Part shown: positions 1-64,000 of the stretch, one piece after another
Layout of the letters: every line of letters begins with the position of its first letter
Numbering within the stretch: the stretch's first letter is position 1
DNA from: an uncultured Rhodopila sp.
GTDB taxonomy: Bacteria; Pseudomonadota; Alphaproteobacteria; Acetobacterales; Acetobacteraceae
Reading direction: 5' to 3'
Assembly: GCA_903932145.1 (NCBI GenBank)
Contig: CAIZFE010000042.1
Location: forward strand, 186,001 to 250,000
Length of the DNA stretch: 64,000 bases
Notes under the pieces: generated by a model
The model's input: only the letters and a program-made list of their open reading frames with translations
What the model was told of the DNA's origin: nothing
The model's database searches: none
Made by a program: the position numbers and the translations under genes

Positions 1-135
1 CAGCCCCAGGGTGTAGGCGAGCAACGCGGTTCCCAGCAGCACCGGGTGCGGCCGCGAGACCAGCACGGCCAAACCCCAGATCGCCAGATTGCAGCCGATC
101 AGGACTGCGTAGAGGCCGAGTATCTTGTTACGCAC
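1..135 (-). CDS. HoxN/NixA-type nickel/cobalt transporter, N-terminal fragment
   Basis: Only the first 45 codons are inside the window; the gene runs off the left edge. The start is GTG at 135-133, with a GGAGG ribosome binding site nine bases upstream (145-149). The peptide begins VRNKILGLYAVLIG, then a hydrophobic helix (CNLAIWGLAVLV), then HPVLLGTALLAYTLGL. This matches from memory the first transmembrane segment and following helix of HoxN/HupN/NixA metal permeases, which import Ni2+ or Co2+ across the inner membrane. The signature HX4DH motif would lie beyond the edge, so the family call rests on the N-terminus only. Confidence 0.6.
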   Translation of the reverse strand, partial: MRNKILGLYAVLIGCNLAIWGLAVLVSRPHPVLLGTALLAYTLGL

Positions 136-242
136 GGGCCGTGGCCTCCAATCAACGGGTCCATAGTGGGCTGGCGGCCCCGGGCTTGACAATGCCGAGC
201 GCCGAACATCAACAAAGGACGATAGCAATCAGGAAACGTACC

Positions 243-848
243 ATGCCCCACAGCGATCCGGTATCCGACCGCCGCGAAATTCGCGAACTCCTGGAAAACT
301 GGGTGGTCTGGCGCGACTCCGGGCATTGGGACCGGTTCCGCACGGTCTGGCACGATGACGGTGTGATGATGGCCACCTGGTTTCAGGGCACCGCCGACGC
401 ATTTATCCGGGTCAGCAAGGAAGGCTGGGACAAGGGCGTCAGCATCCTGCACTTCCTGGGCGGCATCTCGATCGACCTGGCCGGCAATCGGGCGGTATCG
501 CAGACCAAGATGACGATCTCTCAGCGCGGCGACGTCGATGGCGTGTTGAGCGACATCGTTTGCACTGGCCGTTTCTACGATTTCCTCGAGAAGCGCGACG
601 GCCGCTGGGGCATGGTGCTGCGGCAGCCGATTTACGAGAAAGACACGCTGGTACCGGTCAGCCCCTCAGCCAAACTGGAGCTCGATCCCGCCCTGCTGGC
701 TCGGTTTCCCGCCGGATATCGCCATCTCGCCTATATCCAGACGCGCATCGGCTATACGGTGAAGCCGGATATGCCCGGGTTGAAGGGGCCGGAGGTCGAA
801 CGTCTCTACGCCAAAGGCGCGGCCTGGTTGGCTGGCGGCGGTCTGTAA
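243..848 (+). CDS. SnoaL-like (NTF2-fold) protein
   Basis: A 201-residue protein with the SnoaL/NTF2-like cone fold pattern. An N-terminal helix (DRREIRELLENWVVWRDSG) is followed by the W/H/D-rich segment typical of small polyketide cyclase, dehydratase or dioxygenase-subunit relatives. The open frame extends upstream to 141. ATG 243 is preferred because AGGAAA lies six bases before it and a TTGACA hexamer (186-191) sits inside the longer frame. The stop is one base before the next gene's GTG, so it is translationally linked to the TIM-barrel and SDR genes. Substrate is unknown; the three together suggest catabolism of a small oxygenated compound (inference). Confidence 0.75.
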   Translation: MPHSDPVSDRREIRELLENWVVWRDSGHWDRFRTVWHDDGVMMATWFQGTADAFIRVSKEGWDKGVSILHFLGGISIDLAGNRAVSQTKMTISQRGDVDGVLSDIVCTGRFYDFLEKRDGRWGMVLRQPIYEKDTLVPVSPSAKLELDPALLARFPAGYRHLAYIQTRIGYTVKPDMPGLKGPEVERLYAKGAAWLAGGGL

Positions 849-849
849 C

Positions 850-1659
850 GTGCTGTCGCTCGCCCATCTGACGGTCCTGGATGCGCATCCGCTGGAACTG
901 ATCGACGCCGCTCTGGCCGGCGGGTTCGATGCGCTGGGGTTACGGATCGTGGCGCCGATGCCGACGGATGCCATCGTCCCGGTGATCGGCGACGAACCGT
1001 TGATCCGCGAGATCGAGCAACGGTTGGATGCCACCGGGCGGCGGATTTTCGATATCGAGTCGGTCTGGCTGTTGCCGCACACCGATGTCGCCGCCCTCGA
1101 ACCGGCTCTGGCGTTGGGCAGCCGCCTGGGGGCGAAACACCTTCTTGTGGTCTGCAATGACCCGGACCCGGCGCGGTCGGACGCCAGGTTCTCCGCGCTG
1201 TGCGATCTGGCGCAGGCCTATGGGATCGGGATCGCGTTGGAACCGATGCCCTATGTGTGCCTGCGCACGCCTTTGGATGCGCTGGCGGTGCTGAAACGGG
1301 TGAATAAACCGAATGCGGGCCTGCTGGTCGATGCGCTGCATCTGTATCGTTCGGGAGCGACGCCCGCCGATCTGGCCGGGATCGACACGTCACTGTTTCC
1401 TTACATTCATCTGTGTGACGCGCCTTCCATCGCCCCTCCGGCCGAGGGCCTGCGCGCGGAAAGCCGTGGCAGCCGTTTTTATCCGGGTGAGGGGGCATTG
1501 CCCCTGGCGGATTTTCTGCGCGCATTTCCCGCGGATATCGCGATCGGCGTCGAGGCGCCCTGCGCCCGCTACGCCCACTTGCCGGTCCTGGAACGGGCCC
1601 GTATCTGCGGCGCCGCCACGCGTGCGCTGCTGAGCGGCGTGCGTGGTCCGGCCGTATAA
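850..1659 (+). CDS. Sugar phosphate isomerase/epimerase-like TIM-barrel protein
   Basis: A 269-residue AP-endonuclease-2/xylose-isomerase-like barrel. The expected metal-binding acidic and His residues are visible: Glu131 in IALEPMP, Asp161 in LLVDALH, His187 in YIHLCD and Glu235 in GVEAPC. Members isomerise or epimerise sugars and keto acids, or act in inositol and aromatic catabolism; which reaction applies here cannot be told. It starts with GTG one base after the SnoaL-like stop, and the SDR gene follows 12 bases later behind an AAGGAGA ribosome binding site. The three form one transcription unit. Confidence 0.8.
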   Translation: MLSLAHLTVLDAHPLELIDAALAGGFDALGLRIVAPMPTDAIVPVIGDEPLIREIEQRLDATGRRIFDIESVWLLPHTDVAALEPALALGSRLGAKHLLVVCNDPDPARSDARFSALCDLAQAYGIGIALEPMPYVCLRTPLDALAVLKRVNKPNAGLLVDALHLYRSGATPADLAGIDTSLFPYIHLCDAPSIAPPAEGLRAESRGSRFYPGEGALPLADFLRAFPADIAIGVEAPCARYAHLPVLERARICGAATRALLSGVRGPAV

Positions 1660-1671
1660 AGGAGAACATCC

Positions 1672-2412
1672 ATGTCACTCGGCATCGAAGGTCATACCGC
1701 CATTGTCACGGGCGGAGCGCGCGGCATCGGTCTGGGGATCGCCCAACGCCTCGCGAAAGAAGGCGCCGGGGTCATCCTGTGGGATCTGGATTTCTCCGCG
1801 TTCGACGCCAAGGCGGCGGGGTTCCAGCCGATTCGCACCGATATCGTCGATGTCACCAACTTGGCTGCCATCGAGGCAGCCACGGCGGCGGCCCTGCAAC
1901 AGACCGGACGGATCGACATTCTGGTGAACAACGCCGGCATCAATGGACCGATCCACGACGTTGTGGATTGCCCGGTCGATGTTTGGACTCAAATCCTGAC
2001 TGTTGACCTGACCAGCGTGTTTCTGTGCTGCCGCACGGTCGTGCCGCACATGGTTGCGCGCCAATACGGCCGTATCGTCAACATCGCCTCGATCGCCGGG
2101 AAAGAAGGCAACGCCCGAGGGGCCGCTTACTCGGCCGCGAAAGCCGGCGTGATCGGATTCACCAAGTCGCTGGCGAAGGAATTGGTGGCGACCGGCGTGC
2201 TGGTGAACGCGGTGGCGCCGGCCATCGCCGAGACGGATTTGTTCGCGCAAATGACGCCGGAGCATATCGCCACTATGAAGGCCAAAATCCCGATGAACCG
2301 GTTTGTGCGGATACCGGAGATCGCCGCCACCGTCGCCTGGGCCGCCAGCCCAGAGTGCAGCTTCACTACTGGCTTCACCTATGACGTGACCGGCGGCCGG
2401 GCAACGTACTGA
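1672..2412 (+). CDS. SDR-family NAD(P)-dependent oxidoreductase
   Basis: A classical short-chain dehydrogenase of 246 residues. The nucleotide-binding motif TGGARGIG is at 13-20, NNAG at 86-89, the catalytic serine at 140 and YSAAK at 153-157, so the active-site triad is intact. Asp38/Asp40 at the end of beta-2 (LWDLD) favour NAD(H) over NADP(H). It resembles FabG-like dehydrogenases acting on hydroxy or keto groups. It is the last gene of the SnoaL/TIM-barrel/SDR unit, so a role beside those proteins is more likely than in fatty acid synthesis. The substrate is unknown. Confidence 0.85.
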   Translation: MSLGIEGHTAIVTGGARGIGLGIAQRLAKEGAGVILWDLDFSAFDAKAAGFQPIRTDIVDVTNLAAIEAATAAALQQTGRIDILVNNAGINGPIHDVVDCPVDVWTQILTVDLTSVFLCCRTVVPHMVARQYGRIVNIASIAGKEGNARGAAYSAAKAGVIGFTKSLAKELVATGVLVNAVAPAIAETDLFAQMTPEHIATMKAKIPMNRFVRIPEIAATVAWAASPECSFTTGFTYDVTGGRATY

Positions 2413-2856
2413 GGCGGCAACGGGTTTCATGCGGCGGCCATAACAATAAGCGATCCGACGATTCACTTTGTCGTGGCCGGTTTTTTTGCCGGACATCGAC
2501 CGTGGTACGATCAGGGGCCGGGTGGACCGAACCATGACGGTGGGGAAATGGCGGCACCTGACGCACTCACAGCATTGCCAATGGGCGGAAAACAGCGCCG
2601 TTCGGGGCACGCACGGCATTATGCCCGATGATGAGCCTGACTTCGAGGCGGAGGTTTCCCGTTTCGGCGTCGGCAACCCGGCCACACTGTGTTGTTAAGG
2701 CAACATAGGTGGCATGCGTTGGTAAAACCCTTTCTGGAACTTGACCCTGCTCGTCCGGACGGTTAATCGCTCACGCGGACGGAACGGATTACCGTTTCTT
2801 CCTGCGCGGGCACCGCCCGGGCATTGGATTGCACCCCATCCAGGGACGAATAGAAG
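2413..2856. other. Intergenic region between the SDR gene and pal
   Basis: This 444-base stretch holds no ORF that I can support. A CCGG-T7-G-CCGG element at about 2480-2496 could end the upstream unit but has almost no stem. TGTTG-N6-CAACA (2691-2706) is a small inverted repeat. A TTGACC hexamer (2739-2744) followed 16 bases later by TTAATC is a weak candidate promoter for pal. Confidence 0.4.
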
Positions 2857-3321
2857 ATGAACATCAAGATCCTCGGCGCTTTGTCCGCCGTCGCCCTGCT
2901 GGCGGCGTGCACCACCCCGACCACGCCCACCACAGCTCCGGGCGCCACGCAGGCCAGCATCGTTCCCGGCAGCCAGGAAGACCTGGTCGCCAACGTTGGC
3001 GACCGCGTATTCTATGACTTCAACAAGTCCACCGTTCGCGCCGACGCGAAGGGCACGCTGGACAAGCAGGCCGCATGGCTTGCCAAGTTCGGCAGCGTGA
3101 ACGTGCAGATCGCTGGTAACTGCGATGAGCGCGGCACCGAAGAATACAACCTCGCCCTCGGCAACCGCCGTGCGAGCGCTGCGTCGTCCTACCTGAAGGC
3201 CAAGGGCGTTGCCGCGGCCCGCGTGACTACGATCAGCTACGGCAAGGATCGTCCGACCGCTCAGGGTTCCAATGAGCAGGCTTGGGCGCAGAACCGTAAC
3301 GCCATTACCTCGGTTCGCTAA
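2857..3321 (+). CDS. pal: Peptidoglycan-associated lipoprotein (OmpA-like)
   Basis: A 154-residue lipoprotein. The signal peptide ends in the lipobox LLAAC, with Cys18 as the lipidated residue, followed by a short Thr/Pro-rich linker. The C-terminal OmpA domain carries CDERGTEEYNLALGNRRA, the conserved segment whose Asp and Arg grip meso-diaminopimelate of peptidoglycan. Pal anchors the outer membrane to the cell wall and normally works with TolB, TolA, TolQ and TolR. Here no tol gene is adjacent: a degraded toxin-antitoxin pair lies downstream and a metabolic unit upstream. It could be the main Pal relocated or a second OmpA-type lipoprotein. A Rho-independent terminator follows at 3384. Confidence 0.85.
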   Translation: MNIKILGALSAVALLAACTTPTTPTTAPGATQASIVPGSQEDLVANVGDRVFYDFNKSTVRADAKGTLDKQAAWLAKFGSVNVQIAGNCDERGTEEYNLALGNRRASAASSYLKAKGVAAARVTTISYGKDRPTAQGSNEQAWAQNRNAITSVR

Positions 3322-3383
3322 TCGATCGGCCCCATCCGGGCCGGCCGCCTAACCGAATTGATCGCCTAACCGAACTGGCCGGT

Positions 3384-3423
3384 AGCCGAGGTGGACATTT
3401 CCACCCTGGCTCTCGGCTTTTTT
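3384..3423 (+). terminator. Rho-independent terminator of pal
   Basis: The stem pairs AGCCGAG (3384-3390) with CTCGGCT (3412-3418), with an inner arm GTGGA/TCCAC around a CATT loop (3391-3404). Six T residues follow the right arm (3418-3423). It lies 63 bases after the pal stop codon. Confidence 0.8.
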
Positions 3424-3536
3424 GTTGCGATCCCGCGTGTCGCGGGTGGGGAATATTCGCAGGCCACGCTGCGGCCGGTGGTTCCCACAGCGTGCGGACC
3501 TAATCGCCGGGCGGCCGCAGCATCGACCGTTTTGGT

Positions 3537-3902
3537 CTATCCGATCGGCAAACGCCTGCGCCGGATCCGATCTGCATCGACCACGGGAATGCACTGTTCG
3601 ATTTCCCCGGCCGTCAAACTTCGAAGTATATCGCCCATCCGTTCGATCACGGTTGTCTCTGCCCAATTCCCGCCTCGAAACAACACGAGGCTTGGTTCGC
3701 TTGCGCGACTGAGAGCCAGCAATCAGGGATAATCGAGGTCGGCAGTGAGAATGGTCTGCTGATCTGTCCCCGCCCGAGCGATGATTGCTGTGTCAGGCGC
3801 CCTATCGAGGCCCAGGTCGAGCGCATGCACGGCATCGTGTCCTTGACCGCTCAACCAGAGTGCCAACGCGGGTGACAACGGCATGTCGACCAGGAACTTC
3901 AC
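3537..3902 (-). pseudogene. DUF5615 PIN-like toxin gene interrupted by an in-frame TGA
   Basis: Read on the minus strand from GTG 3902, the frame gives VKFLVDMPLSPALALWLSG, then LDLGLDRAPDTAIIARA and TILTADLDYP. TGA follows at 3725-3723, and the same frame continues LLALSRASEPSLVLFRGG to a TAG at 3539-3537. Both halves match the DUF5615 PIN-like family in order, at the usual total of about 120 codons, and no frame change is needed. One base change (for example TGG to TGA) would explain it. The N-terminal Asp and the TADLD acidic motif of PIN-like nucleases are before the stop. The start overlaps the DUF433 stop by four bases (GTGA), the usual coupling of this pair. A sequencing error cannot be excluded. 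Confidence 0.75.
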
Positions 3903-4129
3903 CGAACGAGTTCGAGCGTCTCATCATCCGCCAGGAATGCGGCGTAACGGAGAGCCTCATCAATATCTTCGGCTTCGAGATAGGGGTAGTTGGCGAGGAT
4001 CACATCCCGTGATTCTCCGGAGGCCAGAAGCCCGAGCAAGCGGGCGACCGAGAACCGCAAGCCACGGATGCAGGGTTTTCCCGTGCAGACGGCCGGGTCG
4101 ATGGTGATACGCTGAAAGATCATGATCAA
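3899..4129 (-). CDS. DUF433 domain protein (antitoxin-like)
   Basis: A 76-residue protein beginning MIMIFQRITIDPAVCTGKPCIRG, the diagnostic DUF433 opening (I-x-x-D-P-x-x-x-G-K-P-x-I-x-G). A small winged-helix-like region follows with VARLLGLLASGES and the YPYLEAEDIDEALRYA helix. Such proteins are usually encoded just before a DUF5615 PIN-like protein and are regarded as the antitoxin half of a VapBC-like pair. Here the partner gene has a nonsense codon, so the antitoxin may be orphaned. The gene is probably read from a promoter in 4130-4200. Confidence 0.85.
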   Translation of the reverse strand: MIMIFQRITIDPAVCTGKPCIRGLRFSVARLLGLLASGESRDVILANYPYLEAEDIDEALRYAAFLADDETLELVR

Positions 4130-4200
4130 ACGCTACACGAGCAAATGGAGGATTTCCAGCGTCTCCGGCTTAGCTAGTCGTCGGGTATAGGCCACCATCC

Positions 4201-4258
4201 GCGTTGCCATCAGGGAATGAAGCAACGCGGCCGGGATTTTTGCCGATTTCCCGGGCCG
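4201..4258 (-). terminator. Hairpins downstream of rpoD
   Basis: Two inverted repeats follow the rpoD stop on the minus strand. CGGCCGGGA (4228-4236) pairs with TCCCGGGCCG (4249-4258), with one bulge. GCGTTGC (4201-4207) pairs with GCAACGC (4222-4228). There is no clear T-run, so this is a probable terminator or 3-prime stabilising structure. Confidence 0.45.
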
Positions 4259-4289
4259 TTAACCGAGGATGCTCCCCGGCAACAGCAAA

Positions 4290-6236
<1,947 letters not shown>

Positions 6237-6299
6237 CGCTCAGGGCACTCCTTACATCCGACCGGGTCACGGTGTGCGCACACCGAAACCCCACCAATA

Positions 6300-8129
6300 T
6301 TATATGTCGGCGAACCCGACACCGTCGGGCTCCCCGCTGCGAATTTTTGCCAATGCCTCGACCAGCGCTTTTTGGCGCCGCCATGTCTCCGGCGTTAGGT
6401 TTCGGGCCGCGTCCTGCTGAGCCGAAGCGACTTCCTCACGCAGAAGTTCCTCATTGAGAAAGCCAAAAATATGCCACCATCCAGACTCGGCCTCGGCTGG
6501 CATTGCTTCCGACGCAGCGCATGCTGGCAAAGGCATGGGTGCCTCGGCCAGTGCATGCTGAACGTCGTGCGCAAATCCAGATAGTGTGAGGTGGTCCATC
6601 AGACCAGCGGAGTCAAGGGTTTCGGCGGCTTCGGCCCAATCTTCGATGGCGTCGCGCAGGCGCATCAGCCCCGGGTCCATCGCCAGACTCTTATAGGCCT
6701 GCGCCACATCGTGCAGCAAAATCGGGTGGCGCAGCACGATCGCGGTCAAAATGCGCGTGCGCTCCACGGTTGTGGTGTCCTGGCGGAGCGCCGGTCTCGG
6801 TAGCCGGAGACTGGCGGGAAGCCCCAGCGGCGCCTTGCCTTTGTCCCATTTTTGCGTGCGGCCATTGGCCGGCCGACTCCGCCCGGCCTTGAACAAATCA
6901 AGCAGCGCTCGGCGATATTCCCAGGCCAGCGATTTGTCGGCGATCCGTTCGGTGGATTCGATCAGGCGGGAGTTCAGCTTGGCCCGCAACTCCGGCGTCG
7001 CATCCCCGACCTCCTCCCGCAACATGCCATACAGCGCATCGGTGGGGGATTTGGCGGCGTCGAGATAGCGCTGGAACTCCCCGGCGCCGCCCTTGCGCAC
7101 CAGGCTGTCCGGATCGTCGCCCTTCGGCAGGGTGGCAAATCGCAGCGACCGTTCGGGCGTCAGCATCGGCAGCGCCAGTTCCATGACGCGGGACGCCGCG
7201 CGCGCGCCGGCCGAGTCGCCATCGAAGCACAGCACCGGAACCGGCGACACCCGCCATAATTCCTCAAGCTGCTCCTGCGTCAGCGCCGTGCCCAAGGGTG
7301 CGACGGCGGCGGTGAAGCCGGCCTGGGCGGTCGCGATGACGTCCATATACCCTTCGACCACAATCAGTGTCCCACCTGTGCGCACACCATTCCGTGCCAA
7401 ATCGAGGCCGTAGAGGTTGCGCCGCTTGGAAAACACCGACGTCTCCGGCCCGTTCACGTATTTCGGCTGGCCAGCTCCCAGGATGCGACCGCCGAAGCTG
7501 ATGATTCGGCCCCGGCGGTCGCGGATCGGAAACATGACCCGGTGGGAGAACAGTTCGAAGGTGCGATTGGTTTCCTCATCACGCCGAATTAATCCCGCTT
7601 CCGTAAGCTGGCCGAGGTCGATGCCCTGGCGCGTCATGTCACCCGTCAGGGCGCCACGCTCGCCGGCCCAGCCGAGACCGAATCGAGCGATGGTGTCCTC
7701 GGTCAGGCCGCGGCCCAGCAGATAGTCGCGGCCGGCGCGGCCATCGGGCAGGGCGATGCGTTTTTGATAGTGTGCCTGCACCGCTTCCAGCACCTCCACC
7801 ACATCCAGTCGCCGGCGTTCCGCTTCGGCGGCTTCGGGCGAGGATTTCGGGACTTCCATCCCGGCTTCGGCGGCGAGTTGGCCGATCGCCTCCATGAACG
7901 CGAGGCCCTGGCTTTGCATGACGAAGCTGATCACATCGCCATGCACGCCGCAGCCGAAGCAGTGATAGGCGTCGTCATAGACATAGAAGCTGGGTGTTTT
8001 CTCCCCGTGGAACGGGCAGCAGCCTTTCCATTGTTTGCCCGAACGCGCCAGCTTCACACGGCGGCCGATAACCGCTGACAGCGGGGTGCGGAGGCGAAGC
8101 TCGTCCAGGAAGCTGGCGGGAAGGGCCAT
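6300..8129 (-). CDS. dnaG: DNA primase
   Basis: A 609-residue primase that makes RNA primers for replication. The CHC2 zinc finger is intact, with Cys38, His41, Cys57 and Cys60 in CCPFHGEKTPSF and CFGCGVHGD. The TOPRIM catalytic core follows with IVVEGYMDVIA and CFDGDSAGARAA. The C-terminal helicase-interaction region is divergent, as usual. It sits between yqeY and rpoD, 19 bases after the yqeY stop, consistent with one transcript. Confidence 0.97.
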   Translation of the reverse strand: MALPASFLDELRLRTPLSAVIGRRVKLARSGKQWKGCCPFHGEKTPSFYVYDDAYHCFGCGVHGDVISFVMQSQGLAFMEAIGQLAAEAGMEVPKSSPEAAEAERRRLDVVEVLEAVQAHYQKRIALPDGRAGRDYLLGRGLTEDTIARFGLGWAGERGALTGDMTRQGIDLGQLTEAGLIRRDEETNRTFELFSHRVMFPIRDRRGRIISFGGRILGAGQPKYVNGPETSVFSKRRNLYGLDLARNGVRTGGTLIVVEGYMDVIATAQAGFTAAVAPLGTALTQEQLEELWRVSPVPVLCFDGDSAGARAASRVMELALPMLTPERSLRFATLPKGDDPDSLVRKGGAGEFQRYLDAAKSPTDALYGMLREEVGDATPELRAKLNSRLIESTERIADKSLAWEYRRALLDLFKAGRSRPANGRTQKWDKGKAPLGLPASLRLPRPALRQDTTTVERTRILTAIVLRHPILLHDVAQAYKSLAMDPGLMRLRDAIEDWAEAAETLDSAGLMDHLTLSGFAHDVQHALAEAPMPLPACAASEAMPAEAESGWWHIFGFLNEELLREEVASAQQDAARNLTPETWRRQKALVEALAKIRSGEPDGVGFADI

Positions 8130-8148
8130 GCGGCGGAATTATTCCGGA

Positions 8149-8607
8149 TCAGACGGACAAGTGCGCTTTGACCATCGGGCCGGCCTTGGCCATGTCCAGC
8201 GATGCCGCGTGCTTCGCTTTCAGAACGGCCATCACCTTGCCCATGTCCTTGATGCTGGCTGCACCGGATTCCGCGACCGCGTCGGCCACGGCCTTTTGCA
8301 TCGCCGCGTCGTCCATTTGGCTGGGCAGGAAGCTCTCGATCACCGCGATTTCGGCTTCTTCCTTGGCGGCCAGTTCGGGGCGGTTGCCCTGCGTGTACAT
8401 CTCCACCGATTCACGGCGGGACTTCACCATGCCGCGCAGCATGGCGACGATGTCATCCTCGGGGATTTGATCGACTCCCTTTGGGCGGGCGGCGATGTCG
8501 GCGTCCTTGAGCTTGGCCATGATCATGCGAAGGCTGGACGTCCGAGCGGGGGTGCCGGCTTTCATCGACAGTTTCATCTGTTCGAGGAAGGATTCTCTCA
8601 AGCTCAT
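8149..8607 (-). CDS. GatB/YqeY domain-containing protein
   Basis: A 152-residue YqeY-type protein (MSLRESFLEQMKLSM at the start, RTSSLRMIMAKLKDADI, then the GatB tail-like region with SQMDDAAMQKAV). The open frame extends to 8751, but ATG 8607 is preferred because it has a good AGGAG site upstream and gives the normal family length. The domain resembles the tRNA-binding tail of GatB; its role in tRNA or amidotransferase biology is not settled. It heads the yqeY-dnaG-rpoD unit, a linkage common in Alphaproteobacteria. Confidence 0.92.
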   Translation of the reverse strand: MSLRESFLEQMKLSMKAGTPARTSSLRMIMAKLKDADIAARPKGVDQIPEDDIVAMLRGMVKSRRESVEMYTQGNRPELAAKEEAEIAVIESFLPSQMDDAAMQKAVADAVAESGAASIKDMGKVMAVLKAKHAASLDMAKAGPMVKAHLSV

Positions 8608-8744
8608 GGCGGCGCTCCTGCGCGTAAAATTGGCTCTATACCCTTTATGGACGCCGGCGGCGATGAAGAGCGAGCGGCGCCTGATCTGGCCAGCGCCGGG
8701 AATCGGGTTGTAGGGTTCCATCCTAACCGATGGGAAGCGCTCGC

Positions 8745-10145
8745 ATGACAACCACGGACAAAACTATTGCTGAAATTTTAGCGACCCGCATTGCCGGTGT
8801 CGCCTACGACAGATTGCCGGACCCGGTGCGGCATTGGGCCAAGGTCGCGATCATCGATACGGTGGGCTGTACGTTGGCCGGGGCCGCCGAACCCTGCGCG
8901 CAAATCGCCGGCAAGGTGGCGGCGATCGCCGGGGCAACCGGGTCCTGCGTGGTGTTCGGCACCGCTAGGCGGGTTGGTCCGATGGATGCCGCCTCGATCA
9001 ATGGCACGGCGGCGCACGCGCTGGATTATGACGATTGCAGCGACACGCTGGGCGGCCATCCCTCGGCGCCGATCCTGCCGGCGTTGTTCGCGCTGGCGGA
9101 AACCCGGCCCGTCAACGGACGCGACTTCATCGCTGCCTACGTCGCTGGTTGGGAAACCGAGACCCGTATCGCGCGCGGGGTGAATTTCCATCATTATGAG
9201 AAAGGCTGGCACCCGACCGCCACCCTCGGCGTCTTCGGCGCCGCCGCCGCGTGCTCCAAACTGCTCGGCCTGTCCGTGGAGAACACCGCGCGCGCATTGG
9301 CGCTGGCAACGACCTTCTCGTCCGGGGTGAAGGCGAATTTCGGCACCATGACGAAGCCGCTGCATGTCGGCCAGTCGGCGCGCAACGGCTTGTATGCGGC
9401 GCTGCTGGCGTCGGAGGGCTTTACCGCGTCCACCGATGCGATCGAACACCGGCAAGGATTTCTGCGGCTCTTCAACGGCGACGGCCATTTCAACGTCGAG
9501 CCGATCGTCGCGGAATGGGGCGCGCCGTGGGACATCGCCGATCCGGGGGTGTCCATTAAGCAGTACCCGTGCTGTGGCAGCACGCACCCCGCGATCGACG
9601 CCATGTTGATGCTGGTGCGGGAGAACGATCTGACTCCCGAGACCGTCGCAAAAATCGAATCGCAAACGCATCCCAGGCGGTTCGCGCACACCAACCGGCC
9701 GGACCCGCGTGGCGCCCTGGATGCGAAGTTCAGCGTGCAATACTGCCTCGCTCGCGCCCTGATCAGCCGGCAGGTGCTGATCGAGCATTTCGAAGACGGC
9801 CGCTACGACGAACCCGGTGTTCGCGCGGTTCTGGCGCGGGTGACATCCTCGGCCTGGCCGGATCGTCCGATGGACCTGTCCGAACACTTCGGCGCCGATG
9901 TGACAGTGACGTTGACGGACGGACGTGTGCTGACCCGGTCAGTGCCGCGGCCGCTTGGCCGAGGCCCCACGATCCCGTTGCCGCCCGAATTGCTGCGCGG
10001 CAAGTTCATCGATTGCGCCCGGCGGGCGTTATCGCCGGCCGTGGCGAACCGATTGTTCGGGCTGCTCGATGGACTGGAAACCGTCAATCGCATCAGCGCG
10101 CTGACGGCGGCGACGGTCCCCGACACCAGACTTGCCGCGGAGTAG
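8745..10145 (+). CDS. MmgE/PrpD family protein
   Basis: A protein of about 466 residues of the 2-methylcitrate dehydratase fold. It shows family segments DTVGCTLAG, ALDYDDCSDTLGGHPSAPILPAL, GWHPTATLG.FGAAAA, KPLHVGQSARNG and KQYPCCGSTHPAIDA. Relatives include PrpD (2-methylcitrate dehydratase), MmgE and cis-aconitate decarboxylase. No prpB, prpC or acn gene is near, so a propionate role is not supported and the substrate is open. ATG 8745 is chosen over 8730 because GGGAAG lies upstream at usual spacing. It starts in the region divergent to yqeY. Confidence 0.88.
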   Translation: MTTTDKTIAEILATRIAGVAYDRLPDPVRHWAKVAIIDTVGCTLAGAAEPCAQIAGKVAAIAGATGSCVVFGTARRVGPMDAASINGTAAHALDYDDCSDTLGGHPSAPILPALFALAETRPVNGRDFIAAYVAGWETETRIARGVNFHHYEKGWHPTATLGVFGAAAACSKLLGLSVENTARALALATTFSSGVKANFGTMTKPLHVGQSARNGLYAALLASEGFTASTDAIEHRQGFLRLFNGDGHFNVEPIVAEWGAPWDIADPGVSIKQYPCCGSTHPAIDAMLMLVRENDLTPETVAKIESQTHPRRFAHTNRPDPRGALDAKFSVQYCLARALISRQVLIEHFEDGRYDEPGVRAVLARVTSSAWPDRPMDLSEHFGADVTVTLTDGRVLTRSVPRPLGRGPTIPLPPELLRGKFIDCARRALSPAVANRLFGLLDGLETVNRISALTAATVPDTRLAAE

Positions 10146-10184
10146 CTTGCACGGCGCACACCCACCAGCAGCCTACTCGCCGCG

Positions 10185-10655
10185 TCAGGCATCGGGCGCG
10201 TCGTGGTCGGGATGCTGGTAGCTGACGATCACCATGGTCGCGCTGTTGGTTTCGGATGTCGGAACGTCGGGAAGGCGGCCGGGCGCGATGAGCTCGATCC
10301 AGGGCAGGCGCGACTCAGTGCCGAAGTTCTTTGTCGGCGGCACGCTTGCCGCGTCGTCCAGCGTGGCCGTGGTGACCTCGATCGCATCGCCCTCCAGATA
10401 GCGGAAGGTCAGCGGCGTGCCGCAGTTTCGGCAGAAATGCCGTTCGGCGACGGAGGAGCTTTGGAAGCTGGCCGGCTCACCGAGCGTCCAGGCGAAGCAG
10501 GGTGATTTGATTTTGCAGAAGGCGGCGAACGGGGCGCCGACGGCCTTTTGGCACATGCGGCAGTGGCAGATGGTCGACTCCGGCGCCTCGAACAACGCAT
10601 AACGCACCGCGCCGCACTGGCAGCCGCCGGTCATCGTGGGTTTGGTCTTGTACAT
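10185..10655 (-). CDS. GFA family protein (glutathione-dependent formaldehyde-activating-like)
   Basis: A 156-residue zinc protein. It carries the GFA cysteine pattern: CQC at 12-14, CHCRMC at 30-35 and CRNC at 75-78, with the conserved [10 protein letters not shown] segment. Founding members speed addition of formaldehyde to glutathione, but most homologues have other or unknown small-molecule roles. It is divergent from carA and shares an 89-base promoter region with it. Confidence 0.9.
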
Positions 10656-10677
10656 CGGTCTCTCCCTTGCTGGACGC

Positions 10678-10732
10678 GGAAAAAACTTCCCTGGCGGATG
10701 GCGTAAGGTTGCGATGGGAATTTTTTTCCCAT
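10678..10732. promoter_or_regulatory. Paired GGAA-N5-TTCC palindromes before carA
   Basis: Two copies of GGAA-N5-TTCC lie between the divergent GFA gene and carA: 10678-10690, and 10717-10729 within the longer perfect repeat ATGGGAA-N5-TTCCCAT (10714-10732). Their centres are 39 bases apart. The downstream copy ends directly before ATG 10733 and 12 bases before ATG 10745. Such a pair is a plausible operator; the adjacent CarA carries a helix-turn-helix-like domain. Binding is inference. Confidence 0.5.
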
Positions 10733-10744
10733 ATGGTGGTCCTT

Positions 10745-12127
10745 ATGCCGATCTCGATCGATCTTATCATAGAACGCATGGGCGGCGCTGACGCGGCTGC
10801 TCGATTGACGGGTGTGGGGACCGAGGCTGTGCGCAAGTGGCGCCAGTCCAAGGCAATCCCGTCCCGTCACTGGCCCGCGGTCATCGCGGCGACCGGCCTT
10901 AACATGGCCGACCTGCAGACCGACCTTCAAGAAAAGACGAGTGTCCCCATGCAAAATGCTTCGAGTGCCGACGCCATTCCCGCTGGTGCGACCGCCGCTT
11001 TGGTGCTGGCCGATGGATCGGTGTTCTGGGGCCGCGGTTTCGGCGCCCATACGTCCGCGACCAACCCGGTGGGCGAGGTCTGCTTCAGCACCAGCATGAC
11101 CGGGTATCAGGAGACGCTGACCGACCCGTCTTTCGCCGGCCAGATCATCACCTTCACCTTCCCGCATATCGGCAACGTTGGTACCAACATCGAGGACATC
11201 GAGGCCACGACCATCGCCGCTCGGGGTTTGATCGTGAAGGTGGATGTGACCGAACCCTCCAACTGGCGCTCGACGCAGAAATTGCAGGCGTGGCTGCTGG
11301 GGCAGGGCATCACCGGCATCTCCGGTGTGGACACGCGGGCACTGACCATTCGCATCCGTGACGGTGGCGCGCCGACCGGCGTGCTGGCGTTCCCGGCGGA
11401 TGGGCGGTTCGATCTGGTGGCCCTGCGGGCGCAGGCAGTTGGCTGGCCAGGGCTGGAGGGAATGGACCTCGCGAAGGAGGTCACCTGCCGGCAAACCTAT
11501 TCCTGGGATGAGACCGCCTGGGTATGGCCGACCGGTTCCGGCAGGCAGACCGCGCCGACGCATCACGTCGTGGCGGTGGATTACGGGGCGAAACGGAACA
11601 TTCTGCGCTGCCTGGCCTCGGCCGGCTGTCGCGTGACCGTTGTCCCGGCGACCGCGACGGCCGAGGACATTCTGCGGCACAAGCCGGACGGCGTCTTCCT
11701 CTCGAACGGCCCCGGCGATCCGGCGGCGACCGGGGTCTATGCGGTCCCCGTGCTGAGGGACGTGCTGGACAGCGGCGTGCCGATTTTTGGTATCTGCCTC
11801 GGGCATCAACTGTTGGCTCTTGCGCTGGGCGCCAAGACCTACAAGCTGGAACGCGGCCATCGCGGCGCCAACCAGCCGGTGAAGGATCTGGAAACCGGCA
11901 AGGTGGAGATCACCAGCCAGAACCACGGCTTCGCGGTGGACGCGACCGCGCTGCCGGCGAACGTGAAGGTGACGCATGTGTCACTGTTCGATGGATCGAA
12001 CGAGGGCATCGCTTCGACGGATCGGCCCGCGTTTTCGGTGCAGTACCATCCGGAGGCCAGCCCCGGTCCGTCCGACAGTCATTATCTGTTCGCGCGGTTC
12101 GTGGGGATGATGGACGGGCGGGCGTAA
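10745..12127 (+). CDS. carA: Carbamoyl-phosphate synthase small subunit with N-terminal HTH-like domain
   Basis: From ATG 10745 the protein is 460 residues. Residues 69 onward ([10 protein letters not shown]..) form normal CarA of about 392 residues: the small-subunit N-domain ([21 protein letters not shown]) and a class I glutamine amidotransferase with nucleophile Cys351 in [12 protein letters not shown] (codon 11795-11797) and the HPEAS His. CarA hydrolyses glutamine and passes ammonia to CarB. The first 60-odd residues ([43 protein letters not shown]) look like a Cro/YdaS-type helix-turn-helix. I recall a database domain named carph-isopro at the N-terminus of some CarA proteins; not verified. 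ATG 10949 could also start a classical CarA. The carB partner is separated by an ATPase gene. Confidence 0.9.
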
Positions 12128-12144
12128 TGCCCGAAGTTAAACAA

Positions 12145-12167
12145 AGTGTACAAGAATTCTGCACACT
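12145..12167. repeat. Imperfect palindrome before the ATPase gene remnant
   Basis: AGTGTACAAGAA and TTCTGCACACT form an imperfect inverted repeat centred on GAATTC. It lies 18 bases after the carA stop and 13 bases before the ATG of the truncated ATPase copy. It occupies the same place as the unrelated palindrome before the intact copy. Confidence 0.5.
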
Positions 12168-12180
12168 CTGATCGCCATAT

Positions 12181-12342
12181 ATGGACCCTCTTCGCAATCC
12201 CTTCGTCCCTGGTGCTGGCGTTCAACCCCCGGAACTGACAGGGCGGCGGGACCTGCTTGAACACGCCCGTATTGCCCTGGGGAAAACCCGCCTTGGGAAA
12301 CCCGTCAAAAGCCTGATCGCCATCAACCGTGAGTCGGTAGGC
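12181..12342 (+). pseudogene. Truncated paralogue of the AAA ATPase gene
   Basis: From ATG 12181, 54 codons align without gaps to the start of the ATPase gene at 12539. By eye about 34 of 54 residues are identical (MDP.RNP..PGAG, RIALG.TRLG.P). Similarity stops in the Walker A motif: the intact gene reads RGVGKT where this copy reads ESVGPC. The frame then runs on through unrelated sequence to a stop at 12451-12453. It is best read as the remains of a diverged tandem copy rather than a working gene, since it lacks all ATP-binding residues. Confidence 0.7.
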
Positions 12343-12486
12343 CCATGTCCGGTTGCAATACCACCAGATCCATCGCGATTCCCGGTATCGGTGCGATCAG
12401 TGGTCGTGATCTGTTCGCACGGTTGGCTGGCCGACCGGGTCTCGGCCCGGTGAACAATTTCGGGGCGTTCAATTGCAATATAAGAA

Positions 12487-12530
12487 AGTTTATCCAATAT
12501 TATCGAAATCACGGTAATATCGGATAAACT
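12487..12530. promoter_or_regulatory. 19-bp inverted repeat immediately before the ATPase start
   Basis: The left arm AGTTTATCCAATATTATCG (12487-12505) and the right arm (12512-12530) are inverted repeats matching at 17 of 19 positions, with a six-base spacer. It ends eight bases before ATG 12539. No Shine-Dalgarno sequence is visible between them. The region is AT-rich against a GC-rich background. It could be an operator over the promoter of a leaderless message, or an RNA hairpin at the start codon. Confidence 0.6.
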
Positions 12531-12538
12531 CCCTAACA

Positions 12539-13768
12539 ATGGACCCCACCCGCAATCCCTATGCGCCCGGCGCCGGCACGCCACCGCCTGAACTCAGCGG
12601 CCGGCAAGATCTGTTGGAGCAGGTGCGGATCGCCCTTGGCCGCACCCGGTTGGGGCGTCCCGCCAAGGGATTCTTCGCCGTCGGATTGCGGGGGGTCGGT
12701 AAAACAGTGTTGCTGCGAGAAGCCCTGGCGATGGCGACCGCCGATGGGTTTTATACGTGCTTCGTCGAGGCGGACGGACAGAAATCCCTGGGCGAACTCC
12801 TGGTCCCGCATTTGCGCCGCCTGCTGCTCGACCTTGACCGCATGGGTAAACTCGCGTCCGAGGTGAAGCGTGGGCTGCGCGTTTTGAAGAGCTTTTTGTC
12901 CGGCCTGAAGCTGACCTATGGGGATGCGGAACTCGCGCTCGATATCGATCCCGAACCCGGCATCGGAGACAGCGGCGATCTGGAGGACGATCTTTCGGAA
13001 CTCTTTGCCGCCATTGGTCAGGCCGCGATGGCCAGGGACACGCGGGTCGCGCTGTTCATCGACGAGGTCCAATATCTCAGTCATCGGGACTTCGCCGCGC
13101 TGATCAAGGCGCTGCATCGCTGCGCGCAAGAGAAGCTACCGATCATTCTGATCGGTGCCGGGTTGCCGCAGATCGTGGGGCTGGCCGGCCGGGCGAAATC
13201 GTATGCCGAACGGATGTTCGATTTTCCCGCGTTGGAGGCGTTGGGCCGCGCCGACGCGGATCGGGCCATCCTTGCGCCGGCCGCCGAGCAAAACGTCGTC
13301 GTGACCCCGGACGCCCTGGATGCGATCGACGCTGTGGCCAGGGGCTATCCGTATTTCATTCAGGAATGGGCGTACCACGCCTGGAACGCCGCACCGGGAC
13401 CGATCATCGATCGCGCGGTCGTTCTGGCGGCGACACCTGCCGCCTCCAGGCGTCTGGATGGCAGTTTCTTCAGGGTCCGGTTCGATCGCCTCACGCCGCG
13501 CGAGAAGCAATACCTGCGCGCCATGGCCTCGTTCGGTCCCGGTGTCTGGCGGGCCGGTGAGATAGCCGAACGGCTGGGCGTTAAGCCAACCAGCGTGGCA
13601 CCGTTACGCAACGGTTTGATCGGCAAGGGCATGATCTACAGCCCGCAGTTTGGCGAGACCGCGTTCACCGTCCCGATGTTCGACGACTTCCTGCGCCGCA
13701 TGATGCCCGATTGGGTGTCACCCGCCGCATCCAAAACCAATCCGCCTGTCCTCCCAGAGAGCACCTAG
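12539..13768 (+). CDS. AAA-type ATP-binding protein with C-terminal winged helix
   Basis: A 409-residue STAND/Orc-like ATPase. Residues 1-45 are a conserved lead-in shared with the upstream remnant. Walker A is GLRGVGKT (49-56), Walker B is VALFIDEVQ (170-178), and a sensor-like strand [11 protein letters not shown] follows near 202-212. Arg225 in [12 protein letters not shown] may be an arginine finger. The C-terminus (about 320-375) is a winged helix-turn-helix with [26 protein letters not shown]. This resembles archaeal-type ATPase/Cdc6-like proteins seen in mobile or defence contexts; the role is unknown. It sits between carA and carB, with carB starting only five bases after its stop, so all are probably co-transcribed. 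Confidence 0.85.
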
Positions 13769-13772
13769 TCCC

Positions 13773-16700
13773 ATGCCCAAACGCACCGACATAAAATCCA
13801 TCATGATCATCGGCGCCGGTCCGATCATCATCGGCCAGGCCTGTGAGTTCGATTACTCGGGCGCCCAGGCGTGCAAGGCACTCAAGGCCGAGGGCTACCG
13901 AGTCATCCTGGTCAACTCCAACCCCGCTACCATCATGACCGACCCCGGTCTGGCGGACGCGACCTACATCGAGCCGATCACCCCCGAGATGGTCGAGAAG
14001 ATCATCGCCAAGGAGAGGCCCGACGCGCTGCTGCCCACCATGGGCGGCCAAACAGCGCTGAACACCGCCATGGCGCTAGACGCCAACGGCGCCCTGAAGC
14101 GCTACAATGTCGAACTGATCGGCGCCAAGGCGGACGTCATCGACCGCGCCGAGGACCGCCTGAAGTTCCGCGACGCGATGGCCGAGATCGGTATCGAATC
14201 CCCCCGCTCCACCATTGCGCACACGCTGGAAGAAGCCCGCGCCGCGCTGGAACTGACCGGCCTGCCCGCCGTCATCCGCCCCAGCTTCACCCTCGGGGGC
14301 ACCGGCGGCGGCATCGCCTATAACAAGGAAGAGTTCGAGCAGATCGTCGCCGGCGGTCTCGAAGCCTCCCCCACCACGGAAGTACTCATCGAAGAATCCG
14401 TTCTCGGTTGGAAAGAGTACGAGATGGAGGTGGTCCGCGACAGCAAGGACAACTGTATCATCATTTGCGCCATCGAGAACGTCGATCCGATGGGCATCCA
14501 CACCGGCGACTCGGTCACGGTGGCTCCGGCCCTGACGCTGACCGACAAAGAATATCAGATCATGCGCGACGCCTCGATCGCGTGCCTGCGCAAGATCGGC
14601 GTCGATACCGGCGGGTCGAACGTGCAGTTTGGCCTGAACCCCGCCGACGGCCGTCTGGTGGTGATCGAGATGAATCCGAGGGTGTCGCGGTCCTCGGCCC
14701 TGGCGTCGAAGGCGACCGGCTTTCCCATCGCGAAAATTGCCGCCAAGCTGGCTGTCGGCTACACGCTGGATGAGCTGACCAACGACATCACCATGGTCAC
14801 GCCGGCCAGCTTCGAACCGACCATCGACTACGTGGTGGTGAAAATCCCCCGCTTCACCTTCGAAAAATTCCCCGGCACCCCGGCGCTGCTGACGACGTCG
14901 ATGAAGTCAGTGGGCGAGGCGATGGCGATCGGCCGTTCCTTCGCCGAGGCCCTGCAAAAGGGCCTCCGCAGCATGGAAACCGGCTTTTCCGGGCTGGACG
15001 AAATCGACGCCCCCGGCGATGGCGGCCCGGACGCATTCCGAGCGGCGCTGTCCTCGCCGACGCCGGATCGGCTGCTGATGGCTGGGCAGGCACTCCGCGC
15101 CGGTTTGACGGTGGAAGAAATCCACGAGACGACAAAATTCGACCCCTGGTTCCTGCGCGAACTGGAACGTATCGTCCATGCCGAACGCGAGGTCGCGGCC
15201 AACGGTCTGCCCCGCGAGGCCGGAGCGCTGCGTCGCCTGAAGGCGCTGGGTTTCTCCGATATTCGCCTCGGCGAACTGACCAAAACCAGTGCTCTCGAAA
15301 TCCACAAAGCACGCGCGGCCTTGGGCGTAACTCCGGTTTACAAGCGCATCGACACCTGCGCCGGCGAGTTCGCCTCCAAGACCCCGTATATGTATTCGAC
15401 GTTCGAAGGCGGCTACGGCACGCCGGTCTGCGAATCTGACCCGACCGATCGCACCAAGATCATCATTCTCGGCGGCGGCCCGAATCGCATCGGGCAGGGG
15501 ATCGAGTTCGATTACTGCTGCGTTCATGCCGCCTACGCCCTGAAGGACGCCGGGTTTGAGACCATCATGGTCAACTGCAACCCGGAAACCGTCAGCACTG
15601 ATTACGACACCTCCGATCGGCTGTACTTCGAACCGCTGACCGAGGAAGACGTCGTCGCCCTGATCCGCCGCGAGCAGCAGAACGGCACGTTGCTAGGCTG
15701 CATCGTGCAATACGGCGGCCAAACGCCGTTGAAGCTGTCGCAGGCCCTGTCGCGCGAAGGAATCCCCATCCTGGGTACCTCCGCCGACGCCATCGATCTG
15801 GCCGAGGACCGCGAGCGGTTCCAACAGCTTCTGCAACGCCTCGGCCTGCGCCAACCCGACAACGGCCTGGCCCGGTCGGCCGAGGATGCCGAGAAAATCG
15901 CCGACCGCATCGGATATCCGGTGGTGATCCGCCCCAGCTATGTTCTTGGCGGGCGCGCTATGGAGATCGTGTACGATCGCGCCGGCCTGCAGCGCTACAT
16001 GCGCGAGGCCGTACGGGTGTCCGGCGACAATCCCGTCCTGATCGACCGCTACCTGAACGATGCCATCGAGGTCGATGTCGATTGCATCTGCGACGGTGAA
16101 AGCGTGTACGTCGCTGGCGTCATGGAACATATCGAGGAAGCCGGCATCCATTCCGGCGACTCGGCTTGCTCGCTACCGCCGTATTCGTTGTCCCCGGCCA
16201 TGATCACCGAACTGAAGTCCGAAACCGAGGCGCTGGCCAAGGCGCTGGGCGTGATCGGGCTGATGAATGTGCAATACGCCATCAAGGACGACACGATTTA
16301 CGTTCTGGAGGTGAACCCCCGCGCCTCCCGTACAGTCCCGTTCGTCGCCAAGGCCACCGGCGTGGCGGTTGCGAAGATCGGCGCCCGCGTGATGGCCGGC
16401 GCCAAGCTGGCGACCGACTTCAAGTTGGACGACGACTCCATCGCGCCGCACGTCGCGGTCAAGGAAGCCGTCTTCCCGTTTGCCCGGTTTACCAACGTGG
16501 ACACGATCCTGGGACCGGAGATGAAATCGACCGGTGAGGTTATGGGCCTCGACTCCAGCTTCGAGCGTGCCTTCGCCAAGGCGCAACTCGGGGCTGGCGT
16601 GATCCTGCCGATGGCGGGGCGGGTGTTCCTGTCGATCAAGGATGCCGACAAGAAGGGCCTGCCATCGCTGGCTCGCCGCCTGACCGAGATGGGTTTTTCC

Positions 16701-17018
16701 ATTGTCGCCACCCGCGGCACCGCCGCTCGGATTCGCGAGGCCGGCCTGCCGGTCACCGTGGTGAACAAGGTGCTGGAGGGACGGCCGCATTGCGTCGATG
16801 CGATCCGTTCAGGTGAAATTCAGTTGGTTATCAACACTGCTTCCACGCCGCAGTCGGTCGCCGACAGCTTCGCGATCCGCCGCGGCGCGCTCACGCACGG
16901 GGTGCCGCATTACACCACGTTGGCAGGCGCTCGGGCTGCCGTACACGCAATTGCGGCATTAAAAGCGGGAACGCTTGAAGTTGCGCCGCTACAGTCCTAT
17001 TTTCGCGGTTCGTTTTAG
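13773..17018 (+). CDS. carB: Carbamoyl-phosphate synthase large subunit
   Basis: At 1081 residues it is full length. Two homologous ATP-grasp halves are visible: the first with [20 protein letters not shown] and [20 protein letters not shown], the second with [19 protein letters not shown] and [22 protein letters not shown]-terminal MGS-like allosteric domain follows ([21 protein letters not shown]). The enzyme makes carbamoyl phosphate from bicarbonate, ammonia (channelled from CarA) and two ATP, feeding arginine and pyrimidine synthesis. greA follows on the same strand, as is common in this group. Confidence 0.98.
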
Positions 17019-17103
17019 CCAATGCGCCGCGGCAGGGGAAAATCCCGGCCGCGGCGGTGCCATATGACATGGTTGCGTTGACCAAGGTTTGAAGGACCAC
17101 GCC

Positions 17104-17577
17104 GTGCAGAAGTTTCCGATGACGGCCAAAGGATTGGTACGCCTAGAAGAAGAACTCCGGACCCTGCGTTCGCAGGAACGGCCTGCGGTGATCCGCGCCA
17201 TCGCGGAAGCGCGGTCGCATGGCGATCTGTCGGAAAACGCCGAGTATCATGCGGCGCGCGAACGCCAGTCGTTTATCGAGGGCCGTATCCAGGAGCTGGA
17301 GGAGGTGGTCGGCGCCGTCGAGGTGATCGATCCCGCGACTTTGAGCGGGTCTCACGTCAAGTTCGGTGCTCACGTCAAGCTGGTGGACGAAGAGACGGAC
17401 AAGGAAGCCACGTATCAGATCGTTGGCGTGTACGAGGCCGACATCAAACAGAAGATGCTGTCGGTGTCCTCACCGCTGGCCAAGGCGCTGATCGGCAAGA
17501 AGGTCGGTGAAACCGTGTCGGTTCCCGCTCCTGGCGGTGATCGATCCTACGAAATTCTGGAAGTCAGGTTTATCTGA
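17104..17577 (+). CDS. greA: Transcription elongation factor GreA
   Basis: A 157-residue GreA that rescues backtracked RNA polymerase by stimulating transcript cleavage. The N-terminal coiled coil (MTAKGLVRLEEELRTL, ARSHGDLSENAEYHAARERQ) carries the acidic tip that reaches the polymerase active site. The C-terminal FKBP-like domain ends in SYEILEVRFI. GTG 17104 is chosen because AAGGA precedes it and VQKFPMTAKG matches family starts; a TTG at 17089 is less likely. Confidence 0.95.
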   Translation: MQKFPMTAKGLVRLEEELRTLRSQERPAVIRAIAEARSHGDLSENAEYHAARERQSFIEGRIQELEEVVGAVEVIDPATLSGSHVKFGAHVKLVDEETDKEATYQIVGVYEADIKQKMLSVSSPLAKALIGKKVGETVSVPAPGGDRSYEILEVRFI

Positions 17578-17594
17578 GCGTAACGTCCGAGCCG

Positions 17595-18791
17595 ATGATC
17601 ACGCTCCAGGACGTTGAGCAGGCAGCCAGGCGGATCGCCGGTCGCGTGTTGCGGACGCCGATGTTGCCGTGCGATGCGATTTCGCGGCTGGCCGGCGCCG
17701 AGGTTGTGTTGAAGCTGGACAATCTCCAGGTCACCGGCGCGTTCAAGGAACGCGGCGCCGCGAATCGGTTGGCGTTGCTGACCGCCGAGGAACGCGCGCG
17801 TGGTGTCATCGCCATGTCGGCCGGTAATCACGCGCAGGCGGTGGCGCGCCATGCCAGTCTGTTGGGCGTCGCCGCCACGATCGTGATGCCGAAGTTTACC
17901 CCGTCGACCAAGGTGACGCGCACGGCGTCGTGGGGTGCGACGGTAATTCTGTTTGGGGAAACCCTGGCTGAATCAACCGCCCATGCTCGGGAACTGGCGG
18001 CGGAGCGGTCGCTGGTCTTTGTTCATCCGTTCGACGACGTCGGCATTATAGCGGGTCAGGGCACGCTGGCGCTGGAGATGCTGCAGGACGCCCCTGATCT
18101 GGATGCGCTGATCATTCCTGTGGGCGGCGGCGGCTTGCTGGCCGGGTGTCTTGTCGCGGCATCGGCGATGAAGCCCGGTATCGCTGTTTATGGCGCCGAG
18201 GTCGAAACCTACGCCGCCATGGCGCAGCGCTTGGCCGGCCGTTCTGTGTCGGTTGGCGGTGCCACGATCGCCGAGGGAATCGCGGTACGCGATATCGGGG
18301 AAATTCCGTTCGAAATGGTACGCCGGCGCATTGCCGGCATCCTGGTCACGCCCGAACGCGCCATCGAGGAAGCGATCGGGTTGCTGGTTGAGGCCGCGAA
18401 GACCGTCGCCGAGGGGGCAGGCGCCGTCGGACTTGCCGCGCTGCTGGCGCATCCGGAACGGTTTCGCGGCAAGAAGGTCGGCGTCGCCATCACGGGAGGC
18501 AACATCGACGCCCGCATCCTGTCCAACGTGCTGCTGCGGGACCTGTTGCGTGATGGCCGTCTGCTGCGGTTGCATTTGCAAATCCCTGACCGGCCGGGTG
18601 TGCTGGCCGATATCGCGGGCAAGATCGGCGACTCCGGCGGCAATATTATCGAAGTTTCGCATCAGCGGCTGTTTGCGTCGTCGTCCGTGCAGGCAGCGGA
18701 ACTGGAAGTGATGGTCGAGGCCCGCGACAAGGTGCATGCCAACGCCATCGTCGAGGCCTTGGAGAAGACGTACACCGTCCGGCAGGTTTGA
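17595..18791 (+). CDS. ilvA: Threonine ammonia-lyase with ACT domain
   Basis: A 398-residue PLP enzyme that deaminates threonine to 2-oxobutanoate, the entry to isoleucine. The Schiff-base lysine is Lys51 in TGAFKERGA, the substrate loop is SAGNHAQ (75-81), and the phosphate-binding glycine loop is GGGGLLAG. A single C-terminal ACT domain (about 322-398, LHLQIPDRPGVLADIAGKIG) suggests allosteric control by an amino acid. This is the short, one-ACT class rather than the 500-residue two-ACT biosynthetic IlvA of E. coli. It follows greA by 17 bases and may be co-transcribed. Confidence 0.9.
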   Translation: MITLQDVEQAARRIAGRVLRTPMLPCDAISRLAGAEVVLKLDNLQVTGAFKERGAANRLALLTAEERARGVIAMSAGNHAQAVARHASLLGVAATIVMPKFTPSTKVTRTASWGATVILFGETLAESTAHARELAAERSLVFVHPFDDVGIIAGQGTLALEMLQDAPDLDALIIPVGGGGLLAGCLVAASAMKPGIAVYGAEVETYAAMAQRLAGRSVSVGGATIAEGIAVRDIGEIPFEMVRRRIAGILVTPERAIEEAIGLLVEAAKTVAEGAGAVGLAALLAHPERFRGKKVGVAITGGNIDARILSNVLLRDLLRDGRLLRLHLQIPDRPGVLADIAGKIGDSGGNIIEVSHQRLFASSSVQAAELEVMVEARDKVHANAIVEALEKTYTVRQV

Positions 18792-18860
18792 CGGGCGCCC
18801 GGCATGCCGCCGATCCCGTTCGATTGGACCAGAGAGTCGCAACGCCGCCGGTGCCGACCG

Positions 18861-19451
18861 ATGGATGCAAGCCATAACGATACCCTCGCTGCTGCCGCCG
18901 ACGAAGCCCTCGCGTGCCGCCTCTGCGAGGCGGTCCTCCCGCTCGGACCGCGTCCGGTGTTCCGGGTGTCCGACACTGCCCGCGTGCTGATCATCGGCCA
19001 GGCGCCCGGCACGAAAGTTCACATGACCGGAGTGCCCTGGAACGACGCCTCGGGGGATCGCCTGCGTGGCTGGCTGCTGATGGACCGGGATCTCTTCTAC
19101 GACGCCACCCGGATCGCCATCGTGCCGACCGGCCTGTGTTACCCTGGACGTCTGCCAAACGGCGGCGATGCTCCGCCCCGGCCCGAATGTGCCCCGCTGT
19201 GGCTGGATCGATTCACCCGTCTGATGCCGCAAGTCCGGCTCACCCTGCTCGTCGGTTCCTATGCGCTGCGGCATCGTCTCGGAAAGGGCGCGATGACCGA
19301 TCGCGTGCAGCGGTTCCGGGACCATGGGCCGGCCATCATCCCGCTGCCGCATCCCTCCTGGCGCACCACGGGGTGGGAGCGGCGTAATCCCTGGTTCGCC
19401 GAGGATCTGTTGCCGGCATTGCGGCAGGCCGTGGCGGTCGCGCTGGAGTAG
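18861..19451 (+). CDS. Uracil-DNA glycosylase family protein
   Basis: A protein of about 196 residues with the UDG-superfamily fold. The water-activating region is LIIGQAPGTKVHMTGVPWNDASGDRLRGWL and the DNA-intercalation region is PLPHPSWRTTGWERRNPW. An N-terminal CRLC pair is present, but I cannot see the full four-cysteine set of iron-sulfur UDGs. Catalytic residues differ from classical Ung, so uracil excision is not assured. Start is uncertain: ATG 18861 fits family length, while ATG 18804 gives 19 more basic residues. It follows the threonine ammonia-lyase gene on the same strand. Confidence 0.8.
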   Translation: MDASHNDTLAAAADEALACRLCEAVLPLGPRPVFRVSDTARVLIIGQAPGTKVHMTGVPWNDASGDRLRGWLLMDRDLFYDATRIAIVPTGLCYPGRLPNGGDAPPRPECAPLWLDRFTRLMPQVRLTLLVGSYALRHRLGKGAMTDRVQRFRDHGPAIIPLPHPSWRTTGWERRNPWFAEDLLPALRQAVAVALE

Positions 19452-19511
19452 CTCGGGTTGGTGGCCCTTCGGGATCGTGCCATGCTCGCGGCGACATTCA
19501 GGGAAAACGCC

Positions 19512-20639
19512 ATGATCCGCACCGCCGTCCTGCTGACCGGCCTGCTCGGCATCACGTCGGCCGTCGCCGCCGAACCGGTCAAGATCGGCATTACGACGAT
19601 CCTGAGCGGGCCGTTCGCCGATCGCGGGCAGTCCGAACAATACGGCGCCCAACTGGCGCTCGACCAAATCAACCAGGCCGGCGGCGTGCTCGGACGCCCG
19701 GTCGAGGCGTTCTACGCCGACAACGCCTGCAAACCGGAAATCGGCGTGCCGGGGACCAAACGGCTGATCGAGCAACAGCACGTCCCGGTCATCATCGGCG
19801 CTCTCTGCACGCCGGTGACGCATGCGATCGAGCCGGTGATGCAGGCCGCCAAGGTCCCACTGCTGATCGCCACCTCGGCCGGACAGGATTTCGTCGATGC
19901 CTCGGGGGTTGGCGGCAATGACTACCTGTTCAAGACAATCCCGTCAGAGGTCGATATCGCGCGCGGCCTGATTCACTTCCTGGCCGGCAAACATGTCACG
20001 TCGGTTGCCATCGCGGCCGAATCGGGCGGCTTCCCGCAGGCGGGCGCGATTGCCTTGGCCAAGGCGGCGGATAGCGCCGGCATGAAGGTGACAGGGCAGG
20101 AGATCATAACTCCGGGAGTCACCGATCTGGCTGCCATGCTGGTCAGGCTGAAAGGCAGCACGCCCGACATCCTGCTGGTCATGCCCGGATCATCCACCGG
20201 CGCGTTTTTCAAGGCCTATGAGGCCTCCGGCTGGAAAGTTCCGGTCAGCGGCCGCTTCGATCCGGGTGCTGCTACGGGCGCGGTGTCGCCGGCCTTCCGC
20301 GAGGCCGGCGGGCTGAACGATCTGACCACGATTTCACCGTTCACGCCGCTGATCGACACACAAGGCGTGCATGACTTTGTTGCTGCCTATCAGGCGCATT
20401 ACGGGCTGATGCCGACGCAACGGTCGTTCTTTGTGTATGAGGCAACCTGGCTGGCCGTGGACGCCATACGCCGAGCGGGCATTGATGAACCGGCGGCGGT
20501 CGAGAAGGCGTTGAAAACCACGGCCATGCCGTCGCGACTCGGCGGCAACTATGCGCCGGACGCCCACAATCACGCGCATACGCCGTTGTTTGTAGTTGGA
20601 CTGGATGCTGGAAAGCCAAAGGTGATCGCGACAGAGTAG
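19512..20639 (+). CDS. ABC transporter substrate-binding protein (branched-chain amino-acid type)
   Basis: A 375-residue periplasmic protein of the Leu/Ile/Val-binding family. The signal peptide is [20 protein letters not shown], with AGGGAAA before ATG 19512. The mature part begins [20 protein letters not shown] and includes [19 protein letters not shown], typical of the Peripla_BP_6 fold. No permease or ATPase genes are adjacent, so it is an orphan that may share a transporter encoded elsewhere. Ligand unknown. Confidence 0.88.
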
Positions 20640-20651
20640 AACCGGGGATGG

Positions 20652-20727
20652 TGGTGGAGCTGAGGGGAATCGAACCCCTGACCTCCTCATTGCGAACGAG
20701 GCGCTCTCCCAACTGAGCTACAGCCCC
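20652..20727 (-). tRNA. tRNA-Ala (anticodon CGC)
   Basis: Read on the minus strand, the cloverleaf is complete. The acceptor GGGGCTG pairs with CAGCTCC, the D-arm is GCTC/GAGC, and the anticodon stem is CCTCG/TGAGG. The loop is TTCGCAA, giving anticodon CGC (reads GCG, alanine). The T-arm is AGGGG-TTCGATT-CCCCT. CCA is encoded at 20654-20652. A candidate promoter lies at 20773-20802. Confidence 0.97.
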
Positions 20728-20772
20728 ATCGCCGGTTGACAGGCACTCTGGAAGTGCCGGTCGCGAGGCGCC

Positions 20773-20802
20773 TCTAATGATCGGGGCGCCCCGGGAAGTC
20801 AA
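20773..20802 (-). promoter_or_regulatory. Candidate sigma-70 promoter of tRNA-Ala
   Basis: On the minus strand TTGACT (20802-20797) is followed after 18 bases by ATTAGA (20778-20773), 45 bases before the tRNA start. The spacer is very GC-rich. Confidence 0.5.
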
Positions 20803-20808
20803 GCGGTC

Positions 20809-22572
20809 TTAACGCGTCGAAAGCGTCTCCCACACATCACCCGCGGGCGGCAGGCCCAGAATGTGCCGCCGATGCCACAAGGCATAGAACAGCAGCTTCC
20901 AGCAGGCGAACCCGTGCCGCCAGCGGCGGATGTTGCCGAACAGGACGATCACCATCTCGGGGTGCGCGATTTCGACGATGCCGGGCTGCGCCGCCACCAA
21001 CGGGCCGAGCCGGGCGCCCTGCGCCTTGATCCATGCGCCGACCGGGACGGTGAAGCCGGATTTCGGCGCAAACGGCTGCGCGGCGGGCTGATTTTCCTCA
21101 AGCCATTTGCGGAGAAGCCACTTGCCCATGCTGCCGCGCATCTTCATCGAGTCCGGCAGGCGATAGCCCGCCGCCATGACGCCCGAATCGAGGAACGGCG
21201 TCCGCCCCTCGATCGCGTGTGCCATCATGCAGCGGTCCAACTTCAGCAGCAGGTCGTGTGGCAGCCAGTCCGCCATATCCAGCGCCTGCGCCGCCGCCAG
21301 GGTGCTGCGTCCGCCCTGTGCGGCCCGTATTTCCGCCGCCGCCATGCCGTCGCGCCAGGACGTCGGTTTGGTGCGCAGGACCGGGACTTTGTCGAAGCTG
21401 CCGCCGGCCCACATGGTCCGGCCGCCGCGCCACCATGGCAGCGTCGCCTGGCGATAGCGCTGGTAGCCGCCGAAGATCTCGTCGCCACCTTCACCGGTCA
21501 GCACGACCTTGACGTCCTGACGGGCTCGGCGGGCGAGGAACCAGGACGGGATAATGGCATAGTCCATGGTTGGATCGTCCATGGCGGCGACGATCTCCGG
21601 CAAATGCTGCCAGACCATCTTCTCGGTGACTTCGATCGACTCGTGCTTCGCCCCGACGGCGCGGGCGATGACGGCGGCTTGTTCGCGTTCGTCGGCCGCG
21701 CCGGGGGCGTCGAAACCGGCAGTGAAGGCCAACACGGGTTGGTCGTTCAGCCGGGCCATCAGAGTGATCAGGGTGGCACTGTCGATGCCACCGGACAGGA
21801 ACATGCCATAGGGCACATCGCTACGCTGATGCAGATCGACGCTCTCCATCAGCGCCCGGTCCAGGCGGCGCATGGCGGTGGCTTCGTCGATCTCCTCGGG
21901 CGGTTCGGCGGGAATGGCCTCTATGCGGCGGCGTTCGATGATATGGCCGTCCGAGCAGGTGATCGTCTCGCCCGGCAGAACGCGCTGGATGCCTTCAAAG
22001 ATGGTGTCGGCACCGGTGGTGAACTGAAGCTGTAGCAACTCCTCCACAGCGGCCGGACGCACCGCGCGCTTGACCAGGCCGGCTTCCAGCAGCGCCTGCG
22101 GTTCCGAGGCAAAGGCGAGGCCGCCTTCGACCTGAGCGATATAGAGCGGTTTGATACCGAACGGGTCGCGCGACAACGTGACGGTGCGTTGCACCCGTTC
22201 ATGGATCGCGATCCCATACATGCCGCGAAGCTGACTGGCATAGTCAGCACCATCACGCAGCCACAAATGCAAGGGCGGCTCGCAGTCGCTGTTGGTGGCG
22301 AAGCTCACGCCGGGCAGCGACTCGCGCAGTTCGCGGTAATTGTAGATCTCGCCGTTGGCGACCAACGTGGCGGCGCCCGCGAAAAAAGGTTGGTCGCCAG
22401 TGACCAGGTCGATGATCGCCAGGCGGTTATGCAGCAGCGCCACCCGTCCCATCACGGCGTGGCCGCTGCCATCGGGTCCGCGGTGGTGCAGGGCGCCAAT
22501 CAACTTCGACAAAACCGTCGGGTCCGGCGGCGCGGCGCCGGAGGACAGGATCAGCCCAGCAATTCCACACAT
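20809..22572 (-). CDS. asnB: Asparagine synthase (glutamine-hydrolysing)
   Basis: A 587-residue two-domain enzyme that converts aspartate, ATP and glutamine to asparagine. The N-terminal Ntn glutaminase domain starts MCGIAGLI, with Cys2 as nucleophile, followed by LHHRGPDGSGH and NGEIYNYRELR. The synthetase domain has the PP-loop MFLSGGIDSATL and the later VVLTGEGGDEIFGGYQRY segment. A GGAGAGA site precedes ATG 22572. In some genomes such enzymes modify exopolysaccharide or peptides, but nothing nearby suggests that. Confidence 0.92.
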   Translation of the reverse strand: MCGIAGLILSSGAAPPDPTVLSKLIGALHHRGPDGSGHAVMGRVALLHNRLAIIDLVTGDQPFFAGAATLVANGEIYNYRELRESLPGVSFATNSDCEPPLHLWLRDGADYASQLRGMYGIAIHERVQRTVTLSRDPFGIKPLYIAQVEGGLAFASEPQALLEAGLVKRAVRPAAVEELLQLQFTTGADTIFEGIQRVLPGETITCSDGHIIERRRIEAIPAEPPEEIDEATAMRRLDRALMESVDLHQRSDVPYGMFLSGGIDSATLITLMARLNDQPVLAFTAGFDAPGAADEREQAAVIARAVGAKHESIEVTEKMVWQHLPEIVAAMDDPTMDYAIIPSWFLARRARQDVKVVLTGEGGDEIFGGYQRYRQATLPWWRGGRTMWAGGSFDKVPVLRTKPTSWRDGMAAAEIRAAQGGRSTLAAAQALDMADWLPHDLLLKLDRCMMAHAIEGRTPFLDSGVMAAGYRLPDSMKMRGSMGKWLLRKWLEENQPAAQPFAPKSGFTVPVGAWIKAQGARLGPLVAAQPGIVEIAHPEMVIVLFGNIRRWRHGFACWKLLFYALWHRRHILGLPPAGDVWETLSTR

Positions 22573-23008
22573 TATAGAGTATCTCTCCGAAAGCCGATCC
22601 GGGTGTCTCCCGTCTCAACCCGAACCTACCATGATCGCCGACTCGTCGCGAAGCCCCAACGGACGCCCCCGAAGCCCCGTGCGGCGGCCGATTTCGCCCG
22701 CCGAATACGAGGCATGCACGAATCTGTAATACACCCCGCCATCGACGCTTGACTCGCGAAGGAGGGGCTTCTAGAGATCGCGCCCTCGGACGACCCAGGG
22801 TTTACTCACCGGGACGCTCGTTGGTTCGCTGGCAAACGACGCACGCGGCGCCGCCCTTCTTTAGTTGGGCTTAGGCCGTCTGCCCATCGTCACCCCGCAG
22901 GATGGGCGCTATCCCATGCCGGCGGGCTTTGCCTGTTAATCGACGATCGCCCCAAGACCCGTGGCGAAGCCCAGTGCGGATAGAGCGTACGGAAAGAGAA
23001 AGAGGTCC
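22573..23008. other. Divergent intergenic region of asnB and the str operon
   Basis: This 436-base stretch has no supported ORF. It carries the str promoter at 22749-22777. About 225 bases of leader before rpsL include GC-rich segments that could fold, but I identify no known leader family. Confidence 0.5.
22749..22777 (+). promoter_or_regulatory. Sigma-70 promoter of the str/S10/spc operon
   Basis: TTGACT (22749-22754) and TAGAGA (22772-22777) are separated by 17 bases, an excellent spacing for RpoD. It points towards rpsL 232 bases downstream, leaving a long leader that could host feedback control. Confidence 0.65.
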
Positions 23009-23380
23009 ATGCCGACCATTAACCAGCTTATCGCCCAAGGGCGCGAGCGGCCGAAGAACCGGAACCTTGTTCCGGCCCTGCAGGGCTGCCCCCAGAAGCG
23101 CGGCGTTTGCACGCGCGTCTATACCACGACGCCGAAGAAGCCGAACTCGGCGCTCCGTAAGGTTGCGAAGGTTCGTCTGACCAACGGCTATGAAGTGGTT
23201 AGCTACATTCCTGGTGAAGGTCATAACCTTCAGGAACATTCGGTGGTTCTGATCCGCGGCGGACGCGTGAAGGATCTGCCGGGCGTTCGTTATCATATCC
23301 TGCGCGGTGTGCTGGATACTCAAGGTCTGCCCAAGCGCCGTCAGCGTCGTTCGCTGTATGGCGCGAAGCGGCCGAAGTAA
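23009..23380 (+). CDS. rpsL: 30S ribosomal protein S12
   Basis: At 123 residues it is exactly family length when started at ATG 23009 ([15 protein letters not shown]) rather than the upstream 22961. It holds the decoding-centre segment [19 protein letters not shown], with the lysine that mutates to streptomycin resistance, and [11 protein letters not shown]. It is the first gene of the ribosomal superoperon. Confidence 0.98.
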
Positions 23381-23392
23381 GAGGGCGCTCGT

Positions 23393-23869
23393 ATGTCTCG
23401 TCGTCACCGCGCGGAAAAGCGCGAAATCCTACCGGACGCCAAGTTCGGTGACATTGTCATCACACGTTTCATGAACGTGCTGATGTATGATGGCAAGAAG
23501 TCCACGGCCGAGGGCATCGTTTACAGCGCCCTGGACGTTATGAAGCGTCGCGGAGGAGCCGCCGCCGATCCGGTGCGCATGTTCCACGAGGCGTTGGACA
23601 ACGTGAAGCCGGCCGTCGAAGTCCGGTCGCGGCGTGTCGGTGGCGCCACCTATCAGGTGCCAGTCGAAGTCCGTGCCGAACGCCGTCAGGCGCTGGCGAT
23701 CCGCTGGATCATTGATGCGGCCCGCAAGCGCGGTGAGCATACGATGCAGGATCGCTTGTCCAACGAGCTGCTGGACGCGGTGAACAACCGTGGTTCGGCG
23801 GTGAAGAAGCGCGAAGATACCCATCGGATGGCCGAAGCCAACAAGGCATTCAGCCACTACCGCTGGTAA
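23393..23869 (+). CDS. rpsG: 30S ribosomal protein S7
   Basis: 158 residues, with [21 protein letters not shown] and the C-terminal NKAFSHYRW typical of S7, the 16S 3-prime-domain assembly initiator. It starts 13 bases after rpsL. In most bacteria fusA follows; here an inverted repeat GCGAAAC/GTTTCGC (23871-23900) and then tuf follow instead. Confidence 0.98.
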
Positions 23870-23870
23870 G

Positions 23871-23900
23871 GCGAAACGCCGGAGCGCGAACCTGTTTCGC
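23871..23900. repeat. Inverted repeat between rpsG and tuf
   Basis: GCGAAAC (23871-23877) and GTTTCGC (23894-23900) form a 7-bp stem with a 16-base loop, directly after the rpsG stop. No T-run follows. It lies where fusA would be expected. Confidence 0.45.
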
Positions 23901-23962
23901 GTTAATCTGTCTAAACAACGGTTTAACCCACCAGGTCTGGTGCTGGATCTACGGAGATTACG

Positions 23963-25153
23963 ATGGGTAAGGCAAAATTCGAGCGGAACAAGCCGCACTG
24001 CAACATTGGCACGATCGGCCACGTCGATCATGGCAAGACATCGCTGACAGCCGCGATCACCAAGATCCTGGCGAAAAGCGGCGGCGCCACCTACACGGCG
24101 TACGATCAGATCGACAAGGCGCCCGAAGAGAAGGCGCGTGGCATCACGATCTCGACCGCGCACGTTGAGTACGAGACGAAGAACCGCCATTATGCCCACG
24201 TCGATTGCCCCGGCCACGCTGACTATGTGAAGAACATGATCACCGGCGCCGCGCAGATGGACGGCGCGATCCTGGTCGTGTCCGCCGCCGACGGCCCGAT
24301 GCCGCAGACCCGTGAGCACATCCTGCTCGCCCGTCAGGTCGGCGTGCCGGCTCTGGTGGTATTCCTGAACAAGTGCGACATGGTTGACGATCCGGAATTG
24401 CTGGAACTGGTCGAGATGGAAGTGCGCGAGCTTCTCTCCTCCTATCAGTTCCCCGGCGACGATATCCCCATCATCCATGGTTCGGCCCTGATGGCGCTGG
24501 AAGACAAGAACCCGGAACTCGGCGAACTAGCGATCTTGAAGCTGATGGCCGCGGTTGACGAATACATTCCGCAGCCGGAGCGCGCGATCGATCGTCCGTT
24601 CCTGATGCCGATCGAAGACGTGTTCTCGATCTCCGGCCGTGGCACCGTGGTGACCGGTCGCGTTGAGCGCGGCATTGTCAAGGTCGGCGAGGAAGTCGAA
24701 ATCGTTGGCATCTCCGACACCGTGAAGACGATCGTGACGGGCGTCGAAATGTTCCGCAAGCTGCTCGACCAGGGCCAGGCCGGCGACAACATCGGCGCCT
24801 TGCTGCGCGGCACGAAGCGGGATGACGTACAGCGTGGCCAGGTTCTGGCCAAGCCGGGCAGCATCACGCCGCACACCAAGTTCAAGGCGGAAGCCTACAT
24901 TCTGACGAAGGAAGAAGGCGGTCGTCATACCCCGTTCTTCACCAACTACCGCCCGCAGTTCTACTTCCGCACGACCGACGTGACGGGCGTGGTGATGCTT
25001 GAAGAAGGCGTCGAGATGGTGATGCCGGGCGACAACGTCCGTATGAACGTTGAACTGATCCATCCGATTGCGATGGATGACGGGCTGCGCTTCGCAATCC
25101 GCGAAGGTGGCCGCACCGTCGGCGCCGGCGTGGTTGCCAGCATCCAGGCCTGA
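23963..25153 (+). CDS. tuf: Elongation factor Tu
   Basis: A 396-residue GTPase that delivers aminoacyl-tRNA to the ribosome. G1 is GHVDHGKT, G2 is in the EEKARGIT region, G3 is DCPGHADY and G4 is NKCD. Domains 2 and 3 are complete, ending [14 protein letters not shown]. It is normal length with no inserts. It follows rpsG directly without fusA. A hairpin and rpsJ come after it. Confidence 0.99.
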
Positions 25154-25178
25154 TAACGAAAACGATGCCGGCATCTGG

Positions 25179-25196
25179 CCCAACCCTTCGGTTGGG
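25179..25196 (+). repeat. Hairpin between tuf and rpsJ
   Basis: CCCAACC (25179-25185) pairs with GGTTGGG (25190-25196) across a CTTC loop. There is no T-run, so it is more likely a processing, attenuation or stabilising element than a full terminator. Confidence 0.5.
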
Positions 25197-25240
25197 CGGG
25201 TGTTGGCTCTCGTTTCGGCGGGAACATTGAAGAGCGAACG

Positions 25241-25549
25241 ATGGACAATCAGAATATCCGTATCCGGCTTAAGGCCTATGATCACCGCGTGCTGGACAAC
25301 AGCACCAAGGAGATCGTGAACACGGCCAAGCGCACGGGTGCCCGGGTTCGCGGACCGATCCCGCTGCCGACCCATATCGAGCGGTTTACCGTGAACCGTT
25401 CCCCGCACGTGGACAAAAAGAGCCGTGAGCAGTTCGAGATCCGGACTCACCGGCGTCTGCTGGACATCGTGGACCCGACCCCGCAGACCGTGGACGCGCT
25501 GATGAAGCTCGACCTCGCCGCCGGCGTCGATGTTGAGATCAAGATCTAA
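25241..25549 (+). CDS. rpsJ: 30S ribosomal protein S10 (NusE)
   Basis: 102 residues, [19 protein letters not shown] with the [19 protein letters not shown] loop. S10 serves the 30S head and, as NusE, transcription antitermination with NusB. It begins the S10 cluster, 87 bases after tuf. Confidence 0.98.
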
Positions 25550-25553
25550 GATC

Positions 25554-26315
25554 ATGGCCGCACCAACCATCATACAGCCACTCCGTACCGGTCTCCTGGC
25601 CAAGAAGCTTGGGATGACCCGGATTTTTCGCGATGACGGCACCCATGTGCCGGTCACCGTGCTGCATTTGGACCAGGTTCAGGTCGTTGCCGCGCTCACC
25701 GAAGAGAACGACGGCTATAACGCCGTCCAGATCGGCTGGGGCAAGGCGAAGGTGAAGAACGTCACGCAGCCGATGCGCGGCCACTACGCGAAAGCGAAGG
25801 TTGAGCCGAAGAAGAAGCTGGTCGAGTTTCGCGTCGCCGCCGATGCGCTGTTGGAGCCCGGCACGACGCTCTCCGCCGCACATTTCAGTGTTGGTCAAAA
25901 GATCGACGTGTGCGGCGTGTCCATCGGTAAGGGTTTTGCCGGCGGCATGAAGCGCTGGAACTACGCCGGTCTTGAAGCGTCGCACGGCGTGTCGGCCAGC
26001 CATCGTTCGCTCGGTTCGACCGGTAACCGTCAGGATCCGGGCCGCACCTTCAAGAACAAGAAGATGGAAGGCCACATGGGCGTCGATCGCATCACCACTC
26101 TGAATTTGGAAGTGGCCGCCGTCGATGCCGAAAAAGGCCTGCTGATGATTAAGGGCGCCGTTCCGGGCAGCAAGGACGGCTACGTGACGATCCGCGACGC
26201 CATTAAGCGCCGCCGTCCGGTCGATGCGGCCTACCCGGCAGGGATTATCCAGGCGTCGATCATCGAAGCCGCGGTTGCCGAAACGCCGGTCGCCGATACG
26301 CCGGACGCGGGCTGA
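25554..26315 (+). CDS. rplC: 50S ribosomal protein L3
   Basis: About 253 residues from ATG 25554, four bases after the rpsJ stop; an upstream in-frame start at 25530 would overlap rpsJ and is not used. It shows [17 protein letters not shown] and the [35 protein letters not shown] loop region that reaches the peptidyl transferase centre. The Ala/Thr-rich C-terminal tail is longer than in E. coli. Confidence 0.97.
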
Positions 26316-26326
26316 GGAACAGGTAG

Positions 26327-26971
26327 ATGCAGATCGATATCATCACGCTGGAAAACGTCGCCGCCGGTAGCACCGAGTTGCCGGACGACATTTTCGGCAC
26401 CGAACCGCGCAAGGACATCATGGCGCGGGTCGTTCACTGGCAGTTGTCAAAACGCCGTGGCGGCAACCACAAGGTCAAAGGCGTGTCGGAAGTGTCCGGC
26501 ACGACCAAGAAGCCTTACAAGCAAAAAGGCACGGGTAACGCCCGTCAGGGTAGCCTTCGTTCCGCTCAGCACCGCACCGGTGGCGTCGTGCACGGTCCGG
26601 TCGTGCGTTCGCACGAATATGACCTGAACAAGAAGGTTCGCCGCCTCGGTTTGATCTCCGCGCTGTCGCAGAAGGCCGCCGAAGGCAAGCTGGTCGTCCT
26701 TGATGCCGCTGTCTGCGCGCCCAAGACCGGTGAGCTGGCAAAGAAGATCAAGGTATTGGGCTGGAAGTCCGCTTTGATTATCGACGGTGTGCTGGACGAG
26801 GGTTTCGTCCGCGCCAGCCGCAACATCTATAAGCTGGACCTGCTGCCGACCATCGGCGCCAACGTCTATGACATCCTGAACCACGACATTCTGGCGATCA
26901 CGCCGGCCGGCCTTGAAGGCCTGCGGACGCGCATCAACGGAATCGCCGAGAGCGCGGGAGACGCCGCATGA
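26327..26971 (+). CDS. rplD: 50S ribosomal protein L4
   Basis: 214 residues. It contains the exit-tunnel loop [16 protein letters not shown] and the L4 C-terminal domain ending in [12 protein letters not shown]. In E. coli L4 represses its own S10 operon; whether that holds here cannot be seen. Its stop overlaps the rplW start (ATGA). Confidence 0.97.
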
Positions 26972-27288
26972 CCATGGCACCGAAAAAAGCGCTCTCCAAA
27001 GAGCGCATCTACACGATCATTCGGGCGCCGTTGATCACCGAGAAAATGACCCTTCTCTCCGAGAAGAACCAGGTCGGCTTCAAGGTCGCCATCGACGCTT
27101 CCAAGCCGGAAATCGCCGCGGCGATCGAGGCTCTGTTCAGCGTGAAGGTCACTTCGGTGAACACGTTGATTCAGAAGGGCAAGACCAAGCGCTTTAAAGG
27201 TCGTCCGGGCGTTCGGTCCGACGTCAAAAAAGCCATCGTGACATTGGCCCCCGGCCAGTCGATCGATTTCACCACCAGCCTGGCATAA
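26968..27288 (+). CDS. rplW: 50S ribosomal protein L23
   Basis: 106 residues, with [22 protein letters not shown], the typical L23 core at the tunnel exit where trigger factor and SRP dock. A second ATG six bases downstream (26974, MAPKKALS) is an equally possible start. Coupled to rplD by a four-base overlap. Confidence 0.96.
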
Positions 27289-27300
27289 GGCTCGCGGAAG

Positions 27301-28131
27301 ATGGCACTTAAGCAATTTAATCCAATCACGCCGAGCCTTCGCGGCACGGTGCTGATCGATCGTTCCGAGCTGTGGAAGGGCAAGCCCCTCAAGGGTTTGA
27401 CCGAAGGTCAGCACAGCCACGGTGGACGTAACAACCACGGCCGCATCACCACCCGGTTCCGTGGCGGCGGGCATAAGCAGGCCTACCGCATCATCGACTT
27501 CAAGCGTCGCAAGTTCGACGTTCCGGGTGTCGTTGAACGGCTGGAATACGATCCGAACCGGACCGCGTTCATTGCGTTGATAAAGTATCAGGACGGCGAG
27601 CTGTCCTATATCATCGCACCGCAGCGCCTGAAGGTTGGCGATCCGGTCATCGCCGGCGCCAAGGTCGATATCAAGCCCGGCAACGCGATGCCGCTGGCAG
27701 CGATCCCCGTGGGCACAATCATCCACAACATCGAGATGAAGCTCGGTGCCGGTGGCAAGATTGCCCGTTCGGCCGGCACCTTTGCTCAGTTGGTCGGCAA
27801 GGACAGCGGTTACGCCCAGGTTAAGCTGATGTCCGGAGAATTGCGTGTCGTTCGGTCGGAATGCATCGCCTCGATCGGCGCTGTGTCCAACCCCGACAAC
27901 ATGAACCAGAAGCTTGGTAAAGCCGGCCGCATGCGTTGGCTGGGTTTCAAGCCGGGTAACCGCGGTGTCGTCATGAACCCGGTCGATCACCCGTTGGGCG
28001 GCGGCGAAGGCCGCAGCTCCGGCGGTCGTCATCCGGTCTCTCCGTGGGGCCAGCCGGCGAAGGGCTTCAAGACGCGCGGCAACAAGCGGACGGATAGCCT
28101 TATCATCCGCCGCCGCAATAAGGGTAAGTAA
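27301..28131 (+). CDS. rplB: 50S ribosomal protein L2
   Basis: 276 residues. It has [40 protein letters not shown] and the C-terminal [20 protein letters not shown] with the conserved His near the peptidyl transferase centre. Confidence 0.98.
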
Positions 28132-28132
28132 G

Positions 28133-28411
28133 ATGGCGCGTTCCGTATGGAAAGGTCCGTTCGTTGACGGATACCTCCTTGCCAAGGCCGAAGCCGCGAA
28201 GGCGTCCGCGCGCAACGAGATCATCAAGATCTGGTCGCGCCGCTCGACGATCCTGCCGCAGTTCGTTGGCCTGACGTTTGGGGTTTACAACGGTCACAAG
28301 TTCCTTCCGGTTCAGGTGAACGAGAACATGGTCGGCCACAAGTTCGGCGAATTCTCGCCGACCCGCACGTTTACGGGTCACGCGGCCGATAAGAAGGCGA
28401 GGCGCGGCTAA
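28133..28411 (+). CDS. rpsS: 30S ribosomal protein S19
   Basis: 92 residues, [16 protein letters not shown] and [20 protein letters not shown], normal for S19 of the 30S head. The stop TAA shares its last base with the rplV start. Confidence 0.98.
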
Positions 28412-28806
28412 TGAGCAAGCCGAAGCATGTTCGGGCGCTCCCCGAAACCGAAGCCCAGGCGGTCGTCAGCAATCTGCGGGTTAGCCCGCGGAAGCTGAAC
28501 TTGGTCGCCGCGATGATTCGCAATCTGCCGGCCGGCAAGGCAATCGCCACGCTGACCTTCAGCAAGCGCCGCATCGCGCAGCAGGTTAAGAAGGCGCTGG
28601 AAAGCGCCGTCGCGAACGCTGAAAACAACCATTCGCTCGACGTCGACCGTTTGGTCGTGGCGCGTGCGGAAGTCGGCCGCTCGCTGGTGATGCGCCGCTT
28701 CCATGCCCGTGGCCGCGGTCGCGCGTCTCGCGTGGAAAAATGGTTCAGCCATTTGAAGATCGTCGTCGCCGAACGCGCGCAGGAAGCAGAAGAGGGGACC
28801 ACATAA
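28411..28806 (+). CDS. rplV: 50S ribosomal protein L22
   Basis: 131 residues. It shows [20 protein letters not shown] and the C-terminal beta-hairpin [20 protein letters not shown] lining the exit tunnel. Its start overlaps the rpsS stop by one base. Confidence 0.97.
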
Positions 28807-28807
28807 T

Positions 28808-29485
28808 ATGGGTCACAAAGTCAATCCGATCGGTCTGCGCCTCGGCATCAACCGGACGTGGGATAGCCGTTGGTTCGCTGGCGCCGACTATGCCAAGCTG
28901 CTGCACGAAGATTTCAAACTGCGTAACCACCTGCGCACCAAGCTGCGCGGAGCGGGCGTTTCCCGCGTTGTGATCGAACGCCCGGCGAAGAAGCCGCGGG
29001 TCACGATCTATGCGGCGCGCCCCGGCGTGGTGATCGGCAAGAAGGGCCAGGACATCGAGACCTTGAAGAAGGATCTCACCAAGATGGCCAAGGCTGAGGT
29101 GTCGCTGAACATCGTCGAAATCCGCAAGCCGGAAATCGACGCGACCCTGGTGGCCGAGAACATCGCCCAGCAGCTCGAACGCCGCGTCGCGTTCCGTCGT
29201 GCGATGAAGCGTGCCGTTCAGTCCGCCATGCGTTTGGGCGCCCAGGGCATCCGGATCAATTGCGGCGGCCGTCTCGGTGGCGCTGAAATTGCCCGCGTTG
29301 AATGGTATCGCGAAGGCCGCGTGCCGCTGCATACGCTGCGCGCCGACATCGACTACGGCGTTTCGACGGCGAAGACGACGTACGGCACCTGCGGTGTGAA
29401 GGTTTGGGTATTCAAGGGCGAGATCATGGCCCACGACCCGATGGCTCAAGACCGTAAGGCGGCCGAACAGGCCCCCCAACGGTAG
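28808..29485 (+). CDS. rpsC: 30S ribosomal protein S3
   Basis: 225 residues. It starts [20 protein letters not shown], with a KH domain carrying [12 protein letters not shown] and the C-terminal [21 protein letters not shown]3 lines the mRNA entry channel. Confidence 0.98.
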
Positions 29486-29510
29486 ATGACAGGGTAGATG
29501 GGATCAGACA

Positions 29511-29927
29511 ATGCTGTCTCCGAAACGTACTAAATACCGCAAGCAGCACAAGGGCCGCATCCATGGCTTGTCCAAGGGTGGCACCGCGCTGAATTTCGGC
29601 TCTTTCGGCCTGAAGGCCCTGGAGCCGGAGCGGATCACGGCCCGCCAGATCGAGTCCGCTCGTCGCGCCATCACGCGCGCCATGAAGCGCGCCGGTCGTG
29701 TGTGGATCCGGATTTTCCCGGATGTGCCCGTCTCCACCAAGCCTGCCGAAGTCCGCATGGGCTCCGGTAAGGGTTCGCCGGAATTCTGGGTGGCGCGCGT
29801 CGCCCCGGGCCGCATCATGTTCGAGATCGACGGCGTCACCGCCGAGTTGGCCAAGGAGGCGCTGCAACTTGGCGCCGCCAAGCTGCCGATCAAGACCAAG
29901 TTCATCGCGCGGATCGGAGACGCCTGA
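29511..29927 (+). CDS. rplP: 50S ribosomal protein L16
   Basis: 138 residues, [19 protein letters not shown] and the [20 protein letters not shown] core that contacts A-site tRNA. It shares one base with the rpmC start. Confidence 0.98.
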
Positions 29928-30148
29928 TGGCCAAGAATGCTCTCTATAAGGCCGGCGACGTTCGGGCGAAGACGCCGGACGAGTTGTCGGGATTGCTGCT
30001 GGATCTGCGTAAGGAGCAGTTCAACCTGCGCTTCCAGCGTGCAACCGGTCAGCAAGAAGGCACCGGCCGGGTGCGTGAATGTCGCCGCGAGATCGCGCGT
30101 GTGAAAACCATCCAGGCGGAAAAAGTTCGTTCCGCCTCGAAGTCGTAA
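29927..30148 (+). CDS. rpmC: 50S ribosomal protein L29
   Basis: 73 residues, two helices with [21 protein letters not shown] and the [15 protein letters not shown] end typical of L29 at the tunnel exit beside L23. Confidence 0.95.
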
Positions 30149-30160
30149 GGAGAAAGGGCG

Positions 30161-30463
30161 ATGCCAAGGCGCGTCCTGAATGGACGGGTTACCAGCGACA
30201 AGATGGACAAGACCATTACGGTTCTTGTTGATCGTCGCGTGATGCACCCGCTGTACAAGAAGTTTATCCGCAAGTCGAAGAAGTATGCGGCGCACGACGA
30301 AGAGAACGTCTGCAAGATCGGCGATCTGGTCCGCATTCAGGAATGCGCTCCGATCAGCAAGCGTAAGACGTGGACTTTGCTTGAGCGTAATGGCTCCGGC
30401 ATTGGCAACGCTGAAGCCGAATCGGCAGCCGTGATGGCGTCGCTCTCTGAACCGACAGCGTAA
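30161..30463 (+). CDS. rpsQ: 30S ribosomal protein S17
   Basis: 100 residues. The OB-fold core has [20 protein letters not shown] and [14 protein letters not shown]. It is some 15-20 residues longer than E. coli S17, the extra being an Ala/Glu/Ser-rich tail ([19 protein letters not shown]). Confidence 0.97.
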
Positions 30464-30475
30464 GGGAGACGGTCG

Positions 30476-30844
30476 ATGATTATTGTTGAGACCAATCTCG
30501 AAGTTGCCGACAATTCCGGCGCCCGCCGGGTTCAGTGCATCAAGGTTCTCGGTGGCTCCAAGCGTCGTTTCGCTTCGGTCGGCGATGTGATCGTGGTGTC
30601 GATCAAGGAAGCCATTCCCCGTGGCAAGGTGAAGAAGGGCGACGTCCACCAGGCCGTGGTCGTGCGCACGTCTTTTCCGGTGCGCCGGGCCGATGGCAGC
30701 GCGATCCGCTTCGATCGCAATGCCGCCGTGCTGATCAACAAGCAGCAAGAGCCGATCGGCACCCGTATCTTCGGGCCGGTGGTGCGTGAGCTTCGTGGCA
30801 AGAAGTTCATGAAGATCATTTCTCTCGCGCCAGAGGTGCTGTAA
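30476..30844 (+). CDS. rplN: 50S ribosomal protein L14
   Basis: 122 residues, [19 protein letters not shown] and the inter-subunit-bridge segment [20 protein letters not shown]. Family-standard length; its TAA shares a base with the rplX start. Confidence 0.98.
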
Positions 30845-31164
30845 TGGCCGCGCGTATTCGCAAGGGCGACACCGTTCTGGTGACGACCGGCAAAAGCAAG
30901 GGACAACGCGGCGAAGTGCTGCGGGTGTTCCCGGAAGCCGAACGGGCGATCGTGCAGGGGGCCGCCATGGCGCGTCACCACACGAAGCCGACCGGGATGG
31001 GCCAGCCGGGCGGGATCATCGATAAGGAAGCGACGATCCATCTGTCGAATTTGAAGCTGATCGACCCCAAGAGTGAGAAGCCGACCAAGGTCGGGTTCCG
31101 CGTATTGGACGGCGGCCGCAAGGTCCGCGTCGCCAAGGCGACCGGCGAAGTGATCGAAGGCTAA
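30844..31164 (+). CDS. rplX: 50S ribosomal protein L24
   Basis: 106 residues. A KOW motif ([20 protein letters not shown]) starts the protein, followed by [22 protein letters not shown]. It is an assembly initiator of the 50S subunit. Confidence 0.97.
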
Positions 31165-31168
31165 TACC

Positions 31169-31879
31169 ATGAGCGGAACAAAGGGCGCCCCCCCAAAGGG
31201 CAAACCGGGCGGCAAGGGTGCCAAGGGCGCGGCAGCGCCTCGTGGTGCCGGTGGTCCCCCGGCCGGTAAGGAAGCGCAACGCGCGGCCCGCCGGGTCGAG
31301 ATGGTCGGCGTCGATGCGCCGGTAACCTCGCCCGAGGAACTGCCGCGTCTGCTGCAACGCTACCGCGCCGAAGTGCGGGCGAAGCTGCAGGCCGAGTTCG
31401 GCTATAAGAACGAGATGCAGATCCCCAAGTTGGACAAGATCGTCATCAACATGGGTGTCGGCGAAGCGACGGGCGACCAGAAGAAGCTGGACGCCGCGGT
31501 GGCCGAACTGAACGCGATCGCGGGCCAACGCCCGGTCAAGACCGTTGCGAAGAAGGCGATCGCCGGCTTCAAGATCCGCAAGGGTCTGCCGATCGGCTGT
31601 AAGGTCACGCTGCGTCGCGCTCGGATGTATGAATTCCTCGACCGTTTGGTCACCATCGCGATGCCCCGGCTGCGCGATTTCCGTGGCATCACCGGTAAGG
31701 GTTTCGACGGTCGTGGCAACTTCGCCATGGGCCTGAAGGAACAGATCATCTTCCCGGAAATCAACTACGACCGGGTGGACGACGTTCGCGGCATGGACAT
31801 CCAGTTCGTGACCACCGCGAAGACGGATGCCGAAGCGAAAGCCCTTCTGAAGGCTTTCGATCTACCTTTCGCCAACTGA
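31169..31879 (+). CDS. rplE: 50S ribosomal protein L5 with long basic N-terminal extension
   Basis: 236 residues, against about 180 usual. The L5 core begins near residue 60 ([19 protein letters not shown], then [32 protein letters not shown]). The first 55 residues are a low-complexity Gly/Pro/Ala/Lys tail ([20 protein letters not shown]) plus a short [14 protein letters not shown] linker. No alternative start lies near the core, so the extension seems real. L5 binds 5S rRNA and contacts S13 in bridge B1b. A hairpin lies just downstream. Confidence 0.96.
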
Positions 31880-31894
31880 GTATTTGGAAAACCC

Positions 31895-31927
31895 CCTTGT
31901 CCCCGGGCTTGAACCGGGGACCCAAGG
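31895..31927. repeat. REP-like palindrome between rplE and rpsN
   Basis: Stem TCCCCGG (31900-31906) with CCGGGGA (31914-31920) around a GCTTGAA loop; the outer arm CCTTG pairs with CAAGG across a two-base bulge. It resembles the short dispersed palindromes common in alphaproteobacterial intergenic DNA. It sits in the only sizeable gap (72 bases) of the spc cluster. Confidence 0.5.
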
Positions 31928-31951
31928 CAGGTTCCGGAGGATCTAAACAGG

Positions 31952-32257
31952 ATGGCCAAAACTTCCCAGGTCAACCGCAATAAGATGCGGGAGAAGATGG
32001 CGAAGCGCGATAAGTCGAAGCGCCAGGTGCTCAAGGACGTGCTGATGGATCGCACGCTCCCCGTCGAGGACCGCTTCAATGCGTCGCTCAAGCTGGCTCA
32101 GATGCCGCGTAACGGTGCGTCCGTGCGGGTGCGTCTGCGCTGCGAGCTGACCGGCCGCTCACGCGGCAATTATCGCAAGTTCAAGCTTTGCCGTATCGCC
32201 CTGCGCGATCTGGCCAGTGCCGGGCAGATCCCTGGCATGGTCAAGGCGAGCTGGTAA
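31952..32257 (+). CDS. rpsN: 30S ribosomal protein S14
   Basis: 101 residues, the long zinc-free form: the C-terminal region [25 protein letters not shown] lacks the CxxC pairs of the short zinc form. A GGAGG site precedes ATG 31952. Confidence 0.97.
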
Positions 32258-32269
32258 GGGAACGGTACG

Positions 32270-32668
32270 ATGTCAATGTCCGATCCCGTCGGGGATATGC
32301 TGACCCGAATCCGCAATGCACAGCGTGCGCGCCACTCGGTTTGTGTGGCTCCCGCGTCCAGGCTGCGTGAGAATGTTTTGGGTGTCCTGAAGCGCGAAGG
32401 CTTCATCCGGGGTTATGCCTCGGAGCAGCTTCGCCCGGGCGTTGCGCAATTGCGCATCGAGCTGAAATACAACGAAGGCGAGCCGGTGATCAAAGAGATC
32501 AGCCGTGTCTCCAAGCCGGGCCGCCGCGTGTATGCGAAGATCAAGGAACTGCCGCGGGTCTATGCCGGCCTGGGTATTTCCATCCTGTCAACGCCGCAGG
32601 GCGTTATGAGCGATGCCGAGGCTCGCGCTGCCAATGTTGGCGGCGAAGTCATCTGCCGCGTGTTCTAA
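32270..32668 (+). CDS. rpsH: 30S ribosomal protein S8
   Basis: 132 residues, [20 protein letters not shown] and the C-terminal [20 protein letters not shown]. In E. coli S8 is the translational repressor of the spc operon; a matching RNA site was not searched for here. Confidence 0.98.
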
Positions 32669-32677
32669 GGGGCGGGT

Positions 32678-33211
32678 ATGTCACGCGTAGGCAAATATCC
32701 GGTCACAATTCCAGCAGGTGTGCAGATCGCCATCGCTGGAAACCTGCTGACCGCGAAGGGCAAATTGGGTGAGTTGAACCTGTCGTTGACCGATCTGGTG
32801 GAAGCCACGGTCGATGGCGACAAGGTCAGCGTCAAACCCCGCACGAACGAGACGAAGGCCCGCATGATGTGGGGCACGACCCGGGCGTTGATCGCGACGA
32901 TGGTAACGGGCGTTTCCACCGGCTTCACGAAGTCGCTGGAAATCACCGGGACCGGTTATCGCGCCGCGGTGCAGGGTCCGAACCTGGAGATCAACCTCGG
33001 GTTTTCGCATCCCGTGATCTATCCGGTGCCGGAAGGCATCAAGATCACCTGCGAGAAGCCGACCTCGATCAAGGTCGCGGGTATGGACAAGCGCCAGGTT
33101 GGCCAGGTCGCCTCTGAAATTCGCGCATTCCGTCCGCCCGAACCCTATAAGGGCAAGGGCGCGCGTTACACGGACGAAGTCATCCGGCGCAAGGAAGGTA
33201 AGAAGAAATGA
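32678..33211 (+). CDS. rplF: 50S ribosomal protein L6
   Basis: 177 residues, [20 protein letters not shown] and the C-terminal [20 protein letters not shown] typical of L6 near the factor-binding site. Its stop overlaps the rplR start (ATGA). Confidence 0.98.
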
Positions 33212-33570
33212 GCGCGAAGCACGATCTCGCGGTTCGCCGCAAAAGCCGGCTTCGTTATCAGATCAGGCAGAAGGCGCATGGCCGCCCCCGCTTGTCGGTG
33301 TTTCGCTCGGGCAAGAATATGTATGCCCAGATCATCGACGACGCGCAGGGCATCACCGTTGCCGCTGCTTCGACGCTGGACGCCGATCTGAAGGCCTCGC
33401 TGAAGACGGGGGCCGACAAGGCCGCGGCCGCCGCGGTGGGCAAGCTGGTCGCCGAACGGGCGCTCGCCGCCGGCATCAAGCAGGTGGTCTTCGACCGCGG
33501 CTCCTATCTGTATCACGGCCGGGTGCAGACCCTGGCCGATGCCGCCCGCGAGAGCGGGCTGGACTTCTAA
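33208..33570 (+). CDS. rplR: 50S ribosomal protein L18
   Basis: 120 residues. The basic N-terminus is followed by [20 protein letters not shown] and [20 protein letters not shown], the 5S-rRNA-binding core. Coupled to rplF by overlap. Confidence 0.98.
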
Positions 33571-33581
33571 GGGAACCCATA

Positions 33582-34196
33582 ATGGCACGTGAACCAAGAG
33601 AAGGTGGCGGCCGGAGCCGGGATCGGGAGCGCGGTGGCGACCGTGAGCCCGACGATGGCATCATTGACAAGCTGGTCACCATCAACCGCGTGGCCAAGGT
33701 TGTAAAAGGCGGACGTCGTTTCGCTTTCGCAGCCCTGGTTGTCGTTGGCGATCAGAAAGGCCGCGTCGGTTACGGCGCCGGTAAGGCGCGTGAAGTGCCG
33801 GAGGCCATCCGTAAGGCGACCGAACGTGCCAAGCGCGGCATGATCCGGGTGCCGATGAAGGAAGGTCGCACCCTGCATCACGATGTCACGGGCGATTTCG
33901 GCGCCGGTAGCGTTATTCTGCGTTCGGCCACGGCCGGCACCGGGATCATCGCCGGCGGCCCGTTGCGCGCGGTGTTTGAGACGTTGGGAATTGGCGACGT
34001 CGTGGCGAAGAGCCTCGGCAGCCGGAACCCGCATAACATGGTGAAGGCGGCTTTCGCGGCGTTGCAGAAATGCGCCAGCCCGCGTTCGGTTGCCACGCGT
34101 CGTGGGAAGAAGGTGCCCGAACTGTTCGGTCGCCGTGAAGCCCCGGCAGCGACAGCGGCCGCAGCCGTAGCGACGGAGGCACAGCCCAATGGCTAA
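33582..34196 (+). CDS. rpsE: 30S ribosomal protein S5
   Basis: 204 residues from ATG 33582; the open frame upstream to 33099 overlaps rplF and rplR and is not coding. It has a charged Arg/Glu-rich N-terminus, then [21 protein letters not shown] (dsRNA-binding-like fold) and the [14 protein letters not shown] segment. A C-terminal Ala/Thr-rich tail is present. It overlaps rpmD by eight bases. Confidence 0.97.
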
Positions 34197-34371
34197 GGTG
34201 CGCGTGACACAGACCTCTTCCGCGCTGGGCCGCAAGCCCGGCCAGAAAGGAACTCTGGTCGGTCTGGGTCTGAACAAGATCCGGGCCACCCGCGAGCTGG
34301 AGGACACCCCCTCCATCCGCGGCATGATCCGTAAGGTTGCCCACCTGATCAAGGTGGAGGAGCTGGCATGA
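34189..34371 (+). CDS. rpmD: 50S ribosomal protein L30
   Basis: 60 residues, [20 protein letters not shown] and [15 protein letters not shown], standard L30. Overlaps both neighbours (8 bases with rpsE, 4 with rplO). Confidence 0.97.
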
Positions 34372-34856
34372 ATCTGAACGAAATCCGCGACAATCCCGGG
34401 TCGCGTCTGAAGTCGAAGCGGCTTGGCCGCGGTATTGGCTCGGGCAAGGGTAAGACGTCGGGCAAGGGCCATAAGGGCCAGAGCGCGCGTGAAGGTGTGG
34501 CACTGAACGGCTTCGAAGGCGGTCAGCTCCCTATCTATCGTCGTCTGCCGAAGCGTGGCTTCCACAACTTGTTCCGCAAGTCGTATGCGCCGGTCAACGT
34601 CGGTTCGCTCGATGCGGCGATTGAGTCCGGACGGTTGGACGGCTCGCAGCCGATCACTGAAGAGACTCTGTTCGCGGCGGGTCTGGCGACCAACAACAAA
34701 GACGGTATCCGTCTGCTGGCCGAAGGCACAATCTCTCGCGCTATCACCATCACTGTCTCCGGTGCTTCGGCAACGGCGATCGCGGCGGTGGAAGCGGCTG
34801 GTGGTTCGGTGACCACGACGGTTGCCAAGAAGGTTAAGCCGGAAGCCAAGGCTTAG
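34368..34856 (+). CDS. rplO: 50S ribosomal protein L15
   Basis: 162 residues, [20 protein letters not shown], the glycine/lysine-rich [17 protein letters not shown] tract and [18 protein letters not shown] terminator-like hairpin follows before secY. Confidence 0.97.
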
Positions 34857-34878
34857 TCCCGTGATGCGCTAAAGTGAA

Positions 34879-34915
34879 AGCCACGTGGGCGGTTCAATCC
34901 CCTGCGTGGCTTTTT
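34879..34915 (+). terminator. Terminator-like hairpin between rplO and secY
   Basis: AGCCACG (34879-34885) pairs with CGTGGCT (34905-34911), with partial inner pairing, followed by TTTTT. It has the form of an intrinsic terminator, 22 bases after rplO. It may partly separate secY-adk from the ribosomal genes. Confidence 0.65.
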
Positions 34916-35041
34916 GCTTGACTGGCTTGGATGTGGTCTAACACCGGCCGCAGCCTGTTTCTCGCTTGATGGCGGGATAGGGCGACGACGGAACCGATCA
35001 CCCGCCGAACAATGACAACGGCGTCGATAAAGGGAACACGC

Positions 35042-36379
35042 ATGGCCTCCGCTGCCGAACAATTAGCAGCCAACCTGAACATGGGCGTCTTTTCGAAGGC
35101 GACCGAGCTGAAGCAGCGCATTTGGTTCACGTTGGGCGCACTGATTGTGTACCGGCTCGGCACCTACATACCGATCCCCGGGGTCGATGCGTCGGTGATG
35201 GGAGAGATGCTGTCGCAGCATGGTGGCGGTATTCTGGGTATGTTCGACATGTTCAGCGGCGGTGCGCTGAAGCGCATGACCGTGTTCGCGCTGAACATCA
35301 TGCCGTATATCAGTTCCAGCATCATCATTCAGTTGATGTCGAGCGCCATCCCGACCCTTGAAACCTTGAAAAAGGAAGGCGAGAGCGGGCGCAAGAAGCT
35401 TAACCAGTACACCCGTTATCTGACAGTTCTGATCGCCATCTTCCAGTCCTACGGGATCTCGGTCGGGCTTGAGACGATGCATGGCAGCTTCGGGCCGGCC
35501 GTGATCGATCCGGGCTGGTTCTTCCGCTTCTCCTGCGTGATCACACTGGTCGGCGGTACGATGTTCCTGATGTGGTTGGGCGAGCAGATCACCGCGCGCG
35601 GTATCGGTAACGGCACCAGTCTGATCATCATGTCGGGCATTGTCGCGAACCTGCCGACGGCCTTTGGTTCGATGTTGGAGCTTGGGCGGACCGGTGCGTT
35701 GTCGCCGTTCTTTATCCTGCTCTTCATGGTGATCGCGGTCTGCACGATCGGCGTGATCGTCTTCGTGGAACGGGCGCAGCGGCGAATCGCTGTGCAGTAT
35801 CCGAAGCGTCAGGTCGGCAACCGGATGTTCGGCGGCGACTCGACGCATATCCCGCTGAAGCTGAACACGTCGGGTGTCATTCCGCCGATCTTCGCCAGCT
35901 CGATTCTGCTGATCCCGGCGACCATCGCGGGCTTCGCGACGAACATGTCGCCCTGGGTGCAGACGATTGCCGGCCAACTGGCGCACGGTCAGCCGCTGTA
36001 TATGGCGCTGTATGCGTTCATGATCATCTTCTTCGCCTATTTCTATACGGCGGTGGTTTTCAACCCCGAGGAAACGGCGGATAATCTGAAAAAATACGGC
36101 GGTTTCATTCCCGGCATCCGGCCGGGCAGTGCGACGGCGGACTATTTCGATCGTATTCTGACGCGTTTGACCACGGTCGGTGGTGTTTATCTGGTGGCGA
36201 TCTGTTTGCTGCCTGAAATCCTGATCAGCGATTACGGTTTGCCATTCTATTTCGGTGGCACCTCGATCCTGATCGTCGTGTCGGTTACGATGGATACTGT
36301 GACACAAGTGCAGTCGCACCTGTTGGCACATCAGTATGAAGGCCTGATCAAAAAGACTCGGGGCAAGGGACGCCGGTGA
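35042..36379 (+). CDS. secY: Preprotein translocase subunit SecY
   Basis: 445 residues from ATG 35042 ([20 protein letters not shown]), preferred over an upstream in-frame start because GGGAA precedes it and it matches family starts. Ten transmembrane helices are expected. Visible landmarks are [39 protein letters not shown] and [15 protein letters not shown]. It forms the membrane channel with SecE and SecG. Its TGA overlaps the adk GTG. Confidence 0.98.
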
Positions 36380-37023
36380 AACTCATTCTTTTAGGCCCGC
36401 CTGGCGCGGGCAAGGGTACTCAGGCCAAGCGGCTTGAGGACAAATTCGGGATCGTGCAGATCTCGACCGGCGATATGTTGCGCGCCGAGGTTGCCGCCGG
36501 CAGCCCGGTGGGCAAGGAGGCCAAGGCGGTCATGGAGGCAGGGCAGCTCGTTTCCGACGACATCCTGGTCCGTATGCTGGCGAACCGCCTGGCACAGCCT
36601 GACGCGGCGCCGGGGTTCATCCTGGATGGCTTTCCGCGCACCGTGCCGCAGGCGCAGGCGCTGGATCTGATGCTGGAAAAGATGGGTCTGAAGCTTGATG
36701 CGGTCATCGAACTACAGGTCGATGACGCCGCCCTGGTCGATCGGATCGCCGGCCGGTTCACCTGTGCGAAGTGCGGGACCGGCTATCACGACAGCTTTAA
36801 GCCGACCGCGGTGTCCGGCGTTTGCGATACCTGCGGCGCCACGGCGTTTGTCCGCCGAGCCGACGACAACCGGGAAACTGTTGTGGCCCGGTTGGAAGCT
36901 TACCATCGCCAGACCGCGCCGATCATCCCGCACTATGCGGCGGCGGGGATTTTACGGACCGTCGATGGCATGGCCGATATCGACGATGTCACGGCTCAGC
37001 TCAACGCTGTGCTGGCGGAATGA
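36376..37023 (+). CDS. adk: Adenylate kinase (zinc-type LID)
   Basis: 215 residues catalysing AMP + ATP to 2 ADP. The P-loop is GPPGAGKGT (7-15), the AMP-binding region is ISTGDMLR, and DGFPRT is present. The LID carries four cysteines (Cys130, 133, 150, 153), the zinc-binding long form rather than the E. coli type. It starts with GTG overlapping the secY stop (GTGA). Confidence 0.98.
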
Positions 37024-37127
37024 ACAAGATCGCGGCAAATCATGGGATCGATGGGCACTGGCTGCGGCCTGTGATCGTCAATTTGTCAGAGATGTTGAGA
37101 TCTTCGCGCAGAGTTGATAAGTCTTCG

Positions 37128-37155
37128 TTGACTCCTGCGCCGCGGAAACTATAGT
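37128..37155 (+). promoter_or_regulatory. Sigma-70 promoter of the alpha operon
   Basis: TTGACT (37128-37133) and TATAGT (37150-37155), 16-base spacing, in the 244-base gap after adk. It drives rpsM-rpsK-rpoA-rplQ with a leader of about 105 bases. Confidence 0.7.
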
Positions 37156-37165
37156 CCCGCGCTCC

Positions 37166-37194
37166 GGCGCAACCCCATATGGGGGTTTGGCGCC
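37166..37194 (+). promoter_or_regulatory. Leader hairpin of the alpha operon
   Basis: GGCGC-AA-CCCC, an ATAT loop, then GGGG-GTTT-GGCGCC form a strong stem with one bulge, beginning 11 bases after the -10 box. It would lie at the very 5-prime end of the transcript. No T-run follows. A stabilising or regulatory role is inference. Confidence 0.5.
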
Positions 37195-37267
37195 GCTTGC
37201 GCGTATTTCAGCCTTTCGGGGCAGTTAAAAGGTCCGGGTCAGACATCGGACGACAGGAGAGTAAAGC

Positions 37268-37645
37268 GTGGCGCGTATTGCCGGCGTGAATATCCCGACC
37301 AACAAGCGGGTCACCATTGGCCTCCGCTATATCTATGGCATTGGCCCGACCAAGGCCGCCGCGATTTGCCAGCAGCTTGGCATTCCGGACGATCGCCGGG
37401 TCAACCAGCTTTCGGATGAGGAAATTCTCCGCGTCCGTGAACTGATCGACCGTGAGTATCGCGTGGAAGGTGATCTTCGGCGTGAAGTGTCGATGAACAT
37501 CAAGCGGCTGATGGATCTGGGCTGCTATCGCGGCCTGCGTCATCGCCGTGGTCTGCCGGTGCGCGGTCAACGGACCCACACCAACGCCCGCACCCGCAAG
37601 GGTAAGGCCGTGGCGATCGCCGGCAAGAAGAAAGTGACCAAGTAG
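37268..37645 (+). CDS. rpsM: 30S ribosomal protein S13
   Basis: 125 residues, starting with GTG after an AGGAG site: [39 protein letters not shown] and the basic C-terminus [20 protein letters not shown]. First gene of the alpha operon; no rpmJ is seen before it. Confidence 0.98.
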
Positions 37646-37741
37646 GAAGGCCATTCGGCCCTTTCTGTTTGGTATGGCTAATCGAAGCGTTATGCCGCGC
37701 CGGTTCTCGGCGCGGCGGCAGTTGAAGCAGGATCAAAGAAC

Positions 37742-38137
37742 ATGGCGAAACCCGCCGCAGCCGCTCGGCCTCGCCGCAAAGAGCGAAAGAATATCATCGC
37801 TGGCGTGGCGCATGTCGCGGCTACGTTCAACAACACCGTGATCACGATCACGGACGCACAAGGCAACACGATTGCCTGGTCGTCCGCTGGTAGCCAGGGC
37901 TTCAAGGGCAGCCGCAAGAGCACCCCGTACGCGGCACAGGTCGCGGCTGAGGATGCCGGCAAGAAAGCCCGTGAGCATGGCATGGAGCAGCTTGAGATCG
38001 AAGTCAGCGGCCCGGGTTCGGGACGTGAGAGCGCCCTGCGCGCGTTGCAGGCGGTCGGTTTCCAGGTTTCGACCATCCGCGACATGACACCGATCCCGCA
38101 CAACGGCTGCCGGCCGCGCAAGCGCCGTCGCGTCTAG
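37742..38137 (+). CDS. rpsK: 30S ribosomal protein S11
   Basis: 131 residues. It contains [40 protein letters not shown] and the C-terminal [14 protein letters not shown]. rpsD does not follow, which is usual in Alphaproteobacteria. Confidence 0.98.
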
Positions 38138-38260
38138 GCTGGATGGTCTAAGGGTGCTTCGTGCCAACCGGTTCGTCCGGCGCAGTGCGGATCACAGGGT
38201 TTAGACTGAAGGGCTAAGTCTGAACCCCGGGACTGGGTTTGACACTGTCCAAGGGACGTC

Positions 38261-38279
38261 AACCGCGCCTGACGCGGTT
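38261..38279 (+). repeat. Short hairpin before rpoA
   Basis: AACCGCG (38261-38267) and CGCGGTT (38273-38279) with a CCTGA loop, 17 bases before the rpoA ATG, in a 159-base gap after rpsK. It could modulate ribosome access to rpoA. Confidence 0.4.
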
Positions 38280-38296
38280 CGAAAGGTGTTGTAAGT

Positions 38297-39328
38297 ATGA
38301 GGCAGAGCGCAGTTATTCAGAGGAATTGGCAATCTCTGATCAAGCCCGAAAATCTTGAAGTCGAGCCGGGCGCCGACCCGTCACGAGTTGCCACTGTCGT
38401 CGCTGAGCCGCTGGAACGCGGCTTTGGTATGACGCTGGGCAATGCCATTCGTCGCATTCTGTTGTCCTCGCTGCAAGGCGCGGCTGTGACAGCGGTGCAG
38501 ATTGACGGCGTTCTGCATGAATTCAGCAGCGTCCCCGGCGTTCGTGAAGACGTGACGGACATCGTCCTGAACATCAAGCAGCTCGCGCTGCGGATGCATG
38601 GCGAAGGTCCGAAGCGGATGACCCTGACCGCCACCGGTCCTGGCGAAGTGCGCGCCGGGCAGATCCAATCCGGTCATGATATCGACATCATGAACCCCGA
38701 GTTGGTGATCTGCACGCTGGATGACGGCGTGAAGCTGGGCATGGAATTCACAGTCAACCTGGGCAAGGGCTATCAGCCGTCCAGCGTCAACCGTCCGGAA
38801 GATGCTCCGATCGGGCTGATCCCGATCGACTCGATCTACTCGCCGGTTCGCCGCGTGTCCTACAGCGTTGTCCCGACCCGCGTGGGTCAGGTCACCGACT
38901 ATGACAAGCTGCTGCTGACGGTGGAAACCAATGGCGCGGTGACGCCGGAAGATTCCGTCGCTCTCGCGGCGCGCATCCTGCAGGACCAGTTGCAGTTGTT
39001 TATCAACTTCGATGAGCCGCAGCAGATCCGCACGGAAGAGCCGCAGGACGATCTGCCGTTCAACCGCAACTTGCTGCGCAAGGTTGACGAGCTGGAGCTG
39101 TCGGTTCGTAGCGCCAACTGCCTGAAGAACGATAACATCGTTTATATCGGCGACCTGGTGCAAAAGTCTGAACAGGAAATGCTGCGCACGCCGAACTTCG
39201 GCCGCAAGTCGCTGAATGAGATCAAGGAGGTCCTGACCGCCATGGGTCTCGGTCTCGGCATGAGTGTCGCGGGTTGGCCGCCTGAGAATATCGAAGACCT
39301 GGCCAAGCGGCTTGAAGAGCCGTTCTGA
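38297..39328 (+). CDS. rpoA: DNA-directed RNA polymerase subunit alpha
   Basis: 343 residues. The N-terminal dimerisation domain ([35 protein letters not shown]) and the C-terminal domain ([33 protein letters not shown]) are both complete. The first six residues (MRQSAV) precede the usual start region. Alpha scaffolds polymerase assembly and contacts UP elements and activators. Confidence 0.98.
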
Positions 39329-39350
39329 GCCGGAATAGGGAAATAGATCA

Positions 39351-39776
39351 ATGCGTCACGGATTATCGGGCCGGAAGCTCAGCGTCACATCCAGCCATCG
39401 CCTCGCGATGTTCCGGAACATGGCGCATGCCCTCATTAAGCATGAGCAGATCACCACCACGCTGCCGAAGGCGAAGGAGCTTCGCCCGGTCGCGGAGAAG
39501 CTGATTACCCTCGGCAAGAAGGGTGGCCTGGCGAACAAGCGTTTGGCGTTTGCCGAACTGCGCGACGACGTGATCGTCAGCAAGCTGTTCACCACGCTGG
39601 CCGATCGTTACAAGACCCGCACGGGCGGCTACTGCCGCGTACTGCGCGCCGGCGTTCGCTATGGCGATGCCGCCGACATGGCGGTGATCGAGCTGATCGA
39701 TCGCGATGTTGGCGCGAAGGGCCTGGATAGCGGCCCGGTTGCGGAGCGCGACGAGGAAGAAGACGAGGCAGCATAA
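39351..39776 (+). CDS. rplQ: 50S ribosomal protein L17
   Basis: 141 residues, [20 protein letters not shown] and the [20 protein letters not shown] core, with an acidic Glu/Asp-rich tail. Last gene of the ribosomal run; a hairpin follows. Confidence 0.98.
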
Positions 39777-39780
39777 TCGG

Positions 39781-39800
39781 GCGGGGTTTTCGAACCCCGC
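39781..39800 (+). terminator. Hairpin after rplQ
   Basis: GCGGGGTT-TTCG-AACCCCGC, a perfect 8-bp stem with a stable TTCG tetraloop, four bases after the rplQ stop. The following sequence has few T residues, so termination may be assisted. Confidence 0.65.
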
Positions 39801-39941
39801 TGATTGATGCGACGGATTGGCCCGGTCTGTCCGGACTGTTTATTGCGGCCATGCCGTCGTAAGTGGTCGGATGGATCGGGCTTTCTGTATTTGGGAGATA
39901 TTAGGTGAGGGCGGCCGTGCAGCCGACCTCCCTCCCATCGT

Positions 39942-39965
39942 CATGGCCCGGAAAACCGGGTCATG
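39942..39965. repeat. REP-like palindrome downstream of the ribosomal cluster
   Basis: CATGGCCCGG-AAAA-CCGGGTCATG, a 10-bp stem including one G-T pair. Its form (TCATGGCCCGG..CCGGGTCATGGC) resembles dispersed palindromic elements of Alphaproteobacteria. Confidence 0.45.
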
Positions 39966-40002
39966 GCGATAAGGGGCGGAAGCCAGGACGAACGGCGGCC
40001 CA

Positions 40003-41004
40003 TCAGCTCCCCGGCAATCCATAGGCTTCGGGGAAGAAGTAGTCCTTCCAGGATGTCGGTTTCACCTTGATTGTGCCGATCTCCGCCATGAAGGCGGCCT
40101 GTTTCATCGTATCCAGCGGGATGGTCGTCCATTCGGTGCCGGGGCCGGACCCGGCGGCGGCGACGAAATCGACCGTCAGTTTCGACTCGCTGTCCTCGAC
40201 CCAGTAGCGCGACGCTGTTCGGACATCCTTCCGGACCATATCCGTGGCTTCCACCAAAGCTTCATACACCGCCTGATACAGCTTCGGATTTCGGTCGTGG
40301 AACCGCATTGACGTGTAGGCCACCGTGTAGGTGGTGGGTCCGCCCGCGAGGTCGAACGAACTGGCAATGGCATGGATGTTGGGATGCTCCAACTGCTGTT
40401 GCAGGAAGGGGGGCAGCGCCATCGTGCAGTTCACGTCGCCGCTGCCGGTCAGCAGTGCGATCGTCGCATCGGCGGGTGACATGGTCATCGTCGCGGCGTC
40501 GAACCGGGCGTAGTTCTTGATCCCATACTGCCTGGCAGCGGCCATCTCCAGCGTCACGGCGGGGGACGATACCCGCACCGACGGCACCGGGATCCGCTTG
40601 CACTTGTCCAGGTCGGCGATCGTCTTGATGTCCGGGTCGTTGCTGGTGATCCAGTAAGGCAGCGTCACCAAGGCAGTGATCGCCCGCACTTCCTGCGGGG
40701 TGCCGCGGGCCTTCGCCCACAGCGTAAACATGCCGTTCGGGCTACCGCCGACGATATCGACCGAGTCGGACAGTAGCGCATCGTTCATCGACGCCGGCCC
40801 GTTGAAGCGGACGGTGGAGACTTTCACCTCTGGAATGCCCAGGGCCGCGGCGTGCTTCTGGATCAGGTGCTCATGGTCGATGACGTTGAACTGGAGGTAA
40901 CCCATGGAGAACTGTCGGGCAATTCGCACTTCCGGGACTTCCGCCCGAGCGCTGAACGGCAGGAGCGTGGCCAGCATCGCGGCGGTATAATGGGTCAAAT
41001 TCAT
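40003..41004 (-). CDS. ABC transporter substrate-binding protein (SsuA/NMT1-like)
   Basis: 333 residues. A signal peptide (to about SARAEVP) is followed by a periplasmic binding-protein fold of the nitrate/sulfonate/taurine type: VRIARQFSMGYLQFNVIDHE, SDSVDIVGGSPNG, and ASRYWVEDSES near the C-terminus. No permease or ATPase gene is adjacent; the lactate permease gene lies 124 bases upstream on the same strand. Ligand unknown. Confidence 0.82.
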   Translation of the reverse strand: MNLTHYTAAMLATLLPFSARAEVPEVRIARQFSMGYLQFNVIDHEHLIQKHAAALGIPEVKVSTVRFNGPASMNDALLSDSVDIVGGSPNGMFTLWAKARGTPQEVRAITALVTLPYWITSNDPDIKTIADLDKCKRIPVPSVRVSSPAVTLEMAAARQYGIKNYARFDAATMTMSPADATIALLTGSGDVNCTMALPPFLQQQLEHPNIHAIASSFDLAGGPTTYTVAYTSMRFHDRNPKLYQAVYEALVEATDMVRKDVRTASRYWVEDSESKLTVDFVAAAGSGPGTEWTTIPLDTMKQAAFMAEIGTIKVKPTSWKDYFFPEAYGLPGS

Positions 41005-41128
41005 GGTGATTTTCTTTTCGCGGACGGGGCGATCACAGTGCCGCCGAGCGCGGATCGCCGCAACCCTTGGCTGCCGCGAAAGCCGGATCGGAAAGCCTCG
41101 GACAGTGCCGATGCCCGCCGTTGGGACG

Positions 41129-42730
41129 CTAGGGTATCATGCCGGGGAAGACGTATTGTTGCAGCAGCACGAGGCAGCCTAACAGCAAGGTCAGCGCGAT
41201 GCTGTGCTTGAAGGTGCGCGCGAACACGACGCCTTCCTGCCCCTTCAGATCGGTGACCGACACGCCCGTCGCGATATTCTGCGGCGAGATCATCTTGCCC
41301 ATCACGCCGCCCGAGGAGTTGGTCGCCGCGATCAGCACGGGGTTAAGCCCGAGCTGATTGGCTGCCACGACCTGTAGGTTGCCGAACAGGGCGTTGCCGG
41401 ACGTATCGCTGCCGGACAGGAACACCGCGACCCAGCCGAGGAACGGCGACACCAGCGGGAAGATATAGCCCATCGACGCGGCGCCCTTGCCCAGCGTGTA
41501 GGTCAGGCCGGAGTAGTTCATCAGGTAGGCCAGCGAGACAATCAGCGCGACCGTCAGGATGGCGATGCGGGCCTGCTTCCAGGTGGTGCAGACTGCTGTG
41601 GCGAAGCGGCCCGGTCCGACGCCGACCAATGCAGCGGTGATGATCGCCGCCAGCAGGATCGCGGTGCCGGTAGCCAGCGGCTGGAACGTCCAGACAGCCG
41701 CATACGGCTTGTCGTTATACAGCGTGATCGCGATCTGGTTGTGCAGGCCGGGCCATTGGATCGCCTGGGCGCCGATGGCGAATATTTTCAGATGCGTCCA
41801 TGCGATCACCAGTGCCGACACTACGATCCACGGCACCCAGCCCTGCCAGGCCGGTACCAGGGTTTGCCGGGCGGCGTTGGTCACGGCGCTGCTCATGGCA
41901 AAGGCGGGGTCGTACGCCGGCTTCCACACTTTCAGGAACAGTAGGGTGACGATCAGCGCGCTCAAGGAAGCGAGTACGTCGGTCAGCGCGTAGTCCAGGT
42001 AGTTGGATGCGACGAACTGGCCCATCGCGAAGCTGACGCCGGAGACCAGCAGGACCGGCCACAGCGCCTTGACCGAGCGCATGCCGCCATAGATCGCCAT
42101 GACGTAGAAGGGCAGCAGCATCGCCAGGAACGGCAATTGCCGCCCGACCATGGCCCCGAGTTGGACGGCCGGCAGGCCGGTGACCTGACCGAGAACGGTG
42201 ATCGGGGCGCCGAGGGCTCCGAACGCCACCGGTGCGGTGTTGAAGATCAGGGTGAAGGTCAGTGCCTCCAGCGGCGGGAAGCCGACCAAGATCAGCAGGG
42301 CGCTGGTGATCGCGACCGGGGTGCCAAATCCGGAAATGCCTTCCAGCAGACAGCCGAAGCAGAAGCCAATGACGACCAGCACGATACGGCGGTCGTTCGG
42401 GAGATGATCGAGCACCCAGTCGCGGAAGGCATCGAACCGGCCGGAGGCGACTGCGATGTTATAAAGCAGCAGGGCGTTGAACACGATCCACATGACCGGC
42501 CAGATGGCGAACACCGCGCCGGCCGAGATGCTGTCGAGCGCCAGACCGATCGGCATCTGCCAGCCGGCCACAGCGACGATAAGACCGACGATCAGGCCGA
42601 CCAGCGACGCCTGCCAGGCCGGGCGGCGCATAACGCCCAGCATGACCAGCACAACCGCGATCGGCAGTGAGGCGACCAGAAACGACAGCAGCAAACTGTC
42701 GGCGATCGGCGTTAGCAGTTGATGAAACAT
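41129..42730 (-). CDS. L-lactate permease
   Basis: A 533-residue LctP/LldP-family membrane protein with at least a dozen hydrophobic helices. It includes CLLEGISGFGTPVAITSALL, GALGAPITVLG, AVFLSGSDTSGNALFGNLQ and SSGGVMGKMISPQNIA, all conserved family motifs. It takes up L-lactate (often also D-lactate or glycolate) with protons. ATG 42730 has a GGGGA site and is chosen over 42763. No lactate dehydrogenase or LldR gene is adjacent. A small ATCAC-N6-GTGAT repeat lies upstream at 42811-42826. Confidence 0.93.
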   Translation of the reverse strand: MFHQLLTPIADSLLLSFLVASLPIAVVLVMLGVMRRPAWQASLVGLIVGLIVAVAGWQMPIGLALDSISAGAVFAIWPVMWIVFNALLLYNIAVASGRFDAFRDWVLDHLPNDRRIVLVVIGFCFGCLLEGISGFGTPVAITSALLILVGFPPLEALTFTLIFNTAPVAFGALGAPITVLGQVTGLPAVQLGAMVGRQLPFLAMLLPFYVMAIYGGMRSVKALWPVLLVSGVSFAMGQFVASNYLDYALTDVLASLSALIVTLLFLKVWKPAYDPAFAMSSAVTNAARQTLVPAWQGWVPWIVVSALVIAWTHLKIFAIGAQAIQWPGLHNQIAITLYNDKPYAAVWTFQPLATGTAILLAAIITAALVGVGPGRFATAVCTTWKQARIAILTVALIVSLAYLMNYSGLTYTLGKGAASMGYIFPLVSPFLGWVAVFLSGSDTSGNALFGNLQVVAANQLGLNPVLIAATNSSGGVMGKMISPQNIATGVSVTDLKGQEGVVFARTFKHSIALTLLLGCLVLLQQYVFPGMIP

Positions 42731-42810
42731 TGGTCCCCGGCTGAGTATTCGGAGGGCGTGCATCCGCCTCCGTCTGATTCAGGGGCGGGAGATAGCGTTT
42801 TCGTTGATAT

Positions 42811-42826
42811 ATCACAAGATAGTGAT
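42811..42826. promoter_or_regulatory. Possible operator before the lactate permease gene
   Basis: ATCAC-AAGATA-GTGAT inverted repeat in an AT-rich stretch, about 80 bases before the start codon. It could bind a GntR- or other dimeric regulator; no regulator gene is nearby. Confidence 0.3.
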
Positions 42827-42870
42827 TTCTGACTGATTACGAATCCTGTTTCACGTTTGTCCCCGCCAGA

Positions 42871-43551
42871 TCAGGACGCGAGGCGCGCGGCACCGATGAT
42901 GCGGCCGTCGCTGGCTTGCAGCAGGACGGCGGCGCTGTCTCCCGGCGGGGGCGGTTGGTGCAGGGAGAGCGTTGTGCCGGTCCATGTCCCGATCGAGGTG
43001 AAGGAGCGGACGATGTTGGACTCGGTCAGGGTCCGGCCGCTGTTTTCGCCGCGGCCGATGGGGGTTTGCCTGGTGCGATCGAAGCCGACCAGCAGAACCC
43101 TGGCCTGACCGGAGCCGGCGCCGACGGTGACGCGCAGGGTCTCGCCGTCGCGGGTCAGGCTGAGCGCAACGGGTTTGCGGGTCGCGTTACCGATCGCGGC
43201 CAGACCCCGGGACCGGTCGGAGCCGACGAATCCGGTGGTGCCGTCCACCACCATTTGCGGGGTATAGATCCCGTCAGCACCGATCTGTTTGGCATAGTCG
43301 CGCTGCCGAGTGGTCGCGGCATCGAGTGAATACGGGTCCTTCCAGCCGAGGTAATCCCAGTAGGTCACATGAAACGCCAGAGGCAGTACGTTAGTTCGGG
43401 TGTGCGCGAGGTCGGTCAGGAACGCGTCGGCCGGCGGGCAGGAGGAGCAGCCTTGCGAGGTGAACAGTTCCACCACGACGGGGGACTCCTGAGCCCGGGC
43501 GGTGCCTGACAGCGCGGCGGCGCAGATGATCCCGAGTGTTGTTGCGCGCAT
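42871..43551 (-). CDS. DUF1223 thioredoxin-fold protein
   Basis: A 226-residue exported protein. The signal peptide ends near ARAQ, followed by VVVELFTSQGCSSCPPAD with a CxxC pair (Cys35, Cys38). AFHVTYWDYLGWKDP and GIYTPQMVVDG are DUF1223 hallmarks. The fold is thioredoxin-like, so a periplasmic thiol-redox role is possible but unproven. Alone on its strand. Confidence 0.88.
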   Translation of the reverse strand: MRATTLGIICAAALSGTARAQESPVVVELFTSQGCSSCPPADAFLTDLAHTRTNVLPLAFHVTYWDYLGWKDPYSLDAATTRQRDYAKQIGADGIYTPQMVVDGTTGFVGSDRSRGLAAIGNATRKPVALSLTRDGETLRVTVGAGSGQARVLLVGFDRTRQTPIGRGENSGRTLTESNIVRSFTSIGTWTGTTLSLHQPPPPGDSAAVLLQASDGRIIGAARLAS

Positions 43552-43752
43552 GTGCCTACTCCAGAATTCGGCTGGACATTAAGGGCCTTTGGCCCGGGTT
43601 GCGCGTGAAAGTTAAGTAATACCAATGGTCCTGTGCTTTTGCTGCTGTGGTCGGAATGCCGGGGATTGGTGTTCGTGGCGGCACCGGCGCTTTCTTCGCG
43701 GGGAGGATTTTCCTGCCCGGAGACAGCCACATTCCGAGTGTAAGCGGTCTCT

Positions 43753-44313
43753 ATGCGCATTCTACTGATCTTCGTGTTTCTGGCTCTCTCAGCGTCGGCC
43801 GGAGCACAATATCCCGGCGGGCAATATTATGCTCCCGCCTATCCGCCGCCGCCCGGGTATCCGCTGCCGCAAAGCTATGCACCGCGTCAGGTGGTCCCGG
43901 CATCATCGATCCCCGAGGCGATGCTCGATGCCCATAACGGCGTCCGTGCCCGGGTCGGTATTCCACCGTTGATCTGGTCAGACGCACTCGCCACCGTCGC
44001 ACAGGATTGGGCCAACCATCTGATCGCGGCGAACGCTTTCAGCCATCGTCCGGACAACCGATTTGGCGAGAACCTTTATGCGATGACAGGCGGGACAGCA
44101 TCTCCAGCCGATGCTGTCGGAATGTGGGCGGACGAGGCGCGCGGATACGACATCCGCGGCAACGCCTGCTCGGGCGTGTGCGGACATTATACGCAAATTG
44201 TCTGGCGGCAGACCCGCGCTGTGGGCTGTGCGACCGCCGCGACTCCGTATCGGCAGGTCTGGGTCTGCAATTACGATCCCCCGGGAAATTTCGTCGGGTA
44301 TCGGCCTTATTGA
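43753..44313 (+). CDS. CAP-superfamily (SCP/PR-1-like) secreted protein
   Basis: 186 residues. The signal peptide ends near SAGA, then a Tyr/Pro-rich linker (PGGQYYAPAYPPPPGYP), then a CAP domain from about 56. The domain shows LDAHNGVRARVG, DWANHLIAANAFSHR, GENLYA, CGHYTQIVWRQTRAVGC and VCNYDPPGNFVG. These include the CAP His and Glu residues and probable disulfide cysteines. Functions of bacterial CAP proteins are mostly unknown. Confidence 0.9.
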   Translation: MRILLIFVFLALSASAGAQYPGGQYYAPAYPPPPGYPLPQSYAPRQVVPASSIPEAMLDAHNGVRARVGIPPLIWSDALATVAQDWANHLIAANAFSHRPDNRFGENLYAMTGGTASPADAVGMWADEARGYDIRGNACSGVCGHYTQIVWRQTRAVGCATAATPYRQVWVCNYDPPGNFVGYRPY

Positions 44314-44408
44314 ATGACCGAGGCACGCAGCGTCAGCGGGACTTCGTCGAACGCGACATCCGCTTTGAAAATTGGTAAAGTGCGGCAAATCCGGTGGGAG
44401 CCAGGCGA

Positions 44409-44555
44409 ATGTCTCGCGTAATCAACATGACCACGCCAAAGGGCAAGCCGGCCAGCCTGCCCAAGACCGCCGCGCTGACCAAGGCACAGGCTGAACACAA
44501 GGCCTGGCTGAAGGCGCACGGGATCAAGGAGACCAAGAATACACTTCGCACCTGA
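44409..44555 (+). CDS. Small basic protein, 48 residues
   Basis: An ORF beginning MSRVINMTTPKGKPASLPKT and ending in NTLRT. A GGGAG site lies about 12 bases before ATG 44409. Most third codon positions are G or C, as in neighbouring genes, which supports coding. The sequence is Lys-rich (10 of 48) with a likely amphipathic helix (KAQAEHKAWLKAHG). I do not recognise it; nothing points to a function. Confidence 0.55.
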   Translation: MSRVINMTTPKGKPASLPKTAALTKAQAEHKAWLKAHGIKETKNTLRT

Positions 44556-44764
44556 CCAGGAGATCCCAACTGACAGTCCGATCCGTAGCTCGGCCTGGCA
44601 CATAGGCGTGCGTTCAACCGACAATACGTGAATCCCGCTCTACAGATCATCGGACGGCTTTCCGGCGGTTCGCCGGGGGATTCTGTCGATGGTTGTGACG
44701 ATTGCAACCGTTGCTTACGTCTCCGGGGCTTCCCCCGCAGCGCCGGGCGCGCGACACTGGCGCT

Positions 44765-46231
44765 ATGCCGTCCCAACCAATCATCCGTTCAACCGGAGTG
44801 TCGCGTCAGACCCGACTGACCGCCGTTATCGTCGCGTCGGCTCTGTTCATGCAGAACCTCGATTCCACCATCATCGCCACCGCGCTGCCGACCATGGCTC
44901 GGTCGTTCGGCTACGATCCGGTGCGGATGAACGTGGCGCTGACCTCGTATTTGCTCAGCCTGACGGTGTTTATCCCGGCCAGCGGCTGGGTGGCGGACCG
45001 GTATGGCACGCGCAACGTGTTCCGGCTGGCGATCGTGGTGTTCACCATCGGCTCGATCTTCTGCGGCCTGTCGAACGGACTGCCCGAACTGGTGGCGGCG
45101 CGGGTGCTGCAGGGGCTGGGTGGTGCGATGATGGTGCCGGTGGGGCGGCTGTTGCTGCTGCGCACGGCGGCCAAGTCGGAACTGGTGGCGGCGATGGCAT
45201 GGCTGACGATGCCGGCGCTGCTGGGGCCGGTGGTGGGGCCTCCGGTTGGCGGCTTTATCGTCACGTATTTCGATTGGCGCTGGACCTTCTTCATCAACAT
45301 CCCGGTCGGGATTCTGGGTGTTGTGATGGTGTCGCTGTTCATTCAGGACTTCCGGGAGCCGCCCAAGGGTAAATTTGATCTGCGCGGGCTGGTGCTGACC
45401 GGGGCGGCGCTGATCTGCGGCATGTTCGGGTTGGAGACGGTGGGGCGCGGGCTTGTCGCCCCGGCGGTGACTCAAGGCATGATCGCCGCCGGTCTGGGCA
45501 TCGCGTTCCTGTATTTCCTGCATGCGAGGCGGACGGCGGCGCCGCTGCTGGATTTCACGTTGATGCGGTTGCCGTGCTTCGGGCTGTCGTTCACCGCGAT
45601 GATGCTGTTCCGGACGGGGATCGGGGCGATCCCGTTCCTGCTGCCGATGATGCTGCAGGTCGGCTTCGGCGATGCGGCCGTGGAGAGCGGGCTGATCACC
45701 TTCGCCAGTTCGGCCGGGGCGTTGGTGATGAAGCCGGGCGCGCAATATGCGCTGCGCTGGTTCGGATTCCGCAACACGCTGATCTGGAACGGCGTGATGT
45801 CGGGGGTGATGCTGATGCTGTGCGCGGGGTTCCGTCCGACATGGCCGGCGGCGGCGATCTATTTCGTGCTGCTGGTGGGCGGGTTCCTGCGGTCGTTGCA
45901 GTTCACGGCTTATAACACGCTGGCCTATGGCGATGTGCCGCGTTCGCAAATGAGCGCGGCGACGAGTCTGTATACCGCCGGGCAGCAGTTGGCCGCGACG
46001 ATCGGGGTGTCGGTCGGGGCGCTGTCGTTGGAGGTGGCGCGGACGATCTCGCATCACGGGACGCCGGAGAACGCGGATTTCAGCGTGGCGTTTGTGGTGG
46101 TGGGGTTGATGACGCTGATGGCGGCACCGATCGCGTGGTTCATGCCGGTGAGTGCGGGGGACGATCTGACGGGGCGGCACGCGCCGTCGCCGGAACCGGT
46201 AACCGTGGTGCCAGTGAAGGCGGGGGAGTAA
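44765..46231 (+). CDS. DHA2-family MFS drug transporter
   Basis: A 489-residue 14-helix proton antiporter of the EmrB/QacA type. Visible landmarks are the helix 1 motif FMQNLDSTIIATALPTMARS, motif A GWVADRYGTRNVFR, motif B near ARVLQGLGGAMMVPVGRLLL, and motif C ALLGPVVGPPVGG. ATG 44765 is chosen over 44702 because it matches family N-termini. No EmrA-like membrane fusion protein or TetR regulator gene is adjacent. Confidence 0.93.
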   Translation: MPSQPIIRSTGVSRQTRLTAVIVASALFMQNLDSTIIATALPTMARSFGYDPVRMNVALTSYLLSLTVFIPASGWVADRYGTRNVFRLAIVVFTIGSIFCGLSNGLPELVAARVLQGLGGAMMVPVGRLLLLRTAAKSELVAAMAWLTMPALLGPVVGPPVGGFIVTYFDWRWTFFINIPVGILGVVMVSLFIQDFREPPKGKFDLRGLVLTGAALICGMFGLETVGRGLVAPAVTQGMIAAGLGIAFLYFLHARRTAAPLLDFTLMRLPCFGLSFTAMMLFRTGIGAIPFLLPMMLQVGFGDAAVESGLITFASSAGALVMKPGAQYALRWFGFRNTLIWNGVMSGVMLMLCAGFRPTWPAAAIYFVLLVGGFLRSLQFTAYNTLAYGDVPRSQMSAATSLYTAGQQLAATIGVSVGALSLEVARTISHHGTPENADFSVAFVVVGLMTLMAAPIAWFMPVSAGDDLTGRHAPSPEPVTVVPVKAGE

Positions 46232-46532
46232 ATCGGGCCGCTCGCGGGCCCGCGCCGGCCATTGACGTCGCCCGGAAGTCGAAGCGCCGCGCTTGGCGGT
46301 GGACCGGAACGGCACGGTTGAATCATGATGTCGAGGGGCCCGGCTGATGTCGGGGTTTGGTACGCTGGTGTTTCACTGGTTATTTACCTTAGTATCCATG
46401 TAAACAGCCGATGTTGCCAAGGATAACGGCGGATGTCCGTAATAAAAACTTGAAATGCGCGCCATATCAGTGTAACCGCAAGTTGCGGCGGCTGAAATCT
46501 CTAAATACGCCGCCCGAGCAAGGGAGGACGAT
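46232..46532. other. Intergenic region before the secreted protein gene
   Basis: 301 bases with no supported ORF. The second half (from about 46380) is markedly AT-richer and probably carries the promoter of the next gene, but I cannot assign clear -35/-10 boxes. Confidence 0.35.
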
Positions 46533-47066
46533 ATGCGAACACTTGTATCCGTTACGTCTGTTGCACTGGTGTTGTCGGGCGGGGCCGTTTTTGCACAACA
46601 GACGGCTCCTGTGTCCGATGATGCGTACATGAAGCGTGTCCTGACAGCGGCGCCGTCGCATATTATCGAGAACGCGAGCGTTGTTCGCATGGACGGGACG
46701 GCGTCCCGAACGATCAGAAAAGGCACCACTGAGTGGACCTGTATGGAAGCGAACGGCGTTCCCATGTGCATGGACCCGAATGCCATGGAGTGGGCGCATG
46801 CATGGCAGACCCATGGCCCGGCGACCGATAAGACCGGCTTTATATATATGCTCGCTGGTGATAACGGCGCCAGCAATACGGACCCTTGGGCGAAAGGAAA
46901 GACCGCCGATAATCACTGGGTTGTCACTGGTCCGCATGTCATGATCGTGGGCGCCGCCGCGAAAACGATGGTGGGGTATAGCAAGAGCGCCGATGCCGAT
47001 CCGACGAAACCGTATGTCATGTGGCCGGGCAGCCCGTACGAACACCTGATGCTGCCGGTCAAGTAA
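46533..47066 (+). CDS. Secreted protein of unknown function
   Basis: 177 residues with a clean signal peptide (MRTLVSVTSVALVLSGGAVFA) and a GGGAGG ribosome site. The mature protein has TTEWTCMEANGVPMCMDPNA, FIYMLAGDNGASNTDPWAKG, TGPHVMIVG and YVMWPGSPYEHLMLPVK. I recall similar unannotated periplasmic proteins with the same MW.x.PYEHLM ending, but no function. Two cysteines may form a disulfide. Confidence 0.85.
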   Translation: MRTLVSVTSVALVLSGGAVFAQQTAPVSDDAYMKRVLTAAPSHIIENASVVRMDGTASRTIRKGTTEWTCMEANGVPMCMDPNAMEWAHAWQTHGPATDKTGFIYMLAGDNGASNTDPWAKGKTADNHWVVTGPHVMIVGAAAKTMVGYSKSADADPTKPYVMWPGSPYEHLMLPVK

Positions 47067-47155
47067 CGGCTGCTATATTGACGGTATTCGCCGCCAGGGC
47101 AGCGTCACAACGTGTCTTGAAACGCCGCCCTGACGTCTTATCGATAGCTGTGATC

Positions 47156-47186
47156 CGCGCCCGGGGACCTCGTAACCCCGGGCGCG
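47156..47186. terminator. Bidirectional hairpin between convergent genes
   Basis: A perfect 11-bp inverted repeat, CGCGCCCGGGG (47156-47166) and CCCCGGGCGCG (47176-47186), with a nine-base loop. It sits between the stops of the secreted-protein gene (+) and katG (-). No T-run on either side. Confidence 0.55.
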
Positions 47187-47209
47187 ACCGACGCCAAATT
47201 TCCGCCCGA

Positions 47210-49965
<2,756 letters not shown>

Positions 49966-50943
49966 TCACCGGTCTTCAAACGGGCAGAGAACAACCCGTC
50001 CCTGCTCACCTGCGGCGACCGCCTGGTACGCCGCGACCGCGTCGTGCAGCGCAAACCGCCGGGCGATCGGTGCCGGACGATAGTCGCCGGTTTCGAAGCC
50101 GGGCCGCAGGACTTCCAGAATCCCGGCCGAGGCGGTCAGGTCGAGCTTGAGCGTATCGATGCCGATCAGACGGTTTTCGTTGTGATAGAAGTCCGCCAGG
50201 TTGAACGTTACTTCCCTGGCGCTGGTCACGCTCATCTCCACCAGCCGGCCGCGCAGCGCCAGGCAGTCCAGGGCGGGGCGGAACATGACGCCACCGACGC
50301 AGTCAAGCACGACATCGGCGCCGCGCCCATTGGTCGCCTCGCGGACTGCGGCCGGAATGCCGGCACCGTCGGCCAGCAGCGAGACGCCCATTTCAGCAAT
50401 GGCGGCGCCGGGCCTTGGCGCGCGGCGATCGGTGCCGATGATCCTGGCACCGATACGCCGAGCGATCTGGACCGCGGCGTTGCCGACCCCGCCGCTGGCG
50501 GCGATGATCAAAACCGTTTCACCCGCGCGCAGATCGGCACCCTCGACCAGGCCCTTCCAGGCGGTGACGAAATTCACCCCGACCGAGGCCGCCTCAGCAA
50601 AGCTCAGCGTCGATGGTTTGCGTCGCAAACTGGCGACCGGGACGATGATCCGTTCGGCATGCGATCCATCGCGAGTGAAGCCGGTGTCGCCGCCGGTTCC
50701 CCAAACCTCGGCGCCGATCCATTCCGATGGACCCGCTTCCACGATGCCGGCGAAATCCCGGCCGGGGGTTCGTGGCAGCGTCGTTTGCTCCATCAAACCC
50801 TGCACATTCTTCACGTCGCTCGGGTTGATCGATGCTGCCTCGATCCGGATCAATGCTTCGCCAGCACCGGGCGACAGATCGGGCAAGTCCTCGATGGACA
50901 GCACGTCCGGCTTGCCGTGACGGGTGAATCTGACAGCCTTCAT
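49966..50943 (-). CDS. Medium-chain dehydrogenase, quinone-oxidoreductase-like
   Basis: 325 residues. A GroES-like N-terminus (MKAVRFTRHGKPDVLSIEDL, SINPSDVKNVQG, PRTPGRDFAGIV) is followed by a Rossmann domain with ASGGVGNAAVQIARRIGARI. Zinc-ligand cysteines are absent, placing it with NADPH quinone reductase/enoyl reductase types rather than alcohol dehydrogenases. It is divergent from the SMP-30 gene, with about 80 bases between starts. Confidence 0.87.
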   Translation of the reverse strand: MKAVRFTRHGKPDVLSIEDLPDLSPGAGEALIRIEAASINPSDVKNVQGLMEQTTLPRTPGRDFAGIVEAGPSEWIGAEVWGTGGDTGFTRDGSHAERIIVPVASLRRKPSTLSFAEAASVGVNFVTAWKGLVEGADLRAGETVLIIAASGGVGNAAVQIARRIGARIIGTDRRAPRPGAAIAEMGVSLLADGAGIPAAVREATNGRGADVVLDCVGGVMFRPALDCLALRGRLVEMSVTSAREVTFNLADFYHNENRLIGIDTLKLDLTASAGILEVLRPGFETGDYRPAPIARRFALHDAVAAYQAVAAGEQGRVVLCPFEDR

Positions 50944-51024
50944 GGTAACGACTCCCTGGCCTCGCTTGACGCAGCGAGCATTCGGAGGACACTGCCTCAA
51001 TCGTGCGAAGGGGGAAATACCACA

Positions 51025-51936
51025 ATGAGCGACGTCACAATCCTGGCCACCGGTTTCGGCTTCCCGGAAGGCCCTGTCGTCTGCCCGGACGGATCCATCA
51101 TCCTGACCGAAATCCGCAACAACCAGTTGTCCCGCGTGACTCCGGAGGGCAAAAACAGTGTCTTTTCGCGCTGCGGCGGTGGCCCGAACGGGCTGGCGTT
51201 CGGACCGGACGGCGCGCTGTACCTGTGCAACAATGGCGGCAGCAAATACGTCGAGGGCTACTCGATGGGCGTCGCGCCGCACCCGGATTACCGGTTCGGC
51301 TACATCCAGCGGATCGACGCCAACACTGGTGAGGCCAAGACGCTGTACACCGAGGTCGATGGCCACAAATTATCCGCGCCCAACGACATCGTCTTCGACA
51401 CACTCGGTGGTTTCTATTTCACCGACCTCGGCAAACGGTATGCTCGGCATCGCGATCACGGCGGGATTTATTACGCTTTGCCGGATGGGTCGAAAGTGAC
51501 CGAAATCGCGCATCCGATCCTGAGTCCCAACGGCTGCGGCTTGTCGCCGGATGGCAAGATTCTATACGCGGCCGATACCGAGGGCGCGCGGTTATGGGCG
51601 TTTGATATCGACGCTCCCGGCGTGCTGCGGAAGCCGGCGCCGCACGCCCATCACAGCGGACGTGTGATCTGCGGGCTGGGATCGAATGCCCGGTTCGACA
51701 GTTTGGCTGTGCTCGCGAACGGCAATATCTGCGTGGCGACGCTGAACACGGGGTATATAACCGAAATCTCTCCGAACGGAGATATCGTGCGGGCGGTGAA
51801 GATGCCGGATACGTATCCGACGAATATCTGCTTTGGTGGGGCGGACATGCGGACGGCTTATATTACGCTGTCGGATACCGGGCGTCTGGGCACGATGCAG
51901 TGGGCGACGCCGGGGTTGAATCTGAATTTCGGGTAG
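51025..51936 (+). CDS. SMP-30/gluconolactonase-family protein
   Basis: 303 residues, a six-bladed propeller lactonase. It starts MSDVTILATGFGFPEGPVVC, with the metal Glu in FPEGP, then GGGPNGLAFGPDGALYLCNN, SAPNDIVFDTLGGFYFTDLG with Asn-Asp metal ligands, and SPNGCGLSPDGKILYAADTE. It probably hydrolyses a sugar or other lactone. ATG 51025 has a GGGGGAA site; the same frame is open to 49702 but that part lies opposite another gene. Confidence 0.9.
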   Translation: MSDVTILATGFGFPEGPVVCPDGSIILTEIRNNQLSRVTPEGKNSVFSRCGGGPNGLAFGPDGALYLCNNGGSKYVEGYSMGVAPHPDYRFGYIQRIDANTGEAKTLYTEVDGHKLSAPNDIVFDTLGGFYFTDLGKRYARHRDHGGIYYALPDGSKVTEIAHPILSPNGCGLSPDGKILYAADTEGARLWAFDIDAPGVLRKPAPHAHHSGRVICGLGSNARFDSLAVLANGNICVATLNTGYITEISPNGDIVRAVKMPDTYPTNICFGGADMRTAYITLSDTGRLGTMQWATPGLNLNFG

Positions 51937-51947
51937 AACAAGCGCTA

Positions 51948-51974
51948 ACGGGTGCGTCTTGACGATGCACCCGT
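51948..51974. terminator. Hairpin between convergent SMP-30 and peptidase genes
   Basis: ACGGGTGC (51948-51955) and GCACCCGT (51967-51974) form an 8-bp stem in the 51-base gap. No long T-run. Confidence 0.5.
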
Positions 51975-51987
51975 CAGTTGCCCGCCG

Positions 51988-53667
51988 CTAAACCCCCAGC
52001 ACTGCCGCGGCTTCCCTCACGACATCCTGCAGCGCCCCGTCAGCAAACGGCGATACCAACCCGGCCGACCGCACCAAATCCTGGAACGGCGCCGACCCGC
52101 CGCGACTGCACAGTTCCACGTAAGCCTCCATCGCCGCCGGGTAATCGCGGCGTGACTTTACCCAGAACTGCATCGCACAGCATTGCGCAAGCGTGTAGTC
52201 GATGTAGTAAAACGGCGAGCCATAGATATGCGATTTCGCCTGCCACCGGCCGCCCTTCGCCAAAAACGACAGATCGCCATAGTCGGCCCGGGGCAAGTAC
52301 AGTTTCTCCAGGCGCGCCCATAAAGCGTGGCGATCCGCCGGGGAGGCGTCGGGGTTCGCATACACCTCGTGCTGGAAATGATCGACGCAGACGCCGTAGG
52401 GCAGGAACGCCAACGCGCCGATCAGGTGCATGCGGCGGAACCGGTCGGCGGCATCGTCGCCAACCAGCCTGCCGATTTCCGGATAGGCCAGGAATTCCAG
52501 GCCCATGGAGTTGATCTCGGCCGCTTCCATCGTCGGCCACAGGTAATCGATCCCGTCCAGGCCACGGCTTTCCCAGTTCTGGAAGGCGTGCCCCATTTCG
52601 TGGGTGAAGACGCCGATATCGTGGTGGGTGCCGTTGAAATTCGCGAAAATGAAGGGCACGCCCTCGGTCGGGAAAGACGTGCAGAAGCCGCCGCCGGATT
52701 TCCCGGGGCGGTTCTTCAGGTCCATGAACCCGCCCTGGCGCATCAACCGATAGAACGCGGCCAACCGGTCATCCATGCCGTCGAACATCGCCGCCGCCGC
52801 TTCGACCAGCGTATCGTGATCTCCCGCCGGTTTCGGATTACCAGCCGGATCGACCAGGGCTTCGTCCCAATACCGCAACCGATCCCAACCGTTTTCGGCA
52901 CGCCGAGCCTCCAACAGCCGGCCGACCAGGGGGACGACGTGTTGGACAACCTGTTCGCGATACCGCGCCACGTCTTCGGGACCGTAGTCCACGCGGCGCA
53001 GGCGGCGGTAACCGAGCGGGGTGTAGCTGGAGAAACCCAGCTTCACCGCCATGCCGTGGCGCAGCTTGACCAGTTGGTCATAGATCTCATCCAGCGCGCC
53101 GGCATTGGCTTCGAAGAACGCCCAGCGCACGCGTTCGGCTTCATGCCGCACGGCCCGATCCGGATCCTCTGCATAGGGTCCGAGGCCGGCGAGGTTGACC
53201 GTCTTCCCCCCGATCTCCAGTTTGGCGGAGGCCAGCAGTTCGGTGTAGCGCGCCGAAATCCGGGCTTCTTCCTCCAGGTCGGGCTTGATTGCCGGGTCGA
53301 ACGTGGTGACGTCGGTTTCCCACAGCCGCAGGGCGTGCTCCCCGACCAGCGTCGCCAGCCCGGCCCGATCGGGGTCAGCCAGCAAACGTCGCTTCAGGGC
53401 GACTTCCAGATCGGCGGCCTCGGGAGACAACGCGTCGGCATAATCGCGATCCGCTTTGGCGGCCGTATCCGTGGTGTCCTGAGCGAACCGCAGATGTACC
53501 AGCGCGGACCACGTATCGTAGCGACGCCGCAACCCGTCCCATTCCGCTAACGCCGCCGCCCGATCGCCGCGATCCAGCGCCGTCCCGATCGCGGCGTAGG
53601 CGTCCGTCAAACCCGCCAGAGTTGGCCTCGGTTCGACGATTTGGTCGAATTGGGGTGCGTTACTCAC
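51988..53667 (-). CDS. M3-family oligoendopeptidase
   Basis: About 559 residues from GTG 53667. The zinc motif HEMGH is encoded at 52602-52588, and the third ligand Glu is in the downstream MEAAEINSMGLEFLAY region. A C-terminal GSPFYYIDYTLAQCCAMQFW segment is typical of PepF/oligoendopeptidase F relatives. It degrades short peptides, usually in the cytoplasm. Its start overlaps the stop of the ABC transporter gene by eight bases, so the two are translationally coupled. Confidence 0.92.
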   Translation of the reverse strand: MSNAPQFDQIVEPRPTLAGLTDAYAAIGTALDRGDRAAALAEWDGLRRRYDTWSALVHLRFAQDTTDTAAKADRDYADALSPEAADLEVALKRRLLADPDRAGLATLVGEHALRLWETDVTTFDPAIKPDLEEEARISARYTELLASAKLEIGGKTVNLAGLGPYAEDPDRAVRHEAERVRWAFFEANAGALDEIYDQLVKLRHGMAVKLGFSSYTPLGYRRLRRVDYGPEDVARYREQVVQHVVPLVGRLLEARRAENGWDRLRYWDEALVDPAGNPKPAGDHDTLVEAAAAMFDGMDDRLAAFYRLMRQGGFMDLKNRPGKSGGGFCTSFPTEGVPFIFANFNGTHHDIGVFTHEMGHAFQNWESRGLDGIDYLWPTMEAAEINSMGLEFLAYPEIGRLVGDDAADRFRRMHLIGALAFLPYGVCVDHFQHEVYANPDASPADRHALWARLEKLYLPRADYGDLSFLAKGGRWQAKSHIYGSPFYYIDYTLAQCCAMQFWVKSRRDYPAAMEAYVELCSRGGSAPFQDLVRSAGLVSPFADGALQDVVREAAAVLGV

Positions 53668-55438
53668 CGGCAATCTCCGGGAGGGCAGCCACGGCCACCA
53701 GCGTCCCGGCCGAACCCTCGGCGCGGGTGAACAGCAATTTCTCGTCATGGAACGAGGCGACCGACGGACGGTGCGCGATCGAGACCAGGGTCGTCTGCGG
53801 CAGGCGCTCCTTCAGCACAGCGTAAAGGTCGGTCTCAGCCTTCGGATCAAGGCTGGCGGTCGCCTCGTCGAGGAAGATCCAGTCCGGTTTGGCCAGCAGG
53901 GCGCGGGCCAGAGCGATCCGCTGCTGCTCGCCACCGGACAGGCGCTGCGGCCAGTTGTCGTCGCTGTCCAGCCGGCAAATCAATTGCGGCAAGCCGGCGT
54001 CAGTCAGGGCCTGATCGATATCCGCCTGACTGTATGCGTCCACGGTGTTCGGGTAGGTGATGACGTGGCGCAGGGTGCCCAGCGGAATGTACGGGCGCTG
54101 CGGCAGGAAGAAGGAGCGCGACGGGACTGTCACCTCGCCATGGCCAAACGGCCAGATGCCGGCCAGCACCCGAAACAGGGTGGATTTACCGGAGCCGGTG
54201 CGCCCGGTGATCACCACCGAATGCCCGGCGGTGAATGTCAGGTCGGCGCCATCCAGCAGCCTGGTGCCGTCGGGCAGGCTCACGGTCACGTCACGTAGGC
54301 TGGTGGTGCCGGCGGTTCCGTTGGACATGACAAACCCGCCGTTGGAGTCTGCCCGAGCCTTGACGATGGCCTGGTCGAACGTTGACAGGCGCTCGACGAT
54401 CGCGCGCCACTTCGCGAGATCGGCATAGGACTGGATGAACCACGACATCGTTTCCTGGACCGTCCCGAACGCGCCCACCGTTTGCATCATTCCGCCCAAC
54501 TGCATGGCGCCGGAGAAGTAACGCGGTGCCGCAACCACAATGGGAAAGACGACGGCGATTTGGCTGTAGCCCACGACCAGCGAGTTCAGCATTTTGGTCC
54601 GTGTCATGATCTGGCGCCAGTTGGCGATCACAGCGGCGAAGCGTTCGCGCAGGGTGACGCCTTCCTCATGCTCGCCGCGGTACAGGGCGATGCCCTCCAT
54701 GTTTTCGCGAATGCGCACCAGGGCGTAGCGGAAATCCGCCTCCACCCGCTGTTGCCTGAAGCTTAGAATCGCCAGTGGATTGCCAACCAGGTGGGTCAGC
54801 CAGGTGCCGAGGACGGCATAGGCCAGCGCGACCCAGACCATGTAACCGGGGATCGGGATACCGAACAGTTCCACGTCGCCGGACAGGCCCCACAGGATAA
54901 CAATGAAGCTACTCATCGAGACGGCGTTTGACAGCAGGCCGAGGGCGAGGCCGAGGGTGTTCTCGGTAAAATCGCGCAGATCCTCGGCGATCCGCTGGTC
55001 GGGGTTGTCGGTGCCGATCGCCGCCCGATCCGCCGTCAGACTGATGTTGTAGTAAGCGCGATCCGCCAGCCACTCGGTCAGGAATTCGCGGGTCAGCCAG
55101 GTGCGCCAGCGGATCTGCAGCAACTGATTCAGATAGATCGAGTAAACCGCGAGGACGATGTGAATCGTGGCCAGTTCACTGAAGCCCGGGATGATGCCGT
55201 CCGGGGTCACGCGGTAGAGGAAAATCAGATCCAGGAACGCATGCCAGTCCTTGTCCTGCAGCGTGTTGTAGAACTCCCGGCGCCAAAAGTTGAAGACGAC
55301 GCTGACACCCACGATCGTCATGTTCATCGTGATGATCGCCAGCAGCAGTCCGCGCGCGGACCATCTTTCCTCCGACGTCATGAAGTAAGGGCGGGAGAGC
55401 CGCCAGGCGTCTTTCAGGAAGGGGCCGATACCACGCAT
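53660..55438 (-). CDS. SbmA/BacA-like ABC transporter, fused permease and ATPase
   Basis: 592 residues. The N-terminal membrane domain (RREFYNTLQDKDWHAF, LTREFLTEWLADRAYYNISL, NPDQRIAEDLRDFTENTLGL) belongs to the SbmA/BacA/ABCD-type family. The C-terminal ATPase has Walker A GRTGSGKST, signature LSGGEQQRIALARALL, Walker B WIFLDEATASLD and the H-loop SIAHRPS. Relatives (BacA-related BclA, YddA, Rv1819c) import peptides, vitamin B12 or hydrophilic compounds, or act on very-long-chain fatty acids. Coupling to an M3 peptidase favours peptides (inference). A DUF1499 lipoprotein gene is 21 bases upstream. Confidence 0.92.
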   Translation of the reverse strand: MRGIGPFLKDAWRLSRPYFMTSEERWSARGLLLAIITMNMTIVGVSVVFNFWRREFYNTLQDKDWHAFLDLIFLYRVTPDGIIPGFSELATIHIVLAVYSIYLNQLLQIRWRTWLTREFLTEWLADRAYYNISLTADRAAIGTDNPDQRIAEDLRDFTENTLGLALGLLSNAVSMSSFIVILWGLSGDVELFGIPIPGYMVWVALAYAVLGTWLTHLVGNPLAILSFRQQRVEADFRYALVRIRENMEGIALYRGEHEEGVTLRERFAAVIANWRQIMTRTKMLNSLVVGYSQIAVVFPIVVAAPRYFSGAMQLGGMMQTVGAFGTVQETMSWFIQSYADLAKWRAIVERLSTFDQAIVKARADSNGGFVMSNGTAGTTSLRDVTVSLPDGTRLLDGADLTFTAGHSVVITGRTGSGKSTLFRVLAGIWPFGHGEVTVPSRSFFLPQRPYIPLGTLRHVITYPNTVDAYSQADIDQALTDAGLPQLICRLDSDDNWPQRLSGGEQQRIALARALLAKPDWIFLDEATASLDPKAETDLYAVLKERLPQTTLVSIAHRPSVASFHDEKLLFTRAEGSAGTLVAVAALPEIAGE

Positions 55439-55459
55439 GAAGGGATCATCTCTCGATGG

Positions 55460-55927
55460 TTAGGGGATCTTGGTTTGCAACGCCGCAAGCCAGGCTTCGA
55501 TGCGCTTACGGTTCACGCCGAAGTCGGATTGGCCATAGACGCTGCGGGAATACACGATCAGATCGCTGTTGTCCGGGCCTTCTTGCCGCACCTGCACCAT
55601 GATCTGGTCGGGGAAATTGAACACCAAGCTGCGGACGACGTAGTGGATCTGAAGCTGATCCGGGTATTGCGCGGCCTGCCAGGTGCGGGGCTGACTGGAG
55701 GCCACCTGTCGAATCAGCGCGAACAGCGCGCCAGCCGGCAGGTGATATACCGGGGTTACGATATCGGGGGGCGGGTTGAAACCGGCCGGTGCGGCAAGCG
55801 CGGTGTTGGGGCTGGACGGTCGAACGATCGCCGCGATGTCCATCAACGACGGCGGCGGCAACCCGTCCGCCGCGGGAAAGCCGCAGGCGGGCAGGGCCAG
55901 GCCGATCAGCCAGGCAATCGGGTTCAT
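55460..55927 (-). CDS. DUF1499 lipoprotein
   Basis: 155 residues. A short signal peptide ends at LPAC (Cys15), a plausible lipobox. The DUF1499 core has YVVRSLVFNFPDQIMVQVRQ and YSRSVYGQSDFGVNRKRIEA. Function unknown. It is probably first in the unit with the ABC transporter and M3 peptidase. Confidence 0.8.
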   Translation of the reverse strand: MNPIAWLIGLALPACGFPAADGLPPPSLMDIAAIVRPSSPNTALAAPAGFNPPPDIVTPVYHLPAGALFALIRQVASSQPRTWQAAQYPDQLQIHYVVRSLVFNFPDQIMVQVRQEGPDNSDLIVYSRSVYGQSDFGVNRKRIEAWLAALQTKIP

Positions 55928-56054
55928 TCGGCGTAAGCGAACGTCATCCGGTTCGTGATGCCCGGAAAGCCCCGGCGCGGCAAGTCAAATGCCATTACGT
56001 TTGGTTAAGGCGCAACAAGCCGGCGTGGGGTACGCGGGGAACCGGGCATTCCCC

Positions 56055-56759
56055 TTAAGGTGTGGCGATATACCCGGCCGCTTTTAGCTCGGTTCGCACG
56101 TCGGCGACTTGTTGCTGAACCTGCGGCATCGACAGCATCACGGCCGCCAACGCGATGCCGACCTCGCGCCCGGCTTCGACATCCGTGCGGTAATGAACGC
56201 CGCAGATCAGACGGCTTTGGGTGTAATCGGCCGACCGCTCCAGAATCTGATCGCGCTTCTCCGGCAGCGCCGCCGCGAGGACGATCCCCAGCACATAGGC
56301 CCGGGTCGCATGACCGCTGGGGTAGGAGAAGCTTTTGCCCGGGCCGCAGGGATGGATGTCGGCGTCGACCAGGAACGGACGCGGACGGTGCCACTCATTC
56401 TTCGCGATCGTGGCATAGACGCTCTCGTCGTTGCCGACCTGCTTGAAGAAGGCAGCCGTCACCGGAAGCCGGTCAGCCGTGAAACCGTCGCCGAACAGGG
56501 CGTGGAACAAGAAGACGGTTTCGTCTTTGCCGTCGGTTGCCGCCTTGTCGAATTCAGCCTGCGTCCGGGTTGCCTGTATCTGATGCAACTCGGCCAGTTC
56601 CGATTTGGTTTGTTCGGACGCGTCCGCGGGCGGTGAGCGTACCATCGCGCGCACGTCAAATTGCGCAGGCTGCACCAGGATCGCGTCTTTCGCCATCGCG
56701 GCCGGGATGCCCGCGAGTAAACCGCCGGCCAGCAACAGGGAGAGGTTCGGGTTCATCAT
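56055..56759 (-). CDS. Class A (PAP2-type) acid phosphatase
   Basis: About 234 residues. The signal peptide ends near AMAKDA. The PAP2 motifs are present: KNEWHRPRP (K-x6-RP), SYPSGHA and SRLICGVHYRTD, with both catalytic histidines. YVLGIVLAAALPEKRDQI is typical of PhoN-like periplasmic phosphatases. Start is ATG 56759 or the adjacent ATG 56756. Confidence 0.92.
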   Translation of the reverse strand: MMNPNLSLLLAGGLLAGIPAAMAKDAILVQPAQFDVRAMVRSPPADASEQTKSELAELHQIQATRTQAEFDKAATDGKDETVFLFHALFGDGFTADRLPVTAAFFKQVGNDESVYATIAKNEWHRPRPFLVDADIHPCGPGKSFSYPSGHATRAYVLGIVLAAALPEKRDQILERSADYTQSRLICGVHYRTDVEAGREVGIALAAVMLSMPQVQQQVADVRTELKAAGYIATP

Positions 56760-56856
56760 TGTTCTTTCGGCCAGCAAGGTCGATCGGCTTCTATGGCCGC
56801 GTCACCGATCCGAACAGCGAAACAATGGTTGCGATTTTAAGACAAATCCGTGACCG

Positions 56857-56871
56857 CTTCTTGCCAAGAAG
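56857..56871. promoter_or_regulatory. Small palindrome in the PAP2/TauD divergent region
   Basis: CTTCTT-GCC-AAGAAG lies 43 bases before the TauD-type start in the 154-base divergent gap. Its position suits an operator, but there is no further support. Confidence 0.25.
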
Positions 56872-56913
56872 TCGCTGACGCGGCCAAAATGCGGAGAATT
56901 GGGCAGGTGAGAT

Positions 56914-57741
56914 ATGCGAAGCAACACGATCCAGATAAGGCCGGCCGGTGCTTCTGTCGGGGCCGAGATCACCGGCGTCGATCTGTCCGAACCGCTGACC
57001 GGCGTTCTGCGCGACACGATCAAGCGCACGCTGGCCGACCGGGGCGTGGTGTTCTTTCGTGATCAGACGTTGACCCCAGAACAGCATATCGGTCTGGCGC
57101 GCCAGTTCGGCGACATCAACGTCAATCGCTTTTTCAGCAATGCCGAGGGCTACCCCGAGATCGCCCTGGTGGTGAAAGAGCCGCACCAGACCAAGAACAT
57201 CGGCGGCGGCTGGCATACCGATCACAGCTACGACGTCGAACCGGCGTTGGGTTCCATGCTGTATGCTCGGGAGGTCCCGCCGACCGGGGGCGATACGCTG
57301 TTTTCCAGCATGTATGCTGCCTATGACGCGTTATCGGACGGTCTGAAGCACACGCTGGGCGGGTTGCGGGCGGTTCACTCCAGCCGGCATGTGTTCGGGG
57401 TGGCGCGGGATGACCGGTTCCGCAATGCCGAAGCCGCGGTGCAGGACGCGGTGCATCCGGCGGTGATCACGCATCCCGACAGCGGGCGGAAGGCTTTGTA
57501 TGTAAACCCCGGCTTCACGCTGCGGTTCGAGGGTTGGACCGACGACGAGTCCAGGGGGCTGCTGGAGTATCTGTATCGCCACGCCGTGAAGCCGGAGTTC
57601 GGGTGCCGGTTCGTCTGGCAGAATGGATCGCTCGCGTTCTGGGATAATCGCGCTACCTGGCACTACGCCGTAAACGATTATCAGGGGGAACGCCGGTTGA
57701 TGCACCGGATTACGATCGAGGGGTGTGCGCTGGCTGCGTAG
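56914..57741 (+). CDS. TauD/TfdA-family 2-oxoglutarate dioxygenase
   Basis: 275 residues, iron/2-oxoglutarate-dependent oxygenase. The facial triad is His101 and Asp103 (WHTDHSY) and His250 (FWDNRATWHYA); Arg261 (GERRLMHR) binds 2-oxoglutarate. Family members hydroxylate taurine, chlorophenoxyacetates, alkyl sulfates or amino-acid derivatives; the substrate is not evident. Its 3-prime end overlaps the convergent coiled-coil gene by 32 bases. Confidence 0.9.
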   Translation: MRSNTIQIRPAGASVGAEITGVDLSEPLTGVLRDTIKRTLADRGVVFFRDQTLTPEQHIGLARQFGDINVNRFFSNAEGYPEIALVVKEPHQTKNIGGGWHTDHSYDVEPALGSMLYAREVPPTGGDTLFSSMYAAYDALSDGLKHTLGGLRAVHSSRHVFGVARDDRFRNAEAAVQDAVHPAVITHPDSGRKALYVNPGFTLRFEGWTDDESRGLLEYLYRHAVKPEFGCRFVWQNGSLAFWDNRATWHYAVNDYQGERRLMHRITIEGCALAA

Positions 57742-58633
57742 CGGCGTGCGGGTCAGTGCGGCGGGTCGCCGGTGCCCGGCCGCCTTTGGCCAAGGCCTCT
57801 CTTTCGGCTTGACGGCGCGATCGCTGGACGACCGCGCCGTCTGACCGGTCGTCCAGCGATTCGTCGATCTGACGCATGATGACCTGCATGCCGTCCCGCA
57901 TACTGGAGAGTGCGCCACTCAATTCCAGCGCGCTGACCTCCAGGCCGGCCATCGCCTTGTTGTTAAAATAGTTTCCCCAATACCGCGTTTCGAGCAGATG
58001 ATAGCGCATGGCGACCTGTAATTGCACCAGTTTGCCGCCGGCGCGCTGAACCTTGTCGGCCGGATCGCGCAGGAAGAACGCCAACATCGACAAGGCGCCG
58101 GCACCGAAAAAGGCCGCCACCAATGGATTGTTGGAATCCGGGCGAACCATAACGTCCGCGACCGAAGCAATGACCAGAAAGGCGCCCAGAAGGAATGTGA
58201 TCCAGAACATGTATCCAGCCCATTTTGTCTGCTGGAACATTGTATTGAATGTGTCGTCTATCAGTTTCGCTTCTTTTTTGAGAGACTCTTCGTAGTTTTC
58301 ATTCATCTTCTCCCGGAAGGGTTGCTGCATCTGCCACATCTGCAGTTGCGCTTGCGCGATGCCACGTTGCGCCTCAGCGATGCGTTCGTTTCCTGGCAGC
58401 ATCCGCTCCTGGGCGGCGTTATTGCGTTCTTGCAGCAGCGCAAGCCGCTCCGTCTGCTTCAGGTCGCGTTCCTCCTGCTCTAACCCCAACTGTCTTTGAA
58501 GGTCGAATAATTTCGCGGTCGATTCACCAAATGTGGACGGCGGCCACGGGGGCAATGCATCGGTTTCCGGTTCGGCCGGTTCGGCGGTCCTGACAAGGTC
58601 GTTGCCCTCAGGCGTTGCCGCATCGGTGGACAT
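57710..58633 (-). CDS. Coiled-coil membrane protein of unknown function
   Basis: 307 residues. Residues 1-35 are acidic and Pro-rich. About 40-125 form a Gln/Glu-rich coiled coil (LFDLQRQLGLEQEERDLKQT, AQRGIAQAQLQMWQMQQPFR). Two transmembrane helices follow (about 139-160 and 168-187), then a long basic tail with RSRRQAEREALAKGG. A GGAGG site precedes ATG 58633. I recognise no family. The topology, both termini on one side with a two-helix hairpin, suits a cytoplasmic sensor or scaffold at the inner membrane (inference). Confidence 0.75.
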   Translation of the reverse strand: MSTDAATPEGNDLVRTAEPAEPETDALPPWPPSTFGESTAKLFDLQRQLGLEQEERDLKQTERLALLQERNNAAQERMLPGNERIAEAQRGIAQAQLQMWQMQQPFREKMNENYEESLKKEAKLIDDTFNTMFQQTKWAGYMFWITFLLGAFLVIASVADVMVRPDSNNPLVAAFFGAGALSMLAFFLRDPADKVQRAGGKLVQLQVAMRYHLLETRYWGNYFNNKAMAGLEVSALELSGALSSMRDGMQVIMRQIDESLDDRSDGAVVQRSRRQAEREALAKGGRAPATRRTDPHAATQPAHTPRS

Positions 58634-58820
58634 AAATAAATCCTCCGCGTCGCAGTAATTGACTTGATCACATTACGACCATACTCGCGGAATCGCAATG
58701 AAGGACTGGCGGCATAAGGTGTTTGTGATCGCGGGTCTGTCTTATTCGACCGGCAACCTGTCGCTTCTGGTGACCACCGCGGCGGCGCCTTGACGAGTCC
58801 AATAATGACCGCGAATCACC

Positions 58821-59210
58821 TTACAGCATAAAATCATCAGTATATTCCCCCCGGGAAACTTTCACCGCGATGCCGTCCCCGGTTCCGCAGGCCAGGTCCT
58901 CCGACCCGGCAATGCGTCCGGGGTCGGCCAGGTCGTCCAGTCGGTCGGCAAAGTCGGGGGCCATCTCGACAGGAACGCGCCAGATGAAGGCGAATTCCTC
59001 GCACTGCTGTACGCCGGGTGGTCCTGCGGCAGCGGTCAATAGAACGTCCGCACCCTGCACGTCACAGAATCCGAGGCTGCGGAAAGAGACGTCCTGTTGA
59101 TCCCGGGCGAAGCGGCGAAGGACGCCGCCCAAAGCGCGGCAGTCCTCCGCTTCACCGAGCATCAGGACCATCGGATTGAAGTCGCTGGGCAGGAAGCCGA
59201 CGCGCATCAT
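58821..59210 (-). CDS. Unknown protein in the Rieske dioxygenase operon
   Basis: 129 residues, acidic, starting MMRVGFLPSDFNPMVLMLGE and ending RGEYTDDFML. It is a compact alpha/beta-looking protein without signal peptide or membrane segments. It starts inside the stop of the 58-residue gene (ATGA overlap), so it is translated with it. No family recognised; its position suggests a partner or accessory of the dioxygenase. Confidence 0.7.
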   Translation of the reverse strand: MMRVGFLPSDFNPMVLMLGEAEDCRALGGVLRRFARDQQDVSFRSLGFCDVQGADVLLTAAAGPPGVQQCEEFAFIWRVPVEMAPDFADRLDDLADPGRIAGSEDLACGTGDGIAVKVSRGEYTDDFML

Positions 59211-59383
59211 GTGACGTCCAGCACATCCGTCGCGTGGCAGAGTTCCTCGGCGCCAAGGTCAGCGCCGGACAATATCCGGACGCGAAGCCATTCGCCGTCG
59301 CCCATGTTTTCCAGCACCTCGGCGGTCAGGCCACCGGCGATCCGCAGTTTCGCGCCCGGGGCGACTTCGTTGACGGCCAGCAT
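59207..59383 (-). CDS. 58-residue small protein in the Rieske dioxygenase operon
   Basis: Reads MLAVNEVAPGAKLRIAGGLT, then AEVLENMGDGEWLRVRILSG and a C-terminal AEELCHATDVLDVT. It fills the gap between the beta subunit (14 bases upstream) and the 129-residue gene (ATGA overlap), leaving no non-coding space in the operon. The pattern resembles a small beta-barrel (SH3-like) protein. Not recognised as a ferredoxin: only one cysteine. Confidence 0.65.
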   Translation of the reverse strand: MLAVNEVAPGAKLRIAGGLTAEVLENMGDGEWLRVRILSGADLGAEELCHATDVLDVT

Positions 59384-59396
59384 CGGATGGTTTCCT

Positions 59397-59933
59397 TCAG
59401 AACAGAATGCTCAGGTTTTTCGCCAGCAGGACGTTTTGTTCCAGGATCAGTTCCCGGCGCGCGATCAGCCATGAGTCGCCGTTGCGGCGCAGGGTATCGA
59501 TACGGCGGCCGATGAACGTGTTGGATTCGTATTCGACGCGGTTCTGATAGATCAGGAAACGGCAGCCCACGACAACATCCTGCGCGTCGTCGGCTGACGG
59601 GGATACCTCCAGCAGGCGCACATTGCTGACCATGTGGGTGACGCGCGACAGCGGCTCCTCGGCATAGTGAACCCCAGTCAGAATTTGCTCGACGCGTTTC
59701 CCGAGCGTCCATTTGTCTTCGTCGAACCAGGAAATGCCCTCGCCCTGTTTGGTGTTTTCCTTCTCGGCGTGCTGGCCGAACTTCACGTTGCGACGGATCG
59801 GCATGAAATAGATCAGGTCGTCCGCCAGCAGATCCAGCCATTTCAGGAATTCCCGCTGATCGAGAAGATCGGCTTCCATATACAGGAAATCCTCGATCTC
59901 TTGTTTCAGGGCGAGGCGGTCGAAGCGGCTCAT
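59397..59933 (-). CDS. Aromatic ring-hydroxylating dioxygenase, beta subunit
   Basis: 178 residues with the NTF2-like fold of BphE/NdoC-type small subunits: EIEDFLYMEADLLDQREFLK, YFMPIRRN, SNVRLLEV and FIGRRIDTLRRNGDSWLIAR. It supports the alpha3-beta3 oxygenase hexamer structurally. Its start overlaps the alpha-subunit stop by four bases (ATGA). Confidence 0.93.
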   Translation of the reverse strand: MSRFDRLALKQEIEDFLYMEADLLDQREFLKWLDLLADDLIYFMPIRRNVKFGQHAEKENTKQGEGISWFDEDKWTLGKRVEQILTGVHYAEEPLSRVTHMVSNVRLLEVSPSADDAQDVVVGCRFLIYQNRVEYESNTFIGRRIDTLRRNGDSWLIARRELILEQNVLLAKNLSILF

Positions 59934-61279
59934 TCCGCGGCCGCCCGCACGGCATCACCGGTGCCAAGCAAGGACGCCCAACCGTCGCCCTTCAGGTATT
60001 TCGCATAGACGTCGTAGTAGTTGCGAGCGTTCTGTTCGGTGATCTGGGTGCTGACATCGCCGGGAATCGGATCGTTGTGTTTATACGCCCCCATCGATTG
60101 CTGGTAGTTGAACGGGTAGCGGCGCGCGATCGTTCCCGTGCTCGCTTTCGTTGCGTACAACCAGTTTTCCATATCGTCCTGCTCGGTCATGCCCGCCGGG
60201 CCGGAATAACGCATGTAGAACCGGCGCAGCACGTCCTTGACCTCGGCCGGAGCATCGGCATCGACCAGGAAGAAGCGCCAGGCCTCGGTTTCCGTCGCGC
60301 TGTGCGGATGCCAGACGCACAGGCCGCGCGGCTGGCGACCGTGATAGGACGTGTTGGGAAACAGATTGCCGGTGAACGGCATGATGCGGGCTTTGTCGCC
60401 CAGACGTTTTTTGCGCTCTTCAAAACAATGGCGGAAATACTCGTCCACCAACGGATATTGCGCATAGGACGGCTGATACTCGAAATCCTCCGGCATCCAG
60501 ACACTGTGCACGCCGTGACCCGCCGGGAAGCTGGCCCAGACGTGCTGGCCTTTGTTGTATTCGTTGTCTCGCCTTCCGGTCTGGCCCGCTCGGGCACTGG
60601 GCCCGATGCCGATCATATCGACCGAGCGGTGGGACGGATTGTGGTAGGTGTCGCCAAGGAAGTTTTCGGCGGCGAACTTCCAGTTGGTAGGCAGGATCCA
60701 TTTGTGGATGCCAATGACCTCCGACCCGCCGGGCCTGCCGTCGCGGCAGTCCAGCACCTGATCCAAATGATCCACCGCGTCGCCAAGATAGGTCATGAAG
60801 TCCGGTGCCTCGGCGTCCCAGGATGCCCAGACGGTGCCTTTGTAGATGTGCAGTTTGGGGGTTTCGATCAGCGACCACTCGTTGCGGTCAAGCTGGCCTT
60901 CGTAGAGCACCCGGTACAGCGGGACGCCTTGTAGCTTGCCGTCGGTGGTGTAGCTCCAGGAATGATACGGGCAGACGAACAGCGACGTGTTGCCGGATTC
61001 GTAACGGCAGACTTTCATGCCGCGGTGGCGGCAGGAGTTCAGGAAGACGTGGACGGCGCCTTTGGTGTCGCGGCAGAGGATGACGGATTCCTCGCCCATG
61101 CGCGAAACGAAGAAATCGCCGGGATTGGGGATCTGGCTTTCGTGGCCGATGAACAGCCAGGCTCGGGTGAACAGTTTCTCCAGTTCCTCCCGATGGAATT
61201 CGGGAGAGACGAAGATCTCCCGGCTGATCGTGCCGTTTTTCGTGTCGATCATGCGATCGATGGGCAGTTTCGTTGTCAT
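59930..61279 (-). CDS. Aromatic ring-hydroxylating dioxygenase, Rieske alpha subunit
   Basis: 449 residues. The Rieske 2Fe-2S ligands are Cys83-x-His85 and Cys103-xx-His106 (SCRHRGMKVC, CPYHSWSY). The mononuclear iron site lies in AENFLGDTYHNPSHRS, with His213, His217 and a distal Asp, probably in the EQDDMENW region. With the beta subunit it forms a cis-dihydroxylating oxygenase for an aromatic substrate that cannot be named. No ferredoxin or reductase gene is adjacent, so electrons must come from components encoded elsewhere. Confidence 0.94.
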   Translation of the reverse strand: MTTKLPIDRMIDTKNGTISREIFVSPEFHREELEKLFTRAWLFIGHESQIPNPGDFFVSRMGEESVILCRDTKGAVHVFLNSCRHRGMKVCRYESGNTSLFVCPYHSWSYTTDGKLQGVPLYRVLYEGQLDRNEWSLIETPKLHIYKGTVWASWDAEAPDFMTYLGDAVDHLDQVLDCRDGRPGGSEVIGIHKWILPTNWKFAAENFLGDTYHNPSHRSVDMIGIGPSARAGQTGRRDNEYNKGQHVWASFPAGHGVHSVWMPEDFEYQPSYAQYPLVDEYFRHCFEERKKRLGDKARIMPFTGNLFPNTSYHGRQPRGLCVWHPHSATETEAWRFFLVDADAPAEVKDVLRRFYMRYSGPAGMTEQDDMENWLYATKASTGTIARRYPFNYQQSMGAYKHNDPIPGDVSTQITEQNARNYYDVYAKYLKGDGWASLLGTGDAVRAAAE

Positions 61280-61302
61280 GCTGCCTTGCCTCCCTTTTGT
61301 GT

Positions 61303-61752
61303 TTAGCCCCAGCGGGATGCCGCTATGTCGTCGTCCTCCCGCGCATCCACCCAGGCGCCTTCACCATTGGCAAAATCTTCCCGCTTCCAGAACGGGGCCT
61401 TGGTTTTTAGCCAGTCGATCAGAAATTCCGTCGCATCCAGGGCGGCCTGGCGGTGCGATGAGGCGGCGATGACCAGCACGATATTCTCGCCCGGACGCAA
61501 TGTCCCGACGCGATGGATCACGGTGCATCCCAATAGCGGCCAGCGTTCCGCCGCTTGTTCGGCGATGCGGGTGATGGCGCGTTCGGTCATGCCCGGGTAG
61601 TGCTCCAGGGTCATGCCCGTGACCGTGCTGCCGTTGTCGCGGACAACGCCGACGAAGCAGCCGATGCCGCCGACATCGGTGCGGCCGGCCGTCAGTTTCG
61701 CTATCTCTGCGCCGGTGTCGAAATCCTCGGTCTGGACTTTGATGTATGCCAT
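61303..61752 (-). CDS. moaE: Molybdopterin synthase catalytic subunit
   Basis: 149 residues. MoaE motifs are GCFVGVVRDNG, LEHYPGMTE, HRVGTLRPGENIVLV and the catalytic-lysine segment IDWLKTKAPFWKRED. With MoaD it converts precursor Z to molybdopterin for molybdoenzymes. MoaD is not adjacent. It lies 23 bases upstream of the dioxygenase operon on the same strand, without obvious functional connection. Confidence 0.95.
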   Translation of the reverse strand: MAYIKVQTEDFDTGAEIAKLTAGRTDVGGIGCFVGVVRDNGSTVTGMTLEHYPGMTERAITRIAEQAAERWPLLGCTVIHRVGTLRPGENIVLVIAASSHRQAALDATEFLIDWLKTKAPFWKREDFANGEGAWVDAREDDDIAASRWG

Positions 61753-61817
61753 GGGGAAAACACGCTAGACCGTGGCGGTCGGTTTGTCATGGGGCGCCGC
61801 ACAAACCGAGGGGACGG

Positions 61818-62930
61818 ATGACGCAGCGGCAGGCCGGTCTGGATTATCTGCGCGGGTTCGTCGTCGTGCTGGTGGTGTTGCACCATGCGGTGCTGGCCTA
61901 TTGCCGGTTCGGGTATTTCGATACGCAGCACTACCTGTGGTCCACCGCACCGATCGTGGATGCCGATCGTTGGGCGGGTTTCGACATCCTGGTGCTGTTC
62001 AACGACAGCTTCTTCATGCCGCTGATGTTCCTGCTGTCCGGTCTGTTCGTCGGTCCGAGCCTGCGGCGCAAAGGGCCGCGTGCCTACGTACTGGATCGTC
62101 TGCGACGATTGGGGCTGCCGTTCGTGTTGGCGGCATTGGTGGTCATGCCGGTGGCCTATTATCCGTCCTATCGCATGACCGGGAGCACGATCGGCTTCAG
62201 CGCGTTCTGGGTCCAAACCATCTTCGATGGTCCGTGGCCGAACGGGCCGGCATGGTTCGTCGGGGTGTTGTTGGTCTTTGACGTCCTGGTGGCGGTCGTG
62301 CAGCCGTGGCTACCGCGCTGGCGCCTGTCGTTCGGCGGGCTGGCCGCGCTGTCCCTGGTGACTTTCCTCCCGTTGCTGATCGGCTTTGGGCCTGTGCACT
62401 GGTTCACGTTCGGGCCGTTCGCGGTTCAGGCGAGCCGGGTGTTGTTATACGCCGCCTATTTCTTTGCCGGCGTCTCGGTAGGACCGGCGATCCGCCCGGG
62501 CGGACGTGGCCGCATTGCGTTGGCATTGGCGTTGTTCGCCGTATTGCTGGCCGAGCAGGTTTACCGGTCGCGAGATCCAGGAGCCTTGCCGGGGTTGGTC
62601 TGGCTGGTTCTCTACGGTGTGGCGCTGGCGCTGTTTTGCGCGGCGGCGACTCTGGCGATGCTGGGGGTGTTCGCGGGCTTGACTCGTCCCCGAGTGGTTT
62701 TGGATCGTTTAAGCCGCGATGCCTACGGCATCTATCTTCTGCACTACCCGTTCATCGTTTGGGGTCAATATGCGTTGCTGGAAGCCAGGGTCGGCGCGGT
62801 TTCCAAGGCGCTGATGGTATTCGCCGGGTCGCTGACGTTCAGTTGGTTCGCGGCGGCCGGAGTTGGGGCGTTGGTCCGGTGTTTCGGGAAGTCGTCGGTT
62901 TCCGGCCGGGGAGATTCCACGTTGGCATAG
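61818..62930 (+). CDS. Acyltransferase family 3 membrane protein
   Basis: 370 residues with about ten transmembrane helices. It starts MTQRQAGLDYLRGFVVVLVV (the LDxLRG motif) and has the catalytic-type His in VLHHAVLAY; RDAYGIYLLHYPFIVW is the usual C-terminal helix. Such proteins O-acylate sugars or lipids of the envelope. ATG 61818 follows GAGGGGA and is chosen over 61746. No glycan cluster surrounds it. Confidence 0.88.
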   Translation: MTQRQAGLDYLRGFVVVLVVLHHAVLAYCRFGYFDTQHYLWSTAPIVDADRWAGFDILVLFNDSFFMPLMFLLSGLFVGPSLRRKGPRAYVLDRLRRLGLPFVLAALVVMPVAYYPSYRMTGSTIGFSAFWVQTIFDGPWPNGPAWFVGVLLVFDVLVAVVQPWLPRWRLSFGGLAALSLVTFLPLLIGFGPVHWFTFGPFAVQASRVLLYAAYFFAGVSVGPAIRPGGRGRIALALALFAVLLAEQVYRSRDPGALPGLVWLVLYGVALALFCAAATLAMLGVFAGLTRPRVVLDRLSRDAYGIYLLHYPFIVWGQYALLEARVGAVSKALMVFAGSLTFSWFAAAGVGALVRCFGKSSVSGRGDSTLA

Positions 62931-62991
62931 ACGTCCCGCAGGGGGAGTTCGACGCCGATTTCAGGCATCGTCAGAATCGCGAAGTTTCGTC

Positions 62992-63621
62992 TTATCGCGT
63001 CCCGTAGAAACGATCCCCCGCATCCCCGAGGCCCGGCCGGATATAGCCGTTGTCGTCCAGTTCCCGGTCGATCGCGCCGGTAAATACAGGGACATCCGGA
63101 TGGGCGGCGGTGAACGCGGCGATCCCCTCCGGAGCCGCAAGCAGACAGACGAACTTGATGGCCTTGACCCCCGCGTTCTTTAACCGCGCGGTGGCGGCGA
63201 TGGCTGAATTGCCGGTGGCCAGCATCGGATCGACCAGGATAACCAGCCGATCGGCGATATCGGTTGGCAGCTTCAGGTAATACTCCACCGGTTGCAGCGT
63301 GGCGTGGTCGCGATACAGCCCGATATGGCCGACCCTGGCGGAGGGTACGAGATCCAGCATCCCCTCCAGAATGCCGTTGCCGGCCCGCAGGATCGAAACG
63401 ATACAGAGTTTCTTGCCGGTCAGATGGTCCGCCTGCATGTCTTCAAGCGGCGTCTCGATCGTGATCGTTTCCAGCGGCAGGTCGCGGGTGACCTCGTAGG
63501 CCATCAGCAGGCTGATTTCCCGAGCGACCTGGCGGAACATGGCGGTCGGGGTGGTTTTGTCGCGGAGCAACGTCAACTTGTGACGCAACAGAGGATGATC
63601 CAGCACGGTAACGTTCGGCAT
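62992..63621 (-). CDS. upp: Uracil phosphoribosyltransferase
   Basis: 209 residues. It salvages uracil to UMP using PRPP. It shows [34 protein letters not shown], the PRPP loop [14 protein letters not shown] and the C-terminal [23 protein letters not shown] 63621 is chosen over 63660 by family length. Stands alone. Confidence 0.97.
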
Positions 63622-63837
63622 AGGGTTGCTCCGGTTCGGGCGCGGCAATTGGCAGGCCATTCATGCCCGTGTTGCGGCCGGCGTCGCAAGGCTCGGTCCC
63701 TTGACAGCGGGTGGCCGGTGCCGCATCTCAGCATCAGGCGAGGCGTTCATGCGTGTTCCTCGACCTGACATCCGGCCACCGAGTCCTGTCGAAGGGCGGC
63801 CTGGATGATCCGCCCGGCAGGCGGAAGATCGTATTCA

Positions 63838-64000
63838 ATGACTGAAATCGTTTGGCTGCCGCCGTTGATCCGAGCCCTGGCGACAGGGCTGATTGTCGTG
63901 ACCGCGTCCGCGGTGGCTGAAACCCTGGGTCCATTCTGGGGCGCCCTGATCGCCAGCCTGCCGGTCTCGGCGGGGCCGGCCTATGTGTTTCTGGCGATGC
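63838..64000 (+). CDS. Membrane protein, N-terminal fragment
   Basis: 54 codons before the right edge: MTEIVWLPPLIRALATGLIV, then VTASAVAETLGPFWGALIAS and LPVSAGPAYVFLAM. Two hydrophobic helices with a small-residue-rich GPFWGALIASLPVSAGP turn, as in some permease or exporter-like families. Too short to assign. Confidence 0.6.
   Translation, partial: MTEIVWLPPLIRALATGLIVVTASAVAETLGPFWGALIASLPVSAGPAYVFLAM

What the first reader, a model, noticed from the sequence alone, without database searches (positions are those of the whole stretch)
10745..10951. Helix-turn-helix-like domain fused to the N-terminus of CarA
The frame is unbroken from a Cro/YdaS-like segment ([20 protein letters not shown], then TEAVRKWRQ, a good recognition-helix pattern) into normal CarA. 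A metabolic enzyme subunit carrying its own DNA-binding-like domain could autoregulate car expression in response to assembly or substrate state. An internal ATG at 10949 could give a second, domain-free form.
Basis: partly seen in the sequence, partly recalled or inferred. Interest (0 to 1): 0.7.

Follow-up and report, generated by a model that had tools for sequence, protein, structure and literature searches.

The report
CarA enzyme carrying its own repressor
In one bacterial family (probably the acetic acid bacteria), the small subunit of a key nucleotide- and arginine-making enzyme carries a phage-repressor-like DNA-binding head, and its gene has a conserved pair of matching-looking docking sites at its own promoter, which suggests that the enzyme switches off its own gene.

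Summary
Window 10745-12127 is one open frame: a Cro-type helix-turn-helix (residues 5-58, NCBIfam carph-isopro, 70.8 bits against a cut-off of 38) followed by normal CarA. The domain is family-wide: 142 of 150 same-family genomes. In 88 carA-bearing genomes sampled elsewhere in the class no match covers it.

The new evidence is the target. Fused carA genes have palindromes GGGAA-N5-TTCCC upstream, usually two, mostly 38-40 bp apart: at least one in 131 of 141 fused loci, against 0 of 30 and 0 of 75 unfused ones. In 91 loci the proximal site lies next to the start, fitting the spacer between a -35 TTG (intact in 82) and the -10; in the window it is 10716-10730. One genus without the domain has no sites.

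Most linkers contain an internal ATG with a ribosome-binding site, so a domain-free CarA is probably made too (95 of 136).

Best reading: long CarA is its own repressor. No experiment shows binding. Related domains sit on PyrB, HisZ, ArgB and other enzymes, some with palindromes.

The parts
10677..10691 (.). distal operator-like site CGGAAAAAACTTCCC, one mismatch to GGGAA-N5-TTCCC
   Evidence: two or more sites in 120 of 141 fused loci by the looser criterion
10709..10714 (+). inferred -35 box TTGCGA
   Evidence: TTG intact at this place in 82 of 91 class A loci; coordinates; the generic sigma-70 scan did not call it
10716..10730 (.). proximal operator-like site GGGAATTTTTTTCCC in the -35/-10 spacer; with flanks TGGGAA...TTCCCA at 10715-10731
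   Evidence: the only exact site in the 64 kb window
10732..10737 (+). inferred -10 box (TATGGT), about 7 nt before the ATG, so the long form is probably read from a leaderless mRNA
   Evidence: alignment of 91 class A loci; no Shine-Dalgarno before this start in class A (mean -1.13 kcal/mol)
10745..10951 (+). Cro/YdaS-like helix-turn-helix (carph-isopro) and linker of long CarA
10820..10849 (+). predicted recognition helix, residues 26-35 [10 protein letters not shown]
   Evidence: AlphaFold2 helix 26-35; strongly conserved
10949..12127 (+). second frame start (ATG, residue 69): domain-free CarA
   Evidence: internal ATG in 95 of 136 linkers, ribosome-binding site stronger than after synonymous recoding
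10985..12127 (+). CarA enzyme proper (carbamoyl-phosphate synthase small subunit, from residue 81)
   Evidence: TIGR01368 445 bits, PF00988, PF00117

Best explanation
Long-form CarA is an enzyme and its own repressor. Its Cro-like N-terminal domain, paired in a CarA/CarB oligomer, binds two palindromes GGGAA-N5-TTCCC at the carA promoter. In most species the proximal site lies between -35 and -10, so binding blocks RNA polymerase. The site pair 38-40 bp apart suits two domain pairs of one oligomer binding together. An internal start makes a second CarA without the domain, so the share of long form, and probably the assembly or ligand state of CarAB, sets repression. Shown by sequence: the fusion, its conservation, the conserved sites, their placement, the absence of both in one genus, and the internal ATG with its ribosome-binding site. 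Inferred: the promoter itself, DNA binding, repression, pairing through CarAB, use of the second start, and any metabolite signal.
For: Domain and fold: NF046037 70.8 bits; AlphaFold2 HTH; the nine best Foldseek matches are Cro proteins (N15 Cro with DNA, Xfaso 1, the hybrid XPH1, P22), probability 1.00 though E 0.03-0.15 and none under 0.001. YdaS, to which the domain is weakly similar, is a footprinted Cro-like repressor (PMC8630535, passages). Sites: 131 of 141 fused loci have one or more with up to 1 mismatch in 160 nt, 104 two or more; Markov shuffles 1.5%. Exact GGAA-N5-TTCC: 134 of 141 upstream, 0 of 141 downstream, 1 of 140 farther upstream. Unfused carA: 0 of 30, 0 of 75. Promoter placement in 91 loci. 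Few other targets: 53 forward sites of TGGGAA-N5-TTCCCA in 60 genomes, 49 of them at carA by my comparison of places, against 6 for the reversed pattern. Absence of both in genus g30. Internal start: SD energy -5.55 against -3.37 for synonymous recoding, p 1.8e-14.
Against: No binding or expression experiment. The joint absence is one lineage (2 genomes). Covariation of residue 34 with the outer base pair (6 of 8 CG-type loci not Gln, against 4 of 131 others) rests on about 5 changes on a poorly resolved tree and gave no significant pair test. Of three further fused loci from the named collection only one passes the 1-mismatch criterion; the other two have CG-type or near variants. 41 of 136 linkers have no internal ATG, and where a linker has several I took the one with the best SD. 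In the window the internal SD is medium (-3.3). With a looser site criterion 3 of 75 unfused loci also score. The generic promoter scan found no promoter here.
Confidence: 0.82

Rival explanations
1. The palindromes are operators of some other single-target or global regulator, and the CarA domain serves another purpose, such as oligomer contact.
For: No experiment links the two; HTH folds can act in protein contacts.
Against: Sites occur at fused carA and not at the unfused ones examined (131 of 141 against 0 of 30 and 0 of 75) and are absent in the one genus found without the domain. They are nearly unique to carA in 60 genomes, which argues against a global regulator. The likely DNA-facing positions of the domain are strongly conserved.
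Confidence: 0.12
2. The palindromes act as an RNA or DNA hairpin (attenuator or terminator), not as protein sites.
For: Inverted repeats; outer G:C to C:G swaps on both arms, seen exactly in 7 of 10 exceptional loci, would also keep a hairpin.
Against: In class A the sites lie upstream of the inferred start of transcription. The inner letters GGAA/TTCC are kept as letters, not only as pairs. No terminator was called, and the only Rfam match is sub-threshold and elsewhere, at 10853-10914.
Confidence: 0.03
3. Translation starts only at 10949, so the upstream frame is an untranslated or rarely translated leader and the domain is not normally made.
For: The internal ATG has the better ribosome-binding site in class A species.
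Against: The domain is conserved as protein next to a fast-changing linker; the upstream start reads ATG in 139 of 140 loci with a placed site (the script preferred ATG where present), and in the 49 other loci it has a normal SD (-5.16).
Confidence: 0.03

Closest known systems
NCBIfam NF046037 carph-isopro domain
   Same: The domain itself; the window scores far above the curated cut-off.
   Different: The entry names a domain; I saw only its one-line description. The paper library held no text with the name. Nothing seen here ties the operator pair, promoter layout or internal start to it.
Enzymes that are their own repressors (PutA, BirA, NadR; 'trigger enzymes'; recalled, with PMC8249747 seen as a search listing only)
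   Same: An enzyme with its own DNA-binding domain controlling its own or related genes.
   Different: Different enzyme (CarA), different HTH (Cro/YdaS-like), sites almost only at its own promoter, and probably a second, domain-free form from an internal start.
Cro/YdaS phage regulators (N15 Cro, Xfaso 1 Cro, P22 Cro, E. coli O157 YdaS)
   Same: Fold and weak sequence similarity; repeated palindromes overlapping promoters (YdaS: PMC8630535, passages).
   Different: Those are free-standing prophage regulators; here the domain is joined to a housekeeping enzyme.
E. coli carAB control by PepA, PyrH, IHF, ArgR, PurR and RutR (recalled)
   Same: A metabolic enzyme (PepA) takes part in control of carAB.
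   Different: In E. coli the DNA binders are separate proteins; the solved small chains (E. coli by recall) match from residue 83 only, so they lack the HTH.

Membership tests
NF046037 carph-isopro | Whole-protein score at or above the curated 38 bits | tested here: met
   66.4 bits full length, 70.8 for residues 1-70, model positions 1-54 of 54
Pfam YdaS_toxin PF15943 / P22_Cro PF14549 | Score at or above the gathering cut-off (30 / 30.2) | tested here: not met
   25.5 and 21.7 bits for residues 1-70: similar, not a member by that test
Cro-type helix-turn-helix fold | HTH of helices 2 and 3 in a small helical domain | tested here: met
   AlphaFold2 helices 5-12, 15-22, 26-35, 40-50; nearest solved folds are Cro proteins (E 0.03-0.15, probability 1.00)
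CarA | Equivalog-domain score above cut-off | tested here: met
   TIGR01368 445 bits against 307; the glutaminase Cys motif FGICLGHQ is present in the translation (role recalled)
Self-repressing (trigger) enzyme | DNA-binding domain in the same chain as the enzyme | tested here: met
   DNA binding of the domain itself by similarity only
Self-repressing (trigger) enzyme | Operator at its own promoter | tested here: met
   conserved sites at the inferred promoter; by sequence only
Self-repressing (trigger) enzyme | Shown DNA binding and repression | not testable with these tools
   needs gel shift, footprint and reporter
Self-repressing (trigger) enzyme | Binding depends on substrate, product or assembly state | not testable with these tools
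   inference only

The most novel reading that the evidence does not exclude
Across Alphaproteobacteria a small Cro/YdaS-like repressor domain has repeatedly been joined to the front of control-point enzymes (CarA, PyrB, ArgB, HisZ, NnrED, CoaBC and others), turning each into the dedicated repressor of its own gene. Each has its own 15-bp 5-N5-5 palindromes, often a pair at a fixed distance (39 bp in carA as the commonest value and in three hisZ loci, 34 bp in three argB loci), so that enzyme assembly is read out directly at the promoter; in carA an internal start tunes the dose of repressor form.
Probability: 0.45. Interest if true: 0.85.

Novelty: new variant of a known kind. Interest (0 to 1): 0.74.

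Why it matters
If true, these bacteria control entry into pyrimidine and arginine synthesis with the enzyme itself, without needing a separate regulator at this promoter. The model is easy to test: one domain, one promoter, one 15-bp site, a genus that lacks both, and natural site variants. It gives a function to a domain that NCBI's library names without stating a role in what I saw, and it suggests a repeated evolutionary route by which phage-type repressors become feedback switches on metabolic enzymes. It also warns annotators that the short CarA start may be a true second product and not an error.

Tried and rejected
Specificity change: I asked whether recognition-helix residue 34 changes with the operator's outer base pair. 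The association is strong in raw counts (6 of 8 CG-type loci not Gln, against 4 of 131; Fisher p 6e-7; the eight were picked by hand, seven carry exact CGGAA-N5-TTCCG, and L023 has a further core mismatch), but the tree from 61 columns is poorly resolved and the pair test has too few independent changes, so it is suggestive only. A second target in the own genome: three other exact core sites exist. I read only the surroundings of C21:85382 (L184 983-997): it lies about 60 bp after a luciferase-like frame, with an ABC substrate-binding-like frame beyond (names recalled); the 17-bp form is absent there. The other two (L185, L186) were fetched and not examined. Global regulator: rejected for lack of sites elsewhere. 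RNA element: only a sub-threshold Rfam match. Promoter scan: nothing.

Palindromes at other fusions, locus by locus against 100 shuffles: good for NnrED L359 (0) and L057 (1), PyrB L371 (3), HisZ L193 (1), L195 (3), L197 (5) and L205 (3), TorD-like L364 (2), ArgB L357 (3); weak or nothing for HisZ L194 (31), L196 (11), L352 (89), L355 (34), all three ArgB L198 (79), L199 (38), L356 (32), CoaBC L353 (6) and L354 (55), GlmU (16), PdhA (80), SerA (100), both CCR (34, 60) and the other TorD-like loci (6 to 92). So the argB pairs rest only on the same two positions, -58 and -24, in three loci of one family (read; in L199 the second has two mismatches by eye), and the hisZ 39-bp spacing on three loci of one family. 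Perfect 5-N5-5 palindromes are the commonest gap class over 21 non-CarA enzyme fusions (22; other gaps 6-20), a modest excess. In 25 further long fusions, two of which I tested and found mitofilin-like, there is no excess (8; other gaps 4-13), so I do not extend the model to those.

Rows set aside: L125 (a non-CarA copy) before all counts of 141; L181-L183 (stand-alone small proteins). Of the 142 loci, 138 gave a CarA match in the stretch fetched; L127 reaches CarA by eye, L105 seems frame-broken after the domain, L110 ends in a long linker at the contig end; these three are in the counts of 141 upstream regions. L029 breaks off 68 residues into CarA. L105, L110 and, for lack of a linker anchor, L078, L100, L107 were left out of the 136; L305 and L341 (too short) out. 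One search had used a stricter anchor (126 loci, 81 with ATG). In one search six of 150 genomes had no match and two more none above cut-off; with G116 I searched these nine for CarA: four showed none, three have fragments that lack the start, and G029 and G116 (genus g30) have complete unfused carA.

Full report
What is there. The frame 10745-12127 on the + strand encodes 460 residues. Residues 5-58 match NCBIfam NF046037 carph-isopro over its full length, 70.8 bits for residues 1-70, and match Pfam YdaS_toxin and P22_Cro weakly, below their cut-offs. Residues 84-457 are an ordinary carbamoyl-phosphate synthase small subunit; solved small chains (E. coli, by recall) match only from residue 83. 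AlphaFold2 with a 52-row alignment gives helices 5-12, 15-22, 26-35 and 40-50, mean pLDDT 83.5. Foldseek's nine best matches are Cro proteins (N15 Cro with and without operator DNA, Xfaso 1, XPH1, P22), probability 1.00 but E-values 0.03-0.15. In the full-length model residues 59-74 have pLDDT under 50, so the domain hangs on a loose linker.

How widespread. It is the only copy above cut-off in its own genome. Of 150 genomes of the same family 142 have a match above cut-off; in 141 of these I took it as the carA copy. CarA sequence follows the domain in 138 of the 142 loci fetched, and in L127 by eye; L105 and L110 are not settled and L125 is another protein. In a class-wide sample 52 of 289 genomes (4 of them of the own family) have the domain above cut-off. 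In a class-wide search with the whole protein, 88 non-family genomes had CarA; no match covers the domain, some are partial, and the two that start before residue 50 contain stops. Named fused records are Asaia bogorensis and Acidocella aquatica, so the family is probably Acetobacteraceae (inferred; family name recalled).

The operator pair. Upstream of nearly every fused carA stand palindromes GGGAA-N5-TTCCC. Within 160 nt and with up to one mismatch, 131 of 141 fused loci have at least one and 104 have two or more; Markov shuffles of the same stretches give 1.5%; 30 unfused carA loci (28 class outgroups, 2 of genus g30) have none, nor do 75 further unfused loci in up to 400 nt (these may overlap the 28). 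Seven of the ten fused exceptions carry the exact symmetric variant CGGAA-N5-TTCCG. Of three fused loci in the named collection one passes and two have such variants. With a looser criterion in 200 nt, 140 of 141 have at least one and 120 two or more; 3 of 75 unfused also pass it. The core GGAA-N5-TTCC occurs in 134 of 141 upstream stretches, 0 of 141 equally long downstream stretches and 1 of 140 stretches farther upstream. The last two sites lie 38-40 bp apart in 86 of 120 loci.

Where they sit. In 91 loci (class A) the proximal site begins 27-31 bases before the start. It is preceded, seven bases upstream, by TTG (intact in 82 of 91) and followed by a -10-like stretch; 77 of 91 have both the TTG and the conserved A of the -10. 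The site thus fits the 17-bp promoter spacer. The ATG follows the inferred -10 by about 7 nt, so the mRNA should be leaderless; agreeing with this, that start has no ribosome-binding site (-1.13 kcal/mol, 87 loci), while the 49 other loci, with sites mostly farther upstream, have one (-5.16). In Gluconobacter oxydans the mapped promoters have -35 ttGnnn and a lax -10, and 57 of its leaderless genes start with ATG (PMC5756330, passages); the term search found no carA in its main text. In the window the parts are: distal site 10677-10691, -35 10709-10714, proximal site 10716-10730, -10 10732-10737, ATG 10745.

Link between domain and sites. (a) Presence: as above. (b) Absence: genus g30, two near-complete genomes, has complete carA without the domain, and no site upstream (best 3 mismatches). 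(c) Uniqueness: TGGGAA-N5-TTCCCA gives 53 forward sites in 60 genomes, 49 at carA by comparison of places, against 6 for the reversed pattern. (d) The likely DNA-facing residues of helix 26-35 are strongly conserved (E27 in 139, R30 in 140 of 141), like the core GGAA. Residue 34, at the end of the helix, varies with the outer base pair in raw counts, but with too few independent changes to count as proof.

Two products. The linker changes fast, yet 95 of 136 linkers hold an in-frame ATG. Pairing to the 16S tail before it (best one where there are several) averages -5.55 kcal/mol, against -3.37 after synonymous recoding (better in 83 of 95, p 1.8e-14), -2.03 before other linker codons and -1.43 before 262 Met codons in the CarA body. 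It stands near the place of the normal start of unfused CarA, whose in-frame ATGs lie 3-58 residues, mostly 7-29, before the conserved GAT. So the old start was probably kept when the domain was joined, and CarA is made with and without the domain. In the window the ATG is at 10949 with a medium site (-3.3).

Mechanism. Best reading: long CarA, brought together in CarAB oligomers, binds both palindromes and blocks its own promoter. The short form dilutes it. E. coli CPS changes oligomer state with UMP, IMP and ornithine (recalled), which would be a natural signal. Shown by sequence: fusion, conservation, sites, placement, joint absence, internal ATG with its SD. Inferred: promoter, binding, repression, oligomer and signal.

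Wider pattern. The same or a similar domain stands in front of other enzymes elsewhere in the class. Above the carph-isopro cut-off: PyrB (38.9 bits, L371), SerA (L201), CCR (L064, L209) and NnrED (L057). Below it, 26-37 bits: HisZ-like proteins, ArgB and PdhA. HMMs confirm the enzymes PyrB, ArgB, PdhA, SerA, CCR, NnrED, CoaBC and GlmU, and L205 as HisZ; the other HisZ-like rows tested and a TorD-like chaperone score below their curated cut-offs. For CoaBC, GlmU, the second NnrED (L359) and TorD-like L364 the carph-isopro model gave no match at the threshold used; their HTH-like N-termini were weak hits. Three hisZ-like loci have TTCAT-N5-ATGAA pairs exactly 39 bp apart, and three argB loci have site pairs at -58 and -24; pyrB and two nnr loci have palindromes seldom reached by shuffles. 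SerA, PdhA and both CCR show nothing clear, several hisZ and the argB palindromes are not better than shuffles one by one, and 25 other long fusions, some mitofilin-like, show no excess. I treat this as a lead.

Literature. 'carph-isopro' has no hit in the held library. Searches on trigger enzymes with CPS and HTH, on YdaS fusions, on carA autoregulation in Acetobacteraceae, on CPS small-subunit autorepression and on internal starts listed no paper whose title or abstract start describes this (listings only, the top 20 of 175). Most subscription papers are not held.

Verdict. Real, well supported by comparison, and testable. As a kind it belongs with enzymes that repress their own genes, in a new form. 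Experiments are missing.

Noticed in passing
L193-L197, L352, L205, L355: Related HTH joined to HisZ-like proteins in three families of genomes (domain below the carph-isopro cut-off in those tested); in L193-L195 two TTCAT-N5-ATGAA sites lie 39 bp apart just before the start.
   Followed up: partly
L198, L199, L356; L357: Related HTH on ArgB with site pairs at -58 and -24; in another family (L357) ArgB has a more diverged HTH in front (29 bits) and a long palindrome upstream.
   Followed up: partly
L371 483-1655: An aspartate carbamoyltransferase (PyrB, HMM confirmed) carries the domain (38.9 bits) and has TTGCG-N5-CGCAA upstream: a second pyrimidine enzyme of this design, in another family.
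   Followed up: partly
L048, L062 and similar loci L038-L056: Alphaproteobacterial proteins, mitofilin-like where tested (L048, L062), begin with a related HTH (...TTVQGWKERG...) without an excess of operator-like palindromes; perhaps a DNA tether at the membrane.
   Followed up: partly
L363-L370; L360: TorD-like chaperones with an HTH-like N-terminus, and a prephenate dehydratase-like protein with an RstR-like HTH in front (both below the curated cut-offs).
   Followed up: partly
window 12181-12453 and 12539-13768: Between carA and carB lies an ATPase-like gene (12539-13768), preceded by a short frame that repeats its N-terminus (MDPLRNPFVPGAGVQPPEL... against [19 protein letters not shown]...), like a partial duplication (names by eye).
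   Followed up: no
window 10733: A further in-frame ATG 12 bases upstream of 10745 lies inside the inferred -10 region, so annotation may misplace the start of long CarA.
   Followed up: partly
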